This document shows positions 1 to 64,000 of a stretch of DNA of 64,000 nt, piece by piece. The stretch spans positions 62,001 to 126,000 of the forward strand of contig NZ_SMAA01000001.1 of assembly GCF_004341685.1 (NCBI RefSeq). Reading direction: 5' to 3'. Origin of the DNA: Pectinatus cerevisiiphilus (GTDB taxonomy: Bacteria; Bacillota; Negativicutes; Selenomonadales; Selenomonadaceae). The stretch's first letter is position 1, and each line of letters opens with the position of its first letter. The notes below the pieces were generated by a model. That model made no database searches. It saw nothing but the letters and a program-made list of their open reading frames with translations, and was not told where the DNA came from. Made by a program: the position numbers and the translations under genes.

Positions 1-35
1 AAAAATATCATAGATTAAATAATAAGGAGATATAA

Positions 36-911
36 ATGGAGCTTCAACAATTGGAATATTTTTTATCAATAGCGCATATTGGAAATTTTACAAAGGCTGC
101 TAAGGCTGTATCGATAACCCAATCAGCATTGAGCCGGTCGATAATACGCTTAGAAAAAGAATTAGGTGTGCAGTTACTAAACCGTAATACTAAAGAAGTG
201 ACACTTACCAGGTATGGAGAAATGCTTTTAACACACGCTGAACGCATCGTAAAGGAAGAAACGGCAGCGAAGATGGAAATAGATAAACCTGATAAGCAGA
301 TAATAAACCTGTCTTTTCTCCATTCTTTAGGAAGTTATATAGTACCGCGCCTTATTAGTAGTTTTCGGCAAACGCATCCAAGCTGCAAATTTAAACTAAA
401 CCAAGATAACTCCACTGTCCTTACAGAACTGCTCGTAAAGGGAAAGACTGATCTATGTATATGCTCAAATCTTTTGATGAATGAAACGATTGGCTGGCTC
501 CCCTTATGCTCGGAAGAATTATTTGTGATAGTGCCCCTTAACCATCCTCTTGCTAAAAAAGACAGCGTAAATCTGCAGGACATTGCCGATGAGTCTTTTA
601 TAACTTTAAAACCCTTTTATGGTTTGCGCCTTTTGGCAAACCAGCTTTTTGATATGACTGGTGTCACACCGCATATTGAATTTGAGGGAGATGAGATAGT
701 TACCGTAGCCAATTTAGTTGCTGCTGACCTTGGTGTGTCGCTCATACCGAAAATTCCGGGAATGGATCGCTTGAATTTAAAATTTTTACACTTATCGTCA
801 CCGCATTGCCGCAGAACTATTGGCATAGCATGGGATACAAGTAAAATGCTTTCTCCTTTGGTTTATGAATTCCAGAAGTTTGCACTTGACAGTTTTGCTG
901 ATGAACGGTAA
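36..911 (+). CDS. LysR-family transcriptional regulator
   Basis: A 291-residue LysR-type regulator. The N-terminal winged helix-turn-helix covers about residues 1-60 (LEYFLSIAHIGNFTKAAKA, then SALSRSIIRLEKELG), and a periplasmic-binding-protein-like effector domain covers about 88-285. The length is normal for the family. An AAGGAGA ribosome site lies 7 bases before the ATG. The next gene downstream, on the same strand, is an EamA-family exporter, but a strong hairpin separates the two, so co-transcription is not assured. The effector and targets cannot be told from the sequence; the exporter is the natural guess. Confidence 0.93.
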   Translation: MELQQLEYFLSIAHIGNFTKAAKAVSITQSALSRSIIRLEKELGVQLLNRNTKEVTLTRYGEMLLTHAERIVKEETAAKMEIDKPDKQIINLSFLHSLGSYIVPRLISSFRQTHPSCKFKLNQDNSTVLTELLVKGKTDLCICSNLLMNETIGWLPLCSEELFVIVPLNHPLAKKDSVNLQDIADESFITLKPFYGLRLLANQLFDMTGVTPHIEFEGDEIVTVANLVAADLGVSLIPKIPGMDRLNLKFLHLSSPHCRRTIGIAWDTSKMLSPLVYEFQKFALDSFADER

Positions 912-972
912 AATTCGAGTTTATTGATTTTATATATCTGGTATGTTAAAATTTTGTTTATAGTAGATAATC

Positions 973-1007
973 AAGGTCGCAGTTATGATATACTGCGACC
1001 TTTGTTA
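973..1007 (+). terminator. Rho-independent terminator after the LysR gene
   Basis: An 11-bp perfect stem (973-983 with 992-1002, AAGGTCGCAGT paired to its complement) with an 8-base loop, followed by TTTGTTATT. It closes the LysR transcript about 60 bases after its stop codon. Confidence 0.75.
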
Positions 1008-1038
1008 TTGGCGTGAATGTTTTTTATAGTTAAGTGAG

Positions 1039-1929
1039 ATGAACAAATTGTTTAATAGAGGACTAGTTTTTGCCATGGGAGCTGCTCTGGCATTCAGTAT
1101 AATGAATATGCTAGTAAAAGAGCTTAGCTTTTCAATGGGCAGTGGGGAAATTGTTTTCGGTAGAAGTATTATTGGTATAATAATATTATTACTAATAATG
1201 AAGAAGTTCAATATAAAGTTTTCTAATAGGGATATTTCGGCTTTGGTTTTTCGTGGCGCGGCTGGTGGCCTTAGTATGTTTTTGATTTTTATAGCTATTT
1301 CCGGTATGCATTTGGGAGATGTGGCTATACTTCAGCAGTTATCAGCAATTTTTGTTCTTTTTTTATCAGCAGTTTGGCTTAAGGAAAAAATACCTGCAAA
1401 AGCGATTCCACCGCTTGTGGTAATAATACTAGGAACGGTTTTACTACTTCGGCCGTGGGAATACAATTCTTTTTCAATATATGCAGTGTTCGCTATTATG
1501 GCAGCATTTTTAGCGGCAATGGCATACGTTACGATTAATAGGCTGTTTAAAAATGGTGGACATAATTCATGGGAAATTGTTTTTTATTTTCTCCTTTGCA
1601 GTACGTTTATAGGTATGGCTGCCATGCTGAAAAATTTCCATTATCCTAATAACCATGAAATGATTTTACTAGTGGCAATAGGTCTATTTTCTCTTTTAGC
1701 GCAAGCTTTGATGACACAGGCATATGGTCTGACAAGTGCCGTATTCGTAAGTTTTGTGCTATATCTTGGTGTCTTTTTCAATGCTTTGTGGGGATATTTG
1801 TTCTTTGATGAAATCATGCATGCATTGTCAATAACAGGAGGGGTATTGATAATAGGTGGTTCAATACTTCTAACGATAACAAAGAATAAGCTTCGTAAAA
1901 AAAGAATAGATGTTATAAAGAAAGAATGA
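1039..1929 (+). CDS. EamA/DMT-family inner-membrane transporter
   Basis: A 296-residue polytopic membrane protein of the drug/metabolite transporter superfamily. Two EamA repeats of five helices each are visible (about residues 8-135 and 150-285), with the typical repeat-ending pattern of a charged residue plus a glycine-rich helix (ALSITGGVLIIGGSILL). Such proteins export or import small metabolites; the substrate is unknown. The C-terminus is lysine/arginine rich, as expected for a cytoplasmic tail. Only a weak AAGTGAG ribosome site precedes the ATG. The neighbouring LysR regulator upstream may control it. Confidence 0.88.
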   Translation: MNKLFNRGLVFAMGAALAFSIMNMLVKELSFSMGSGEIVFGRSIIGIIILLLIMKKFNIKFSNRDISALVFRGAAGGLSMFLIFIAISGMHLGDVAILQQLSAIFVLFLSAVWLKEKIPAKAIPPLVVIILGTVLLLRPWEYNSFSIYAVFAIMAAFLAAMAYVTINRLFKNGGHNSWEIVFYFLLCSTFIGMAAMLKNFHYPNNHEMILLVAIGLFSLLAQALMTQAYGLTSAVFVSFVLYLGVFFNALWGYLFFDEIMHALSITGGVLIIGGSILLTITKNKLRKKRIDVIKKE

Positions 1930-1968
1930 ATTTCGTAAAGAAAGTAGCACTTGAGAAAGGCTGTTTTT

Positions 1969-2637
1969 ATGAATAAGGGAAAAAATAAAATTTTAGCGGG
2001 AAAAAGACTGTATATTTTCTTATTTTTTATCGCAGTATTGGCGGGCAGCGGTCTTTTTTATTATTTTTATTGGATGAGAACACCACAATATGCCGTAAAA
2101 ATAGTAGCTGATGCTGTAAGTAAGCACGATACGGAAACGTTTTATAAATATGTAGATGTTGATAGCGTTTTAGATGGGGCTTACGATGATTATTTTACAG
2201 TTTATTTTGCGGAAGATCCTTTTATGAGTAAAAACCCTATCAAAAATTTTGCTGCCGTATTAGTAAAGATGGCTAAACCGCTTGCTGTGTCTGAAATGAA
2301 AAAGAAAGTTGATTATTATGTCAAAACAGGAAACTGGCAGGAGGAAAATACCGGGCAGGATAATAATGAAGCAGCTGCCCTAACAGGGAAAAACAGTGAT
2401 ATAACCGGTTTGGCAGCAATAAAGGATATGCATTTCCAAAAGATAAAATTTACTAAAAAAGAGTCTGATAAAGCGATTGTCGGCCTGGCATTTACTGAGG
2501 ACGGAGAAAAAGATGAAACAGTAATAAATATAAAAATGGAAAAACAGGCTGATGGAGTATGGAAGGTTGTCAGTATAGATAATATGAAAGAGTATGCTGA
2601 AAAAATAATTGCGAGAAAAGCGAGTAAAGAAGGTTGA
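1969..2637 (+). CDS. Membrane-anchored protein, DUF2939-like
   Basis: A 222-residue protein with one N-terminal membrane helix (about residues 12-34), then an extracytoplasmic domain that begins with a PQYAV...AVSKHD...FYKYVD pattern resembling DUF2939 proteins. The function is unknown. I chose the ATG at 1969 because a GAAAGG ribosome site sits 8 bases upstream; a TTG at 1951 would add six residues without its own site. The stop codon is only 4 bases before the mutM start, so the two genes are almost certainly co-transcribed and translationally close. Confidence 0.7.
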   Translation: MNKGKNKILAGKRLYIFLFFIAVLAGSGLFYYFYWMRTPQYAVKIVADAVSKHDTETFYKYVDVDSVLDGAYDDYFTVYFAEDPFMSKNPIKNFAAVLVKMAKPLAVSEMKKKVDYYVKTGNWQEENTGQDNNEAAALTGKNSDITGLAAIKDMHFQKIKFTKKESDKAIVGLAFTEDGEKDETVINIKMEKQADGVWKVVSIDNMKEYAEKIIARKASKEG

Positions 2638-2641
2638 GTTT

Positions 2642-3472
2642 ATGCCGGAAATGCCTGAAGTAGAAACTATACGGCGTACGTTAGCCAAAAATATATTGGG
2701 AAAAAGAATAGAACATATAGATATATTATTGCCCAGGCTTATAAAGTTTCCTGAGCCGGATTTATATAGGCAACGTCTTACCGGACAGAAAATAGTAAAA
2801 ATGCGCCGTGAAGGTAAATATCTTGGTATGCAGATGGAAAATGGCATTATGGCTATCTTTCATTTGCGGATGACGGGACGGCTTTGTTATTTTAAAGATG
2901 GGCAGCAGGAAGATAAGTATGCAAAAATTATCTTTTATCTTGATAATGGTGCCAGGCTTATTTACTCGGATATGCGTACTTTCGGTACTCTATACGCAAT
3001 AAATGATAAGGAACGAGAAAAAATAAAAGGCTTATATGAACTCGGACGGGAACCTTTGGCAAAAGATTTTACGACTGAGTATTTATTGGCAAAGTTGAAA
3101 AAGAGCAATGGTAAGATTAAAATGTTTTTATTGAACCAAAAAAATATTGCGGGCTTGGGTAATATTTATACTGATGAAGCATTGTTCCTGGCTGGAATAA
3201 ATCCTGAGCAGATATGTTCAGCAATAAGCAAGGAAAAAGCAGAAAAGCTGCATAATTCAATAAACCAAGTAATAAGTGCCGGAATAAACGACGGAGGAAC
3301 CACTTTTCGCGATTATGTTAATGGTGAAGGAATAAAGGGAAAACATCAAAATAATTTGTTTGTTTATGGACAGGCTAAAAAGCCATGTAAAAAATGTGGT
3401 ACAATAATAGAAAAAATAAAAGTCGGCGGGCGTGGTACATGTTTTTGCCCTAAATGTCAAAAATTGAAATGA
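2642..3472 (+). CDS. mutM: Formamidopyrimidine-DNA glycosylase (Fpg/MutM)
   Basis: Base-excision repair glycosylase/AP lyase that removes 8-oxoguanine and ring-opened purines. The mature N-terminus is decisive: the ATG at 2642 gives M-PEMPEVETIRR, placing the catalytic Pro2 and Glu3 correctly, with AGAAGG just upstream; a start at 2609 would bury them. The C-terminal zinc finger is intact (C-x2-C...C-x2-C over the last 30 residues). At 276 residues it is of normal length. It sits in a mutM-coaE-transglycosylase string, an arrangement familiar from Bacillota where mutM and coaE are commonly adjacent. Confidence 0.97.
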   Translation: MPEMPEVETIRRTLAKNILGKRIEHIDILLPRLIKFPEPDLYRQRLTGQKIVKMRREGKYLGMQMENGIMAIFHLRMTGRLCYFKDGQQEDKYAKIIFYLDNGARLIYSDMRTFGTLYAINDKEREKIKGLYELGREPLAKDFTTEYLLAKLKKSNGKIKMFLLNQKNIAGLGNIYTDEALFLAGINPEQICSAISKEKAEKLHNSINQVISAGINDGGTTFRDYVNGEGIKGKHQNNLFVYGQAKKPCKKCGTIIEKIKVGGRGTCFCPKCQKLK

Positions 3473-3491
3473 ATTTTGTAAGGATTATAAG

Positions 3492-4106
3492 ATGTATAAA
3501 ATTGGTTTGACTGGTGGTATCGCTTGCGGAAAATCAACGGTGTGTTCTTTTTTGCGGCAGGCGGGAGCGGATATAATAGATACGGATAAAATAGCCCATG
3601 AGTTATCATTGCCCGGACAGGTTTTATGGCAGGCATATGTCGAACATTTCGGCAGGAAAATCCTGGGTGCGGATGAAAGTCTTGATCGACGCATGATTGG
3701 CAATATTGTATTTACTGACAATAGTGAAAAAGAATGGATAAATAATGTAAGCCATCCCCTTATTTTACAAAGGGTGCAAAAGCGGATAGAAGAGTTGGCT
3801 AATAAAAAGAAAAAAGTGGTCATTATCGATGTTCCGCTGCTTTTTGAAACGGGCTGGGATAAGTATGTCGATGAAAAATGGGTAGTTTTTGTAGATAAAA
3901 AAACACAAGTAAAACGTTTGATAACGAGAAATAGATATAGTTTTGCTGAGGCCAAAAGGCGTATTAGGGCACAGATGCCTTTGGCGTGTAAAGTGAAGCA
4001 GGCGGATAGGGTAATTAATACCAGCTATGAGATTGCAAGAAACAAGAGGCGGGTTTTTAGATTATGGTATTCTCTGCTGAAAAGGCTGGAGTATAAAAAT
4101 GAATGA
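3492..4106 (+). CDS. coaE: Dephospho-CoA kinase
   Basis: Catalyses the last step of coenzyme A synthesis, phosphorylating the ribose 3'-hydroxyl of dephospho-CoA with ATP. The P-loop GGIACGKS is at residues 8-15; the family DTDKIAHEL segment and the VVIIDVPLLFE strand are present. At 204 residues the length is typical. It starts 19 bases after mutM and overlaps the next gene by 8 bases, so it lies inside one operon. Confidence 0.97.
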   Translation: MYKIGLTGGIACGKSTVCSFLRQAGADIIDTDKIAHELSLPGQVLWQAYVEHFGRKILGADESLDRRMIGNIVFTDNSEKEWINNVSHPLILQRVQKRIEELANKKKKVVIIDVPLLFETGWDKYVDEKWVVFVDKKTQVKRLITRNRYSFAEAKRRIRAQMPLACKVKQADRVINTSYEIARNKRRVFRLWYSLLKRLEYKNE

Positions 4107-4719
4107 TAACAGCAGATCAGCAATAGATTATTTGTTGAGCGCGGCACAGGGATTTATCATTATTATGATATTTTTGTCTGTAGTTTTTGTGGGTATTTAT
4201 GAAGGCTTGCAGACGCATGTGATAGAAAAAGTGGAAAAAAAATATTTTTATCCTTATCCGTATGAAGAAGTAATAGATAAGTATGCCAGACAATACAATG
4301 TTGATAATTCGCTTGTTGCGGGAATAATTCTTGCTGAGAGCCGCTTTTCCCCTGAGGCTAAATCACATCGCGGGGCTATAGGCCTTATGCAGATAATGCC
4401 GGAAACTGGTGCTTGGATAGCTAATAATATAAATGACCAAGGCTATAACGAGAATAAACTTTATGATCCGGAGACGAATATACATTATGGTGTATGGTAT
4501 TTGTCGTTTTTGATGAAAGAGTTTGGCAATAATGAGATTTTAACAGTGGCTGCTTATAATGCGGGACATGGACAGATTGAAGAGTGGAGCAAGCTTTATG
4601 GATGGCGGAAAAACGGGTTTTACGATTATACGCAAATTCCTTTCAAGGAGACACGTGATTACGTCCATCGGGTATTTGACAATAAAAAATCATACCAAAA
4701 ATTATATGATAAAAAATGA
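4099..4719 (+). CDS. Membrane-anchored lytic transglycosylase (SLT domain)
   Basis: A 206-residue peptidoglycan-cleaving enzyme with an N-terminal membrane helix (about residues 14-36) and a soluble SLT/lysozyme-like domain (about 60-200). The catalytic glutamate is in AESRFSPEAKS, followed by the GAIGLMQIMPET motif and AAYNAGHG, all diagnostic for family 1 transglycosylases. It overlaps coaE by 8 bases. It probably works on the outer face of the membrane during wall turnover. Confidence 0.93.
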   Translation: MNDNSRSAIDYLLSAAQGFIIIMIFLSVVFVGIYEGLQTHVIEKVEKKYFYPYPYEEVIDKYARQYNVDNSLVAGIILAESRFSPEAKSHRGAIGLMQIMPETGAWIANNINDQGYNENKLYDPETNIHYGVWYLSFLMKEFGNNEILTVAAYNAGHGQIEEWSKLYGWRKNGFYDYTQIPFKETRDYVHRVFDNKKSYQKLYDKK

Positions 4720-4728
4720 TTAATACAT

Positions 4729-4758
4729 TTGACAAATAAACTTCTTCTATGATATTAT
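4729..4758 (+). promoter_or_regulatory. Probable sigma-A promoter of the pyr operon
   Basis: A perfect -35 TTGACA at 4729-4734 is followed by a -10-like GATATTAT region at 4751-4758 (16-18 base spacing depending on register). It lies just upstream of the PyrR leader element. Confidence 0.6.
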
Positions 4759-4781
4759 TTGAACGATATCAATACAATATT

Positions 4782-4884
4782 GGCCCTTTAATAAAATCCA
4801 GCGAGGTTGAAAGGGATATCTGATCTATTTAATGGGATAGCTATACGCTTTCTTGTGCCTTGCGCATGAGAAAGCTTTTTTTAT
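4782..4884 (+). promoter_or_regulatory. PyrR-binding attenuator leader of the pyr operon
   Basis: Leader RNA with a PyrR-type binding hairpin: stem CCCTTT (4784-4789) with AAAGGG (4810-4815) enclosing ATCCAGCGAGGTT at 4796-4808, which fits the known PyrR loop consensus (UCC-G-GAGG-U). It is followed by an intrinsic terminator: a 12-bp stem (4847-4858 with 4864-4875) and seven T residues from 4876. In the known mechanism UMP-loaded PyrR holds the binding hairpin, blocks the antiterminator and lets the terminator form, so pyrimidine excess shuts the operon off. No pyrR gene is in this window. Confidence 0.88.
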
Positions 4885-4902
4885 ATATGAAAAGGGGCGG
4901 AT

Positions 4903-5865
4903 ATGGTGGAAAGTAAAAATGTTTCGCTGCGTGGTAAAAATGTTCTTGGTTTAGAATATTTTTCTGCTGATGAAATCGAACTGGTTCTGCAAACTGCTAA
5001 GGAAATGAAGAATATTATCAAAAGGGACATAAAAAAGGTTCCTACACTGCGCGGTAAGGCCATAGTAAATTTATTTTATGAACCAAGTACGAGGACACGC
5101 AGCTCTTTTGAACTTGCAGGTAAGTATCTGGGCGCCGACGTTATAAATATAACTGCGGGTTCAAGCAGTATCGTTAAGGGAGAAAGCCTTCGCGATACCC
5201 TCCTCACAGTTGAAGATATGGGCATTGATGCCATCGTTATGAGACATAAAGCCGAAGGGGCTCCCGAATATGCCACAAAAGTGGTTAAGGCGGCTATAGT
5301 TAATGCCGGAGATGGTGCACATGCGCATCCTTCGCAAGGTTTGCTCGACCTGTTTACTATCAGACAGTATAAGGGCGGATTTAAGGGAATAAAATGCGCT
5401 ATAATAGGCGATATCCTGCACAGCCGTGTTGCCCGGAGCGATATATGGGGTATGCGGAAAATGGGCATAGAAGTGCATTTGGCGGGGCCGAAAACCTTGA
5501 TACCGCGTTTTCTTTATAAGGAAAAAGGAATTTTTATCCATGACCGTATTGAAGATGCTATCGAAAATGCCGATGTCATAAATGTTTTAAGAATTCAATT
5601 AGAAAGACAAAAATCAGGACTTTTCCCTTCGACAAGAGAATATGCCCGTATTTTTGGTCTGAATGATAAGCGGTTAGCTTTAGCGAAAAAGGATGTTTTG
5701 GTAATGCATCCTGGACCGATGAACAAAGGCTGGGAAATTTCACCTAAGGTTGCCTACAGCAGTAATTCTGTTATTCAGGAACAGGTAAAAAATGGGGTGG
5801 CTGTGCGCATGGCCATTTTAACGCTTATTTTGACAGGAGGAAAAGGCAATGAAGTTATTGCTTAA
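4903..5865 (+). CDS. pyrB: Aspartate carbamoyltransferase catalytic subunit
   Basis: Condenses carbamoyl phosphate with aspartate, the committing step of pyrimidine synthesis. The carbamoyl-phosphate motif FYEPSTRTRSSFE, the HAHPSQGLLDLFT segment and the C-terminal MHPGPMN motif are all present. The 320-residue length is typical of catalytic chains. A purine-rich AAAGGGGCGG site precedes the ATG. No regulatory subunit (PyrI) is present, as in most Bacillota. It is the first gene behind the PyrR attenuator and overlaps pyrC by 17 bases. Confidence 0.97.
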   Translation: MVESKNVSLRGKNVLGLEYFSADEIELVLQTAKEMKNIIKRDIKKVPTLRGKAIVNLFYEPSTRTRSSFELAGKYLGADVINITAGSSSIVKGESLRDTLLTVEDMGIDAIVMRHKAEGAPEYATKVVKAAIVNAGDGAHAHPSQGLLDLFTIRQYKGGFKGIKCAIIGDILHSRVARSDIWGMRKMGIEVHLAGPKTLIPRFLYKEKGIFIHDRIEDAIENADVINVLRIQLERQKSGLFPSTREYARIFGLNDKRLALAKKDVLVMHPGPMNKGWEISPKVAYSSNSVIQEQVKNGVAVRMAILTLILTGGKGNEVIA

Positions 5866-7141
5866 AGGTGGCAGAGTAATAGATCCGGCCAATGGTTTGG
5901 ACAAAATTGCTGATGTTCTTATAAAAGATAAGAAGATAGCGGAAATAGCAGCAGATATTCAGGCAGATGATACGACTAAGGTAGTTGATGTAACGGGGAA
6001 AATTGTTACACCAGGCCTTATCGATATGCATACACATATGCGGGAACCGGGACAGGAAGCAAAAGAAGATTTTGCCTCCGGTTCACGGGCAGCAGCAGCG
6101 GGTGGTTATACGACGATAGCGACAATGCCGAATACGGAACCAGTCGTTGATAGAGCAATTTTGATAGAAGGATTAAAACAGCGGGCTAAAGAAGCTGCTG
6201 TCGTCAATATAGAAATAATAGGGGCGTTGACCAAAGGGCAAAAGGGAGAAGAATTGGCAGAAGTAGGCGATATGTGCCAGGCAGGTGCTGTAGCTTTTTC
6301 CGATGACGGCCATTATGTACAAAATTCAAAGGTATTGCTTAACGGCCTTGATTATCTGCGCACTTTTGACAAAATCATCATATCGCACGCAGAAGAAACT
6401 ACTTTGGTAGAAGAAGGCGTTATGAATGAAGGTAAAAGAAGTGCGATGCTAGGGATGAAAGGGCGTCCTACAGTTGCTGAAGATATAGCGGTCATGAGAG
6501 ATATTTTGCTTGCTGAATATGCCGATGCGCGGATCCATATAGCGCATATCAGCAGTAAAAATGCTGTCGAACTTGTGCGCCAGGCAAAAAAACGCGGAGT
6601 AAAAGTGACGGCTGAAGCTACACCACATAATCTTACATTAACTGAAGATATGGTGGATATAGCAGATTCCTCGATGAAGGTCAATCCGCCACTGCGTACA
6701 GATGAAGATGTAAAAGCTGTGCAGGAAGGGCTTGTCGACGGAACTATTGATGCGATAGTAACAGACCATGCCGCCCATGCCGAAGAAGAAAAAGACAGGG
6801 AATTTAGATACGCGCCAAGCGGTTTTCCTGGCTTGGAAACAGCAGTAGGCGTTCTTTTGACGGATTTGTACCATGCGGGAAAAATCACTTTGCCGCTGTT
6901 GATAGAAAAGATGACAGCTTCACCGGCTAAGGTATTTAAACTGAAAAAGGGGACGTTGAGTAAAGAAGCGCCTGCTGATGTTACGGTTATAGATACTGAA
7001 GCGGAATGGATAGTTGAAAAAGAAAAGTTTTATACAATGGGGACTCATTCCCCTTTCATTGGCAGAAAACTTAAGGGAAAGCCGATAATGACAATTGTCG
7101 ATGGTAGAATAATTATGCAAAATGGTATAATTATAGATTAA
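5849..7141 (+). CDS. pyrC: Dihydroorotase (class I)
   Basis: Cyclises carbamoyl aspartate to dihydroorotate. The amidohydrolase metal motif is DMHTHMREPG (His61 and His63), with later ligand regions SDDGHY, SHAEE, HIAHISS and TDHAAH. At 430 residues it matches the longer class I enzymes of Bacillota rather than the shorter enterobacterial type. An AGGAGG ribosome site lies inside the pyrB end, so pyrB and pyrC are translationally coupled. Confidence 0.96.
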   Translation: MKLLLKGGRVIDPANGLDKIADVLIKDKKIAEIAADIQADDTTKVVDVTGKIVTPGLIDMHTHMREPGQEAKEDFASGSRAAAAGGYTTIATMPNTEPVVDRAILIEGLKQRAKEAAVVNIEIIGALTKGQKGEELAEVGDMCQAGAVAFSDDGHYVQNSKVLLNGLDYLRTFDKIIISHAEETTLVEEGVMNEGKRSAMLGMKGRPTVAEDIAVMRDILLAEYADARIHIAHISSKNAVELVRQAKKRGVKVTAEATPHNLTLTEDMVDIADSSMKVNPPLRTDEDVKAVQEGLVDGTIDAIVTDHAAHAEEEKDREFRYAPSGFPGLETAVGVLLTDLYHAGKITLPLLIEKMTASPAKVFKLKKGTLSKEAPADVTVIDTEAEWIVEKEKFYTMGTHSPFIGRKLKGKPIMTIVDGRIIMQNGIIID

Positions 7142-7246
7142 AATAGATTATAATATATTCTAAAGGCAGATTGTGTAAAATGCAGCTGTCTGCTTTTAGA
7201 AGTGTTTATAGATACAGGGACGGTATAATCTTCGGAGGTGCTCTAT

Positions 7247-8314
7247 TTGAAAGGAAAATTGGTTCTTGAGGACGGCAGTACGTTTACTGGTGATCTGCTT
7301 GGTGATAAGCCGGCTTCTGGTGAAGTCGTGTTTAATACAGGAATGACTGGATATCAGGAAATTTTGACTGATCCATCCTATTGTTCGCAGATTATAACTT
7401 TGACATATCCATTAATAGGCAATTATGGGACTGCTGAAAAATTTAACCAAAGTCGAAAATGTTTCGCAAACGGTTTTGTAATAGGTGAGCTTTGCGAGGT
7501 TGGTAGTAATTGGCAAAAAGAAAATGAGCTCAGTGAATTTTTGCAGGCTAATGGCATTCCCTGCCTTTATAATGTGGATACACGTGCGCTGACCCGTCGT
7601 CTTCGTTCGGCAGGAACGATGAAGGGAATAATAATAACGACAGATACACCGAAGAACGAATGTGATGAGTTGATGGCAATACCGCTTGAACATAGAACTG
7701 TTGATAAAGTAACCACTCCGGAAAAATATGTGCTGGAAAATGATGGACTGCACATAGTAGCAATGGACTTTGGGGTGAAAAAGCACATGCTCGAATCAAT
7801 GCATGAACGCGGTTGTAAGATAACAGTTGTTCCGGCGCATACTACAGCACAGGAAATTCTTGCGTTGCAGCCAGATGGGATATTTTTGTCAAACGGTCCT
7901 GGTGACCCTAAAGACGTGTTGGATATAGTGGAAACAATAAAACAGCTTATAGGCAAGAAACCTATTTTTGGTATCTGTCTTGGCCACCAGCTGATAGCAT
8001 TGGCCTGTGGCGCGGATACTTATAAGTTGAAATTTGGTCATCGTGGTTCAAATCAGCCTGTCAAGGATTTGCGGACAGGGCGCGTTTATATATCGGCGCA
8101 AAATCATGGTTATGCAGTCGATGAAAAATCGCTTGCAAAATTGCCTTTTGACATAACGCATATATCAATGAATGACGGTACGGTAGAAGGAATGCACCAC
8201 CAGAAACTGCCTTTGTTTTCGGTGCAGTACCATCCTGAGGCGTCTCCGGGACCGGACGACAATACGTATCTTTTTGATGAATTTTGCGCAATGATGAAGA
8301 AAGGGGCCAATTAA
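7247..8314 (+). CDS. carA: Carbamoyl-phosphate synthase small (glutaminase) subunit
   Basis: Releases ammonia from glutamine for CarB. The class I glutamine amidotransferase triad is visible: Cys244 in FGICLGHQ, and His329 and Glu331 in YHPEASPGP. The N-terminal CarA domain with [14 protein letters not shown] is complete. I start it at TTG 7247 because GGAGGTG (7234-7240) is correctly spaced from it; a GTG at 7238 lies inside that ribosome site. The result is 355 residues. About 100 bases separate it from pyrC, containing only an imperfect hairpin. Confidence 0.95.
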
Positions 8315-8316
8315 TC

Positions 8317-11300
8317 GTGCCGAAGAAGGAATATCTGAAAAAAGTAATGGTAATCGGCTCCGGCCCGATAATTATCGGCCAGGCGGCAGAATTTGACTAT
8401 GCAGGCTCACAGGCCTGCCGCGCTTTGAAAGAAGAAGGACTGGAAGTAGTCCTGGTAAACAGCAATCCAGCTACGATAATGACGGATACGCATATTGCTG
8501 ACCGTGTTTATATAGAACCGTTGACTGTAGAATTTTTGGAAGAAATTATCAGCAAGGAACGGCCGGACGGCTTACTTGCCACTCTCGGTGGACAGGCAGG
8601 ACTTAATTTGGCTGTTAAATTGTCTGAACGCGGTGTATTGGCAAAATACAAGGTTGAACTTTTGGGAACGTCGCTGAAAGCCATAAAAAAAGCTGAAGAC
8701 CGTGAGTTATTTAAAGAAACAATGCAGAAACTGGGCGAACCTGTACCGGAAAGTAAGATTGTCGAAACGGTAGAGGATGCTGTTGCCTTTGCCAATGAAA
8801 TAGGTTATCCGATTATAGTGCGGCCAGCTTATACTATGGGCGGGACAGGCGGCGGCATAGCCGAGGCGGAAGACGAACTCATAGAAATTGTCATCCGCGG
8901 TTTAAAATACAGTATGATTGGACAAGTCCTGATAGAACGTTCTGTAGCTGGCTGGAAGGAAATAGAATACGAAGTAATACGGGACAGTAATAATAATTGT
9001 ATTACCGTTTGTAATATGGAAAACTTTGATCCAGTCGGTGTCCATACGGGAGACAGCATTGTTGTCGCACCGTCACAAACACTTACAGACCACGAATACC
9101 AGATGCTTCGTTCAGCATCGTTGCGCATAATACGCGAATTGGGGATTGAAGGCGGCTGTAATGCCCAGTATGCACTGGACAGTAAAACCAATAATTACTA
9201 TGTAATTGAAGTTAATCCGCGTGTCAGCAGGTCTTCAGCGCTGGCATCAAAGGCTACCGGCTATCCTATTGCCAAAGTATCGGCGAAGATAGCGATAGGC
9301 TATACACTCGATGAGATAACAAATGCCGTGACGCAGAAAACAAAAGCCTGTTTTGAACCGGCTTTGGATTATTGCGTTGTAAAGTTTCCGCGCTGGCCTT
9401 TTGACAAATTCGTTTTGGCTGACCATACATTGGGTACGCAGATGAAAGCTACGGGCGAAGTTATGTCCATTGACCGCAGTTTTGAAGGTGCCATACTGAA
9501 GGCAATACGTTCATTGGAAATAGGCGTGCATTACCTCAGTATGCAGCATATAGCTGCATGGGATGATAAGACAGTCCTGAAAAATCTGGCACTTATCAAT
9601 GATGAAAGAATATTTGTCATAGCCGAAGCATTGCGCCGCGATGTTGCTGATGTAGACAAAATAAACGAAATTACTAAAATAGATAAATGGTTCATAAGAA
9701 AAATAAAAAATATCATTGATATAGAAAAAAGAATAAAAAGCGAAACCCTGACAGAAAAGTTATTGCTGACAGCTAAAAATGTGGGCATTGCTGACCGTTC
9801 GATAGCAGAAATGACAGGGAAAACCATGCTGCAAATTCGTGTCATGAGAAAAGCATTGCGGATTTTGCCCTGCTATAAGATGGTTGATACATGTGCTGCC
9901 GAATTTGAAGCGGCAACACCGTATTATTATTCCACTTTTCATGCGCAGGAAGATGAAGTACAGCCTTCCAACAAGAGAAAGGTAGTCGTTTTAGGTTCCG
10001 GGCCGATACGCATTGGCCAAGGCGTTGAATTCGATTATTGTTCCGTCCATTCGGTATGGGCTTTACGCGAAATGGGTATAGAAGCAATCATAATCAACAA
10101 CAATCCGGAAACTGTAAGTACTGACTTTGATATATCTGACAGACTTTATTTTGAACCGCTGACACCGGAAGATGTCCTTAACATAATAGATAAGGAAAAA
10201 CCGGAAGGGGTAATAGTCCAGTTTGGCGGACAAACGGCAATAAATCTTGCCAGTTCCTTACAGCAGGCAGGCGTGAAAATATTGGGTACGTCAGTCGATG
10301 ATATAGACCGTGCTGAAGATAGGGAACGCTTTGATGAATTACTGGAAAAGACACATATATTGCGTCCGCGTGGTGAAAGTGTCACCAATGTTAAGGATGC
10401 TATAAAGGCAGCAGAAGACATAAAATATCCTTGCGTGATCAGACCGTCTTATGTACTTGGCGGCCGGGCAATGGAAATCGTGTATAACGAAGAAGAGTTA
10501 TGCGATTATATGGGGCGTGCAGTAAAGGTATCACCGAAACATCCTGTGCTCATAGATCATTATATGGAAGGCAGAGAAGTTGAAGTTGACGCCATTTGTG
10601 ACGGTAGTGATGTTGTGATTCCGGGTATTATGGAACATATCGAACGCGCCGGCATCCATTCAGGGGACAGTATAGCCGTATATCCGCCGCAGACTTTGTC
10701 GGCAAGGGTTATTTACACGATCGTCGATTATACAAAGAGGCTGGCACTTGGTCTCAATGTAAAAGGATTGATGAATGTCCAGTATGTAATATTGAATGAA
10801 CATGTCTATGTAATAGAAGTAAATCCACGTTCAAGCCGGACAATACCGTTCTTGAGCAAAGTAACCGATATAAAGATGGTCAATGTGGCAACAAGGGTTG
10901 CACTTGGACATTCTTTGCAGGAAATGGGATACCATTCGGGGCTTGTTACCCCGAAGCCGTATATTGCGCTGAAAGCACCGGTATTCTCCTTTGCCAAAAT
11001 GCAGGATGTAGATATTTCCCTCGGACCTGAAATGAAATCAACAGGCGAAGTGATGGGCATAGATTATCATTATTCACGCGCATTGTATAAGGCAATTACT
11101 GGGGCAGGTATGAATATACCGACAAATGGGACAATCCTGTTCACAGTAGCGGATAAGGATAAGGAAGAAATGCAGCAGCTTGCTAAGGCCTTTAGTGAAT
11201 TAGGCTTTAAGCTGGTGGCTACGAAGGGAACTGCAGACTCGATAAGTAAGATGGGAATTGATGTGGATATCGTAGGTAAAGTGCATGAAAGTAAAGGCGA

Positions 11301-11544
11301 TATTCTGGAAATGATCAAGGCCGGAAAAATAAATATGGTAATAAATACGCTTACGCCGGGAAAAACTTCTGCCAAAGACGGTTTTAAAATACGCCGGTCT
11401 ACAGTAGAACACGGTATAGCCTGCCTTACAGCGCTTGACACAGCATGGCAGGTGCTGCGGGTACTTTCCTTTATGCGTGAACGTCGTTTGGTTTATACAT
11501 TGGCATTACAGGACTATGTTGGCGGCGGTGATGATCTTGCATAA
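8317..11544 (+). CDS. carB: Carbamoyl-phosphate synthase large subunit
   Basis: Synthesises carbamoyl phosphate from bicarbonate, ammonia and two ATP. It has the duplicated ATP-grasp organisation: the first half starts at [23 protein letters not shown], the second (near residue 560) at [21 protein letters not shown], and an MGS-like allosteric domain follows from about 940. GTG 8317 is the preferred start (AAGGGG upstream, 2 bases after the carA stop); an ATG at 8284 would overlap carA without homologous sequence. At 1075 residues it is full length. Confidence 0.97.
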
Positions 11545-12304
11545 GCATTTTTTAGCGGATGGTGCAATAATACGCCATGAAAAAATAGGGGCTAATGATG
11601 TTTATCTTTTGGATATAGATATTTTTACTAATGCAGAAAGTTTTGCAGCTGGACAGTTTGTCCAGCTGCAAGTTCCGGATGGAGAGATCCTGTTGCGCCG
11701 TCCTTTGAGTATAGCGGATGTATCGGGCAGCCGAATAGTATTGATCTACCGTTTGATCGGTAAAGGCACAGAACGCTTGGCAAGGGCTGCTGTGGGTAGC
11801 AAAGTGAGTATATTAGGCCCGCTGGGCACAGGCTTTGGCCTTGAATGCAAAAGACCTTTGCTTGTGGGCGGTGGACTTGGCATAGCGCCATTGTTGCTTT
11901 TGGCTAAACGTTTTGCGGGACAGGCCGACATCCTAATGGGCTGTAAAAACGCGGCACAAATGGACTGGCCATTGCCATTGTTTAAAAATGTAGTGAAAAA
12001 TACTTTTATTACGACTGACGATGGTTCAATGGGAATGAGGGGGTTTACTGCAGAACATTTGCCGAAAATATTAGCAGAAAATAGTTATGATAAGGTTTTT
12101 GTCTGCGGGCCTGAAATAATGATGAAAACAGTGGCTAAAATAACGGCTGGACATAAAATCGCCTGTGAAGTTTCTTTGGAAAAACGTATGGCCTGCGGCT
12201 TAGGAGCATGTCTCTCATGCACTATAGAAACTAGACAGGGCCGTAAAAAAGTCTGCAAAGACGGTCCGGTTTTTAACAGTACGGAGGTATTTTTTGATGA
12301 GTGA
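11531..12304 (+). CDS. pyrK: Dihydroorotate dehydrogenase B, electron-transfer subunit
   Basis: FAD and [2Fe-2S] subunit that passes electrons from PyrD to NAD+. Visible are the flavin motif [11 protein letters not shown], the nucleotide-binding [15 protein letters not shown], and a cysteine cluster CGLGACLSC...CKDGPVF near the C-terminus. Starting at ATG 11531 gives 257 residues, the usual size; the start overlaps the carB end by 14 bases and has only a GGCGGCGG-type ribosome site, so GTG 11528 or ATG 11516 remain possible. Confidence 0.95.
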
Positions 12305-13211
12305 GATCTCACTTAAAACCGAACTGGCAGGTATAAAAATGAATTCACCGATAATGACGGCATCAGGTACATTTGGCTTTGGTGAAGAATTTGAAGACTT
12401 TGCTGATTTTTCTACATTAGGCGCTATTGTTGTAAAAGGCACGACCTTGCAACCGAGAAGCGGGAATAAGGGCATCAGAATAGCAGAAACGCCGGCCGGT
12501 ATGCTTAACTGCATAGGTCTGGAAAATCCTGGTGTGAAGGTATTCATTGATGAAATATCACCGCGCATAAAAAAATATAACTGCCCAATAATAGTTAATA
12601 TATCGGGCAGTACAGTAGAAGAATACGGCGAGCTGGCCAACATGCTTGATATTGATGCAGTCGCAGCGGTAGAGCTCAATGTATCCTGTCCAAACGTCAA
12701 AGAGGGCGGCATTGCTTTTGGCGTAGAGCCGAAAAGTATGATGTCTGTTATCAGGGCAGCAAAGAAGAATACACATAAACCGGTGATAATTAAGCTTTCG
12801 CCCAATGTGACAGATATCGCAATGATGGCAAAGGCAGCAGAAGAGGCCGGAGCTGATGCCATATCGTTGATAAATACCCTTATGGGGATGGCAATTGATA
12901 TAAATACTTGGCGGCCTGTTTTGGGAAATATTACCGGTGGTCTTTCAGGGCCGGCCGTAAAGCCAGTGGCTTTGCGCATGGTCTGGGAGGTAAGAAAAGC
13001 AGTTAGCCTGCCGATAATAGGTATGGGCGGCATAATGAATGCCCAGGATGCCATTGAATTTTTCTTAGCAGGCGCTGATGCTGTGGCTGTAGGAACGGCA
13101 AATTTTGTCGAACCAGATATAACAGTCAAAATATACGATGGTTTGGAAAAATATCTTGGACAGAAAAATTTAACTGATATAAAAGATATAATAGGTAAAT
13201 TACAAGCATAA
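12297..13211 (+). CDS. pyrD: Dihydroorotate dehydrogenase B, catalytic subunit (class 1B)
   Basis: FMN enzyme that oxidises dihydroorotate to orotate, working as a heterotetramer with PyrK and using NAD+. The class 1 catalytic cysteine lies in [13 protein letters not shown], and the phosphate-binding glycine motif in [17 protein letters not shown] 12297 has GGAGG 9 bases upstream and overlaps pyrK by 8 bases. It is the last gene of the operon here: pyrF and pyrE, which often follow, are absent. Confidence 0.97.
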
Positions 13212-13212
13212 A

Positions 13213-13256
13213 AAAATAACTGCATGCAGCTCCTAACTCTAGGCGGTTATTTTGGT
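13213..13256 (+). terminator. Terminator of the pyr operon
   Basis: An 11-bp stem with one G-U pair (AAAATAACTGC 13213-13223 with GCGGTTATTTT 13243-13253) directly after the pyrD stop codon. Confidence 0.6.
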
Positions 13257-13357
13257 TCTATACTAAATGTTGGGGTAAGCAAAAATTCAAGCTTACTCTG
13301 ACATTATTTTTTTATAAAAAATGTCGTTACAAATATCCTCATTATAATAAACAATTT

Positions 13358-13387
13358 AAAGCAGCAGGATAATATTCCTACTGCTTT
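13358..13387 (-). terminator. Terminator between convergent pyrD and uraA
   Basis: A 12-base stem (13358-13369 with 13376-13387, one mismatch) flanked by T-rich sequence on both strands. It is placed 50 bases after the uraA stop and may stop transcripts from either side. Confidence 0.65.
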
Positions 13388-13433
13388 TATAATGCCATAA
13401 ATTTTTTATAATCTTAACCATTGATGATGAACC

Positions 13434-14705
13434 TTAGTTTTTATTATCTATATGCAGTTTTTCAAAAATACCAAAGAAGATACTTATGACCATTGCCGAA
13501 ACAGTGGCAAGACCTATTCCTTTGAGCTGCACCGGACCCAATGTAAGCACGGCACCGCTGAGACCACTGATCATAGTTACGGCTGTCAAAATCATATTTT
13601 TGGACTTTGTATAATCAACCTTTTTTTCAATGAGCATACGTATACCGGAGCAGGCTATGATACCAAATAATAATATGCTTACGCCGCCCATTACGGGAAC
13701 TGGTATGGCATGGATAATAGCAGCTATCTTGCCAATGAAAGAAAATAAGACAGCAAACACTGCTGCGCCACCGATTACCCAGACACTGTAAACGCGGGTT
13801 ATGGCCATGACACCCATGTTTTCGCCATAAGTCGTATTGGGTGTAGAGCCGACAAGACCGGAAATTATATTGGAAAGACCGTCAGCAAATAGGGAACGAT
13901 GAAGGCCAGGGTCTTTGATCAAGTCGCGGTGGACGATACTGCCAGTAACGAGGAGATGGCCTACATGTTCAGCAAAGACCACAAACAGGGCCGGCATTAT
14001 CATCATGATAGCGCTTAAATTGAATTTTGGTTCATAAAAGGTTGGCACGGCAAACCAGGGAGCATTCTGCACGCCTGAGAAGTCGACAATGCCGAGAAAA
14101 AAAGAGATAATATACCCGCCGATAACACCAATCAAGACAGGAATAATACCTATAAAACCACGGCCTAAAACAGATGCCAAAATAGTGATAACCAGCGTCA
14201 GGCCTGAAGCAATCATGGCCAGATTGGGAGGTATGGAAGGCGCCGCGGCAGGGTCAGGGATGAAACCGGACATAGTGAGGGCAAGCGGTGCGAGCTCTAA
14301 ACCGATAACACTTACAACTGCGCCCATGGCAGCCGGTGGCAGGACGAAGTCTATCCACTGGGTACCTGTCTTATTAATGATAAATGATAAAATGATAAAG
14401 GATAAACCAAAGGCGATAAATCCTCCCTGTGCATCTCCATAGCTCATGTTAGCTGTAGCAAGGACTGCCAGCACAGGTGAAATGAAAGCGAAGCTTGAGC
14501 CCAAATATGCAGGAAGGCGTCCTTTACAGATAAATAAGTATAAAATAGTGCCGACACCATTCATAAACAGAGCTGTGGCCGGATTTACTTTTAGGAGAAA
14601 AGGCACGAGAACGGTGGAACCAAACATGGCAAACAAATGCTGCAGACTAAGAGGTATCCCTTCTAATAACGGGACTTTCTCTTCAACGTCGTAGTATTTT
14701 TTCAT
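13434..14705 (-). CDS. uraA: Uracil permease (NCS2 family)
   Basis: A 423-residue, roughly 14-helix nucleobase:proton symporter. Typical features are the QHLFAMFGSTVLVPFLL start, the VFAEHVGHLLVTG segment with the substrate-binding glutamate in helix 8, and NTTYGENMGVMAITRVYS. Convergent to the pyrimidine operon, it would salvage uracil. Unlike many Bacillota uracil permease genes, I see no PyrR hairpin in the 51-base gap to the gene upstream, so it is probably transcribed together with larE and perhaps the nitroreductase gene. Confidence 0.93.
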   Translation of the reverse strand: MKKYYDVEEKVPLLEGIPLSLQHLFAMFGSTVLVPFLLKVNPATALFMNGVGTILYLFICKGRLPAYLGSSFAFISPVLAVLATANMSYGDAQGGFIAFGLSFIILSFIINKTGTQWIDFVLPPAAMGAVVSVIGLELAPLALTMSGFIPDPAAAPSIPPNLAMIASGLTLVITILASVLGRGFIGIIPVLIGVIGGYIISFFLGIVDFSGVQNAPWFAVPTFYEPKFNLSAIMMIMPALFVVFAEHVGHLLVTGSIVHRDLIKDPGLHRSLFADGLSNIISGLVGSTPNTTYGENMGVMAITRVYSVWVIGGAAVFAVLFSFIGKIAAIIHAIPVPVMGGVSILLFGIIACSGIRMLIEKKVDYTKSKNMILTAVTMISGLSGAVLTLGPVQLKGIGLATVSAMVISIFFGIFEKLHIDNKN

Positions 14706-14756
14706 GTATTACATCCTTTATAGAGTTTTAAGTTGCCAACCGGTAGAAACATAAAA

Positions 14757-15581
14757 TCAATTTGGCTGGTTTTGTATTTGTGAAATAGCAGCATTTTGGC
14801 TGCCCATTTTATAACCGTTCATATCAAGTGTAATAAATGTAAAACCTAATTCCTTAAGTTCATTATAAATCTTTGTACGGAAATCAGGCAGTGCGAATTT
14901 GGCAAATTCTTCCGGCATTATTTCAATGCGGGCAAGCTTACCATGGTGGCGGACTCGTATCTGGCCGTTTATATACTGCCGCAGCAAACGTTCAGCCTTA
15001 TCAACCTGTTCGAGCCTGTCAGCTGTTAAGCTTAAGCCATAAGCAAGGCGTGAGGCCAGACAAGCTTGGCTCGGTTTATTCCAGACGGGCAAATTATATT
15101 TATGGGCTATTTGCCGTATTTCCTTTTTACCGATGCCGGCTTCCAGGAAAGGCAATTTTACCATATCTGATAATTCGGCTATAGCTTTCATACCAGGGCG
15201 GTAATCCGTTTTGTCGTCAAGATTGGAACCTTCTATGATGTAATTAAAGCCATTTTCTTTAGCCCAGTTACACATATTGGTAAAACGGAATTTTTTGCAA
15301 TAATAGCAGCGATTTTTATCATTGGCTGCAATTTCAGGAACAGCAAGGTCGTCACTTTTCATTAAAATATGTTTAATGCCGACAATCTTGGCAACTTTTA
15401 CAGCATCATCCTTTTCATTATCCTGTAAAAGAGGAGAATCAGCGGTGACAGCAATGGCTTTATCACCCAGGGCCAAGTGGGCAGCCTGTGTCAATACGGA
15501 GCTATCGACACCACCGGAAAAAGCCACGACTATTTTTTGGTAATCTTTAAGAATTTTAATAAGTTTATCAAATTTGTCCAT
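14757..15581 (-). CDS. larE: LarE-type ATP-dependent sacrificial sulfur transferase
   Basis: A 274-residue PP-loop enzyme. The N-terminal ATP motif SGGVDSS is at residues 22-28, and Cys174 in PSQACLASR matches the position of the cysteine whose sulfur is donated in characterised LarE proteins. LarE builds the nickel-pincer nucleotide cofactor of lactate racemase. A CYYCK motif lies near residue 92. No larA, larB or larC is nearby, so its real client is uncertain. ATG 15581 is chosen because GAGGTG precedes it; an upstream TTG (15593) overlaps that site. Downstream spacing to uraA is 51 bases. Confidence 0.88.
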   Translation of the reverse strand: MDKFDKLIKILKDYQKIVVAFSGGVDSSVLTQAAHLALGDKAIAVTADSPLLQDNEKDDAVKVAKIVGIKHILMKSDDLAVPEIAANDKNRCYYCKKFRFTNMCNWAKENGFNYIIEGSNLDDKTDYRPGMKAIAELSDMVKLPFLEAGIGKKEIRQIAHKYNLPVWNKPSQACLASRLAYGLSLTADRLEQVDKAERLLRQYINGQIRVRHHGKLARIEIMPEEFAKFALPDFRTKIYNELKELGFTFITLDMNGYKMGSQNAAISQIQNQPN

Positions 15582-15682
15582 TTTACACCTCAATAAAAGG
15601 TTAGCAGGGAAAATAAACTGGCATTTAATTAGCCATATACAATCCCTATACTATAAAATACAAGTTTTTATAAGTGCAAGCT

Positions 15683-16204
15683 TTATCTGATTTTAATTAT
15701 ACGATTTGGTTTACGTGGGTTATTTTGTTTGCAGGACTGGGCAGGATAACCAAGTAGACAATGGCCTATGGCAATATATTCGCCAGTTATGCCCCATTTT
15801 TTTAGCAGGGATTTTCCTGTTTCACTGGCAAACTCTTCTCGTGCACGGTGTATCCAACAGCTGCCAAGACCGAGAGAGCGCGCAGCGATAAGCATATTGC
15901 CTATGATTAAGCTGCCATCTTCGACACCAGTAGGACAGTCTTTTTCGGAAAGGACAATAAGTACCGTCGGTGCACCATAAAAAGGATCTTTGGTATAATT
16001 AAACAAATTTGCGTTCATTTTCGATAAAACAGCGATATCTTCTTTATTTTGCAGCGCAATAATTTTCGAGGACTGCCTATTCATACCGTTAGCCGCATAA
16101 AGACCGGCTTTTAGGACAAGGTCGAGTTCTTCGTCCGTTATTTGCTTGGCAGTATACTGTCTTACACTGCAACGTTCTAAGATATCAGTTATTGTCTGAT
16201 TCAT
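15683..16204 (-). CDS. Nitroreductase-family flavoprotein
   Basis: A 173-residue FMN-dependent oxidoreductase. The N-terminal RCSVRQYTAKQITDEELD is the classic start of the family, and SLIIGNMLIAARSLGLGSCWIHR forms the central helix and dimer region. The length is on the short side but complete. Physiological substrates cannot be inferred. A GGGAGGTGT ribosome site precedes the ATG. It heads a possible three-gene minus-strand group with larE and uraA (89-100 base gaps). Confidence 0.9.
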   Translation of the reverse strand: MNQTITDILERCSVRQYTAKQITDEELDLVLKAGLYAANGMNRQSSKIIALQNKEDIAVLSKMNANLFNYTKDPFYGAPTVLIVLSEKDCPTGVEDGSLIIGNMLIAARSLGLGSCWIHRAREEFASETGKSLLKKWGITGEYIAIGHCLLGYPAQSCKQNNPRKPNRIIKIR

Positions 16205-16422
16205 AACATAACACCTCCCTGTAAATTATTATTTTACAGCTAAAATATAAATTTTACAAATAATAAACTACAATAATATTCCTGGAAATTAACCTAAAAT
16301 TAATATTTAATTAAAATAAATAAGAAAAATTTATGTTAATTTTATAAAGCAGACAGATTTTGCCTAATAAAAGAAGAGAAAAACCTGCTGATATAGTAAA
16401 TATTAATCTGGAGGTATGCCGC

Positions 16423-18135
16423 GTGGGAATGAAGGGCAGATTGGTAATAAGTTTTGCCATTATTATTTGCTTGACAGCCGCAGTTGGTGTTTATGCTGCC
16501 TATTCTTTGCAAACAGTAAACAGTTATTTGCAAATGATGGCAGGCACCAATTTAACGAGAATGACAACAATGCAGGAAACAGTGAGCTTATTGGAAGGGT
16601 ATCAGGCAGATATATATAAATTGCTGTGGGAGCGAAAAAATGGTGGGCAGTCATCACCGACAGCGGCATTTACAGTAAAGGATTTGGCTGATAAAGCTAA
16701 AGAGATAGATGAACATATAGATAAAATGAAGAGATCGGCCAGAGAGAACCAAGCGGAAAATGTCACGGATGTTGAAAATACATGGCAGAGTTATAAAAAA
16801 GCTGTAAAGGAAAGAATTATTGATGCGAACGTAGACGATAATGCCGGCATTGAGAAAAGTCTGTCAAACACGGGGGATATGGGTCAAGCCTATAGTAAGT
16901 TGATGACCTTGGCAGAAGAGTTCAAACAGTTAAATGAAGGATATGTAAACATAGTAGTAAAAGATGGCGATGCCCAATATAAAAAAGCTGTCATCGTCAT
17001 GACAGCAGGCGTAACGGCTGTTATATTGGTAACCATCTTGATAGCAGTGTTCTTTGGTAGATATATAAATAAATTTATCAGAAAATTTTTGGATACAGCT
17101 GCCAGAAATGCTACTGGAGATTTACGGGCACATTTAGACTTCAAAGGAAAAAATGAATTTGCTAAAATAGCTGATTCATATAATGGGATGCTTGATGATA
17201 TCTGTATTTTAGTTGGCAATATCAAAAGTATGGCGAAAAAAGTAGTAAATACAGCAGGACAGATAACAGAGATTTCTGCCCAATCGTCAGAAGTGGTGAA
17301 CCAGGTCGCAGTAGCGGCTTCGTCGTCAGCGGACTCCGTTGAAAGACAGGTAAAAAATATTAATGCCACGGCCTCATTGGTAGATAATATAGCTGACAGT
17401 ATAGAAAATATGGTGCAGCAGGCAAAAAGTTCAGCAGATGAAGCGGCGGCATCGGCGGAAATTGCAGCAGAGGGCAGCAAATCCATCGGCCAGACCAGAA
17501 AACAGATGGAATCGATATCAGAGACAAATAGTAAATTAGTCGAAGGTATAAATTCTCTGGGGAAAAATTCGGAACATATCGCCGAGATTGTCGATACGAT
17601 AAAAAATATTGCCAGACAGACAAATCTGTTAGCTTTAAATGCGGCAATTGAAGCTTCAAGGGCAGGACAATATGGGAAGGGGTTTGCTGTAGTTGCCGAC
17701 GAAGTGAGAAGACTGGCAGAGCAATCCCAAACAGCAGCTAAGCAAATAGAAAAGATTATCAATAATATATGTACGCAGACAAGTAATACGGTTCAAATAA
17801 TGACAGTCAATAGCCGGGAAGTGGATGCGGGGGCGGTAGATGTTAAGCAATCAGGAGAAAGTTTTGAACGGCTGGCAATAATGAACAGTAAAATGTCAGG
17901 AAAAATAGAAATGATATCAAGTAAGGCAGACGTATTGTCAGGTTCCTCCCAAAATGTGGTAGAAAGTGTCGGCCGCATAAAAGGGGAAATTGATAATGTA
18001 AATGACCAAATCCAAAGCACCTCAGCATCCATAGAAGAGCAATCGGCATCACTCGAAGAAATAGTAGCATCAAGTAAGATGCTAGTCGATATAGCCCAAA
18101 GCCTGACCGGGCAAATAAGTAAATTTCGTATATAA
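16423..18135 (+). CDS. Methyl-accepting chemotaxis protein (four-helix-bundle sensor)
   Basis: A 570-residue chemoreceptor. The N-terminal helix (about residues 5-27), a helical periplasmic domain of about 150 residues like the Tar/4HB type, a second membrane helix (about 185-210), a HAMP domain, and a methyl-accepting signalling domain with the hairpin tip [28 protein letters not shown] can be followed in order. GTG 16423 is the start because GGAGG lies 8 bases before it; an upstream TTG (16360) adds a non-membrane extension without a ribosome site. The ligand is unknown. Confidence 0.93.
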
Positions 18136-18270
18136 AAATATTTTTATTAGAAAGGTCGAATATTAAAGGGAAAATATTAGAAGCTAAAGTGTTTTAAAAA
18201 GGAAATGGGGCCGTCGCGGCGAAAGAAATAGGAATGGTATTGATATAGCGTATGGAAAAGAGGTTTCCTT

Positions 18271-18771
18271 ATGAATAGAAAAATTTTGGCTATAACATTC
18301 GTTCTTACATTTTTGGCGACGGCAGTAGTTTCAGCCGCAGAACCGCGTTGGCAAAAGATAATAAACGCTAATGAATACAGATATTATTTCGATACATTAA
18401 CAATTTCGTACGGCAAAACTGCACCTAAAAGTACACGTGATGAAGTAAAAATAGATAAGAATGTAATAAAATTTTATGCGCAGGAAGTATATGTGAATCC
18501 GCAGGATATAGCTGAAAAATTGCAACAAATTAATAATAGTGTGAACTGGGGCAGCGTAGCGTATTCGGTAGAAGCATGTGAGTATGATGTGAAAAACAAA
18601 AAGATTTGTCAAAAGGATATATCTTTTTTTGACACTAATGGAACATATATAGGAACTGTTACAAGAAATACATGGCATAATATAGTACCGGGCAGTGATG
18701 AAGAAACAATATATAATTATATTATCCAATATGCGAAAGACCACAATAAGGAATTAAAACAGCGGTCTTAA
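18271..18771 (+). CDS. Secreted protein of unknown function
   Basis: A 166-residue protein with a clear signal peptide (MNRKILAITFVLTFLATAVVSAAE, cleavage expected after the AA near residue 23). The mature part begins with WQKIINANEYRYYFDT and has several tyrosine and aspartate residues and two cysteines that could form a disulfide; the layout recalls small surface or periplasmic proteins (surface-adhesin-E-like) common in diderm Bacillota. It has its own terminator and lies between two chemoreceptor genes, which may hint at a sensory or binding role but does not show it. Confidence 0.7.
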   Translation: MNRKILAITFVLTFLATAVVSAAEPRWQKIINANEYRYYFDTLTISYGKTAPKSTRDEVKIDKNVIKFYAQEVYVNPQDIAEKLQQINNSVNWGSVAYSVEACEYDVKNKKICQKDISFFDTNGTYIGTVTRNTWHNIVPGSDEETIYNYIIQYAKDHNKELKQRS

Positions 18772-18825
18772 AGAAAACTTGATAATAGAAAAAATAATTG
18801 GGCAAATAAAAATGGATAGCAAACA

Positions 18826-18867
18826 CCCCTATAAATCAGTAATATTAGGATTTATAGGGGCTTTTTT
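18826..18867 (+). terminator. Terminator after the secreted-protein gene
   Basis: A 12-bp perfect stem (18826-18837 with 18849-18860) followed by CTTTTTT. Confidence 0.85.
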
Positions 18868-18885
18868 GTTAGGGATTATTAGTGA

Positions 18886-20871
18886 TTATATTTTAAACAC
18901 ATTTATAGCGTCTTGCAGCTCTTGGGCCATCTGGGAAAGGCTTTGGCTGGCAGAGGCTATTTCATCCATTGAAGCCAACTGCTGCTGAGCAGCGGCCGAA
19001 ACCATTTGTGATTCATCGGCATTTGATTTACTTACATCATCAATAGTCTTTATAGATTTATTTAGTTTTTCACTATGGGTGGCAATTTCCTGTAAAGCAG
19101 CATGGATGTTTTTAATGCCGCCCGTGCTGTTGTGGATGAGGCCGGCTATTTGTTTTAAACTATTGCCGACTGTATTGACACTTTCCACACCTGATTTCAC
19201 TTTGTCATTACCGGCAGACATGGTTACTACGGCAGATTCCGTATTCTGCTGTACAGTGAGGATTTCTTCGGATATTTTCTGTACAGCCAGCTGGACTTCT
19301 TCTGCCAGCTTTCTAACTTCTTCGGCAACAACGGCAAAGCCGCGTCCCTGCTCACCGGCACGGGCTGCTTCGATAGCGGCGTTGAGTGCCAGTAAATTTG
19401 TCTGGGAAGCTATACTGGAGATGGTTTCGGTTATTTGACCGATCCGTTTGGATTGTTCGCCCAGTTTTATAATGACATTAGTGGAATCCTGCACGGAAAT
19501 TTCTATTTCTTCCATATTTTTTATCATGCGGTCGACATCATTACTGCCATCATCAGCGTATTTTGCCACCTGTATTGATTCATCGGCAACATGGACACTG
19601 TCATTGACGATTTTTTCAATCGTAGTATTCATTAAATTTACTGTTGATGATACTTCATCAGTGGAAACTGTTTGCTTGTGGATGCCATCAGCCACAGTCG
19701 TAATTGAATTGGCCACTTGGTTGGCAGATTGGACTGTTTGGGAAGCGCTGGCAGTCAGTTCTTCACTGGAGGCTGCGATATGTTCGGATTTTTCCTGTAC
19801 TTTTTTGATAAGACTGTACAATTCATCGCGCATTTTATTGAAACCAGTAGATAAAAGAGCTATTTCGTCTTTACCTGTTACTGTTATTTTTTGGGTAAAA
19901 TCGCCGGCAGCAATTTTTTCTACATGTTCAGACAAAGCCTGTAAGGGACGGGTAAACTTTTTGGCCAATAAATTAGTGGCAATAAAGACGATCACTAAGG
20001 CAAGAATAGTGCCTATTACAAATATCCATCTGAGCGTGTTGAGTGGAGCATAAGCAACAGCTGTAGGGACATTTATACCCAATATCCATTGTGTGGACGG
20101 GATTTTTTCATAGACGAGTAAAAGTTCTTTGCCATCTAAGGAATAAGTTGTCATTCCTTTGGTTTGATTGGCACTGTCTAATTGGTCAAGGGCATCACTC
20201 AGCGGTTTAAGGGCAGCTGTTTGTTTTATGTTTTTATTTACAGCGTCTTTATCAGGATAAGCCATTACCGTTCCCTGGGTATTAATAAGAAAGGAAAAAC
20301 TTTCATCAAATGGTTGTATTTGATTTACTGTTTTTAAAATAGTATCGATAAGTACGTCCTCGGATAATACACCACGTAATTGACCGGCACTGTTTTTCAT
20401 AGGAATGCCGATAGGCAGCGCCATTTTGTTGGTGACTTTATCAAGGTAAGGTTCGCCAAAAGTGAGTTTGCCAGAAGAGGTGGCATCCTTGTACCATGAA
20501 CGGGTACGGGAGTCAAAATCGGCAGGAGGAGTCCAGCCGGAGCCATCGACGATGGAGCCATCAGCATTGCCAAAATATAAATCACTGATATCGTTGTCAA
20601 TGTTTTTGAAACCGCTTACCAGAGAATTTGAGATGGGGCCATCTTGGGAAATTTCATTGATTGTTGCAGCCTTGGTGTTGATTACGGCCGCCTTGCTAGA
20701 AAGCCAGCCATCAAGCTGGTTTGTGGTTGAGCTGATAATTTCTTGTGCTCTTGCTTCAATTTGTTCCTTCAGCGTTCCTTCTGCATAAAAATATGCCACA
20801 CATGAGATCATTATGACGATTACGGTCATAAGCAGTGAGAAAACAAGAGTCATTTTACCTTTTAAATCCAT
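18886..20871 (-). CDS. Methyl-accepting chemotaxis protein (Cache sensor)
   Basis: A 661-residue chemoreceptor. One membrane helix near residues 8-30, a large double-Cache-like extracytoplasmic domain (about 32-280, with [13 protein letters not shown] and [24 protein letters not shown] typical of small-molecule-binding Cache domains), a second helix (about 282-303), HAMP, and a signalling domain with [25 protein letters not shown]. Family members sense amino acids and similar metabolites; the ligand here is not identified. Its 5' leader carries an intrinsic terminator (separate entry). Confidence 0.94.
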
Positions 20872-20903
20872 TTAAATACCCCCGATTCATTTCTCAGGAT
20901 AAT

Positions 20904-20941
20904 AAAAAAAAGACTTAAGACAGCGGAAGCTTCTTAGTCTT
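20904..20941 (-). promoter_or_regulatory. Intrinsic terminator inside the chemoreceptor leader
   Basis: Read on the minus strand, a 10-bp stem with one bulge (20941-20932 with 20920-20910) is followed by eight T residues (20911-20904). The chemoreceptor start codon is only 33 bases further on, so transcription reaching the gene must pass it. This is the geometry of an attenuator or riboswitch expression platform. Confidence 0.6.
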
Positions 20942-21113
20942 CTTCGACAAAGAATATTGATTTTTGTCAGCTGGCTATATTCATGCCTATAATACGTTTA
21001 CTAAAGTAAATTGGGCAGAAAAAGCAGCTAAATAATTGCCATGTAAACAAAATTTAGGCAAAAAAAGATTATCAAAAACTTTCCTTATATAATACAATAA
21101 TTGCAGTATATTG

Positions 21114-21141
21114 TCTATATATAATATTTAATTTGTGTCAA
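21114..21141 (-). promoter_or_regulatory. Promoter of the chemoreceptor leader
   Basis: TTGACA at 21141-21136 and TATAGA at 21119-21114, spaced 16 bases. With this promoter the untranslated leader would be about 235 bases. The rest of the 20872-21254 gap holds this leader and the flavodoxin terminator, with no gene seen. Confidence 0.55.
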
Positions 21142-21164
21142 TTTGCGAAAAAAATAAAACAGCA

Positions 21165-21227
21165 GATTAAAAATACCTTGAAACTTTCATTGGCATTGAA
21201 TAGTTCCAAGGTATTTTGCTATTTAGG
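21165..21227 (-). terminator. Terminator of the DUF3793-flavodoxin operon
   Basis: A 15-base stem with one mismatch (21171-21185 with 21213-21227; AAATACCTTG core) followed on the minus strand by TTTTTAATC. Confidence 0.75.
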
Positions 21228-21254
21228 GATATTGTTTTTATTATCTATATTATT

Positions 21255-21686
21255 TTAAGCTTTGGCAAAAAGCATACCAAAATTATTACAAGCTTTTTTG
21301 TCTTTTTCATCTGGCGTACTATGTACAATTAGACCTTTGTCGTCAAATAAAGAAGCTTTATCATTTTTAACTCTTTCCTGCCAGGTACGCATCCATTCAC
21401 CGTCTCCCCAGTCATATGAACCAAACAGAGCAACAAGTTTATTAGCAAGATGCGGTTCGAGTTCTGAAAATACCGGTTCAAATTCATCTGCATCTAATTC
21501 TTCCGCGCCCATAGCGGAGCAGCCAAATGCTACTTTGGCAAATTCGTCTATGCGGTTTACGGGAAATTCAGAAACCTGGAACAGTTCACAATCACTGCCG
21601 GCCTGTTTTATTCCCTCAGCGATAGAATGCGCCATTTGTTCTGTGTTACCGGAGGAGCTCCAATAAATAATTGCGATTTTTCCCAT
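21255..21686 (-). CDS. Flavodoxin
   Basis: A 143-residue short-chain flavodoxin that carries electrons with FMN. The phosphate loop is WSSSGNTEQMA at residues 9-19; the FMN loops around CSAMGAEELD and FGSYDWGDGEWM are present. It is the second gene, 22 bases behind the DUF3793 gene, in an operon with two Fur boxes in its promoter. That fits the classic role of replacing iron-sulfur ferredoxin under iron limitation. Confidence 0.93.
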   Translation of the reverse strand: MGKIAIIYWSSSGNTEQMAHSIAEGIKQAGSDCELFQVSEFPVNRIDEFAKVAFGCSAMGAEELDADEFEPVFSELEPHLANKLVALFGSYDWGDGEWMRTWQERVKNDKASLFDDKGLIVHSTPDEKDKKACNNFGMLFAKA

Positions 21687-21707
21687 GATATTACCCCTTT
21701 TCTTTAA

Positions 21708-22280
21708 TTAGACAGCTGTTTCGATAATATTTTCGAGACTTTTACCTTCTGCCAAATAAGAACAAAAACGATTACAACATTTAGTATACTTGGAAAATAA
21801 TTTTTCAGCCGATTCAATATCCGAGTATACTTTCCATTGACCGCAGAATTTAAAATTTTGTCCGTTGTTTTTTATAAAACCTTTAACATCAAGGAGCGGA
21901 TATCCTAAAAAGAGACCTATCTCATGCGGGAACCCTTTTTGCAGATGCATACGTATTTTTAAGTAACGAAGACACGACAACACACTCGTAAAATCTTTGT
22001 AGCCATAATATCTCAGAAAAGCTTGATTGCACTCATCAGAGAGAATTTTAGCAAGATTTGCTTTGTGGTAGATAAGTAGAAGACGATAATTTTGTGATTC
22101 AGATACGGTAAACATAAAAACATTATTGCAACTTAGGCATTTTCTATATTTTTGCTGGATTTGCCTGAAATTATTTATTTTGTTTTTATTTATTGAAATT
22201 AAGTTGCCGGATTTTATTCCAGCCAATGTCGGGGCGCAATGAAACGCAAGTAAATGTTCAAATTGCTTAAAAGACTCCAT
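21708..22280 (-). CDS. DUF3793-family protein
   Basis: A 190-residue protein with the conserved pattern of DUF3793: LLAFHCAPTLAGIKSGNL at the start, a middle LLIYHKANL block, GFPHEIGLFLGYPL, and a C-terminal WKVYSDIESAEKLFSKYTKC. Four or more cysteines could bind metal or form thiols. Its biochemical role is unknown, but the family commonly sits beside flavodoxin in anaerobic Bacillota. ATG 22280 follows a GGAGGTG site; an upstream start would run through the Fur box. It is first in a Fur-controlled operon. Confidence 0.85.
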   Translation of the reverse strand: MESFKQFEHLLAFHCAPTLAGIKSGNLISINKNKINNFRQIQQKYRKCLSCNNVFMFTVSESQNYRLLLIYHKANLAKILSDECNQAFLRYYGYKDFTSVLSCLRYLKIRMHLQKGFPHEIGLFLGYPLLDVKGFIKNNGQNFKFCGQWKVYSDIESAEKLFSKYTKCCNRFCSYLAEGKSLENIIETAV

Positions 22281-22299
22281 ATATCCACCTCCAAATAGA

Positions 22300-22357
22300 T
22301 GATAATGATTTTCAATAGCAACAATCAAATTATAATATAAATGATAATTATTTTCAA
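22300..22357 (-). promoter_or_regulatory. Fur-controlled promoter with two Fur boxes
   Basis: Promoter TTGAAA (22357-22352), 17-base spacer, TATAAT (22334-22329). Two 7-1-7 Fur boxes flank it: TGATAAT-T-ATTTTCA at 22342-22356 overlapping the -35, and TGATAAT-G-ATTTTCA at 22300-22314 just downstream of the start site. Each differs from the TGATAAT-N-ATTATCA consensus by one base. Centres are 42 bp apart, about four helical turns. Iron-loaded Fur should block this promoter. Confidence 0.88.
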
Positions 22358-22386
22358 CAACTTTTTAAAAAAAAATTAAAACGTTG

Positions 22387-22415
22387 TTGATGTTAATTAT
22401 TAAAATCTATATAAT
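22387..22415 (+). promoter_or_regulatory. Sigma-A promoter of the small membrane protein gene
   Basis: TTGATG at 22387-22392, 17-base spacer, TATAAT at 22410-22415. Downstream in the leader a 9-bp AT-rich hairpin (22432-22440 with 22454-22462) is followed by TTATTATATTT and might be a weak attenuator. Confidence 0.65.
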
Positions 22416-22506
22416 AAAGTTATGTACATGTAAAAAATGTTTTAACAGACGAGACATTTTTTATTATATTTGTAATATGTTTATATAAAATAAGGGGGAT
22501 TTACTT

Positions 22507-22713
22507 ATGTTTTCCAGAGGAGATTTTTGGATTGGAATGGCTGTTGGTGTAGTTGCAGGGATTGTGGGATATAAATATGCGGCAAGCCGTAACGCTTCTT
22601 TTCAGCCTGCAACTGTAGGTACAGCGGAAGTACCGATGGCTGAACTTATCAAACAGAAGGAAGAATTAGAAGATATGATCGCTGCACAAGAAGCAGCAAA
22701 GCAGGAAAAATAA
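22507..22713 (+). CDS. Small single-pass membrane protein
   Basis: A 68-residue protein with one membrane helix (about residues 8-25, glycine/valine rich) and a charged, glutamate/lysine/glutamine-rich tail predicted to be helical. AAGGGGG precedes the ATG. It has its own promoter and terminator, so it is a separate transcript although it lies just before the HMA/P-type ATPase genes. The function is unknown. Confidence 0.72.
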   Translation: MFSRGDFWIGMAVGVVAGIVGYKYAASRNASFQPATVGTAEVPMAELIKQKEELEDMIAAQEAAKQEK

Positions 22714-22732
22714 TAGCTTTTGATTCATAAGG

Positions 22733-22771
22733 AGAGATGCTTGGCAAGGTAGTTTAGGCATCTCTTTTTTT
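22733..22771 (+). terminator. Terminator after the small membrane protein gene
   Basis: An 8-bp stem (AGAGATGC 22733-22740 with GCATCTCT 22758-22765) followed by a run of seven T residues. Confidence 0.85.
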
Positions 22772-22953
22772 ATAAGAAGAAAGTTGATCTGACAAAATAG
22801 TGGATAATAATTGAAGATGTGGTAAAATCAGCTGGACTGCTTATTTTGTCTGTATTTTTCTGAGAAGATTTTAAAAATATATGAGAAAAGAAAAATAATA
22901 AGTTGTCCAGTTTTTTTATTTGCCGATACCAGTTCGGGGAAGGAAGGATCATT

Positions 22954-23436
22954 ATGCGAAAAATGTCTTTGCGATTGCCGTTGTTGTTAAGTATGGGCGG
23001 TACGATTTTTTCTTTGATGGGCAGGCGAGGTATGCATAAATATTGGGGAGTAATTTTTACATGTTTTTCGTTTTGGCATGTTTATCAATACAGAAGAAAA
23101 ATATACAAAGATTTTTATGATTTAATGGAGGAATGGAAAAAATTGGATATATTTTCGTCATTTTTGCCGAGCATGGATTTGGCATCAATCATTAAAAAAG
23201 CGGAAATTGCTTCATATATCCCAGGACGGATAAGAATTTACAGCAATCAACTGGTGAATAACGGCTATGCTGAAACCGTCCTGCAAAAAATGATTGGCAG
23301 TTATAAAGAAATTGATAATGTAAAAGTAAATATTGTTACGGGATCAGTACTCATAGAATACCGTCCAGAGGTACTTCGCAGAAATAAGGAGTTAGCTGAT
23401 ATTGAACGATATATAAAAAACAAGATAAATAGATAA
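22954..23436 (+). CDS. Membrane protein with HMA-like (HMA_2) domain
   Basis: A 160-residue protein. The N-terminal half has hydrophobic segments (about residues 7-45); the C-terminal half (about 75-155) has the ferredoxin-like HMA pattern IPGRIRIYSNQLVNN...GSYKEIDNVKVNIVTGSVLIEYRP. It lacks the metal-binding CxxC pair of canonical HMA domains. Read together with the next two genes it probably forms part of a P-type ATPase system. ATG 22954 is chosen because GGAAGGAAGG lies just upstream. The gene after it starts 14 bases later. Confidence 0.75.
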   Translation: MRKMSLRLPLLLSMGGTIFSLMGRRGMHKYWGVIFTCFSFWHVYQYRRKIYKDFYDLMEEWKKLDIFSSFLPSMDLASIIKKAEIASYIPGRIRIYSNQLVNNGYAETVLQKMIGSYKEIDNVKVNIVTGSVLIEYRPEVLRRNKELADIERYIKNKINR

Positions 23437-23450
23437 GAGGAGGTCTTTAT

Positions 23451-24026
23451 ATGTCATATGCTGCCGGAATGGCTTTAGGACTCAGCATCGGCCAGAAAGT
23501 TTTTGAGTTGTTTAACGATGGGGTAGCAAAATCCAAGAGTAAGGTTTGCGATGTTGTAGTATGTATGCATCTAGTTCATTCACTACCGGGGCGGCGCCGT
23601 TATGTTATAGCGGGTTTGAAAAACAATATAGGTCTTGCTGCCATATTGGAAAATTATTTATCACAATTGATATATGTAAAAAAAATAAGTGCAAATCCAA
23701 TTACCGGATCACTTTTATTAGAATATAATTGCGAAGAAGAAACAGTAGATGATTTAGTAAAATATTTATCAGACCGGGTTTTCGGAACAGTTGACTGTAT
23801 TAGTAGAATGGGAAATAAAGAATTGGCTGGTCTCGGTAGCCAGCTTTATGATTTTTTTGTTTATTGGAATAATTACTTGAAAGAAAAAACAACTAATGCC
23901 ATTGATTTTCGCTCTCTCACCGCCTTTATGTTTATAGTTGCGGGATTGCGTAAACTTGTGATGAGAAGACAGACGCCGGCTGCACCGCAATTATTATGGT
24001 GGGCGTTTTCTCTGCTTAGGAGATGA
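23451..24026 (+). CDS. HMA_2-like protein associated with the P-type ATPase
   Basis: A 191-residue protein. An HMA-like module (about residues 38-100) shows HSLPGRRRYVIAGLKNN then ISANPITGSLLLEYN, again without CxxC. A C-terminal hydrophobic stretch (about 155-185) could be membrane bound. AGGAGG precedes the ATG. It ends 8 bases before the ATPase gene. The repeated occurrence of this degenerate HMA fold in consecutive genes suggests it docks to the ATPase rather than chelating metal by cysteines. Confidence 0.75.
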   Translation: MSYAAGMALGLSIGQKVFELFNDGVAKSKSKVCDVVVCMHLVHSLPGRRRYVIAGLKNNIGLAAILENYLSQLIYVKKISANPITGSLLLEYNCEEETVDDLVKYLSDRVFGTVDCISRMGNKELAGLGSQLYDFFVYWNNYLKEKTTNAIDFRSLTAFMFIVAGLRKLVMRRQTPAAPQLLWWAFSLLRR

Positions 24027-24034
24027 AGATGTAG

Positions 24035-26188
24035 ATGAAAAAGTATTTTTTTCGACGGATAAGATTGTCCGTGCCAATGAACAAACGGATGCAGTTCCTT
24101 CTTTGTATGCGCTTGCAGACGGGTTCAGATATTGCTTTTGCCAACATAAAAAATGGTGTTCTGACGGTTTATTATGAAGGCAGATGGAAAAATAGCTGGT
24201 TAACTGATGCCATGAGCGGTAAAATTGTTGAAGCTGCCCCTAGAAAGAGCAAGGGAAAGAAAGGGAAGGGCAAAGAGGTTGCTGCGGCGGAAACCCAAAC
24301 TGAAAAATTTGGGCGGGAAGCTTTTGTTTCATTAGGTGGCTTTGTTTTCTTTCAAGTGCTGAAGAAATTTTATCCACAATTTTATGTTAGTATAAGATTA
24401 CTGCGCAGTGCTTTCGTTTTATTTTCTGCACGTAAGATTATCCATAAAGGATTCGACAGTATTGTCAAAGAAAGGGAAGCCAATGCGGATACACTTACGG
24501 CTACTGCCGTAATAGCTTCCGTTATCGCCGGCAAACCTGAATCCAGCTTGACTTTGTTGAGCTTGTCCAATGCGGCAGAAATGCTCACCAGTTATGCTGC
24601 GGAACGGGCGAGAAAGCATATTTCCGATTTGTTGAGCCTTGACCAGCAGTTTACCTGGCGGATAGATGCTGATGGTGTAGAACGCCGTACTGCTATAGAG
24701 GATATACGGCCTAACGATAAGATTTGCGTTCATTTAGGCGAAAAGGTATGTATTGATGGTATCGTAATAGAAGGCAGCGCTGCAGTCGACCAGGCATCTA
24801 TTACTGGTGAATCACAGCCGGCCATGAAGCATAAAAATTCACGTGTATATGCGGGCAGTGTGGTGCAAAATGGCGGACTTACCATTTTAGTTGAAAAAGT
24901 CGGCGATGATACCTCTATTGCCAGAATAGTCCATTTGGTAGAAGAAGCGCAGACACGCCGCGCACCTGTACAGAATTTTGCTGATCGTATGGCTAATATG
25001 CTTGTACCTGTTTCTTTTATAGGAGCGGCATTAGTATATGGGGTAACACGGGATTGGCAAAGAGTGATGAATTTGCTGTTTATTGATTTTTCCTGCGGGT
25101 TAAAATTGTCAACGGCTACGGCTGTTTCTGCGGCCATCGCCAGAGCTGCCCAACAGGGGATATTGGTCAAAGGCGGCAATTATATAGAAACACTTGCTGA
25201 TATTGATACCATAGTATTGGATAAGACAGGAACGATAACTTTAGGGATACCGCAGATTGCTGCTATCCATACTACAGGTGGAGTAAAAGAAAAAGAACTG
25301 CTGCTGTTAGCTGGATCTATAGAAAAACATTCACTGCATCCTTTGGCAGTAGCTATCCAGAAATATATTAAAGACCATAAATGGGAAGCACCACCGCATA
25401 TCAAGACAGAAACAGTAGTAGCCAGAGGTATAAAGGGTACAGTAGCTGATTTTGATGGCGGTAAAGGCGGAACGGTCATTGTGGGCAGCCGTAGGTTTAT
25501 GCGTGAAGAAAATGTTGTCAATTACAATGAGATAAATGACTTTAAACATACGCTTGGCTCTTCTGTAGTATATATTGCCCGTAATAATAAATTTATCGGC
25601 TGCATAGAAATAAATGATCCGATCAGGCCGCAGATGAAGCGGACGCTCAATCAGCTCAGACGCCGCGGCATTGATGAAATAGTAATGCTGACAGGCGATA
25701 CCGAGGAAGCTGCTAAAGAAGTGGCTTTGAAAATGGATCTTGATTCTTACTACGCAGAAGTATTACCGGAAGATAAGGCGGATATTGTTCGGCGCTTACA
25801 GAAGAATGGACGTGTCCTGATGGTCGGCGACGGCATCAATGATGCACCGGCACTTTCTTTTGCTGACATTGGCGTTGCCCTTGGCGGACGGCGGACAGAT
25901 ATTGCTGTTGAATCATCTGATATAACGATAAATTCGGATGACCCGTCTAAACTTATGGAAATAACGCAAATTGGCGATGATACCATGAATATGATCAGAC
26001 AGAATTTTACGGCCACGATCACATTAAATTCTGTTGCAATGCTACTAGGTGCACTGGGGCGGATTAATCCACTTATTGCAGCTGTAATCCATAATGCAGC
26101 TACACTGGCAGTTGTTTTAAACAGCGGCAGAATTTTAATTCCACCGCAAAAAGGAATATTACCGATTGGTAATAGAAAGATAAAATAA
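24035..26188 (+). CDS. P1B-like heavy-metal P-type ATPase lacking a CPx motif
   Basis: A 717-residue ATP-driven transporter. A degenerate HMA-like N-terminus (about 1-60) and a lysine-rich linker precede eight predicted helices in P1B order. The actuator TGES is at 257-260, the phosphorylated Asp396 in DKTGT, the P1B-specific HP dipeptide at 435-436, and GDGIND at 598-603; the last helices carry INPLIAAVIHNAATLAVVLNS as in P1B pumps. In the ion-binding helix the expected CPC/CPx/SPC is replaced by SCG (353-355), so the metal cannot be assigned. It closes the three-gene operon with its own terminator. Confidence 0.9.
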   Translation: MKKYFFRRIRLSVPMNKRMQFLLCMRLQTGSDIAFANIKNGVLTVYYEGRWKNSWLTDAMSGKIVEAAPRKSKGKKGKGKEVAAAETQTEKFGREAFVSLGGFVFFQVLKKFYPQFYVSIRLLRSAFVLFSARKIIHKGFDSIVKEREANADTLTATAVIASVIAGKPESSLTLLSLSNAAEMLTSYAAERARKHISDLLSLDQQFTWRIDADGVERRTAIEDIRPNDKICVHLGEKVCIDGIVIEGSAAVDQASITGESQPAMKHKNSRVYAGSVVQNGGLTILVEKVGDDTSIARIVHLVEEAQTRRAPVQNFADRMANMLVPVSFIGAALVYGVTRDWQRVMNLLFIDFSCGLKLSTATAVSAAIARAAQQGILVKGGNYIETLADIDTIVLDKTGTITLGIPQIAAIHTTGGVKEKELLLLAGSIEKHSLHPLAVAIQKYIKDHKWEAPPHIKTETVVARGIKGTVADFDGGKGGTVIVGSRRFMREENVVNYNEINDFKHTLGSSVVYIARNNKFIGCIEINDPIRPQMKRTLNQLRRRGIDEIVMLTGDTEEAAKEVALKMDLDSYYAEVLPEDKADIVRRLQKNGRVLMVGDGINDAPALSFADIGVALGGRRTDIAVESSDITINSDDPSKLMEITQIGDDTMNMIRQNFTATITLNSVAMLLGALGRINPLIAAVIHNAATLAVVLNSGRILIPPQKGILPIGNRKIK

Positions 26189-26209
26189 AAATTATTTTGT
26201 CAAATTTTA

Positions 26210-26241
26210 AAAACGCAGTATATTTTATGCTGCGTTTTTTT
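26210..26241 (+). terminator. Terminator of the P-type ATPase operon
   Basis: A 9-bp stem (AAAACGCAG 26210-26218 with CTGCGTTTT 26230-26238) ending in a T run. It separates the operon from the AT-rich DnaA-box region. Confidence 0.85.
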
Positions 26242-26280
26242 GTTTGCAAAAAATAGCTCATATAGTGTATTTAATTGAAC

Positions 26281-26713
26281 TTATCCACAATGTTATGCAC
26301 ATTTTTGTTGATAAGTTAATAATAATGGGGACGAATGTACGTGAATTTTTTTAAAATAATTAATAGAAAAATGATAAAAAGTCAAATATAACTTATGCAC
26401 AAAGTTATACACATCCTGTGGATAAAATAGATTACATATTAAATCAGTCATAAATCGAAAAATCTTTATAAGACAAGTAAAAAACATAGATTATGAAGCA
26501 GAAAAATCATTTGTTATTTATTCACAGTACTATGTGAATAAAATAATTAAAAATTTTTTATGGATATAGAAAAATTTGTAAAACGTTAATATAAAAAAAT
26601 AAAATTCCGCAAAAAAAACACATTTTTAGAATAAAATATAAAAAATGAGTCATATATTGATTAAATATACTTTTAAATAACTATGCACGTACTGAAAATA
26701 TAGTTGTTGATAA
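26281..26713. other. DnaA-box cluster: candidate replication origin or DnaA-titration locus
   Basis: Nine DnaA-box-like 9-mers. Perfect TTATCCACA: 26281-26289 (+) and 26417-26425 (-). One-mismatch boxes: TTATGCACA 26293 (+) and 26393 (+); TTATACACA 26405 (+); TTATTCACA 26518 (+) and its mirror 26533 (-); TTATCAACA 26306 (-) and 26705 (-). Starts at 26281/26293 and 26393/26405/26417 are 12 bases apart. The downstream flank is 15-20% GC in the lines I counted and rich in A and T tracts, as an unwinding element would be. The whole 26242-26950 stretch has no gene. No dnaA, dnaN, gyrB or parAB lies in the window. Confidence 0.7.
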
Positions 26714-26743
26714 TTTGTGGCAAAAGTTAAAAGAAAATATTAC

Positions 26744-26758
26744 AGATAATAATTATCT
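26744..26758. promoter_or_regulatory. 7-1-7 Fur/PerR-type inverted repeat upstream of rubrerythrin
   Basis: AGATAAT-A-ATTATCT is a perfect 7-1-7 inverted repeat of the form bound by Fur-superfamily repressors. It lies about 200 bases before the rubrerythrin ATG. Given the peroxide-reducing product, PerR is the likelier partner, but the distance is large and no convincing promoter was seen beside it. Confidence 0.4.
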
Positions 26759-26964
26759 TTTAGTATAAAAAACTAAGGGAAAATGAATATCTACAATAAA
26801 AAGAATATAGATGAGAAAAATTGAGAATTATGAATAAAAACATATAAAAAACACTTAATATGGAAGTTTTAAAAATATTAAATACTAACTATAATAGGCA
26901 CATAGAGAAAATACAGCTGCCGAACAAGCTGGATAATAGTTACATATAATTGGAGGAATTTTTT

Positions 26965-27510
26965 ATGAAGAAATGGGTTTGCAGTGTTTGTGGATATGTA
27001 TTTGAAGGAGAAAAACCACCAGTTCAGTGTCCTATATGTAAAGCACCTGCTTCTAAATTTGTTGAACAGGCAGGAGATTTAGTATTTGCTGCAGAACATC
27101 GCGTTGGTATAGCAAAAGGTGTTGACGAACGTGTAGTAGAAGGACTGCGCCAGAATTTTAATGGTGAATGTTCTGAAGTAGGTATGTATCTTGCTATGAG
27201 TAGAGTTGCTGAACGCGAAGGTTATCCTGAAATATCGGAAGCCTACAAGCGTTATGCTTTTGAAGAAGCTGAACATGCGTCTAAGTTTGCTGAATTACTC
27301 GGTGAAGTACTGACAGACAGCACCAAAAAGAATTTGGAAATGCGTGTTGCTGCTGAACATGGTGCATGTCAGGGTAAGCTTGATTTAGCAAAATTGGCTA
27401 AGGAATTAGGCCTCGACGCTATCCACGATACTGTACATGAAATGGCTAAAGATGAAGCACGTCATGGTTGCGGATTCAATGGCTTGCTCAGACACTATTT
27501 CGGTAAATAA
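26965..27510 (+). CDS. Rubrerythrin, reverse-domain type (rubredoxin first)
   Basis: A 181-residue non-heme iron protein. An N-terminal rubredoxin-like site ([20 protein letters not shown], residues 5-24) precedes a four-helix ferritin-like domain whose diiron ligands lie in [27 protein letters not shown] and [10 protein letters not shown]. Classical rubrerythrins have the order reversed; this layout matches the reverse rubrerythrins of clostridia, which act as NADH-linked peroxide (and oxygen) reductases through a reductase partner. GGAGG lies 8 bases before ATG 26965; a TTG 15 bases earlier overlaps that site. It has its own strong terminator. Confidence 0.93.
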
Positions 27511-27554
27511 TTTTAGGATAAAATAATTTTGCCATTTATGAAACTCTTATATAA

Positions 27555-27606
27555 AAAAGAAAAGCTGTGTGCCTAAGGATGGGCACACAGCTTTTCTTTT
27601 TTTATT
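27555..27606 (+). terminator. Strong bidirectional terminator after rubrerythrin
   Basis: A 19-bp perfect stem (27555-27573 with 27582-27600) with an 8-base loop and T runs on both strands. It stops the rubrerythrin transcript and can also catch the ABC exporter operon coming from the right. Confidence 0.93.
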
Positions 27607-27796
27607 GGGGTGATTTTATATATACATTAAGGGGTAACCTGTTTATTATAGGGAACACGGTATATTGTTTTAGCCTACCCTAGGGAAATTACGCTCACAA
27701 TTTATATATGAAAATAAATGGGTCTAATGGATAGCAAGTGGCTTTAATTACTGGTATAGCGATAGGCTGCATATAAAGCATCGGTAAAAAATGATT

Positions 27797-29557
27797 TTAA
27801 TCAGCGCTTTCGACAGACCCGTTTTCCTGGGCGAATTGGCTATTGTAAAGTTTTGCATAATAGCCATTTTTTTTCAATAATTCTTCATGTTTACCGCATT
27901 CGACAACGTGTCCCTGATCCATGACAATTATTTCATCCGCATTGCGGATGGTCGATAAGCGATGCGCGATGATGAAACTTGTACGTCCCTGCATCATTTT
28001 TAAAAAAGCTTTTTGGATACGCAGCTCTGTACGTGTATCAATGTTGCTGGTTGCTTCGTCTAAGATGAGTATAGGTGGGTCTATCATCATAACGCGGGCA
28101 ATGGTGAGAAGCTGTTTTTGACCTTGCGAGAGGTTACCACCGGCATCCGTTATTATGGTGTCATATCCTTGTGGTAAGCGGCGGATAAAGCTGTGCGCAT
28201 CTGAGGCCTTAGCAGCGGCTATTATTTGTTCCTCTGTTGCCTCAGGCATACCATAGGCTATATTTTCACGAATGCTGCCTGTAAATAACCAGGTGTCCTG
28301 TAATACCATGCCGAAGTTGCGGCGCAATTCATCGCGGGAAAGGTCGGTGATGTTTTTACCATCTATCAATATACGGCCTTCATCTAGTTCGTAAAAACGC
28401 ATTAAAAGGTTGACAAGTGTTGTCTTGCCTGCGCCGGTACGCCCTGCGATAGCTATTTTTTTCCCTGGGGCTACAGTAAGGTTAAAATCTTTTATCAAAG
28501 GACGGTTTTGTTCGTAGGCAAAGCTGACATGGTCAAAGACAATATGTCCTTTGAGCTGAAGTGGAACAGGCGAAGCTGGTTTGTCCGCCTCGCTTGGGAG
28601 ATCCAAAAGATAAAAAATACGTTTGGCTGAAGCAGCGGCACTTTGCAACTGTGTAAAAACTGCGGTGATATCGTTGAAGGGTTTGGCAAAGAGACTCGAA
28701 TAGATGAGGAAACTGGCTATATCACCTACGGTTATCTGCCCCATTATGGTCAGAACGCTGCCGCTGACACCGATCACGGCATAGGTTATATTGTTGACAA
28801 GGCGTGTTGACGGGTTAGTGAGAGAACCAAAAAATTGCGCGCGGACACCTTTTTCATACAGTAATTGGTTTAAGGCTTTGAATTTGGCAAAAGATCTATC
28901 TTCACAGGTAAATGCCTTGATGACATTTTGGCCGGCGATGCTTTCTTCGGCATAACCGTTCAGTAGGCCTAGATAACGAGCCTGCGCTTTAAATAAGTTT
29001 TGCGTCTTTTTGGTGATAAAACGAGCCATAAAATATGTTCCGACTGCGGAGAGAAAGACAACAATTGTCATTTTGGGGCTTATATAAAGCATGAAACCTA
29101 TAGCTCCGAAGATAGTGACTATACCGGTGAGGAGGTTGGCCATGCCTTGAACCATACCATCGGCAATGGTATCAATGTCATTGATAAAGCGGCTGACGAT
29201 ATCACCATGTGAATTGTGGTCGTAAAAACTTACGGGTAATTTGTTGATTTTAGTGAATAACTGATGGCGCAGTTTATTGGCAGTTTTATATGAGATTTCA
29301 TTGGTAAAATATGTTAAAGTCCAGACAAAAAAACTATTCAAAATGTAAATTAGTGATAATAATTTTAAGATGTCAATGACCATGGCGAAATTAACCATGC
29401 CTGGCCCAACCATGGTATCAATGCTGCGGCCTATGTATAAAGGACCGAGCAGGCTGGCAATGACGCTTATAAGTGCCGAAACCAGTGAAAAAGTAAGATA
29501 GCCGGGATAACAGGTAATGTAACTGACGCAGCGCGATACAGGCCGACTGATTTTCAT
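27797..29557 (-). CDS. ABC exporter subunit (canonical Walker B)
   Basis: A 586-residue half transporter: six membrane helices (about residues 15-300) followed by an ATPase domain. Walker A is AGRTGAGKTTLV, Walker B ILILDEATSNID with the catalytic glutamate, and the signature reads LSQGQ instead of LSGGQ. It overlaps its partner gene by 4 bases (ATGA). Together they form a heterodimeric type IV exporter of the BmrCD/TM287-288 kind, usually exporting drugs or lipophilic compounds. The substrate is unknown. Confidence 0.93.
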   Translation of the reverse strand: MKISRPVSRCVSYITCYPGYLTFSLVSALISVIASLLGPLYIGRSIDTMVGPGMVNFAMVIDILKLLSLIYILNSFFVWTLTYFTNEISYKTANKLRHQLFTKINKLPVSFYDHNSHGDIVSRFINDIDTIADGMVQGMANLLTGIVTIFGAIGFMLYISPKMTIVVFLSAVGTYFMARFITKKTQNLFKAQARYLGLLNGYAEESIAGQNVIKAFTCEDRSFAKFKALNQLLYEKGVRAQFFGSLTNPSTRLVNNITYAVIGVSGSVLTIMGQITVGDIASFLIYSSLFAKPFNDITAVFTQLQSAAASAKRIFYLLDLPSEADKPASPVPLQLKGHIVFDHVSFAYEQNRPLIKDFNLTVAPGKKIAIAGRTGAGKTTLVNLLMRFYELDEGRILIDGKNITDLSRDELRRNFGMVLQDTWLFTGSIRENIAYGMPEATEEQIIAAAKASDAHSFIRRLPQGYDTIITDAGGNLSQGQKQLLTIARVMMIDPPILILDEATSNIDTRTELRIQKAFLKMMQGRTSFIIAHRLSTIRNADEIIVMDQGHVVECGKHEELLKKNGYYAKLYNSQFAQENGSVESAD

Positions 29558-31299
29558 GCGTATACCTCCTTGGAAGAAAGCTGTGACAAACAGATTTCGC
29601 GATATACTTCACAATCTTTTATCAATGCTGTATGTGTACCGCAGCCAGCTAAAAGACCGTCGTTGAATACAAGAATTTTATCGGCATATTTTATTGAACT
29701 GGCTCGTTGTGAAACAATGAGGACAGTGGTCTTTGTATAATTTTTTCTAATGGCGAAACGGACGGCAGCGTCAGTAGCAAAATCAAGGGCACTGGTCGAA
29801 TCGTCGAGAATGAGGATTTCGGGCTTTTTTACTAAGGCACGTGCTATTGTCAGCCTTTGTTTCTGCCCGCCGGAGAAGTTCAGGCCGCCGCGTTCCACCA
29901 TGGTTTTATATCCGTCAGGTAATTGGTCAATAAATTCTGCTGCCTGGGATATTTGGGCAGCCTTTTGAAGTTCATCTAGTGAGGCTTTTTCGTCACCCCA
30001 GCGCAGGTTTTCTTCAATAGTGCCTGTAAAGAGAATTGCTTTTTGCGGAACTATACCAAATTTTTTTCGCAGATGTGCCAATTCCCAGTTGCGGACGTCA
30101 ACACCTTCAATGAGCACCTGACCTTCAGTAGTATCATAAAAGCGCGGCAATAGATTTACGAAGGTGGATTTACCGGAACCGGTACTGCCGATTATTCCCA
30201 CTGTTTCACCGCTATGGATATCAATGTTTAGATGGGAAAGTGCCATATCACCGGTGCTGCTGTATTTAAAAGATACATCATGCAGGCTGATCAGAGGAGC
30301 GTCATTATTGGCCGACAAAGGAATGGATACTGATGATTCGGGCAGAGAGGACACTGTATCGAGCACTTGGTTGACACGGGTAGCTGAGGCAAAGGCTTTG
30401 GTGAAAATTACCACTAAATTAGAAATAACAATGAGTGCGAGCAGGATTTGTGTTACATAATTGGCAAAGGCAATTATTTGGCCCTTAGCCAGAGTACCTT
30501 CATTGATGTGGCTGCTGCCGACCCAGAGGATCATGATAATAACGGTATTCATGATAAAAGTGGTAAGTGGGTTTAAAAGGGCGGAAACATGGCCTATTTG
30601 CAAGGCGTTAGCCATAAGGTCATCATTTGTTTTATAAAAGCGCTTTTTTTCTTTTTGTATTTTAGCGAATGCCCGAATAACTCTTACGCCTTCTAAGTTT
30701 TCCCGCAATACTGCAGCAGTGCGGTCAAGTTTCTTTTGGTATGAGCTATAGAGGCGGGAGGAGCGTTTGACGATGAAATAAAGAAGTAAAGCAAAGATCG
30801 GGGCTGCTCCCCATAACAAGAGGGACAACCGTAAATCCAGCAGCATGGACATGACAATGGCGCCAATGCAGATGAAAGGAGTACGGACAACAAGGCGGAT
30901 AAGCATGGCAACAGCGAGCTGGAGTTGATTGATATCATTGGTTATTCGGTTGATCAGTGATGCGGTTCCTAAATTATCAAGTTCAGTATGGGAAAGTGAT
31001 TGTATATGTTGAAATACAGTATTGCGCAGGGTGGTACCAAAACCTTGTGAAGCTTTGGCGGCGAAGTACTGGCAGACCATAGAGCAACAAAAGCCCAAGA
31101 TTGCCATACCAAGCATCCAGCCTCCCATACGAAGTACATAAGGTAGATCGTGTTTGGCTACCCCGTTATTAATAATAAATACCATCATTGTGGGCAGCAA
31201 AAGTTCTAAAATAGCTTCGAATAATTTAAAGATCGGTCCTATAAAACATTCTTTTTTGTAATCCTTCAGGAAAACAGCCAGCTTGAACAAAGTGACCAT
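29554..31299 (-). CDS. ABC exporter subunit (degenerate Walker B)
   Basis: A 581-residue half transporter with an N-terminal six-helix domain and C-terminal ATPase. Walker A is STGSGKSTFVN and the signature LNFSGGQ is canonical, but Walker B reads ILILDDSTSALD, with Asp where the catalytic Glu belongs. This is the hallmark of the degenerate ATP site in heterodimeric exporters. It is the first gene of the two-gene operon, divergent from a LysR regulator. Confidence 0.93.
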   Translation of the reverse strand: MVTLFKLAVFLKDYKKECFIGPIFKLFEAILELLLPTMMVFIINNGVAKHDLPYVLRMGGWMLGMAILGFCCSMVCQYFAAKASQGFGTTLRNTVFQHIQSLSHTELDNLGTASLINRITNDINQLQLAVAMLIRLVVRTPFICIGAIVMSMLLDLRLSLLLWGAAPIFALLLYFIVKRSSRLYSSYQKKLDRTAAVLRENLEGVRVIRAFAKIQKEKKRFYKTNDDLMANALQIGHVSALLNPLTTFIMNTVIIMILWVGSSHINEGTLAKGQIIAFANYVTQILLALIVISNLVVIFTKAFASATRVNQVLDTVSSLPESSVSIPLSANNDAPLISLHDVSFKYSSTGDMALSHLNIDIHSGETVGIIGSTGSGKSTFVNLLPRFYDTTEGQVLIEGVDVRNWELAHLRKKFGIVPQKAILFTGTIEENLRWGDEKASLDELQKAAQISQAAEFIDQLPDGYKTMVERGGLNFSGGQKQRLTIARALVKKPEILILDDSTSALDFATDAAVRFAIRKNYTKTTVLIVSQRASSIKYADKILVFNDGLLAGCGTHTALIKDCEVYREICLSQLSSKEVYA

Positions 31300-31318
31300 A
31301 CCCTTCCATAAGCTTTTT

Positions 31319-31344
31319 ACTTGTAATTCATAATAATTACAAGT
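31319..31344. promoter_or_regulatory. Inverted repeat between ABC exporter and LysR genes
   Basis: A perfect 10-6-10 inverted repeat (ACTTGTAATT, 6 bases, AATTACAAGT) 20 bases upstream of the exporter start codon and about 80 bases from the LysR start. Its place in a divergent promoter region makes it a likely operator of the exporter operon. Confidence 0.6.
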
Positions 31345-31425
31345 ATGATTATAATATAAAAAAATATATATTAAAAATATTTAAATTATTAGTATTACAT
31401 ATTAAAAAAATATGGGAGAATATAT

Positions 31426-32292
31426 ATGGATATACGGCAGTTAAAATATTTCCTTACCATAGCTGAAGAAGGACAAATCACAGCCGCGGCCAAGAAACTC
31501 TGGATGGCACAGCCGCCGCTCAGCCATCAGATGAAAATGTTGGAGGAAGAGCTGGGCGTAGTACTTTTTGAGCGTGGGCCAAGGCAAATATACCTGACGG
31601 ATGCTGGTAAAATACTTTTTAAGCGAGCCAAACAGATAATAGAGCTTGTCGATTCAACGAGCAAGGAAATAGAGGATTTAAAACGGGGCTTTAGGGGAAC
31701 GTTAAATATAGGGACAGTATCTTCTTCAGGTAATATTTTATTGAATGAGGGAATTGCAAAATTCCATAAAGAGTACAGCGGTGTAAAGTTTGAAATACAC
31801 GAAAGCAATACATATACACTCATTGATTTACTTACCAAAGGACTCATTGAGGTCGGTATAGTCCGAACACCATTTAAAAATGAGCTTTTCCACTGTTGTT
31901 ACGCAAAGGAAGAGCCCATGGTGGCAGCCATGGATAAGAAGTATGATTGGTGCGGTGATAAGCAGATAGAAATGAAAGAATTGGCAGGACGTCCGTTGAT
32001 AATTTATAGGCGTTTTGCTAAAATTATAAATGAAGTTTGCGAATTTTATGATTTTGTTCCTGAGGTTTTTTGCCATACAGACGATGCGCGTACTTCCATA
32101 CTTTGGGCCAATGCCGGACATGGTATAGCAATAGTACCAGCTTCGGCGGTCACACTGGCTTCACATGAAAATCTGTGTGTAAAAGTAATTAAAGAAAAAA
32201 AATTGCGTACTAAAATAACGGCTATCTGGATGAAGGGACGGTATTTATCCCTTTTAGCCGAAAAATTTATAAATTATTTTGCCTCGATATAA
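31426..32292 (+). CDS. LysR-family transcriptional regulator
   Basis: A 288-residue regulator with the N-terminal helix-turn-helix (QITAAAKKLWMAQPPLSHQMKMLEEELG, split here by position 17-45) and a substrate-binding domain from about 90 on. Members with this start resemble CbbR/GltC-like regulators from Bacillota. It is divergent from the ABC exporter operon, so it probably senses a compound that the exporter removes. GGGAGAA lies upstream of the ATG. Confidence 0.93.
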   Translation: MDIRQLKYFLTIAEEGQITAAAKKLWMAQPPLSHQMKMLEEELGVVLFERGPRQIYLTDAGKILFKRAKQIIELVDSTSKEIEDLKRGFRGTLNIGTVSSSGNILLNEGIAKFHKEYSGVKFEIHESNTYTLIDLLTKGLIEVGIVRTPFKNELFHCCYAKEEPMVAAMDKKYDWCGDKQIEMKELAGRPLIIYRRFAKIINEVCEFYDFVPEVFCHTDDARTSILWANAGHGIAIVPASAVTLASHENLCVKVIKEKKLRTKITAIWMKGRYLSLLAEKFINYFASI

Positions 32293-32427
32293 AGAAGGAT
32301 AATTAACTGTAAAGGAGAAGACAAATACGGTCAGAAAAATTTAAAGGAGGGCAGGCTGCTTTTATCAGCAGGTTGGTATTTAGAGAAGTTTGATGGGATA
32401 AATTCTTAGGGATGAGAGAGAGTAAGC

Positions 32428-33147
32428 ATGGAAAAGAAGATTAGTGACATATTAGAGGCAACGACTGGTGCCGAAGTAGCCTGTGCAAATGACAGAAGAA
32501 TTTCCTATTTGGCAAGGATTAAGCTTGTCATGAATAGCGAAATAGATTTTACGTTAGTCAAAACAGTCAGCGGCAAAGCTTGTAATGTAAAAGAAGTGCC
32601 CTTTAAAAAGGATGATGATATTCTTGTCATATTAAAGACCGCAGACTGTTGCTATAGTTACCAAGAAAAATGTACATACATAAAGATGGGGCATTTCTTC
32701 ACATTAAGTGTAAAACATCCTACCGTTTTACGCCGGGAACAAAAACGTGAGTTTGTCCGCACACCAATAAGTAAAGATATATTGATTTTTATTGTTGCGC
32801 AAAATAAACGACAGGAATGTGAACAGCTATTACAAAACGGTTTTTCGATAAATACACGCCAAGTAAAGAGTTTTGATGTAAGTGGCGGCGGGATAGCTTT
32901 TTATGATAAGGCGGCCATTGGCACGAAGACGAATCTGCTTGTTAATCTCTCTTTTATCGCACCTGAATTGAATGATTTTCACCAACCGGCAGAAGTGCTG
33001 CGCTGTACAAAAGTAAAGGAAAATGAAGAATTATATCTCATCGGTGCGCGTTTTGTGGAGCTTTCTTTTATGACCCAGCAAAAAATAAACCGTTTTGTGT
33101 TCGCCCAGATAAGGGAACGTACGCGGAAGAAAAAAAGTATAGAATAA
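32428..33147 (+). CDS. PilZ-domain c-di-GMP-binding protein (YcgR-like)
   Basis: A 239-residue protein. The N-terminal half (about residues 10-105) fits the YcgR-N type accessory domain. The PilZ domain begins with REQKREFVR (the RxxxR arm) and continues with FDVSGGGIAF (the D/N-x-S-x-x-G motif), the two parts that bind cyclic di-GMP. YcgR-type proteins slow flagellar rotation or adjust surface behaviour. With two chemoreceptors nearby, motility control is a fair inference, but no flagellar gene is in the window. It ends 33 bases from the convergent DeoR gene. Confidence 0.85.
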   Translation: MEKKISDILEATTGAEVACANDRRISYLARIKLVMNSEIDFTLVKTVSGKACNVKEVPFKKDDDILVILKTADCCYSYQEKCTYIKMGHFFTLSVKHPTVLRREQKREFVRTPISKDILIFIVAQNKRQECEQLLQNGFSINTRQVKSFDVSGGGIAFYDKAAIGTKTNLLVNLSFIAPELNDFHQPAEVLRCTKVKENEELYLIGARFVELSFMTQQKINRFVFAQIRERTRKKKSIE

Positions 33148-33180
33148 TTATTAACAATAACACCGTATAGATGGTACTTA

Positions 33181-33936
33181 TTAATAGACGAGCTTTACGT
33201 TTTGTTTTTTCAGAAACGATACCCATTTAGCAGAGGGAATTTTATCAGTTACTATGTAATTTATTTGTTTGAAATTAAGTGTTTTAGCAAAACCGTTATT
33301 ATCAAACTTAGAATGGTCGGCAAGCAGGATAATCGTCCTGGCTTGTTCGGCCATTTTCTTTTTTATGATGCTTTCTGCTTCGTTGGATTCGGTGATACCT
33401 TGCTCTATAGATAATCCCTTGCAGCCGATGAGTGCTATATCAACACAATAATTGTCGAGCGTGTTGAGGGCATCGTTGCCCGTTAAGGAGTAAGAATGGT
33501 TGCGGAGGATACCGCCGCTGGCTATGACTTTGGCACTGTTGTGGATAAGGGTATGGACGATCTTGATAGAATTGGTTATCCATGTTAGGGATTTTTCGTT
33601 TTTTAATAATTGGACGACTTCAAGACATGTAGTGCTGGCATCAACCATTATAGAATCATCGGTATTGATAAGCGTACATGCTTTTTGGGCAAGCTGTTGT
33701 TTTGCCTCTAAATTTAGGGTTATTCTCTTTGAAAAAGAAATATCATCATATGTATGTTCTTTTAGAATTGCACCGCCATAGCTGCGACGTAAAAAATCCT
33801 GTTTTTCAAGTTTTTCAAGATCACGGCGTATTGTTTCTTCGGTGACGTTGTATAAAATAGCCAGTTCATTTACATATACTTTTCGTTCCTGTTGTATTTT
33901 ATTGATTATTTTTTGTCTGCGTTCTATTCCAAGCAT
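33181..33936 (-). CDS. DeoR-family repressor, probable rhamnose regulator
   Basis: A 251-residue regulator with an N-terminal DeoR helix-turn-helix (ERRQKIINKIQQERKVYVNELA, read over residues 4-25, then TEETIRRDLEKLE) and a C-terminal sugar-phosphate sensor (ISO-COT fold) with DDSIMVDASTTC and IALIGCKGLS. It is divergent from the rhaB operon, so it likely responds to rhamnulose 1-phosphate or another pathway intermediate. Other bacteria regulate this pathway by AraC-type RhaS/RhaR, so a DeoR regulator marks a lineage variant. Confidence 0.9.
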   Translation of the reverse strand: MLGIERRQKIINKIQQERKVYVNELAILYNVTEETIRRDLEKLEKQDFLRRSYGGAILKEHTYDDISFSKRITLNLEAKQQLAQKACTLINTDDSIMVDASTTCLEVVQLLKNEKSLTWITNSIKIVHTLIHNSAKVIASGGILRNHSYSLTGNDALNTLDNYCVDIALIGCKGLSIEQGITESNEAESIIKKKMAEQARTIILLADHSKFDNNGFAKTLNFKQINYIVTDKIPSAKWVSFLKKQNVKLVY

Positions 33937-33983
33937 TTCAAATACCTCATTTTTGCATTTTATAAAGTGCTGTTCAACTAATT

Positions 33984-34012
33984 ATTATACATCACCGCAT
34001 TATTATGGACAA
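33984..34012 (-). promoter_or_regulatory. Promoter of the DeoR repressor gene
   Basis: TTGTCC (34012-34007), 17-base spacer, TATAAT (33989-33984), about 50 bases ahead of the start codon. Confidence 0.65.
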
Positions 34013-34112
34013 TTGTATATTTTATACATCGTGAAAAGAAAAATTATGAGATTGCAAAATAATATAATAATATAATTCACTACAAAACAACATAAAAAAA
34101 TATATTGTTGGT

Positions 34113-34195
34113 ACAAACAGACACAAACAGATAAAAATAGTTGACAAAAAAATTTATGAATGCTAATATAACATTAACAAAGAAAAACAGACAAT
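34113..34195 (+). promoter_or_regulatory. rhaB promoter with direct-repeat candidate operators
   Basis: Promoter TTGACA (34141-34146), 17-base spacer, TAATAT (34164-34169). Immediately upstream are two copies of ACAAACAGA (34113-34121, 34123-34131) spaced exactly 10 bases, one helical turn. A related AAAACAGACA lies just downstream of the start site near 34184-34193. DeoR-family repressors often bind such direct repeats. The rest of the 33937-34309 gap is AT-rich with no gene seen. Confidence 0.6.
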
Positions 34196-34309
34196 AAAGC
34201 AACGAATATATGATAGATATATCTGTTATTCAAAATTGTCTAAAAAGATTAAAATTTAATTTTCTGATAAAACAAAAGATACTAATTAAAGAGAAAGGGA
34301 GCGAAATGG

Positions 34310-35734
34310 GTGGAAAATTATTATCTGGCCATTGATATTGGTGCTTCAAGCGGTCGTCATATTCTGGGGTGGATGGAAAACGGTAAGATGCGGATAGAAG
34401 AAATTTATCGTTTTGAAAACCATCTTGAAGACAAAGATGGGGAGCTTTGTTGGGATATTGAAAGGCTGTTCGCAGAAGTAGTAAAAGGTATACGCAAATG
34501 TGGTGAACTTAACCGTATCCCTAAAAGTATCGGTATTGATACATGGGGTGTTGATTTTATCCTGTTAGACAAAGATAACAAAATGCTTGGTGATGCAGTA
34601 GGTTATCGTGATTCCCGCACAAAGGGAATGGATAAAAAAGTATATGAGATCATTAGCGAAAAAGATCTGTATAAGCGTAATGGTATACAGAAAATGCTGA
34701 TTAATACAATTTATCACTTATATTCAGTCAAACTCAATAAACCTGAACTTTTGGAAAAAGCTGAACACTTTTTGATGATACCGGAATACTTAAATTACCG
34801 TCTTACCGGAATAATGAAGAATGAATATACAAATGCCACTACAACGCAGCTGGTGAATGCTGAAAGCTGTGATTGGGATTGGGAACTGATGGATATGCTG
34901 GGGCTGCCGCGTAGAATTTTCGGCAAATTACATATGCCGAAGGAATCAGTCGGTATGCTGAAACCAGACATTGCAAAAGAAGTTGGTTTTTCCAGCGAAG
35001 TCGTTTTGCCGGCCACACATGATACGGGATCGGCCGTCCTTTCTGTACCGACTAATGATGAAGAAGCCATTTATATAAGTTCCGGTACCTGGTCATTGAT
35101 GGGTATAGAACGGCTTATACCGGATTGCACGGAAGTGAGCCGTATCCATAATTTTACCAATGAAGGCGGGTATCATTACCGTTACCGTTATTTGAAAAAT
35201 ATTATGGGATTATGGATGATGCAGTCCATAAGGAAAGAGTTTCCCCATAAATATACATTTGAAGAACTTTTTACGTTGGCTTATATAGGACGTTATTTTA
35301 AATCTATAGTTGATGTTACTGATATATGTTTTCTAGCACCGAAAAGCATGAAACAGGCTGTCCAGGAATATTGCCGTAAGACTGACCAGCCGGAACCGCA
35401 GACAGAATGTGAATTGTTGTTTTGTGTCTATAATAGTTTGGCAAAATGTTATGGCGATGTGGTTAATGAGATTGAAAAAGTCACAGAAAATAATTATGAA
35501 AATATATACGTTGTCGGCGGTGGCTGCCAGGACAGATTTTTGAATAGGCTTACAGCACTGTATACTAAGAAAAATATTTATGCGGGACCTGTGGAAGCTA
35601 CGGCAATCGGCAACTTGACAGCACAGATGCTGAAAGCAGATGAATTTAGTGATTTGGCACATGCACGCAGAGTAATAGCAAAATCGTTTGCCGTAAAAAA
35701 GGTTAATGATGATGAGTTTTGTTTTGAGGACTGA
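34310..35734 (+). CDS. rhaB: Rhamnulokinase
   Basis: A 474-residue FGGY-family kinase that phosphorylates L-rhamnulose at O1. Family motifs: AIDIGASSGRH at the start, SIGIDTWGVDFILLD, the ATP-site segment YISSGTWSLMGIE and NIYVVGGGCQD near the C-terminus. GTG 34310 is the start; GAAAGGGAG lies 9 bases upstream. First gene of the rhamnose operon, driven by the promoter above and divergent from the DeoR gene. Confidence 0.95.
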   Translation: MENYYLAIDIGASSGRHILGWMENGKMRIEEIYRFENHLEDKDGELCWDIERLFAEVVKGIRKCGELNRIPKSIGIDTWGVDFILLDKDNKMLGDAVGYRDSRTKGMDKKVYEIISEKDLYKRNGIQKMLINTIYHLYSVKLNKPELLEKAEHFLMIPEYLNYRLTGIMKNEYTNATTTQLVNAESCDWDWELMDMLGLPRRIFGKLHMPKESVGMLKPDIAKEVGFSSEVVLPATHDTGSAVLSVPTNDEEAIYISSGTWSLMGIERLIPDCTEVSRIHNFTNEGGYHYRYRYLKNIMGLWMMQSIRKEFPHKYTFEELFTLAYIGRYFKSIVDVTDICFLAPKSMKQAVQEYCRKTDQPEPQTECELLFCVYNSLAKCYGDVVNEIEKVTENNYENIYVVGGGCQDRFLNRLTALYTKKNIYAGPVEATAIGNLTAQMLKADEFSDLAHARRVIAKSFAVKKVNDDEFCFED

Positions 35735-35757
35735 AATAGCAGAGAGATGTTCTGTAT

Positions 35758-35783
35758 TTATAACTTAGCTGGATAAGTTATAA
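35758..35783 (+). other. Intra-operon hairpin between rhaB and rhaA
   Basis: A 10-bp perfect stem (35758-35767 with 35774-35783) and 6-base loop without a T run; more likely a transcript-processing or stability element than a terminator. Confidence 0.45.
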
Positions 35784-35845
35784 GATATGCGCATGTCTGT
35801 ACTATTTAAAATAAATATTTATTATTTTAAGGAGAGTATGCAAAA

Positions 35846-37081
35846 ATGGCAAGTATTGATGAAGCAAAGGAAGTCTATGGTCAGATTGGTGTAGATGTAG
35901 ACAAAGCAGTAGAAACTTTGAAAAATGTACGTATCTCCATGCATTGCTGGCAAGGCGATGATGTCTTAGGTTTTGACTCCAAAGAACTTACGGGAGGCAT
36001 ATCGGCAACAGGAAATTATCCGGGCAGGGCAACAAATCCTGATCAGTTGATGGCAGATATGAAGGAAGCACTGTCATTGATACCAGGCAAGCATAAAATA
36101 AACCTACATGCATCTTATGCCATTACTGATGAAAAAGTGGACCGTGATAAGCTCGAACCGAAACATTTTAAAGCATGGGTTGATTTCGCTAAGGAAAATG
36201 GTCTCGGCTTAGATTTTAACCCAACATTATTTTCACATCCTAAAGCTGCTGACAATCTTACCTTATCCAATCCCGATAAAGAAATCCGCGATTTTTGGAT
36301 AGCACATTGCAAAGCCAGCCGTAAAATCGCCGCATATTTTGGTAAAGAACTTTCTATGACATCACTCAACAATATCTGGATACCAGATGGGTATAAGGAT
36401 GTTCCGGCTGATCGGTTTGGACCGCGCAAACGTTTGAAGGAAGCTCTCGATGAAATTTTCACTGAAAATTATGATGGAAAATATTTAGCTGACAGTATTG
36501 AAGGCAAAGTGTTTGGTATTGGCGTGGAATCCTATACAGTTGGTTCACATGAATTTTATATGAATTATGCAGCTAAAAATAACAAGATCTGTTTATTGGA
36601 TACAGGACACTTCCATCCGATGGAAATGGTTTCTGATAAAATACCGACAATGCTGTTGTTCAATAAAAACCTGGCATTGCATGTAAGCCGTCCAGTTCGC
36701 TGGGATAGTGACCATGTAATTTTGCTGGATGATGAATTAAAGGAAATTGCTAAAGAACTTGTCCGTTGTGATGCACTTAACAGAGTATTTATCGGTCTTG
36801 ACTTCTTTGATGCTAGTATAAACCGTATTTCAGCATGGGTAGTAGGAATGCGCAATATGGAAAAAGCATTGCTCTTAGCATTGCTTACACCGCATAAAGC
36901 TTTGAAGAAAATGCAGGACGAAGGTAATTTCACTGAACTTATGGCTTCAATGGAAGAATTAAAGACCTATCCGTTTGGTGCGGTATGGGATTATTACTGT
37001 CAAGTACAGGGTGTACCACAGAAAAAAGAATGGTTTAAAGAAATAAAACGTTATGAACGTGAAGTATTAGTAAAGCGTTAA
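35846..37081 (+). CDS. rhaA: L-rhamnose isomerase
   Basis: A 411-residue Mn-dependent isomerase converting L-rhamnose to L-rhamnulose. Diagnostic stretches are [51 protein letters not shown], and [14 protein letters not shown], which carry the metal ligands. An AAGGAG site precedes the ATG. It follows rhaB by 111 bases with a small hairpin between them. Confidence 0.96.
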
Positions 37082-37226
37082 GCAATATTGGCAATACAGT
37101 CTATTATATGGCTGCTGCTTGCAGGCGGTAAAGTAGATAAATCGCTTTGTTGCGTTTTTGAAAAAGGTGTTTCTTGGATATTACTGCCGGTTGATTTTAA
37201 AATATTAGATTAAATGAGGGAATAAA

Positions 37227-38045
37227 ATGGCTATTACGGATGCAAAATTTATGCAGGGATATATTAGATTGACCGACGATGCTTTTAAAAAAGGCTGGCA
37301 TGAAAGGAACGGTGGTAATTTTAGCTATCGCATAAAAGAAGAAGAAGTAAAGGAAATAATGCCGGCTTTAAAACCGGCTGTGGATTGGCAGCCGATAGGT
37401 ACTACTGTACCTAACATTGCCGGTGAATATTTCTTGGTTACAGGCAGTGGCAAATACATGAGAAACGTGATCTTATGCCCGGAAGATAATATAGCTATTA
37501 TTAAGATAGATGATAAAGGTGAAAAATACAGTGTCCTTTGGGGATATGAACATGGTGGCAGACCAACAAGTGAATTGCCGACACATCTTATGAACCACGG
37601 GATAAAAAAAGCTGTTACCAACGGTGCAAACAGGGTTATTTATCATGCCCATCCAGTTAATGCAATAGCGCTTACTTTTGTATTGCCGCTTAATGCAAAG
37701 ACATTTACGCATGAATTATGGGAAATGATGACAGAAGTTCCCGTAATTTTCCCGGAAGGCATAGGCGTTGTACCGTGGATGGTACCAGGCGGAAAAGCTA
37801 TTGCTGACGTTACCGGGGAATTGATGAAAACCTATAACGCTGTAATTTGGGCACATCACGGTGTTTTTTGTGCAGGGAAAGATTTTGATGAAGCATTTGG
37901 TTTTATGGACACAATAGAAAAGGCATCGGAAATATCTGTAAAGGTTCATGCTATGGGCGGTAAAAAGCAGACTATAAGCAACCAAGATTTCCGTGATCTT
38001 GCTAAAGCATTTAATATAAATCTCACTGAAGAATTTCTGCGCTAA
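37227..38045 (+). CDS. rhaD: Rhamnulose-1-phosphate aldolase
   Basis: A 272-residue class II zinc aldolase that splits rhamnulose 1-phosphate into dihydroxyacetone phosphate and L-lactaldehyde. Zinc ligands are visible in YHAHPVNAIAL and WAHHGVF; the N-terminal WHERNGGNFSYR is characteristic of the family. GAGGG precedes the ATG. No lactaldehyde reductase (fucO) or microcompartment gene is in the window, so lactaldehyde disposal must be encoded elsewhere. Confidence 0.95.
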   Translation: MAITDAKFMQGYIRLTDDAFKKGWHERNGGNFSYRIKEEEVKEIMPALKPAVDWQPIGTTVPNIAGEYFLVTGSGKYMRNVILCPEDNIAIIKIDDKGEKYSVLWGYEHGGRPTSELPTHLMNHGIKKAVTNGANRVIYHAHPVNAIALTFVLPLNAKTFTHELWEMMTEVPVIFPEGIGVVPWMVPGGKAIADVTGELMKTYNAVIWAHHGVFCAGKDFDEAFGFMDTIEKASEISVKVHAMGGKKQTISNQDFRDLAKAFNINLTEEFLR

Positions 38046-38050
38046 TTGTG

Positions 38051-38145
38051 TTTTACAGGGAATTTTGCTTGGCTGGGCAGGAGTAGAAATGCCCGGCCAG
38101 GCAAGTCTATAGCTATTATATATAACTGAATAATTCTCTGTAAAA
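38051..38145 (+). other. Nested double hairpin between rhaD and the transporter gene
   Basis: Outer 14-bp stem (38051-38064 with 38132-38145, one G-U pair) enclosing an inner 12-bp GC-rich stem (38068-38079 with 38090-38101, two G-U pairs). No T run follows. It starts 5 bases after the rhaD stop codon. It may protect the upstream mRNA, partly terminate, or be a small regulatory RNA structure. Confidence 0.5.
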
Positions 38146-38221
38146 TACATTTTACAATATTTTCTTGATTTTCATAATTTGCAGATGAGATTATATCTTA
38201 ATAAAGAAATGAGGGGTCATA

Positions 38222-39505
38222 ATGGATCGTACAGAACCATCGCCTTGGAAAAAAACGATACTTGCCGCGATGACGAGTTATATTGATGCAGGATCTATCG
38301 TCGCAGGTGCTGCCGGGCTCAGTTTGTGGCAGGCGTATCTCGGTATGGATGGATACCAAATGGGGGCTTTGGCAGCATTGTCTTCAAATGCCGGCTCAGC
38401 AGCAGTTGGAGCACTTATAGGTGGACGTATATGCGATAAATACGGTAGAAAATTCGTTTATACTTACGATTTGCTTGTTTATATTATAGGGATGCTTTTA
38501 ATTGTTTTCGGTGTGAATTACCCGATGCTCTTGATCGGTTATATTATTGTAGGTCTTGGTGTAGGTGCTGATATTGTTGCCTCCTGGACTTTGATCGCTG
38601 AAGAGGCACCAGCGGAAAACAGGGCTAAGCATTGTGGTTCGGCCCAGTTTGCATGGGCCTTGGGACCAGCGGTCGTGCTTTTGATTTCAGCATGGATAAA
38701 CCAGTTCGGTATAATTGGTAACCGTATTGTTTTTGCACATTTAATAATTGTTGCTGCCTGGGTATGGTATCAGCGTTTGAAAATGCCAGAATCAAAAGAT
38801 TGGCGTGCTGCCAAGGAAGCGGAAGAAAAGCTTATTGCTGAAGGCAAAGTAGAAAAAATGTCTTATTCTACCATTTTATCAGGAATTAATTTAAAAACAG
38901 TTTTATTCCTTTGCGGTGTTTACTCCGTATGGAATCTTTGCGCAAGCACCTGGGGATTCTTTATGCCGTACATTTATGAACATGTAGGCAATTTGTCAAA
39001 TAGTATGTCACAGCTTATGTCAGTAGGTTCTTTTGTCATTTCCTTTATTGGTACTTACTTCATATTTATGCGCTTGGGTGATAAAGTAAGCCGCCGTCTT
39101 TTATATCTGATAATAGGTGGTATTTATGTTATCGGCTGGGGTGTATGGGTACTGCCGCCGGAAATGCTCAGCATGTGGATGTTGGTGATGTTCACTGTTT
39201 TTGCTGGTATTAATAATGGTTCAGGACAACAGGCCTTTTATCAATTATGGTGTTCGGAACTTTTCCCGACGAAATATCGTGCTACGGCACAGGGGCTGAC
39301 CTTTTTCATCACGCGTATCGCCGCGGCTGTTTGGGGATTCCTTGTTCCAATAATCATGAGTACTTTGGGTTTCCGCTATGCAGCAATGCTGATGGTTGCA
39401 TTTGCTTTTATCAGCTGGCTGGTAGGCACGATTGGTGCACCTAATACAAGCGGTAAGACATTGAAACAAATTGAAATTGAACGCTATGGACATGAAGTTA
39501 AATAA
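38222..39505 (+). CDS. MFS sugar transporter, probable L-rhamnose importer
   Basis: A 427-residue, 12-helix major facilitator protein. The cytoplasmic loop motif GGRICDKYGRKFVY (MFS motif A) and LWCSELFPTKYRATAQG (the second-half signature of sugar porters) are visible. It differs from the known rhamnose permeases RhaT and RhaY, but its place between rhaD and rhaM argues that it brings in rhamnose. GAGGGG precedes the ATG. Confidence 0.85.
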   Translation: MDRTEPSPWKKTILAAMTSYIDAGSIVAGAAGLSLWQAYLGMDGYQMGALAALSSNAGSAAVGALIGGRICDKYGRKFVYTYDLLVYIIGMLLIVFGVNYPMLLIGYIIVGLGVGADIVASWTLIAEEAPAENRAKHCGSAQFAWALGPAVVLLISAWINQFGIIGNRIVFAHLIIVAAWVWYQRLKMPESKDWRAAKEAEEKLIAEGKVEKMSYSTILSGINLKTVLFLCGVYSVWNLCASTWGFFMPYIYEHVGNLSNSMSQLMSVGSFVISFIGTYFIFMRLGDKVSRRLLYLIIGGIYVIGWGVWVLPPEMLSMWMLVMFTVFAGINNGSGQQAFYQLWCSELFPTKYRATAQGLTFFITRIAAAVWGFLVPIIMSTLGFRYAAMLMVAFAFISWLVGTIGAPNTSGKTLKQIEIERYGHEVK

Positions 39506-39557
39506 AAATATGATAATAAATAGATATTGTTAATTTAATGATGAAGGGGGTATAAAA

Positions 39558-39875
39558 TTGGAACGGTTCGCATGGAAGGCTGTTATTAAAGAAGGCAAAC
39601 TTGCTGAATACCAAAATCGTCATGCACATATTTGGCCGGAAATGAAGAAAGTATTGAAGGATGCAGGCATTAAAAATTATACGATATGGAACACTGGCAA
39701 TGAAGTATTTGGTTATTTTGAATGCGAAAAAGGTGTTGCCTATGCTGAAAAATATCAGGCCCAAAGTCCGATTGTTGATAAGTGGAATGAATACATGAAG
39801 GATGTAATGGTGATGGAAATGGACCCGTCCACAGGGGCACAGCCTAAAATGAAACAGGTATTTTTCCTGGCGTAA
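39558..39875 (+). CDS. rhaM: L-rhamnose mutarotase
   Basis: A 105-residue enzyme that interconverts alpha and beta anomers of L-rhamnose before isomerisation. The motif QNRHAHIWPEM contains the catalytic histidine region, followed by NYTIWNTGNEVFGYFECE typical of the family. TTG 39558 is the start, with AAGGGGG upstream. It is the last gene of the rhamnose operon, closed by a strong terminator. Confidence 0.94.
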   Translation: MERFAWKAVIKEGKLAEYQNRHAHIWPEMKKVLKDAGIKNYTIWNTGNEVFGYFECEKGVAYAEKYQAQSPIVDKWNEYMKDVMVMEMDPSTGAQPKMKQVFFLA

Positions 39876-39902
39876 GTAAAGCTGGAATTTGGAATTTGCG
39901 AT

Positions 39903-39940
39903 AAAAACTGCCTAACCGTTTGGTTAGGCAGTTTTTGTAT
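39903..39940 (+). terminator. Terminator of the rhamnose operon
   Basis: A 15-bp perfect stem (39903-39917 with 39922-39936) with a 4-base loop, ending in T residues. Confidence 0.92.
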
Positions 39941-40040
39941 GTTCGGCGAAGAAGACAATATGTTATAATAAAAAAGAATATTTTTATGAATAATATAAAA
40001 GTTTATTATCATAAGATGGTATTAAGGGGGGAATGCCGTA

Positions 40041-40907
40041 ATGCTTTATACATTGAAGAACGCTTATGTTCAAATTAAAATAGAGAGTTTTGGTGCAGAA
40101 TTGAAATCATTGCTTTCCCAACAGACTGGCAATGAATATATATGGAAATCGGATCCTGCCTATTGGAAAAGAAGTTCACCTATTTTATTTCCTTTTGTAG
40201 GCCGCTTGAAGGGACAGCATTATTTACATAAGGGAAAAACATACGAGATGGGACAGCATGGTTTTGCAAGGGATATGGAATGGTCAATACTGGCAAAGAA
40301 AGATGAAAGCATAGCTTTTTTATTGACAGATAATAAAGAAACATACAAAAAATATCCATTTCATTTTCAACTTATCCAAAAATATTCTTTATTCGGTCGC
40401 AAAGTGACAGTTCGGTGGACGGTCATAAACACAGATAAGAAAATGATGTATTTTTCTATTGGTGCCCATCCAGCATTTATGTGTCCAGTTCTTACAGAAG
40501 AAGGAATGTGCCGTATTCAGTTTGATACGAAAGGGTCCTTGTTTTACAAAAAACTCAATAATGAATCGCTTGTGCAGGAACGGGTATATGAGCTTCCGTT
40601 AAAAAAAGGCGTATGGGAATTTACAAAAGACGTTTTTGACCAAGATGCGTATGTATTTGAAAATTACCAAATAGGGCACGCTGCTTTTTTGGATAATAAT
40701 AATAAACCATATTTGTCTGTATCCTTTAACGCACCGGTAACAGGTATTTGGTCACCACCACATAAGAATGCTCCTTTTGTTTGTATCGAACCTTGGTTTG
40801 GCCGATGTGATGCAGACAATTTTACGGGAGAGCTTAAGGACAGGCAATTTGGCAATAGCTTGGCTGGTGGGGCTGAATTTGCAGCGCAGTATGAAATTGA
40901 AATTTAA
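40041..40907 (+). CDS. Aldose 1-epimerase family protein (LacX-like)
   Basis: A 288-residue beta-sandwich protein of the galactose mutarotase superfamily. It shows SFGAELKSL, RSSPILFPFVGRL, GQHGFARDMEW and IGAHPAFMCP, which match the LacX-type subgroup rather than GalM proper; the catalytic histidine lies in IGAHPAF. The sugar is unknown. AAGGGGGGA precedes the ATG. The aminotransferase gene begins 41 bases downstream, so the two may be co-transcribed. Confidence 0.88.
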   Translation: MLYTLKNAYVQIKIESFGAELKSLLSQQTGNEYIWKSDPAYWKRSSPILFPFVGRLKGQHYLHKGKTYEMGQHGFARDMEWSILAKKDESIAFLLTDNKETYKKYPFHFQLIQKYSLFGRKVTVRWTVINTDKKMMYFSIGAHPAFMCPVLTEEGMCRIQFDTKGSLFYKKLNNESLVQERVYELPLKKGVWEFTKDVFDQDAYVFENYQIGHAAFLDNNNKPYLSVSFNAPVTGIWSPPHKNAPFVCIEPWFGRCDADNFTGELKDRQFGNSLAGGAEFAAQYEIEI

Positions 40908-40948
40908 AATAACAGCAGGTATATTGCTAAGAAAGAGGAGATAATAAT

Positions 40949-42118
40949 ATGCCGTCTTTATCGAAAAGGACACAATATTTTACAGATTCAGTAATCCGAC
41001 GAATGACCAGAGTATCATTGAAATACAATGCAATAAATCTTTCCCAGGGATTTCCTGATTTTCCGCCACCGCAGAAATTGCTTGACGCATTGGCTTCTGT
41101 AGCTTATAAAGGGCCGCATCAATATGCAGTCACCTGGGGAGCGCAAAATTTTCGGGAAGCCTTGGCGAAAAAACAGGAACATTTTATGGGGCGGAAAATT
41201 GACGCCGATAAAGAAATAGTCGTGACTTGCGGTAGTACGGAAGCAATGATGGCAGCAATGATTAGTGTTTCTGATCCGGGAGATAAGGTAGTGGTATTTT
41301 CTCCTTTTTACGAAAACTATGGTGCGGATGCCATTCTCAGTGGAGCCGAACCAATATATGTGCCGCTTCATGCGCCGGATTTTCATTTTTCGGCTGCTGA
41401 ACTTGAGGCTGCTTTTCAGCAAAAACCAAAGGCTTTGATTTTGTGTAATCCCTCTAACCCGACCGGTAAAGTGTTCAGCTATGATGAATTGAAATTGATT
41501 GCTGATATGGCTGTTAAATATGATGTATTTGTAATTACGGACGAAGTATATGAACATATTGTATATAAACCGTATAAGCATGTTTATATATCTTCTTTAC
41601 CGGGAATGTATGAACGGACGATTTCTTGCAGTTCCTTATCCAAGACATATTCTATAACAGGCTGGCGCCTCGGGTATATTATCGCTCCGCCCAATATTAT
41701 TGACAGGGCTAAAAAAGTCCATGACTTTTTGACCGTTGGTGCAGCAGCACCTCTGCAACAGGCTGCTATGGCAGGTTTGGCTATGGATGATGCCTACTAT
41801 ACCGATTTGCTTGATATTTATACGCGTAAAAAAGAATTATTCCTGGATGGCTTGAAGAGCCTTGATATACGCTATACTAAGCCGCAGGGAGCCTATTATG
41901 TGATGGTGGATATAAGTGAATTTGGCTATAAAAGCGATCTGGAATTTTGTGAAGTATTGGCAAGGGATGTCGGCGTGGGAGCTGTACCAGGCTCATCTTT
42001 CTTTCATGAAGATGTAAATGATTTTATCCGGTTCCATTTTGCGAAAAGTGAAGATGTGTTAAATAAAGCATTGGAACGCTTGGCAACAATGAGACAGAAG
42101 ATAAAAAGAAGAGCCTAA
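40949..42118 (+). CDS. PLP-dependent aminotransferase (class I/II)
   Basis: A 389-residue fold-type I aminotransferase of the aspartate/aromatic group. The PLP lysine is in SSLSKTYSITGWRLGY, the ring-stacking loop in CGSTEAMMAAM, and the phosphate/carboxylate motifs in NPSNPTGKVFS and FIRFHFAKS. The start NLSQGFPDFPPP resembles MtnE/kynurenine-type enzymes. The amino acid used cannot be decided from the sequence. Confidence 0.92.
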   Translation: MPSLSKRTQYFTDSVIRRMTRVSLKYNAINLSQGFPDFPPPQKLLDALASVAYKGPHQYAVTWGAQNFREALAKKQEHFMGRKIDADKEIVVTCGSTEAMMAAMISVSDPGDKVVVFSPFYENYGADAILSGAEPIYVPLHAPDFHFSAAELEAAFQQKPKALILCNPSNPTGKVFSYDELKLIADMAVKYDVFVITDEVYEHIVYKPYKHVYISSLPGMYERTISCSSLSKTYSITGWRLGYIIAPPNIIDRAKKVHDFLTVGAAAPLQQAAMAGLAMDDAYYTDLLDIYTRKKELFLDGLKSLDIRYTKPQGAYYVMVDISEFGYKSDLEFCEVLARDVGVGAVPGSSFFHEDVNDFIRFHFAKSEDVLNKALERLATMRQKIKRRA

Positions 42119-42138
42119 GGGAAAGTTTACATAAAGAC

Positions 42139-42181
42139 GAAAAAACTGCTTTGGAAAATTAATTCCAAGGCAGTTTTTTAT
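42139..42181 (+). terminator. Bidirectional terminator between aminotransferase and AEC transporter
   Basis: A 16-17 bp stem with one G-U pair (around 42140-42156 with 42163-42179, ACTGC..TTGGAA core) flanked by A and T runs, between two convergent genes. Confidence 0.9.
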
Positions 42182-42191
42182 ATCATATAAG

Positions 42192-43145
42192 CTACATATA
42201 GCTGAGTAATACCATATAGATAGGAATAGTTATTATGGAAAGGATTGTAGTGATGGATACGATCACTGTAGCATATTCAAGGTCTGTTTTGTAAAGGCTT
42301 GAAAGCACTACAGTTTGGATCATGGCCGGGAGGGAAGACATGACGATAAAGTCTTTAAACATGAGTTCAGGAATGGGGAAAAATGAACCAACAATATAGG
42401 TTACAATAGGTGCCGCGATAAACCGGCCAAGAAGGACACCATTTAAGTCACGGTCAAATTTGAGTTTTTTAAAGTCCATAGAATAAAGTGTCGCGCCAAT
42501 AAAAATAAGGGCGATAGGAGTGGTCATATTGCCGAGGTATTTAGCTGTATCCATTAGGAAAGGCGGTAGTTTTATATCGGTTAATATGAAAAAGACGGAT
42601 ATAAGAAAACCGCAAATCGGTGCCGAAAAAATTTTTTTCAAAGTAGCGACGGTCATATAATCTTTCCATGAAGAAGACTTGTTGGCGTCAGATTGAATGG
42701 AAGCGTTACCTATTGTCCAGAAGAAAGTAGTATTGGCGAAGAAAAATAAGAGTGCATAGGGAAGTGCTTTTTCGCCAAACAGGGCAAGTGTGACAGGCAC
42801 GCCGACAAAAATAGAGTTTGAATTGGTGAAGGAAGCACTAAAGGTGCCCCGATGTCCATGTTTGATATGTAAGATACGTACGAAAAGAAGACTGAGAAAG
42901 TAACAGATTATCATGGAAAGGAAAGGTATGGCTGCTCCTGTAATTAAATGTTCGAGCTGGTCTTTGCTGAAAGTGGTAGTAAGATTGTAAATAAAGAATA
43001 GGGGCAGAGAGATGTAATTTACGAGTTTTGGCAATAATGCCCGGTTGTTTTCGTCTATCCAGCCCTTATAAGACATGTACCATCCGGAAAGGCCCATAAG
43101 AAGAAGAGTGATAACACCTTCTATTGCATGAAGGAAAACGGACAT
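42192..43145 (-). CDS. AEC-family transporter (auxin efflux carrier-like)
   Basis: A 317-residue membrane protein with about ten helices and the family NTTFFWTIGN and FTNSNSIFVGVPV segments, where the asparagine-rich break in a helix marks the bile-acid/auxin carrier fold. Bacterial AEC proteins often carry malate, malonate or amino acids. No genetic context here indicates the substrate. Confidence 0.88.
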   Translation of the reverse strand: MSVFLHAIEGVITLLLMGLSGWYMSYKGWIDENNRALLPKLVNYISLPLFFIYNLTTTFSKDQLEHLITGAAIPFLSMIICYFLSLLFVRILHIKHGHRGTFSASFTNSNSIFVGVPVTLALFGEKALPYALLFFFANTTFFWTIGNASIQSDANKSSSWKDYMTVATLKKIFSAPICGFLISVFFILTDIKLPPFLMDTAKYLGNMTTPIALIFIGATLYSMDFKKLKFDRDLNGVLLGRFIAAPIVTYIVGSFFPIPELMFKDFIVMSSLPAMIQTVVLSSLYKTDLEYATVIVSITTILSIITIPIYMVLLSYM

Positions 43146-43246
43146 TAAAAAGCCTCCTCTAAAAATTTACGAATATCAAATTATCCTGTTATGCAGGCCA
43201 GCTGATAAGGTTAAACACAACGGGTAATAGGCTGCCCTGTTAATAA

Positions 43247-44434
43247 CTAAACTGTTGCGAACAAACTAGTAATACCATCATATACAGTATAGCATAGCGA
43301 TGCCAGACTGAATCCTCTGGTACTTGATTTATCGGCAAGCATAGGAATTTCACCAACTTTTTGGTTGTTGTAAAGTATATCTATTGAACCGACCTGATCA
43401 CCGCTTTTTACAGGTGCTTCAAGATAGCGGGGAAGGTTTATCTTCATTGAATAGGCACTGCCAGTTTCGCCATTTATGAGAGGATAGGATATATCAGTTT
43501 GCGGAGTGACATTTATTTTGCCGATTTTTCCGCCATGTACATGGATGGATTGGATGAAATCAGATTTTTTATGGCTTGGCTGCATCTGAATATTTTTGAA
43601 ACCATAAGCCAGAAGTTCCTGGGCTTCTGTAAATCTGTCCGGGCCGTCTTCTGTGTGCATGACAACAGCGATGAGTGTAACACCGTTATACGTTGCCGAA
43701 GCGGCAAGACAACCGCCGGCATCATCAGTGTAGCCTGTTTTGATACCATTGGCATAAGGATAATTCCATAACAGGCGGTTAGTGTTTTCAAAGACATTCT
43801 TTTTGTTAGGGGTTATCCAATGTATTTCTTTTTCTTTGGCGGCTACTATTTTACGAAAATCATTATTTTTATAAGCATAGGCAGCTATTTTGGCCATATC
43901 ACGTGCCGTTGAATAATGGTTTGGATCAGGCAGACCGTTAGGATTGTTGAAATGCGTATTCACAGCACCTATTTCCTGTGCTTTTTTGTTCATGAGTGCT
44001 ACAAAGGCAGGAGTTGTACTGCTTATTGCATCAGCGATTGCCACAGCAGCATCGTTGCCGGAAACGAGCATCATTCCCTGGCGCAGTTCATCCATACGCA
44101 TGACATCACCTTTTTCCAGATAGAGAGAAGAGCCGTCTACATCTGCGGCTTCGTCTGATATATGTACAATGTCGTTAGGTTTACTCATTTCTATCGATAA
44201 AATGGCTGTCATCATTTTTGTCATACTGGCAGGATACCCCTGTGCATCAGCATTTTTTTCAAAAATAACACGGCCGGTTGAAGCTTCAATCAGTATTGCG
44301 GATGTGGCAGTCAGTCCATATTGGGGTGCCGCATCGGCGGAAAATTGCTGTGGTCCAACATCTTGGGCTGATGCGGATGAGAAAATTGCAATAGAAAAAA
44401 CGGCTGCAAAAATTAAGTATCGTAAAAATCGCAC
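43247..44434 (-). CDS. D-alanyl-D-alanine carboxypeptidase (DacF/PBP5 type)
   Basis: A 395-residue serine peptidase that trims the terminal D-Ala from peptidoglycan side chains. A signal peptide (residues 1-23, ASA-Q) is followed by the SxxK motif S70-M-T-K73, S125-G-N127 and K232-T-G, all in proper order, and a C-terminal beta domain with an amphipathic end for membrane attachment. It lies 18 bases after the thioesterase gene, so they probably share a transcript. Confidence 0.95.
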   Translation of the reverse strand: MRFLRYLIFAAVFSIAIFSSASAQDVGPQQFSADAAPQYGLTATSAILIEASTGRVIFEKNADAQGYPASMTKMMTAILSIEMSKPNDIVHISDEAADVDGSSLYLEKGDVMRMDELRQGMMLVSGNDAAVAIADAISSTTPAFVALMNKKAQEIGAVNTHFNNPNGLPDPNHYSTARDMAKIAAYAYKNNDFRKIVAAKEKEIHWITPNKKNVFENTNRLLWNYPYANGIKTGYTDDAGGCLAASATYNGVTLIAVVMHTEDGPDRFTEAQELLAYGFKNIQMQPSHKKSDFIQSIHVHGGKIGKINVTPQTDISYPLINGETGSAYSMKINLPRYLEAPVKSGDQVGSIDILYNNQKVGEIPMLADKSSTRGFSLASLCYTVYDGITSLFATV

Positions 44435-44452
44435 GAAAATACTCCTTCAAAT

Positions 44453-44890
44453 TTATTTCTGCAATTGGCCTAGAACAAACATTGTAGCACGGCTTTTGCA
44501 GCATAAATGGCCTTCGCTGTCAAAAACAGAGCATTCGCCGACAACTGTTTGTCTGCCATCGTGGATAATTTGTGTTGTTGCTGTAATAATATTGCCTTCT
44601 GGTACGGATCTCAATAAATTTATATTGAAGTCAAGAGTTACTACGCGTTTGTTAAGACTCAGGCAAGCTGCCCCTATTGCGGCGTCAGACAATGACATCA
44701 ATACACCGCCATGGGTTATATTATATACATTTGTATGGCAGTGTTTGATGTTGAGACTGATAGAGACGCTGCCTTTGTCAATTTTATTTATAATTATTCC
44801 TAATTCTTTTGTAAAAGGATTGTCATCATAGAATGATTTAATGGCTTCTTCCAGTGTACAATTATTCAGATGAAAGTCGAATTTTGACAT
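44453..44890 (-). CDS. PaaI-like hotdog-fold thioesterase
   Basis: A 145-residue acyl-CoA thioesterase. The hotdog core motif NITHGGVLMSLSDAAIGAA is characteristic of the PaaI/YdiI group; the catalytic Asp/Glu is in the helix SLSDAA. It may act on aromatic or general acyl-CoA. A GGGGGA site precedes the ATG, and a perfect AT-only palindrome lies about 20 bases further upstream. Confidence 0.88.
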   Translation of the reverse strand: MSKFDFHLNNCTLEEAIKSFYDDNPFTKELGIIINKIDKGSVSISLNIKHCHTNVYNITHGGVLMSLSDAAIGAACLSLNKRVVTLDFNINLLRSVPEGNIITATTQIIHDGRQTVVGECSVFDSEGHLCCKSRATMFVLGQLQK

Positions 44891-44911
44891 TAAATTTATT
44901 ATTTTCCCCCA

Positions 44912-44937
44912 ATAATATTAAAATATTTTAATATTAT
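44912..44937. promoter_or_regulatory. 26-bp perfect AT-only palindrome upstream of the thioesterase gene
   Basis: Bases 44912-44937 equal their own reverse complement (half site ATAATATTAAAAT). All bases are A or T. The position, 22 bases before the start codon, fits an operator for a dimeric repressor or a cruciform-prone site. Confidence 0.5.
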
Positions 44938-45011
44938 ACACCATTGCAAATCAAAGCTCAATAAAAATTGAACGCAACAATAGCAAAATATAACAAATTT
45001 TGCATATGGTA

Positions 45012-46382
45012 TTAATCGGTCATTTTCAGACCGCATTTTTCCATGAGTTTTTTTGCTTCTACGTATTGGGCAATCCCTTTGGCAACCAGCTTGGCATCCT
45101 TCATGGCCTTTACTACGGTAGCGGGGCCGTTTACCACATCTCCACCGGAGAATACACCGCTGCGCATGCTCATACCGTAAGGTATATCGCGTGTTTTTAC
45201 ATAGCCGGCTTTATCTACTTCGATACCTTTGGTAGAACCTATGATACGGCTGGCAGGTCTTTGGCCGATGGCAATAATAACCTTATTGGCAGGGAGAATG
45301 GTAGTTTTGTCTGTTGGCATTAACTCTTTTGTTTCACCGGGATCATCAATTACGCGGCAGAGTACACCTGTGACGAAATATTCACCAATTAATTCGACAG
45401 GGCTGCGCAGGGATATAAATTTTACGCCTTCTTCGCGTGCCATTGCTACTTCAGAGGCAAGAGCCGCTATATGGCTTTCCCGATCTCGGTTGATGATTGT
45501 AACGGAGGCAGCTTCCCGCCGGACAGCCGTACGGGCAGCATCAATGGCAGTATTACCGGCACCGATGATGACAACATTATCACCGTTATGGATAGGTACT
45601 TCTATAGGATCAATGCTTCCTTGGTTGGCTAGTTCGACCATCTGTAAAAAATAGGTAGCCTGTACTACACCGGGCAATTTTGTGCCGGGCAGAGGAAGAG
45701 ATTTTGCCAATGCGTTGCCGGTGCCGATAAAAATAGCATCAAAACCCTGTTCAAATAAATTGTCGAGGGTAAGGTTGGGACCGATCATTGTATTAAGCCT
45801 AAATTTTACACCAAGATTTTCTATCTTTTTTACTTCACGGCGTACGACCTGTTTGGGCAGACGAAATTCTGGGATGCCGTACATTAAAACACCACCAGCT
45901 TCCTGCTGGGCATCAAATACTGTTACAGAAAATCCCATTTTGGCTAAATCCCCGGCGACAGTGAGGCCGGCAGGGCCTGAACCGATAACAGCGATCTGTC
46001 CACTTTTCTTTTCTTTGATGACGGCTGGTGTCAGGACGAGTTCGCCGTCCATATCAGCGATAAAGCGTTCGATTTTGCCGACTTTAATGCCTTTGTTTTG
46101 TTTGTTTAATATACAAGAGCCTTCGCATTGTTTTTCATGTGGACAGACGCGCCCGCACACTGCGGGGAGATTGCTGCGTTTAGCTATGATAGTACTGGCG
46201 GTGCCTAGGTTGCCGTGCGCCATTGCTTCTATAAAATCAGGAATTTCATTTTCGATTGGGCAACCCATACGGCAATGTGGTTTTGCGCAATGCAGGCAGC
46301 GTTTTGCTTCTATTATTGCTTCGCGAAGAGTAAAACCTGCCGGATCATATTCAATGAATCTTTCTAAATTTTCCAAAATCAT
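45012..46382 (-). CDS. gltA: GltA-like NAD(P)H-dependent glutamate synthase small subunit homologue
   Basis: A 456-residue iron-sulfur flavoprotein. The N-terminal domain holds two cysteine sets (CLHCAKPHCRMGC and CGRVCPHEKQCEGSC) for [4Fe-4S] clusters. FAD binding starts at IAVIGSGPAGLTVAGDLAKMG and NAD(P)H binding at VVIIGAGNTAIDAARTAVR. The usual partners, a large glutamate synthase subunit or the NfnA/SudB flavin subunit, are missing next to it. It may therefore work as a stand-alone or NfnB-like oxidoreductase. Confidence 0.88.
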   Translation of the reverse strand: MILENLERFIEYDPAGFTLREAIIEAKRCLHCAKPHCRMGCPIENEIPDFIEAMAHGNLGTASTIIAKRSNLPAVCGRVCPHEKQCEGSCILNKQNKGIKVGKIERFIADMDGELVLTPAVIKEKKSGQIAVIGSGPAGLTVAGDLAKMGFSVTVFDAQQEAGGVLMYGIPEFRLPKQVVRREVKKIENLGVKFRLNTMIGPNLTLDNLFEQGFDAIFIGTGNALAKSLPLPGTKLPGVVQATYFLQMVELANQGSIDPIEVPIHNGDNVVIIGAGNTAIDAARTAVRREAASVTIINRDRESHIAALASEVAMAREEGVKFISLRSPVELIGEYFVTGVLCRVIDDPGETKELMPTDKTTILPANKVIIAIGQRPASRIIGSTKGIEVDKAGYVKTRDIPYGMSMRSGVFSGGDVVNGPATVVKAMKDAKLVAKGIAQYVEAKKLMEKCGLKMTD

Positions 46383-46461
46383 CTTCCTTTGCGAATTTTT
46401 TTACTAAAATTACTTAATATTATAACATTTTTCTATTATTGATAAAAATAAAGATAAACTA

Positions 46462-46493
46462 AGCATGTATAAATATAAGTTATTATACATGCT
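46462..46493 (-). terminator. Possible weak terminator of the two-component operon
   Basis: An 11-bp perfect stem (46462-46472 with 46483-46493), followed on the minus strand by a broken T-rich tail. It lies shortly after the histidine kinase stop codon. Confidence 0.45.
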
Positions 46494-46508
46494 CGGTTTA
46501 TTCGCTCA

Positions 46509-48085
46509 TTATTCGCTTAGGATAGATAAATTTTGGAAAACAAAAGTGAATACAGATCCTTCATTGGGGACACTGTTGACTTTGATATCAATACCGTGAC
46601 GCATGGCTATTTGTTTAGCGATAGCAAGCCCCAGGCCGGTGCCTTTCTTGTTGCGTTCATTGTCTACTTTGTGAAAGCGGTCGAAGATATGTGGTAATAT
46701 ATCAGGACTTATACCACAGCCGTTGTCTGTTATTTTAAGCAGGGCCAGCTGGTCGTCAAGGCACAGTTGCAGCTTTATTTCACCGCCTGGTTCAGAGAAT
46801 TTTATGGCATTATCCAAAACGACCATGATCATTTGCCGTAGTCGACCGTAATCGCCAGTCATTTCTGCGGGCGGCAGGGTCAGCTCAGTTAGAATATGAA
46901 TATGTTTTGCTGCGGCAAATGGACGCATTGCCCGTGCGGCATCACTTATGAGGTCATTTAGGATAAATTTGGACATTTCAATTTTGAAATCAGGATTTTG
47001 CAACTTGGATAATTCCAGCATATCATTGACAAGACGTTCCAGATAAATGGTTTCGTTCAGCATTTGCTGGTGGTATTCTTTTTGCATGGTTTCATCTTTT
47101 ATGACACCGCTGGTAAGTGCTTCTAAAGAAGCGCGTAAAACAGCTACCGGTGTTCTTAGTTCATGGGAAACATTGGCGGTAAAAATGCGTCTGGCCTTGT
47201 CCAAACGACCGCTTTCTTTAGCAGCCTCATCTAATTTTACAGCCATTTGGTCAAAGGAAGAGGCCAGTTCACCTATTTCATCTGATTGATGGATATTGGT
47301 TTTAATATTGTATTTACCATCAGCAATGGCGAGCACCATTTTCTTCATTTTTCGCAACGGCTCGGTACAATAATACGAAACGAGAAGTGAGGCGGGCAGG
47401 GCAATCATCATAGCAAAAAGGGAACTTATGATTAAAAGCCTGATGGCATAGTGGATGGAATTGTTCATTTCATTGATAGGCGAATGCATTGAAACTGCAC
47501 CTACATAGCTGCCGTCAGCACCCTTTATCGGTGCCGCTGCTGTGGTGGCAGGGGTACCGAGAACACCGCTAAAGCTGTCCGCTACCACAATATTTCCTTG
47601 GAGGGCCTCATTTATAACGTCGACGCCACCCGGTGGCAATTCATTGTATTGCACTGGCCGGTGATGGCGGTTATTGCTTATTAAAAATTGATGGTTATCA
47701 TTTATTATCCATATATCGGACATATCCATTCTGTTCAATAGTTTTATATAGTAAACAAGTGCCTTATAATAAGGAATTGCAGTATCGGACATATTTCTGC
47801 CCATATGCATGCCCATATGTTTGTTATGGGGATTTGGCGATGTATTATTGTTATCATCATTGTCATCTGATTTGGAGGAGTCTTGCTGTGCATCAGAGGT
47901 ATCATTTTGGATGAAGAGACTGATGGTATTGGCTATCGTGCCTACTTTTTCCCGCAAGTCAGTGCGGCGTAATTCGACCGTTTGTTTATTGAAAAAAAAG
48001 TAAAAAAGCCATTAATTATAAGCATGAAAATGAAAAGAACCGCGGTAAAAAATGCAAATAATTTATAAACAATCTTATTCTTCAT
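46509..48085 (-). pseudogene. Sensor histidine kinase, frameshifted at a T8 run
   Basis: Reading from ATG 48085, which overlaps the response-regulator end by 11 bases, gives an N-terminal membrane helix (MKNKIVYKLFAFFTAVLFIF) but hits a stop after the run at 47992-47999 (T8 on the coding strand). The remaining 482 codons, in the next frame, encode a sensor domain, a second helix, HAMP, the H-box FTANVSHELRTP and the ATPase boxes NAIKFS, DNGCGI and GTGLGLAI. One extra T would restore a 525-residue kinase. The outer domain has a Met/His-rich HNKHMGMHMGRNM patch suggesting metal sensing. Confidence 0.85.
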
Positions 48086-48766
48086 TTTCGGCAGTTTCAA
48101 ATTTATACCCCACTCCCCAAACAGTTTTAATCATTTTACCATAAATGCTTTTGGCATTCAGCTTGGCGCGCAGCCGTTTGATATGTGAATCAACTGTTCG
48201 GGTATCACCAAAGTAATCATATCCCCAAATACTGTCAAGTAGATTATCGCGGGAAAAAACTTTACCATAATTGGAAGCAAGGAGCCATAAAAGCTCTATT
48301 TCTTTTTTGGTAAGCGATATATCCTTATCATCAACGGTGACAGTATAGCTGTCTAAATCAATTTGCAAACTATCATATTTTAGCATATTTTTTTGTCCGG
48401 CAGTGGTGTCCATACGACGCAGCACAGCTCTGACCCTGGCCATTACCTCCGCAGGGGAAAAGGTTTTACTATATAATCATCGGCACCGATGTCAAGTCCC
48501 ATTATACGTTCAAAATCTTCACCGCGTGCTGTTATCATTATCACAGGAACATTTGATGTTTTTCTTATGTCCCGGCATACAGCGAAACCGTCTTTTTTAG
48601 GCATCATGATGTCGAGTAGAATAATATCGAGTTTTTCTTTATTAAAGAGAGAAGAAGCAGCTTCTCCGTCGGCAGCAAAGAAGACATTAAAGCCCTCTTG
48701 TTTTGCATATTCGCCAAGAACGACAGCTATTTGTTTGTTGTCCTCTGCTATGAGCATGTTTTTCAT
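48075..48766 (-). pseudogene. OmpR-family response regulator, frameshifted between domains
   Basis: ATG 48766 (AAGGAAGG upstream) begins a receiver domain with the phospho-acceptor in IILLDIMMPKKDG and the conserved lysine in DDYIVKPF. Just after KPF the frame breaks at 48454-48461 (TTTTCCCC on the coding strand). The next frame continues with SPAEV-MARVRAVLRR and a complete winged-helix domain (WGYDYFGDTRTVDSHIKRLR). One additional base gives 230 residues, exactly the family length. The final codons overlap the kinase start. Confidence 0.87.
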
Positions 48767-49112
48767 AATAAATCCTTCCTTTATACGTGAAACGACTGTT
48801 TTCCCCACTGCCATATAAGGTATTGCACCAATAAAAGGATGGGAGCAAGGGTAAGAATATCGGACAGTCAGTGTATAATTTTTTCAAATCAAGTTTAGAA
48901 AACCATTATTGAAAATTAAAGTTACATTATATTTTACTGCAATAAATTCTCATTTGGTACTTTTATAAGCTTATTTATGCTATATTATAGTAAATAAATT
49001 TGTTTTTTTTATGTTATAGAATATTTATTTATGCGATTAATTTAGAGGCGTTGGAACCTATAAAAACAGCAATTGGGCGAATTTACATAAATACAGAAAT
49101 TTTGCCACAGAT

Positions 49113-49140
49113 TTGTCATACTTTATTGATAATATATAAT
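49113..49140 (+). promoter_or_regulatory. Promoter of the DUF2680-like gene
   Basis: TTGTCA (49113-49118), 16-base spacer, TATAAT (49135-49140). The 48767-49232 gap between this gene and the response regulator otherwise shows AT-rich DNA with no gene. Confidence 0.6.
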
Positions 49141-49232
49141 TGTTGTTAAGAAAAAAATTAAGATTGTAAAGAATGATCTATAAAATATTGAAGTTAAAAA
49201 TCAATTGAATTTTAGGAGGGAAAAATAATTTT

Positions 49233-49505
49233 ATGAAAAGTAAAAAGATGATCGTAGCAGTATGTGCTGCACTGGCAATTGGCATGGCATCTATCACGGC
49301 TTTTGCGGCAACAGCCAGAGAAACTGGCAGAGCAGGTATTGTGGCCGAACTGACAGACCGGAGTGTAAACAGCGTTTTACAGGAAAGCTACCAACAGAAT
49401 AAATCGTTTGCACAGATTGCTGATGAAGCTGGGAAATTAAGTGATTTTCAAAAAATAGAATCAGTCCAGAAAAATAATTTTTTAAAACCAGCGGATTTAC
49501 GCTGA
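49233..49505 (+). CDS. Small secreted protein, DUF2680-like
   Basis: A 90-residue protein with a signal peptide (MKSKKMIVAVCAALAIGMAS to the AFAA region, cleavage near residue 27) and a short mature helix-rich part containing VAELTDRSVNSVLQESYQQNKSFAQIADEAGKL in segments, similar to the repeat seen in DUF2680 proteins. The function is unknown. It is divergent from the two-component genes and could be their target, as envelope-stress proteins often are. AGGAGGG precedes the ATG. Confidence 0.68.
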   Translation: MKSKKMIVAVCAALAIGMASITAFAATARETGRAGIVAELTDRSVNSVLQESYQQNKSFAQIADEAGKLSDFQKIESVQKNNFLKPADLR

Positions 49506-49565
49506 GAATTAACATATAAAAATTCACTGCTAAAAATTTTTCAGGAATAAAAACACCCACAATGC

Positions 49566-49594
49566 TTGACAATTAGATGGAAATAAAATATTAT
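49566..49594 (+). promoter_or_regulatory. Promoter of trxA-trxB
   Basis: TTGACA (49566-49571), 17-base spacer, TATTAT (49589-49594), about 39 bases before the trxA start codon. Confidence 0.75.
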
Positions 49595-49632
49595 ATAGTT
49601 ACTAAGATATACATTGTGAGGAGGAGTTCATT

Positions 49633-49965
49633 ATGGCTATAATACATGCAGATAAAGAACTTTTTGATAAAATGATAGCGGATAAAAAGACTTTTTTGGT
49701 AGATTTTTTTGCAACATGGTGCGGTCCCTGCAAAATGCTGGGACGTGTTATCGAAAACATCGATAATAAAGGTGAATTACCTGTAGATATCGTTAAAGTT
49801 GATATTGATCAGGAACCTGAATTGGCACAAAAATATGATGTTAGTGTCGTTCCTACACTTTACTTTATTGCCAATGGAGAAGCCAAGGGAAATATGAGCG
49901 GCTTCGTGGCGGAAAATGTGCTTATGCCAAAATTGAAAGATTTGGCAGCGCAAAATGTTGAGTGA
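49633..49965 (+). CDS. trxA: Thioredoxin
   Basis: A 110-residue dithiol protein. The redox motif WCGPC is at residues 29-33, and the cis-proline region VVPTLYF follows at about 75. It reduces disulfides in ribonucleotide reductase, peroxiredoxins and others. GAGGAG precedes the ATG. It overlaps or abuts trxB, forming a self-contained thioredoxin system. Confidence 0.96.
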   Translation: MAIIHADKELFDKMIADKKTFLVDFFATWCGPCKMLGRVIENIDNKGELPVDIVKVDIDQEPELAQKYDVSVVPTLYFIANGEAKGNMSGFVAENVLMPKLKDLAAQNVE

Positions 49966-49969
49966 TGCT

Positions 49970-50908
49970 ATGGAAAACAGTAATATTTATGATATCGTAG
50001 TAGTTGGCGGCGGCCCGGCAGGTATGACTGCCGCTATCTATGCCAGCAGGGCAGGTTTGCGGACTGCTGTTTTAGAGGCTGACGCTCCAGGCGGAAAGCT
50101 TGTAAAAACCTTTGCTATTGAAAATTGGCCAGGTGTCAAATCAATAAATGGTGCTGATCTGGCTTGGTCTATGTATGAACAGACTACAGCTTTGGGGCCA
50201 GAATATATTTTCGCTGAAGCCGCTGACATAGAAGACCATGGTGCAGTGAAGACTGTATTGTGTAAAGATGGCAGCAGCTATAATACTCGTGTGGTAATAA
50301 TAGCATCGGGAACGGTTGAAAGACTTATGCATATACCGGGTGAGCAGGAAATGATAGGTAAAGGTATCAGTTTCTGCGCCGTATGTGATTCGGCGTTCTA
50401 TAAAAATGAAGATGTTATCATTGTCGGCGGTGGTAATTCTGCTCTGGAAGAATCTGTTTATCTTACAAGGGTTGTAAAGAAAATTACCATTGTCATCAGA
50501 CGTGATGTTTTTCGTGCTGATGAAGTTATCCAGAAAAAAGTTTTGGCTAATGATAAGATAGAAGTTATTAGGAATAAACTTCCACAGGAAGTATTGATAA
50601 AGGATAATAAAGTAGCAGGACTCAAGGTCAAAGATGCCAAAACCGGTGAGCTTACCGATATTTATGCAAAAGGAATTTTTCCTTATATTGGTAATGATCC
50701 AGTTACACAGTTTGCCAAAAAACTTGGTATTACTGATGAAAATGGTTATATTTTGGCCGATGAAAATATGCAGACAAAGGTCAAGGGAATATATGGAGCC
50801 GGCGATGTTTGTAAGAAATTTTTGCGGCAGATTGTGACTGCGGTTAGCGATGGTGCTATTGCAGCACAGTCCGCGGGAAAATATATAGAGTCATTGCAGG
50901 AATCCTAA
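49970..50908 (+). CDS. trxB: Thioredoxin reductase
   Basis: A 312-residue FAD/NADPH flavoenzyme that reduces TrxA. FAD motif VVVGGGPAGMTAAIYASRAG at the N-terminus, active-site disulfide CAVC (in SFCAVCDSAFYKN), NADPH motif VGGGNSALEESVYL and C-terminal YGAGDVCKKFLRQIVTAVSDG are intact. ATG 49970 is preferred by homology; an ATG at 49955 would overlap trxA by 11 bases. Translation is probably coupled. Confidence 0.95.
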   Translation: MENSNIYDIVVVGGGPAGMTAAIYASRAGLRTAVLEADAPGGKLVKTFAIENWPGVKSINGADLAWSMYEQTTALGPEYIFAEAADIEDHGAVKTVLCKDGSSYNTRVVIIASGTVERLMHIPGEQEMIGKGISFCAVCDSAFYKNEDVIIVGGGNSALEESVYLTRVVKKITIVIRRDVFRADEVIQKKVLANDKIEVIRNKLPQEVLIKDNKVAGLKVKDAKTGELTDIYAKGIFPYIGNDPVTQFAKKLGITDENGYILADENMQTKVKGIYGAGDVCKKFLRQIVTAVSDGAIAAQSAGKYIESLQES

Positions 50909-50954
50909 ATATGTACTTGGCAATAAGGGTATAAAGAATAATTGTTTTGCAACC

Positions 50955-50990
50955 AAAAGCCCCGGTGATTTTTCACCGGGGCTTTTAGCT
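50955..50990. terminator. Bidirectional terminator between trxB and bioB
   Basis: A 14-bp perfect GC-rich stem (50955-50968 with 50973-50986) with a 4-base loop, placed between convergent genes. Confidence 0.88.
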
Positions 50991-51059
50991 GCAAAAATAT
51001 ATGTTAATTATTATGGAGAGGAATATCGTAAAATATTCAATGGAAGATAGGCCACGCTG

Positions 51060-52046
51060 TCAGCAAACTGGACAGTATTCTTTATTAGTAAGGCCAAGCC
51101 GTTCCAACATTTGCATATCTTCGTGGATCGTTGTACCAGAGGTAGTCAGCATATTACCCGTAATGGAAGCGGAGGCACCGCCGATTAAAGCTGTTTCACC
51201 ATTGCCAGGCAAGAGTTTGCGGCCGGCTGCAAGACGGATATTCGCTTCAGGATTGATAAAGCGGAAAAATGCTATGGTTCGCAAAACATCCTTGGCATTG
51301 AGTTGTGGTAGATTTTCTAGTGGTGTCCCTTTGATAGGCATAAGAGCATTTACAGGTATGGATTGGATACCGAGCTCAGCAAGGCTTACAGCCATGTCAA
51401 GTCTGTCTTCCCAAGATTCGCCCATACCGATTATACCGCCTGAGCAGACACAGAGTCCTTCTGCTTGGGCTATTTTGATAGTGCGGATTTTGTCATCGTA
51501 AGTATGGGTGGTGCAAATATGTGGGAAGAAACGCCGCGATGTTTCGATATTGTGATGATAGCTGCTGACACCCGCCTGATGGAGCAGATGAAATTGTTCG
51601 GCTGTGAGGAAACCATGTGAAGCACATAGATCTATATGCAATTCTTTATGCATTTGTTTATAAGTGTCAAGGATATGGGCAAAAGCTTTACCAGTAACGG
51701 TTCTTCCTGAAGTTACTATGGAGAAGCGATTTACGCCAGCCTGCTCATTTGCACGGGCGTTATCTATGATGGTGTCTTTGTCTAAGAGATCGTATTCTTC
51801 TATACCAGTATGATGGCAGCCTGCCTGCGCACAGTATTTGCAATCTTCACTGCAACGGCCGCTGCGCCCGTTTATTATAGTACATAGATCAATATGATTA
51901 CCGCAAAAATGCTTTTGCAGTATTTGGGCATCATTTTGCAGTTCTTCAAGCGGTGCAGTAAGGAATACGGAAAAATCTTGGCCACGTTTTAGACGATATC
52001 CCTTAATAATCTTTTCTGTGAGTTCGGCAAGCAGTAAATTTGACAT
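51060..52046 (-). CDS. bioB: Biotin synthase
   Basis: A 328-residue radical-SAM enzyme that inserts sulfur into dethiobiotin. The cluster motif C65-x3-C69-x2-C72 sits in GRCSEDCKYCAQ; further family stretches are NRFSIVTSGRT, YHHNIETS, CSGGIIGMGE and LAAGRKLLPGNGE. GGAGAGGG precedes the ATG. No other biotin gene is adjacent. It has its own consensus promoter overlapped by a palindrome (separate entry). Confidence 0.96.
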   Translation of the reverse strand: MSNLLLAELTEKIIKGYRLKRGQDFSVFLTAPLEELQNDAQILQKHFCGNHIDLCTIINGRSGRCSEDCKYCAQAGCHHTGIEEYDLLDKDTIIDNARANEQAGVNRFSIVTSGRTVTGKAFAHILDTYKQMHKELHIDLCASHGFLTAEQFHLLHQAGVSSYHHNIETSRRFFPHICTTHTYDDKIRTIKIAQAEGLCVCSGGIIGMGESWEDRLDMAVSLAELGIQSIPVNALMPIKGTPLENLPQLNAKDVLRTIAFFRFINPEANIRLAAGRKLLPGNGETALIGGASASITGNMLTTSGTTIHEDMQMLERLGLTNKEYCPVC

Positions 52047-52129
52047 ATATTCCCTCTCCTAAAAACAAATGGCAGTATTACAAACGTGCTGTCAGGATAA
52101 TTTTGCCCGATAATGGGTTTTAAAAAAGC

Positions 52130-52171
52130 TTGTATGCATACAATTATATTTTAGATTGAAATATATGTCAA
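52130..52171 (-). promoter_or_regulatory. bioB promoter with overlapping palindromic operator
   Basis: A full-consensus promoter: TTGACA (52171-52166), 17-base spacer, TATAAT (52148-52143). Directly downstream, a perfect 14-bp palindrome TTGTATGCATACAA (52143-52130) covers the expected start site. A repressor bound here would occlude RNA polymerase. It does not resemble the classical BirA box (TTGTTAACC half sites about 15 bases apart). Confidence 0.8.
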
Positions 52172-52207
52172 CTTAATTATTTATATAGTTAACGATGAAC
52201 TGCTATT

Positions 52208-53391
52208 TTAAATATTTTTAGAGGCAAGTGCATTTTGCAGGCGATGCAGGGCATCCTCTAGAACAGTTGTCGGGCAAGCGAGGTTGATCCTTTCAAAGCC
52301 TTCGCCTTCCTTGCCGAAAATATAACCTTCATCAAAGAAGATAAGAGCTTTTCGGGTCATAAAGAATTCCAAATCTTTTTTGTTCATGCCAAGGCTGCGG
52401 CAATTCCACCATTGTAAATATGTTCCTTCCAAGTTAGTAATTTTTATTTGGGGTATATTTTTTTCTATGAAATCGGCACAGAGTTTTTTATTTTGGCTAA
52501 GCAGGTTGATAAATTCGTCTAACCATGCTTCACATTTATTGTATGCTAGTTCACACGCCTTGTAGCCAAGTGCATTTAATGCGCCATAGCCGGCTTTAAG
52601 GGCAGTCTTAGTAAATTTATGCCGAATATCATCATTCTTGATGATGATATTGGATACTTGTAGTCCGGCAAGATTGAAGGTTTTGCTTGGTGCAGTGCAG
52701 ATTAGGCAGTTATCAGCAGCTTCTGTGCTAAGGGTGGCCAAAGTGGTATGTTTAAAACCGGGCAGGATGATGTCGGAGTGTATTTCGTCAGCGACAAGTA
52801 AGACGTCATTTTTTAAACATATGTCGACGACTTTGCGCAGTTCTTCTTTTGTCCAGACTCTGCCTACCGGATTATGGGGACTGCATAAAATCAAGAGATG
52901 GGTTTGTTTGTCACGCGCTTTTTTTCCAGATCATCAAAGTCAATATGGTAAGTACCGTCATTATAAATTAACGGGTTTTCTATTACCTGGCGGTCGTTTT
53001 GCAGGATGGCGCGGTAAAAAGGATAGTATACGGGTGGCATAACAATAACGCCATCCCCTTCTTGGGTGAAAGCACGGACTGCATTAAAAATAGCCGGAAC
53101 AACTCCCGGTGAGGAGATAATCCACTGTGGGTCTATTTTAAAATCATGGCGCCGCAGCATCCAGCTGCATACTGCCCGCAGGTAGTTGTCTGTGGGGATG
53201 GTGTAGCCGAGGATGTTCTGGGAAAGATACTCCTGCAGGCCGGTGACTATTTCCGGTGCGGTGGGCAGTTCCATATCCGCCACGGATAGAGGGATGATTG
53301 TGTCAGGAACCTGCGGATAGTTCTTTTTCATGGCTGCCCATTTTGCTGAGCCAGAATTTTTTCTGTCAGGACTAGTCGAAAAATCGTACAT
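52208..53391 (-). pseudogene. PatB/MalY-type C-S lyase aminotransferase, frameshifted at an A7 run
   Basis: The 5' part (53391-52891) encodes YDFSTSPDRKNSGSAKW and DTIIPLSVADMELPTAP, the usual start of MalY/PatB cystathionine beta-lyases. After DDLEKK the frame breaks at 52919-52925 (A7 on the coding strand). The 3' part, in the next frame, continues LLILCSPHNPVGRVWTKEEL and includes the PLP lysine in APSKTFNLAGLQ and a full C-terminus. One more A gives 394 residues, the family length. The enzyme would release homocysteine, pyruvate and ammonia from cystathionine. Confidence 0.88.
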
Positions 53392-53835
53392 ATAAGATAC
53401 CTTCTTTGCTTAAATAATTTAGAAAATAGATATACCGGATTAGAGCTGCCCTTTATTAATAGGAAATGATTTGTTTTAGAAGCTTGCCTGGATAGAAATT
53501 CATTTATAATAGTTTACTATTTTTGGACGGCTTTTTCTATATGCTTGGCGGGATATAATTGTAATACTATTTAATTGTGGTAACGATAAGAAAAAAAATT
53601 ATTTAATTTCATTTACAAATATTAAATGTGTTTTGTATGTTAAAAAACCCGCAAAACCACATTAATCACAATTAAATAAAAGATTAAATTAAAATAAGCA
53701 CAAATATCATGTTAAATAATTATATACTTTATGTAAATTTATGCTGGTAATTTTTCATTCTATTCGGTATAATTTAAGAAGTGCAGTCTAACTGCTATAA
53801 ATTCAATTTTTTTTAGATAAAAGGGGATATGACTC
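53392..53835. other. Intergenic region upstream of ptsH
   Basis: No gene is seen. Two 12-bp inverted copies, TATTTAATTGTG (53568-53579) and CACAATTAAATA (53668-53679), lie 88 bases apart; GTGGT and ACCAC segments lie near them. A TATAAT-like -10 is seen near 53768, just ahead of the ptsH leader, without a good -35. Confidence 0.4.
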
Positions 53836-54099
53836 ATGGAAAAAACATTAACTATCGAAAACAAAACAGGCTTGCATGCACGTCCTGCATCAATGTTTGT
53901 ACAAACAGCAAACAAGTTTAAAGCTAAAATTAAATTAACAGCTAAAGGAAAGACCGTAGATGCTAAAAGCATTCTTATGATTATGAGCCTTGGCTTGCAA
54001 CAAGGTACAGATGTTACCATTAGCGCTGAAGGTGAAGATGCACAGGCATCTCTTGATGCATTGACAGAACTTGTAAAATCTAAGTTCGGCGAAGATTAA
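53836..54099 (+). CDS. ptsH: HPr phosphocarrier protein
   Basis: An 87-residue sugar-phosphotransferase carrier. His14 in GLHARPAS accepts phosphate from Enzyme I; Ser45 in DAKSILMIMSLG matches the serine phosphorylated by HPr kinase in Bacillota, linking it to catabolite repression. AAAAGGGGA precedes the ATG. It starts the ptsHI operon, 32 bases ahead of ptsI. Confidence 0.96.
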   Translation: MEKTLTIENKTGLHARPASMFVQTANKFKAKIKLTAKGKTVDAKSILMIMSLGLQQGTDVTISAEGEDAQASLDALTELVKSKFGED

Positions 54100-54131
54100 T
54101 ATTTATCACAAAGCCCCAAGGAGGTCTATTG

Positions 54132-55853
54132 ATGTCAAGTAAATTACGCGGTAAAGGTGTTATTGCCGGTATTGCCATAGCTAAAGCTCTAATTCTGGAA
54201 CAAGATTTGGAAAAGTACATTGCTTTATACACTCCGGGGAATGCCGAAGCAGAAATAGGCAAAGTAAAGAAGGCAATTGGAGAAGTTGCTGACATTCTTG
54301 CAGAAAATGTGAAAACTCTCACAGATAAAAATATGTCTGAACAGGCTGGTATCATGGAAGCTCATCGTGTCATGGTACAGGATCCGATGTTTGAAGATAA
54401 TGCAGTAGCTAAAGCCGGCGAATTAAAATCTGCACCGAGAGCAGTTTTGGCAGCATCCGAAGAATCAGCGGCAATGTTTGAAAACATGGAGGACTCTTAC
54501 TTCCGTGAACGTGCTGTGGATATTCGTGATGTAGGAAAACGTGTTGTACGTCAGATTTTGGGGCTTAAAGGACCAGATATAGGTGAAGAACCAGTCATCT
54601 TATGCGGACATGAAATAGAACCATCAGTTATTGCTAATATTCCTACAGAACAGATTGCCGGTGTTCTTTTAGGACAGGGCAGCACGACCTGCCATGCGGT
54701 AATTATCGCAAAGGCTCGCGCTATTCCGACTGTTGTTGGTCTTGGCGATAAATTAAAAGAAATAAAAAGCGGTGCATCACTGGTCATTAACGGAGAAACC
54801 GGCGAAGTATACGTAGCTCCTACAGAACAGCAATTAATTGCTTTTAATGAACAGATAAAAGAACAAAACAGGCTCAAGGCGCATTATGCAGAGCTTACAT
54901 CATTACCAGCGGAAACTACCGATGGCCATAAAGTCATGCTTGTAGCTAATATCAGTACACATCTTGATGTAGAAGCTGCTGTCAGTGGTTTTGGTGCTGA
55001 AGGTGTTGGCCTTTTCCGTTCCGAATTTCTATTCATGGGCAGAAGTGAAGCACCTGATGAAGAAATGCAATTCCAAGCTTATAAAGAAGCTGTCGAAAAA
55101 TGTAAGGGTCAGTTATGCGTAATTCGTACGATGGATATTGGCGGAGATAAACCACTGCCGTATTTAAATATACCGAAGGAAGATAATCCTTTCTTAGGTT
55201 GGCGTGCGCTGCGTATCTGTTTGGCGCGCCGCGATATATTTATGCCACAGGTGAAGGCTATCCTGCGTGCTGGCGTATATGGCAAGGCGGCTATGATGCT
55301 GCCAATGGTAATCAGACTGAGCGAAGTCGATAAAGTAAAACAAATTATTGAAGAAGCAAAAGTATTGCTGACACAGGAAAATAAACCGTACTCTAATAGT
55401 GTACAGCTTGGCATAATGGTCGAAACACCAGCAGCTGCTGTCATGTCACCAATATTTGCTAAGCATGTTGATTTCTTCAGTATTGGTACGAATGACCTCA
55501 TTCAGTACACTCTTGCTGTAGACCGCGTCAACAGTAATGTCAGCTATCTGTATGATCCTTTTAATCCTGGTGTACTTGCCCTTATTAAACGGACAATTGA
55601 TTCTGCTAATAAGAACAAGATCTGGGCTGGAATGTGCGGTGAAATGGCAAGTGATCCTTGTGCAGCCGTTTTATTGATGGCTATGGGAATTACGGAACTT
55701 TCCATGAGTGCACCGTCCATACCGCGCGTAAAAGAACTTATCAGAAAAGTAAGCATGGTTGAAGCAAAGAAAGCTTTAGATAAAGTAATGTCGATGGAAC
55801 ATGCAGCCGATATAAAAGAATATCTGCATGAAAAGTTTAATGATAAGAAATAG
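54132..55853 (+). CDS. ptsI: PTS Enzyme I (phosphoenolpyruvate-protein phosphotransferase)
   Basis: A 573-residue enzyme that moves phosphate from phosphoenolpyruvate to HPr. The phosphohistidine is His188 in GSTTCHAVIIAKARAIPTVVG; the residue before it is Cys where Ser is usual. The PEP-binding half carries GVGLFRSEFLFMGR, TMDIGGDKPLPY, and the active-site cysteine in GMCGEMASDP. ATG 54132 follows GGAGG; a TTG one codon earlier is also possible. Confidence 0.96.
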   Translation: MSSKLRGKGVIAGIAIAKALILEQDLEKYIALYTPGNAEAEIGKVKKAIGEVADILAENVKTLTDKNMSEQAGIMEAHRVMVQDPMFEDNAVAKAGELKSAPRAVLAASEESAAMFENMEDSYFRERAVDIRDVGKRVVRQILGLKGPDIGEEPVILCGHEIEPSVIANIPTEQIAGVLLGQGSTTCHAVIIAKARAIPTVVGLGDKLKEIKSGASLVINGETGEVYVAPTEQQLIAFNEQIKEQNRLKAHYAELTSLPAETTDGHKVMLVANISTHLDVEAAVSGFGAEGVGLFRSEFLFMGRSEAPDEEMQFQAYKEAVEKCKGQLCVIRTMDIGGDKPLPYLNIPKEDNPFLGWRALRICLARRDIFMPQVKAILRAGVYGKAAMMLPMVIRLSEVDKVKQIIEEAKVLLTQENKPYSNSVQLGIMVETPAAAVMSPIFAKHVDFFSIGTNDLIQYTLAVDRVNSNVSYLYDPFNPGVLALIKRTIDSANKNKIWAGMCGEMASDPCAAVLLMAMGITELSMSAPSIPRVKELIRKVSMVEAKKALDKVMSMEHAADIKEYLHEKFNDKK

Positions 55854-55877
55854 TTTGTGTAAAACTGAGTGTCGAAT

Positions 55878-56255
55878 ATGAGTGAAGTGTCTGGGAAACC
55901 AGTTTACGGCAAAGAACAAAATGTTAAGATGGCTCTCATGCAGATGATTAATGAGGGCCAGGACCCGTATGAAATAATTCTTTATATGGCTGATTATCTT
56001 GAAAAAGTATCAGGGGAAAAAGGCTATAAGGAAAATGTACGGGAATGTCTGCATGCCGTTTACGGGATAGGCCTTAATGAAGAAAAACCTTTGAATGCTG
56101 CACTCGTACAAGTCCAGCAGCGTTGTAAAAAGCTGGAGGAAGCGATGGGCAGTATAGAGGTGGAAGATATCAAGAAGCGTATTTTATTCGCCATTGAGCA
56201 TCATAAAAAATTTGCTGCCTTTCTTGAAGAAAAAATTAAAAAAGGTAAAAAATGA
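55878..56255 (+). CDS. Uncharacterised small protein after ptsI
   Basis: A 125-residue, mostly helical, charged protein with no family I recognise. Features: a lysine-rich C-terminus (EEKIKKGKK), two cysteines, and a central LHAVYGIGLNEEKPLNAALVQVQQR segment. It starts 24 bases after ptsI and probably belongs to the pts transcript. ATG 55878 is chosen; a GTG at 55869 is the alternative. A similar gene neighbourhood elsewhere would show whether it belongs with the PTS. Confidence 0.65.
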   Translation: MSEVSGKPVYGKEQNVKMALMQMINEGQDPYEIILYMADYLEKVSGEKGYKENVRECLHAVYGIGLNEEKPLNAALVQVQQRCKKLEEAMGSIEVEDIKKRILFAIEHHKKFAAFLEEKIKKGKK

Positions 56256-56360
56256 ATATTGATAAATAGATAATGTATTTATTTAATCGATAATATGTCT
56301 ATATATTCCTTGATAGATGTATATTGTGGCAAGTATAATAAATTGTCTTAAAATGACGTA

Positions 56361-56403
56361 ATATTACAAAAATCCGGGTTTAAAACCCGGATTTTTGTAA
56401 TAT
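56361..56403 (+). terminator. Terminator of the ptsHI operon
   Basis: An almost continuous palindrome: 56361-56381 pairs with 56383-56403 (ATCCGGGTTT core, folding with a small loop) with a T5 tract in the second arm. The rest of the 56256-56646 gap is AT-rich cydA upstream DNA with no gene seen. Confidence 0.85.
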
Positions 56404-56646
56404 ATGGTATAGTTAATTTTATAATACAGAAAAATAACAAGATATTAAAAGAAATAGGCAGGTGTATTGCGAATAAAAAGCGTATTAATATAATGTACAG
56501 TAAGAATTTATTAAGAAAGCTTATCTAACGAAAAGAAATACGGTATCAATTTTAATTATCAATTAATAATAGATTGCATTTTTCCTTATAAAAATTTATA
56601 CTATAAAAATAGATGTAATATTTTATTTGATAGGGAGGATACAAGT

Positions 56647-57996
56647 ATGGATGTCATTACACTGTCGCGATTGCAATTTGCGATAACTACTATTTATCAT
56701 TTTTTATTTGTCCCGTTATCCTTGGGGTTGTCTTTGCTTGTTGCTATATTGTCGACAATATATTTGAAAAACGGAAATATTGTCTATAAGCGGCTGGCAA
56801 AATTGTTTGGCAAATTATTTATTATTTCTTTTGCCATGGGTGTTGTCACGGGTATTGTCCAGGAATTTCATTTTGGTATGAATTGGTCTGAATATTCCAG
56901 ATTCATGGGCGATATTTTTGGTGCACCTTTAGCACTTGAAGCTTTATCTGCTTTTTTCCTGGAATCTGTTTTCCTGGGTGTATGGATTTTTGGAGAAGAC
57001 AGGCTGCCTAAAAAGGTGCATTGCCTTTCTATATGGCTTGTAGCATTGGGAAGTAATTTGTCATCTTTTTGGATATTGGTAGCCAATTCCTTTATGCAGC
57101 ATCCAGTAGGGTATGTTATTAACAACGGGCGTGCTGAAATGACGGATTTTTTTGCACTTATAACTAATCCATATGTTTTTGGGCAGTTCGCTCACGTCAT
57201 GACGTCTGGTATTGTTACGGCAGGAATTTTGGTGGTAGCGGTAAGCGCTTATAAACTGCTCTGTGGCGAAAATGTAAAAATTTTTAAAACGGGTATAAGG
57301 GCAGGTGCCATATATGCGGCTATTGGTCTTTTTGCCGTCATGGGCAGTGGCCATCTGCACACGCAGTATATTGGCAGTGCGCAGCCGATGAAGTTATCGG
57401 CAATGGAAGCTTTATGGAATGATGCCGATCCTGCTCCATTTACATTGTATGCGACGATTAATACACAAAAGGAAGAAAATGAAAACGCTATCGAGATACC
57501 ATATGCCTTGTCTTTTATGCTGCATAATTCACCAAATGGAGAAGTTAAGGGTATAAAAACGCTGCAAAATGATATCCAAAGAGAATACGGTTACGATGAT
57601 TATGTTCCCCATGTGACGTTGTTATTCTGGAGTTTTAGAATAATGCTTGCTTGCGGTGGACTCATGCTCTTAATGATGCTTGTAACTTTATATATGAGTT
57701 TTACAAATCGTTTGTCAGAATATAACACTGTGTGGCTGCGCTTATTGGGACTCAGTATATTTTTGCCGTTTATTGCCAATACCGTAGGTTGGTATATAGC
57801 AGAAGGCGGCCGGCAGCCGTGGATGGTAACTGGCCTGCAAAAGGTTTCTGATGCTGTATCGCAAAACATAACATCAACGGAGGTCTGGATATCACTTATT
57901 GGTTTTACTGTGATTTACGCACTGCTGGCAGCTGCCGCATTGTTTGTCGCTGTTAAAATCGTTCGGCAGGATGTTACTGAAGGGAGCGGTTTATAA
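56647..57996 (+). CDS. cydA: Cytochrome bd oxidase subunit I
   Basis: A 449-residue, nine-helix quinol oxidase subunit carrying hemes b558, b595 and d. The N-terminal SRLQFAITTIYHFLFVPLSLG holds a heme-ligand histidine, LEALSAFFLESVFLG carries the proton-path acidic residues, and GWYIAEGGRQPWMVTG is the family signature. The short loop between helices marks the S-type enzyme. GGGAGGA precedes the ATG. It overlaps cydB by one base. Confidence 0.96.
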   Translation: MDVITLSRLQFAITTIYHFLFVPLSLGLSLLVAILSTIYLKNGNIVYKRLAKLFGKLFIISFAMGVVTGIVQEFHFGMNWSEYSRFMGDIFGAPLALEALSAFFLESVFLGVWIFGEDRLPKKVHCLSIWLVALGSNLSSFWILVANSFMQHPVGYVINNGRAEMTDFFALITNPYVFGQFAHVMTSGIVTAGILVVAVSAYKLLCGENVKIFKTGIRAGAIYAAIGLFAVMGSGHLHTQYIGSAQPMKLSAMEALWNDADPAPFTLYATINTQKEENENAIEIPYALSFMLHNSPNGEVKGIKTLQNDIQREYGYDDYVPHVTLLFWSFRIMLACGGLMLLMMLVTLYMSFTNRLSEYNTVWLRLLGLSIFLPFIANTVGWYIAEGGRQPWMVTGLQKVSDAVSQNITSTEVWISLIGFTVIYALLAAAALFVAVKIVRQDVTEGSGL

Positions 57997-59006
57997 TGGA
58001 TTTACAAGTTGTCTGGTTTATTTTGGTGACTGTTTTATTTATCGGCTTCTTCTTTTTGGAAGGTTTTGATTACGGTGTGGGCATTCTTTTACCTTTTGCT
58101 GCTAAAACTGATGATGAACGCCGTATGTTTATAAATAGTATAGGTCCTGTTTGGGATGGTAATGAAGTTTGGATGATAACGGCAGGTGGCGCATTGTTTG
58201 CGGCTTTTCCACATGTTTATGCCACGATGTTCAGTATGCTTTATATGGCATTGTTTTTGATGCTCATGGGGCTTATCGTCCGTGGTGTAGCCTTTGAATT
58301 TCGGGGTAAACATGATACTGCCTGCTGGCATAATTTATGGGATTGGTTAATCTTTATCGGCAGCTTTCTTCCCGCTTTTTTATGGGGGGTAGCAGTTACA
58401 AATCTCATGAAGGGATTTATGATCAACAGTGACAAGATTTATATGGGAACTTTCTGGGATCTGCTTTCGCTGTACACTATTGTCGGTGGGATAACTTTTG
58501 TGCTTGTTTTTGCTTTTCACGGATTGACCTTTTTGTCGCTTAAAATTGATAAAAAATCACCTATTATGCCGCGCCTTCGTTTTGGGGGCACCTGCCTGGG
58601 TGGTACGGCAGCGATCTTTTATCTTTTCTGTGTAGCGTTGACAGGTATTTATACTGATGTCTATAAATCTTCGTCATGCCTCGGCTTGCTGCTTTTGGCT
58701 GCTGTGGTGTTTGTGTTGGCGATAATCGCACGGCGTCAGGATAGATGCGGCGCTGCTTTTATCGGTAGTGCGCTGGCTGTTGCTTTTACTACAATTGGAG
58801 TATTTGTGGGATTGTTCCCGAGAATACTCATCTCGACAATGAATCCTGAATGGAGCCTTACTATAACCAATGCTTCATCTTCACCGTATACACTTTCCAT
58901 TATGACGGTAGCGGCACTCATTTTTGTACCGTTAATACTCATTTACCAAGGCTGGACTTATTGGATATTTAGAAAGCGTATAACGACTAATGATTTAAAA
59001 CATTGA
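57996..59006 (+). CDS. cydB: Cytochrome bd oxidase subunit II
   Basis: A 336-residue membrane subunit with the family start VWFILVTVLFIGFFFLEGFDYGVGIL and GNEVWMITAGGALFAAFP. It completes the oxidase that reduces oxygen with high affinity. In an anaerobe such a pump-less oxidase mainly protects against oxygen. Its start codon overlaps the cydA stop (TAATG). Confidence 0.95.
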   Translation: MDLQVVWFILVTVLFIGFFFLEGFDYGVGILLPFAAKTDDERRMFINSIGPVWDGNEVWMITAGGALFAAFPHVYATMFSMLYMALFLMLMGLIVRGVAFEFRGKHDTACWHNLWDWLIFIGSFLPAFLWGVAVTNLMKGFMINSDKIYMGTFWDLLSLYTIVGGITFVLVFAFHGLTFLSLKIDKKSPIMPRLRFGGTCLGGTAAIFYLFCVALTGIYTDVYKSSSCLGLLLLAAVVFVLAIIARRQDRCGAAFIGSALAVAFTTIGVFVGLFPRILISTMNPEWSLTITNASSSPYTLSIMTVAALIFVPLILIYQGWTYWIFRKRITTNDLKH

Positions 59007-59109
59007 TAGAGCGTTTTCTGCAATGAATAGATAAAATTCTCAGCTGACAAGGGCAGGTGATACTGCTGGCTAGTGCACTGGCCTTTTGTCATGGGAAGGA
59101 ATACAAATT

Positions 59110-60828
59110 ATGATTGATAAAAATTTGCTAAAACAATTGCGGCCTTACAGATATGGAGCGGCAGCGGTTGTTTTGCTGGATATTGTTTCCGCTGTTATTA
59201 TTACAGCACGTTGTTATTGTCTGGCTGCCATTATTGATGATATGCTGTTTTCCCGTTTGGACAGGGAGGCAGCAGTGCCGCGACTGGCGCTGCTGCTTTT
59301 TCTTTTTTTACTTGAAGCAGCATTTAATTTAGGCGTGAGGTTTATAGCGCACAATGCTTCTATTGGAATACGGGAAAAAATACGCTGCACCTTTATTGAC
59401 AGGTTAGTCAGTAGTAGTCCGTTTTCATCCGTGTACAATACGGATCTGCTGCAACTATTGACAAGGGGGATTGACTCTTTTGACCCGTATTTTGCTAAAT
59501 TTCTTCCGCAATTAGTATTGACTGTAACACTGCTCTTTGTTGTTTTAATCGCTGCCTTTTATAATGATTGGGTATCAGGTATTATTTTTTTGGTGACATT
59601 GCCCTTAATTCCCTTTTTTATGATGCTGATAGGAAAACGGGCACAGTTGGAAAATAACAAACAATGGGCGGCATTGACGCATTTAAGCGAAGTCTTTTCA
59701 GAGCTTTTGGCGGGTATGGCTGTCATAAAAATTTATAATCAAGGTAAGGAACAGTTGAAAAATACTTTGCGGGCAGGCGAAGAATTTTCGCGGGCGGTGT
59801 TAAAAGTTTTGCGGATAGCTTTTTTATCTGCCTTTTTTTTGGAACTTATAGCGACTTTGAGTATAGCTGTAATCGCTGTTAATATAGGGTTGCGGCTATT
59901 GTACGGCCATGTCGGTTTTTTGCCGGTCTTTTTTGTTTTACTTTTGGCTCCAGAATTTTATAAACCGCTGCGGCAAACGGGCAGTATGTTTCATGATGCC
60001 ATGGGGGCATTTACAAATGCGGAGAAAGTTTTTGCAGCGATTCAAAAGAAAAACACGGTTGGCGGAAACAGGTGTATTGATTTTACAAAAGCACCGCAGA
60101 TAAGATTTTCTAAGGTTTATTTTCAGTATGCCAAACAGCGTGAAAATGCTTTAAACGGAGTGAATTTAAATTTTGCCGCAGGCAAAGTAACAGCTATAGT
60201 GGGACGCAGTGGGGCTGGTAAGTCAACAATTTTTTCGTTACTGTTGAGATTTATTTCACCGACAGCGGGTAATATATTTGTTGATGATATTGATGTTACG
60301 TCACTAGCAGAGAAGTTTTGGCATCGCAATATTGCATATGTGCCGCAACAGGCACATATATTTAATGCCACTTTGCGGGAAAATATCTGCATGGGAAAAA
60401 CTGTGGACGACGAGAAAATAAATGGGGCAGTAGAAGCGGCAGGTTTGCAGGAGTTGGTTTCCTCTATGCCGCAAGGACTCAATACGCTTGTCGGTAACGG
60501 GGCACGTGGTTTAAGCGGTGGACAGATAAGACGGGTAGCGATGGCCAGGGCTTTTTTAGCAGAGGCTTCAATTTTGATGCTGGATGAACCGATGGAAGGA
60601 CTGGATATAATGACTGAAAAAGTTGTCCAGGCTGGATTAAAAAAGATTGCCCAAAATAAAACGGTTATAATTATAGCGCACCGTTTGGCATCAATAAGAA
60701 ATGCTGATGTTATTTATGTCCTGGAAAAAGGGACTGTGGTTGAATATGGGACGGATGCGTATTTGTGTAAAAATGGCGGCCTGTATTGTGAAATGCTTGC
60801 AAGTAGTACAGGAGGGCGGCAGCTATGA
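59110..60828 (+). CDS. cydD: Thiol/heme ABC exporter subunit CydD
   Basis: A 572-residue half transporter needed for cytochrome bd assembly. Walker A GRSGAGKSTIFS, signature LSGGQIRRVAMARAFL and Walker B ILMLDEPMEGLD are intact; the N-terminal membrane part resembles CydD rather than CydC. ATG 59110 (GGGAAGGAA upstream) is chosen over 59086. It lies about 100 bases after cydB and overlaps cydC by 4 bases. In other species the names of the two halves are swapped. Confidence 0.92.
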   Translation: MIDKNLLKQLRPYRYGAAAVVLLDIVSAVIITARCYCLAAIIDDMLFSRLDREAAVPRLALLLFLFLLEAAFNLGVRFIAHNASIGIREKIRCTFIDRLVSSSPFSSVYNTDLLQLLTRGIDSFDPYFAKFLPQLVLTVTLLFVVLIAAFYNDWVSGIIFLVTLPLIPFFMMLIGKRAQLENNKQWAALTHLSEVFSELLAGMAVIKIYNQGKEQLKNTLRAGEEFSRAVLKVLRIAFLSAFFLELIATLSIAVIAVNIGLRLLYGHVGFLPVFFVLLLAPEFYKPLRQTGSMFHDAMGAFTNAEKVFAAIQKKNTVGGNRCIDFTKAPQIRFSKVYFQYAKQRENALNGVNLNFAAGKVTAIVGRSGAGKSTIFSLLLRFISPTAGNIFVDDIDVTSLAEKFWHRNIAYVPQQAHIFNATLRENICMGKTVDDEKINGAVEAAGLQELVSSMPQGLNTLVGNGARGLSGGQIRRVAMARAFLAEASILMLDEPMEGLDIMTEKVVQAGLKKIAQNKTVIIIAHRLASIRNADVIYVLEKGTVVEYGTDAYLCKNGGLYCEMLASSTGGRQL

Positions 60829-62513
60829 GAAAAAAAGGATGGCTTTTGCTGCGGCCGATACTGCCGTTTCTTTTACTTTCGGTATTCGTAGGCTTTTTGT
60901 GTAATATCAGTGTTGTTGGGCTTATGGCGGCTTCTGCCTATCTTGTTACCAGTGCGGCTTTGCATACACCGCTTTATGTTTTAGCGTTGGCGATAACTGG
61001 CGTGCGTGCCTGCGGTATTTGCCGGGCAGTTTTTCGTTATGCTGAACGGTATATTTCGCATAATGCGGCTTTTGCCGCATGGCGGGAATTGCGGCTTGAA
61101 ATTTATAAAAATGTCATGGCGGCCTTGCCTTTTTCTGAAAAAATGACGCATAACGGCAATATATTTATGGCAGTTATAGAGGCGCTTGACGATCTACGTG
61201 ATGCTGTCCTGCGGCTTTTTTTACCGCCATTGGGCGGATTGCTGCTGACAGTGGCGCTGTTTCTTTTTCTATTGCCTTATAATAAGATGGCGGCAGGTGT
61301 TTTTGCAGCAGCTTTCTTTATTATAGTTTTGCTGATACCGTTTATTTTTCGTCCACGCAAGAAAAAATTGCTGCCATCGTTGCAGGCAGAGGTGTATGAA
61401 TTTATGGACGGTGCTGTTGATATGGCGGCCTTTGGCTATGCGGACAGACGGGCTGAACTGGCTTATGTCAGAATAAAGCAAATAGCCTTGGCGGAAAAGA
61501 AGATGTTTTATACCACGGCATTGGCAGAAACTTTTGCCCAATTTACTGCTGCTGGTGCAATAGTAATTATGCTGGGGATTTTTATAGAAATGCAGCCTGC
61601 ACTGACAGCAGTAGAGACAGCCGTCTTACTTTTGGCTGTTATGGCTGCTTTTGAAGTGCTGGTACCGCTGGCGGGACTGGGCGGGCAATGGCGAAAAGCA
61701 GCTGATGCTTTCGGGCGGCTGGAAACTCTTTTGCAGAGCAGGAAAGATGAATTACCAGCGCCCTTGACGTTGACGCTGCCACAAGAAAATTTATTAACGG
61801 TAAATGACGTTTCTTTTGCCTATGCAAAGGAAAAAGCACTTTATGAAAAATTGACGTTTACCCTGCATAAGGGAGAAAAAGTAGCACTTATTGGCAGCAG
61901 TGGCAGTGGTAAAAGTACAATCGTCAATTTGCTGGTGAGATTACTAGTATATAACAGTGGTGCTATCTTTTGGCAGGAGCATGTTTATAATGAACTCTCG
62001 GCAGAAGATGTGAGAGAGAAGATAAGGACGGCACTGCAAGAGCAGTATGTTTTTGATACGACGATAAGGAAAAATTTTCAGATGCTTTATCCTCAAATAA
62101 GTGATGCAGAAATATATATGGCATTGCAGGCTGCCGGTTTAGGTGAATTTATTGCCCAGGTACCACAAAAATTGGCTACACGTACAGGCCGCGATGGCAG
62201 GTATTTGTCAGGTGGACAACGTAGGCGGCTGGTTATTGCTTTGGCACTTGCCCGCAAAACGCCATTACTCATTCTTGATGAACCGACGGCGGGACTTGAT
62301 GCCCTATCAGCCGGTGAAATAATAAAAACAATAATGCACGTGTCTACAGATAGGACAGTTTTGGTAATAACGCATGATTTAAGCCGTATTGAAGAATTTG
62401 ACAGGGTACTTATTCTTGATGATGGGAAAATAGCTGAAGCGGGAACCCCATCAGAACTGCAAAACCTGAATGGTTTATTCGCACAAATGCTGCGCTGTCG
62501 TAATGTTATTTAA
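60825..62513 (+). CDS. cydC: Thiol/heme ABC exporter subunit CydC
   Basis: A 562-residue half transporter pairing with CydD. The membrane domain has GLMAASAYLVTSAAL and GVRACGICRAVFRYAERYISH, close to the CydC pattern. Walker A is GSSGSGKSTIVN, signature LSGGQRRRLVIALALA and Walker B LLILDEPTAGLD. It starts within the cydD stop (ATGA overlap), so the two halves are translationally coupled. It ends the cydABDC operon. Confidence 0.93.
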   Translation: MRKKGWLLLRPILPFLLLSVFVGFLCNISVVGLMAASAYLVTSAALHTPLYVLALAITGVRACGICRAVFRYAERYISHNAAFAAWRELRLEIYKNVMAALPFSEKMTHNGNIFMAVIEALDDLRDAVLRLFLPPLGGLLLTVALFLFLLPYNKMAAGVFAAAFFIIVLLIPFIFRPRKKKLLPSLQAEVYEFMDGAVDMAAFGYADRRAELAYVRIKQIALAEKKMFYTTALAETFAQFTAAGAIVIMLGIFIEMQPALTAVETAVLLLAVMAAFEVLVPLAGLGGQWRKAADAFGRLETLLQSRKDELPAPLTLTLPQENLLTVNDVSFAYAKEKALYEKLTFTLHKGEKVALIGSSGSGKSTIVNLLVRLLVYNSGAIFWQEHVYNELSAEDVREKIRTALQEQYVFDTTIRKNFQMLYPQISDAEIYMALQAAGLGEFIAQVPQKLATRTGRDGRYLSGGQRRRLVIALALARKTPLLILDEPTAGLDALSAGEIIKTIMHVSTDRTVLVITHDLSRIEEFDRVLILDDGKIAEAGTPSELQNLNGLFAQMLRCRNVI

Positions 62514-62684
62514 TCGAGCTGCTAATGCTGACAGCTTGACCAGGTAGTAGTTATCTATTATAATATGGGCGGCGCAGACGAATTCCCTTTAAGCGTAAGT
62601 ATGGCAGCAAAGATTTATCTATAGGACGAAATTGCTTTTATAAATGATTAGGAAAGCAAATAGAAATTGGAGAACAAAAAGTAT

Positions 62685-63227
62685 ATGGAATTTAATAAAG
62701 TAAAGGTTTTGACCAGTATGGCAATGCTGATTGCGATATCATTGGTATTAGTAGCAGCGGTCACTTTTCCCGTCATTCCGGCAGCACCGTATTTGAAATA
62801 TGATCCGGCGGATATCCCTATATTGCTTGGGACATTTTTGTTCGGTACACCGGCGGGGTTATTGCTGACGGCGATAACTGCCGTATTGCAGGGATTGCTA
62901 ATAAGCACCGATGGTGGTCCAATTGGTATATTGATGCATTTTCTCGCTACAGGAAGTTTTGTTTTGGTTGCTGGTGTTATCTACCACCGCGGCAGGACGA
63001 AAAGGGCAGCTTGTGTTGCGCTTTTGCTGGGGACGGTGACAATGACAGTAGTCATGGTGGTTTTTAATTTGATTTTTACACCGCTTTTTCTGGGAGCACC
63101 GATGAAGAAAATAGTGGAAATGTTGTTGCCTGTTATAATTCCATTTAATTTATTGAAAGCAGGAATAAATTCTGTATTGACTTGGATAATTTATAAACCT
63201 GTGAGCAGATTTGTACATAAGGTTTAG
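62685..63227 (+). CDS. ECF transporter substrate-specific component, RibU-like
   Basis: A 180-residue, six-helix S component. LKYDPADIPILLGTFLFGTPAG and GGPIGILMHFLATGSFVLVAG match the riboflavin (RibU) subgroup best. It needs the shared EcfAA'T module, which is not in this window. ATG 62685 has GGAGAA upstream. I looked for an FMN riboswitch in the leader and saw none, so the vitamin assignment is by sequence only. Confidence 0.78.
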   Translation: MEFNKVKVLTSMAMLIAISLVLVAAVTFPVIPAAPYLKYDPADIPILLGTFLFGTPAGLLLTAITAVLQGLLISTDGGPIGILMHFLATGSFVLVAGVIYHRGRTKRAACVALLLGTVTMTVVMVVFNLIFTPLFLGAPMKKIVEMLLPVIIPFNLLKAGINSVLTWIIYKPVSRFVHKV

Positions 63228-63244
63228 TATTTATTTGTGAATAG

Positions 63245-63286
63245 ACAGGGGTGCTGTGGTTGGCAGCAGATATCCCTGTTTTTTTA
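63245..63286 (+). terminator. Terminator after the RibU-like gene
   Basis: ACAGGG (63245-63250) pairs with CCCTGT (63274-63279), with an inner GCTG/CAGC pair set, followed by seven T residues. Confidence 0.8.
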
Positions 63287-63355
63287 TGGGCAAGAACAGC
63301 TAGGACAGATATGCTTTTGATTAGGCATAAATTTTATACAGAAAGGGGATATTGC

Positions 63356-64000
63356 TTGAATATAGACAAGTATAAGAAAAATTTAAAGACAGAAATAGTG
63401 GCAGGCGTAACATCTTTTTTTGCAATATCATATATTATTATAATAAATCCATTAATTTTGGCGGATGCAGGTATACCAGTCGATTTTAGTATTTTTGCAA
63501 CGATCATTATATCAGTAATCGGCTGTTTACTGATTGGTTTTTGGGCTGATGCGCCACTTGTAATCACACCGGGAATGGGGGTTAATGCCCTCTTTACATA
63601 TACGGTAGTAGGCAGCATGGGATTTAACTGGCGGGAGGCACTTGCTATATCTATGGCAGCAAGCATCATATTTGCCTTTGTAGCTTGTTCCCGATTGTCG
63701 GTATTTTTTGCGGATAATATACCTAAATCATTAAAATGCGGTATTACAGCAGGGATTGGTTTATTTTTAGTAGAAATAGGATTAGAGAAGGGCGGCCTGA
63801 TCGTACGGGGAACAAATTCACTGGTAGCACTGGCACCCCTACAAAATGCGGCACTCTTGACAATTTTCGGTCTGCTGTTGAGCTTAGCCTTATATTTGCG
63901 GAAGGTAAACGGCTGTTTTTTTATCGCTATAGTTATAACAAGTATTATTGGGATTGTTATGGGGATGGATTCATCGCTGCCGGTAAATGTTGATCTTGGC
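63356..64000 (+). CDS. Purine permease, NCS2/AzgA family (partial at window end)
   Basis: An open frame of at least 215 codons that runs off the window. It begins at TTG 63356 with GAAAGGGG upstream. LKTEIVAGVTSFFAISYIII is the family start, followed by TPGMGVNALFTYTVV and the IPKSLKCGITAGIGLFL segment typical of adenine/guanine/hypoxanthine permeases. About half of the expected 430-480 residues are present. No purine riboswitch was seen in the short leader. Confidence 0.88.
   Translation, partial: MNIDKYKKNLKTEIVAGVTSFFAISYIIIINPLILADAGIPVDFSIFATIIISVIGCLLIGFWADAPLVITPGMGVNALFTYTVVGSMGFNWREALAISMAASIIFAFVACSRLSVFFADNIPKSLKCGITAGIGLFLVEIGLEKGGLIVRGTNSLVALAPLQNAALLTIFGLLLSLALYLRKVNGCFFIAIVITSIIGIVMGMDSSLPVNVDLG

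Follow-up and report, generated by a model that had tools for sequence, protein, structure and literature searches.

In Bacillus subtilis, removal of six DnaA-box clusters lying outside oriC leads to early initiation of replication, according to the available parts of two reviews (PMC5295017, PMC13220808), and the accessible text of PMC5742627 reports likewise for B. subtilis and Streptomyces. A contrary judgement, that no B. subtilis clusters have significant roles, is found in the available part of one review (PMC5295017). In Escherichia coli, DnaA binds in vivo mainly to pairs of boxes 2-3 bp apart (PMC11317965, in its accessible part), and DnaA boxes are concentrated near oriC, a distribution suiting titration (PMC12371093, as excerpted). 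How initiation is timed by chromosomal DnaA sites outside E. coli is an open question. Among the full-text matches listed by our literature search, with most subscription papers outside its scope, we found no prior report of the clusters described below, either for Negativicutes, Selenomonadaceae and named genera or among work on box clusters in Firmicutes and on helical phasing.

Here we analyzed a stretch of 64,000 nucleotides (the window; C1:62001-126000, where C1 is a 261-kb contig making up about one tenth of a 2.63-Mb draft genome of 47 contigs) and compared it with four congeners, G001-G004, giving five species in all, and with a sister genus, G010. The window carries a DnaA-box array in excess over chance, which is conserved in one gene neighbourhood and has sister clusters, and its boxes follow a spacing rule seen across the class.

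The box array and the likely origin at dnaA

A preliminary description of this DNA had listed nine DnaA boxes in 433 bp (26281-26713), and all nine are found where it placed them. It called two of them perfect; two do have the strict form TTATCCACA, but seven, not two, are exact boxes, that is, match TTATNCACA (26281+, 26293+, 26393+, 26405+, 26417-, 26518+ and 26533-), and the other two are variant boxes, TTATCAACA (26306- and 26705-). The 12-base spacings that it gave for 26281/26293 and 26393/26405/26417 are exact. The features of the site and its surroundings are as follows.

21255-21686: flavodoxin gene, beside the DUF3793 gene
21708-22328, minus strand: DUF3793 gene, direct left neighbour of the cluster in G001, G003 and G004
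22903-26188, plus strand: heavy-metal operon (HMA_2, HMA_2 and P-type ATPase genes) between DUF3793 and the cluster, absent there in G001, G003 and G004
26281-26314, plus strand: three-box module 1, with TTATCCACA at 26281+, TTATGCACA at 26293+ and a convergent TTATCAACA at 26306-; pitches 12/13
26393-26425, plus strand: three-box module 2, with TTATGCACA at 26393+, TTATACACA at 26405+ and a convergent TTATCCACA at 26417-; pitches 12/12
26518-26541, no strand assigned: convergent DnaA-box pair, TTATTCACA at 26518+ and 26533-
26542-26940, no strand assigned: AT-rich spacer from the box array to the rubrerythrin leader
26705-26713, minus strand: lone variant DnaA box TTATCAACA
26890: TATAAT, aligned in all five species
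26965-27510, plus strand: rubrerythrin gene, right-hand neighbour of the cluster in all five species

The intergenic region as a whole is 785 bp long with 21% GC (23% over 26281-26541, 20% over 26542-26940). It contains seven exact boxes, whereas 2000 dinucleotide-preserving shuffles averaged 0.084 and held at most 3; a repeat with 500 shuffles averaged 0.072, and none of them attained seven, in line with the earlier claim of a density far above chance. Boxes are also mildly in excess over the whole genome (196 versus 117 for the reversed pattern). The site thus shows what marks an extra-oriC cluster, namely dense boxes outside oriC beyond chance. No structured RNA was found at 25000-28500 of the window (0 Rfam matches at the gathering threshold).

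Dense DnaA boxes beside AT-rich DNA, together with a three-box module resembling the one upstream of dnaA, could be taken for a secondary, ancestral or relocated replication origin, and the preliminary description had put origin readings forward, although it found no dnaA, dnaN, gyrB or mnmG nearby. The dnaA gene does lie outside the window, but just 11 kb past its left edge (ORF at C1:49566-50975, some 38 kb to the left of the cluster); dnaN adjoins it, and mnmG is at C1:43237-45111. Locating dnaA was one check that had been proposed and cumulative GC skew another: computed on C1 only, in 5-kb steps, the skew reaches its minimum near 50 kb, at dnaA, and rises through the cluster without a turn, so that the switch on C1 sits at dnaA and not at the site.

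Between dnaA and dnaN, a TTATCAACA box, the same variant as the lone box at 26705, is followed by a GC-rich spacer and, on the other strand, by TA(A/G)-like triplets, an arrangement aligned in 6/6 genomes; the consensus and role of this DnaA-trio are taken from the available parts of PMC5742627 and PMC7561715. All six triplets fit in G004 and G010, and three of six in the present genome. The trio at C1:51154-51179 has CG-containing triplets at three of six positions in the present genome and G002, versus pure TA(A/G) in G004 and G010. When up to four mismatches were allowed, this unwinding motif had a single match in C1, between dnaA and dnaN, and none within the AT-rich spacer at 26542-26940; the site therefore has the box array of an oriC and not its unwinding system of a box, a GC-rich spacer and a DnaA-trio. 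The places are less well told apart when trio triplets following boxes are simply counted (2-3 of six at the site, 3-6 of six at dnaA-dnaN with three in the present genome, and four of six at the upstream cluster in G003). Upstream of dnaA there is a tandem pair with a convergent third box TTATCAACA, at pitches 12/11.

Because the skew minimum, dnaA and the unwinding motif coincide there, the origin is likely bipartite and sited at dnaA, as judged from one contig. The cluster is itself unlikely to be a replication origin, since the C1 skew does not turn there and the unwinding motif is missing, and we consider it extremely improbable that it represents a secondary, ancestral or relocated one.

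Conservation in the genus and the sister clusters

Boxes are kept at the site in all four congeners. The numbers of exact boxes, and of boxes including TTATCAACA, are 7 and 9 in the present genome, 5 and 6 in G002, 3 and 5 in G003, 8 and 12 in G004, and 1 and 3 in G001, where the one exact box was reached in 38 of 500 shuffles and is not beyond chance alone. Module 1 has a counterpart in G004 (C1:1314150, 1314161 and 1314174 of that genome; pitches 11/13). Module 2 forms a separate conserved block, with 92% identity over 39 bp in G002 and 84% over 38 bp in G004, and its boxes have decayed in G003. The cluster lies about 41 kb from the dnaA start in G002 and about 54 kb in G004; in G003 it is inverted together with its flanking genes relative to dnaA, at 29 kb from it, and in G001 dnaA and the cluster are on separate contigs.

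The boxes stay in place although the left neighbour differs among the congeners. To the left of the cluster in G001, G003 and G004 come DUF3793, then flavodoxin and a chemotaxis gene, the same genes that are found further left in the window. The long left operons running toward the element, as the preliminary description put it, include the heavy-metal ATPase operon, which sits between the cluster and DUF3793, the direct neighbour of the cluster in three of four congeners. The ATPase is also to the left of the cluster in G002, with two ORFs of 300 and 262 aa intervening, the first of which may be an AraC-type regulator.

Loss of the boxes in close relatives had been named beforehand as one result that would speak against the proposed reading of the element. 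They are kept in four of four congeners, in reduced form in G001, and no exact box stands beside rubrerythrin in the sister genus G010. Nor was any exact box found at 23 rubrerythrin loci of other genera (2.3-3.6 kb read), one of which has a TTATCAACA box; the cluster site is thus lineage-specific.

Since rubrerythrin is the right-hand neighbour in all five species and DnaA is a known transcription factor (PMC4447404, in its available part), the cluster could put transcription of rubrerythrin, or of the ATPase operon, under DnaA control and so couple oxidative or metal stress to the cell cycle. However, 163-372 bp separate the aligned TATAAT from the end of the last exact box upstream of it, depending on the species (349 bp in the window, and 177 bp for the last variant box), and besides the 23 box-poor loci, 80 further rubrerythrin loci, several with little upstream DNA (29 exact boxes in 806 kb), include none with three exact boxes within 1 kb. 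The sister clusters described below adjoin unrelated genes and one lies between convergent genes, so we regard such control as quite unlikely. Rubrerythrin as a general DnaA target was set aside on account of the same loci of other genera (23 + 80). Named relatives among those nearest to the rubrerythrin are from Selenomonadaceae UBA3796 (83%), Megamonas sp. UBA1796 (81%) and Selenomonas montiformis (78%). The present genome belongs to the family Selenomonadaceae, in the class Negativicutes. In the rubrerythrin leader (26880-26964), a CAGCT...AGCTGG stretch is clear in the present genome and G002.

Besides the two oriC halves, C1 carries three sister clusters, which bring the extra-oriC clusters to four in all, one about 8 kb upstream of dnaA and three at about 38, 168 and 208 kb on its downstream side; the one at 38 kb is the cluster beside rubrerythrin.

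C1:41331-41591: sister cluster about 8 kb upstream, between a gene with an AICARFT/IMPCHase domain and an unassigned gene next to rsmG
C1:218037-218286: sister cluster 168 kb downstream, after a DAK2/FakA-like gene
C1:257739-258048: sister cluster 208 kb downstream, between Nramp and MgtC, with two of its five boxes inside the Nramp gene

All four clusters have boxes in matching gene neighbourhoods in five of five species. In the three genomes with dnaA on the same contig, the sisters are found about 8 kb upstream and at 161-178 and 193-209 kb downstream (178 and 209 kb in G002, 161 and 193 kb in G004). We tested 31 locus-by-species regions, 30 of them in the genus and one the dnaA-dnaN region of G010. 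When TTATCAACA was included, the observed count was reached in 0 of 500 shuffles at every one of them; with exact boxes only, it was reached at two, this cluster in G001 (one box, 38/500) and the Nramp/MgtC cluster in G004 (two boxes, 1/500). In the present genome, tandem or convergent pairs of exact boxes no more than 30 bp apart are confined to C1 save for one pair on C9, the genome-wide lists being complete for these two orientations; divergent pairs were searched on C1 alone, where there is one, within the 218-kb cluster. The ~8-kb-upstream cluster is also present in genera g17 and g21 (L178, L179, L181, L182), where its gene neighbourhood is unchanged and the pitch is 33 to 34 bp.

The site is accordingly one of several near-oriC clusters kept in relatives, with its reduction in G001 and with some pairs elsewhere in G001, G002 and G004. 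An additional cluster in G001 sits close to the end of a contig (L155, G001:C31:33471-33742; three exact and one variant box in ~270 bp); its context gave no match to C1. Stray pairs are found on C6 of G002 (one) and at 469676 and 560806 in G004 (two, isolated). In two other families, closely spaced pairs occur as far from dnaA as 764 kb (G040) and 1-2 Mb (G029), so that we state origin proximity, which is clear in the genus, for the genus and not for the class.

The preliminary description had offered, as its alternative to an origin, a site that titrates or regulates DnaA, and this has gained from the boxes kept in place in the congeners, if fewer in G001, and from the three syntenic sister clusters around the origin. 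That the clusters of the present genome are grouped around the origin and keep their positions would also suit a chromosome-organising or segregation site, at which DnaA bound to origin-proximal clusters ties the region to oriC and titration is secondary; we hold this to be very unlikely. The clusters occur in convergent, divergent and tandem contexts and adjoin unrelated genes, which fits DnaA accounting better than gene regulation.

Three-box geometry across the class

Helical phase matters at E. coli oriC. We searched 300 genomes of the class for a box, 3 bp, a second box, N(0-30) and a convergent box, corresponding to third-box pitches of 9-39, with exact boxes, so that modules containing variant boxes were missed. 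The pattern gave 105 matches in 74 of the 300 genomes, and the reversed pattern gave none in the same genomes. All 105 fall into three pitch classes, 11-14 (61 matches), 21-23 (32) and 33-35 (12), corresponding to about one, two or three helical turns, and no match among them has a pitch of 9-10, 15-20, 24-32 or 36-39. Probabilities computed for this grouping under a uniform model and by a Rayleigh test are post hoc and take no account of common descent. After collapsing, 41 lineage-by-pitch units were left, again all within the three classes.

A DnaA-family search covered 38 of the 74 genomes with matches and had a hit in 36 of them. On shared contigs, at least 16 genomes have a pitch-11/-12 module no more than about 1 kb from dnaA, the pitch-33/-34 modules of G134, G148 and G024 are 8-9 kb from the gene and the pitch-35 modules of G103 and G115 about 10-14 kb. 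Pitch-22 modules are found at 77 kb (G066), 157 kb (G043), 409 kb (G028) and ~210 and 304 kb (G040), and the one in G267 is 2.8 Mb from dnaA along the contig, a distance that holds if the contig is linear. Many other modules, those of pitch 13 in genus g16 among them, come from contigs that lack dnaA. Two genomes of family f15 each have a couple of strong DnaA-domain genes, separated by about 3 kb and adjoined by three-box modules (G103:C4:311922 and 314875; G115:C4:585920 and 588924).

The two far clusters of the genus use pitches 12/22; one box is degenerate in the FakA-side module of G004, and at Nramp/MgtC several modules contain TTATCAACA and that of G003 has one box more. We considered and rejected orthology between the genus clusters and the 22-pitch modules found ectopically in other families, and set aside the orientation of the genes beside these modules because the flanks are short: in the comparison, for which 30 of the 105 matches became loci with about 1.5 kb on each side, no flanking gene matched the far-cluster neighbours (tblastn against C1 proteins), and weak hits were to other genes only. 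What appears to be new here is the tandem pair at 12-bp pitch combined with a convergent third box under a class-wide spacing rule.

A tandem pair with a convergent box is also the core topology of E. coli DARS1 and DARS2, in which, according to the accessible text of PMC5742627, box I is opposite boxes II and III and the spacing is equal in both sites; we measured 12 and 14 bp in both cores. The cluster might therefore be a DARS-like reactivation site, where DnaA-ADP would assemble head-to-head on convergent boxes, lose ADP and be recharged, promoting initiation. The modules in the window do have three boxes with one opposite the other two, but at 12/13 and 12/12 they are 1-2 bp off the DARS spacing, and the same topology at 12/11 upstream of dnaA indicates that it is not specific to reactivation. 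In addition, E. coli DARS2 requires IHF and Fis, as stated in the available part of the review PMC5742627. We think reactivation unlikely here. A wider proposal, in which Negativicutes would time initiation by extra-oriC three-box modules whose convergent third box is fixed at a distance of roughly one, two or three turns, and whose DARS-core topology may actively remodel DnaA by nucleotide exchange or hydrolysis beyond titration, is offered tentatively, and we find it rather doubtful.

A proposed DnaA sink and known systems

We consider that the array is probably an extra-oriC cluster that would bind DnaA in the cell, lower the amount free for the true origin and so restrain initiation. Because it is near oriC, such a cluster would be copied soon after initiation, and the doubled sites would take up DnaA and guard against re-initiation. 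With its boxes 3 bp apart, each tandem pair is probably occupied by two adjacent DnaA molecules, to which the third box, convergent and on about the same face of the helix, would add another. The data are most simply read as titration by clusters that replicate early; DARS-like remodelling is the main rival, and some of the clusters could act on neighbouring genes instead.

Other regulators of DnaA were searched for as well. YabA was not found in seven of seven genomes, while the control matched in B. subtilis and Lactococcus lactis. The two PF00308 (DnaA ATPase) hits of the present genome other than DnaA are IstB transposition ATPases beside transposase-like ORFs, so there is no Hda candidate among the PF00308 hits. 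Four extra-oriC clusters at fixed places in five species would thus offer a countable and deletable set of sites in a lineage without detected YabA (seven genomes), and the sharp helical spacing rule for the three-box module, at oriC and at ectopic sites, provides a precise geometry for testing.

The DnaA-box clusters of B. subtilis are likewise multi-box arrays outside oriC, several in number and the strongest mostly intergenic, in a Firmicute whose bipartite origin flanks dnaA (PMC4447404 and PMC5295017, in their available parts). They occupy other loci, however, and the strong sites are widely spread (sda at 2.62 Mb, gcp at 0.63 Mb; PMC4447404, as excerpted), whereas the four clusters here lie within about -8 to +209 kb; the YabA found in the B. 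subtilis control was not detected in the seven genomes searched. E. coli datA is also a non-coding DnaA-box cluster near oriC, which restrains initiation and whose gene dosage matters (accessible text of PMC5742627 and PMC5295017). It works via IHF-dependent hydrolysis of DnaA-ATP. The DARS1/DARS2 core shares the tandem pair at 12 bp and the one convergent box, with a convergent pitch of 14 versus 12 and 13 here. The module upstream of dnaA in the same genome again has a 12-bp tandem pair and a convergent box (12/11), but is part of the likely bipartite origin with its unwinding motif, which the window cluster lacks. The "double DnaA box" sites of E. coli, preferred by DnaA in vivo, have boxes 3 bp apart as do the tandem pairs here (PMC11317965, in its available part); the modules described here differ from the definition of those sites in having a convergent third box.
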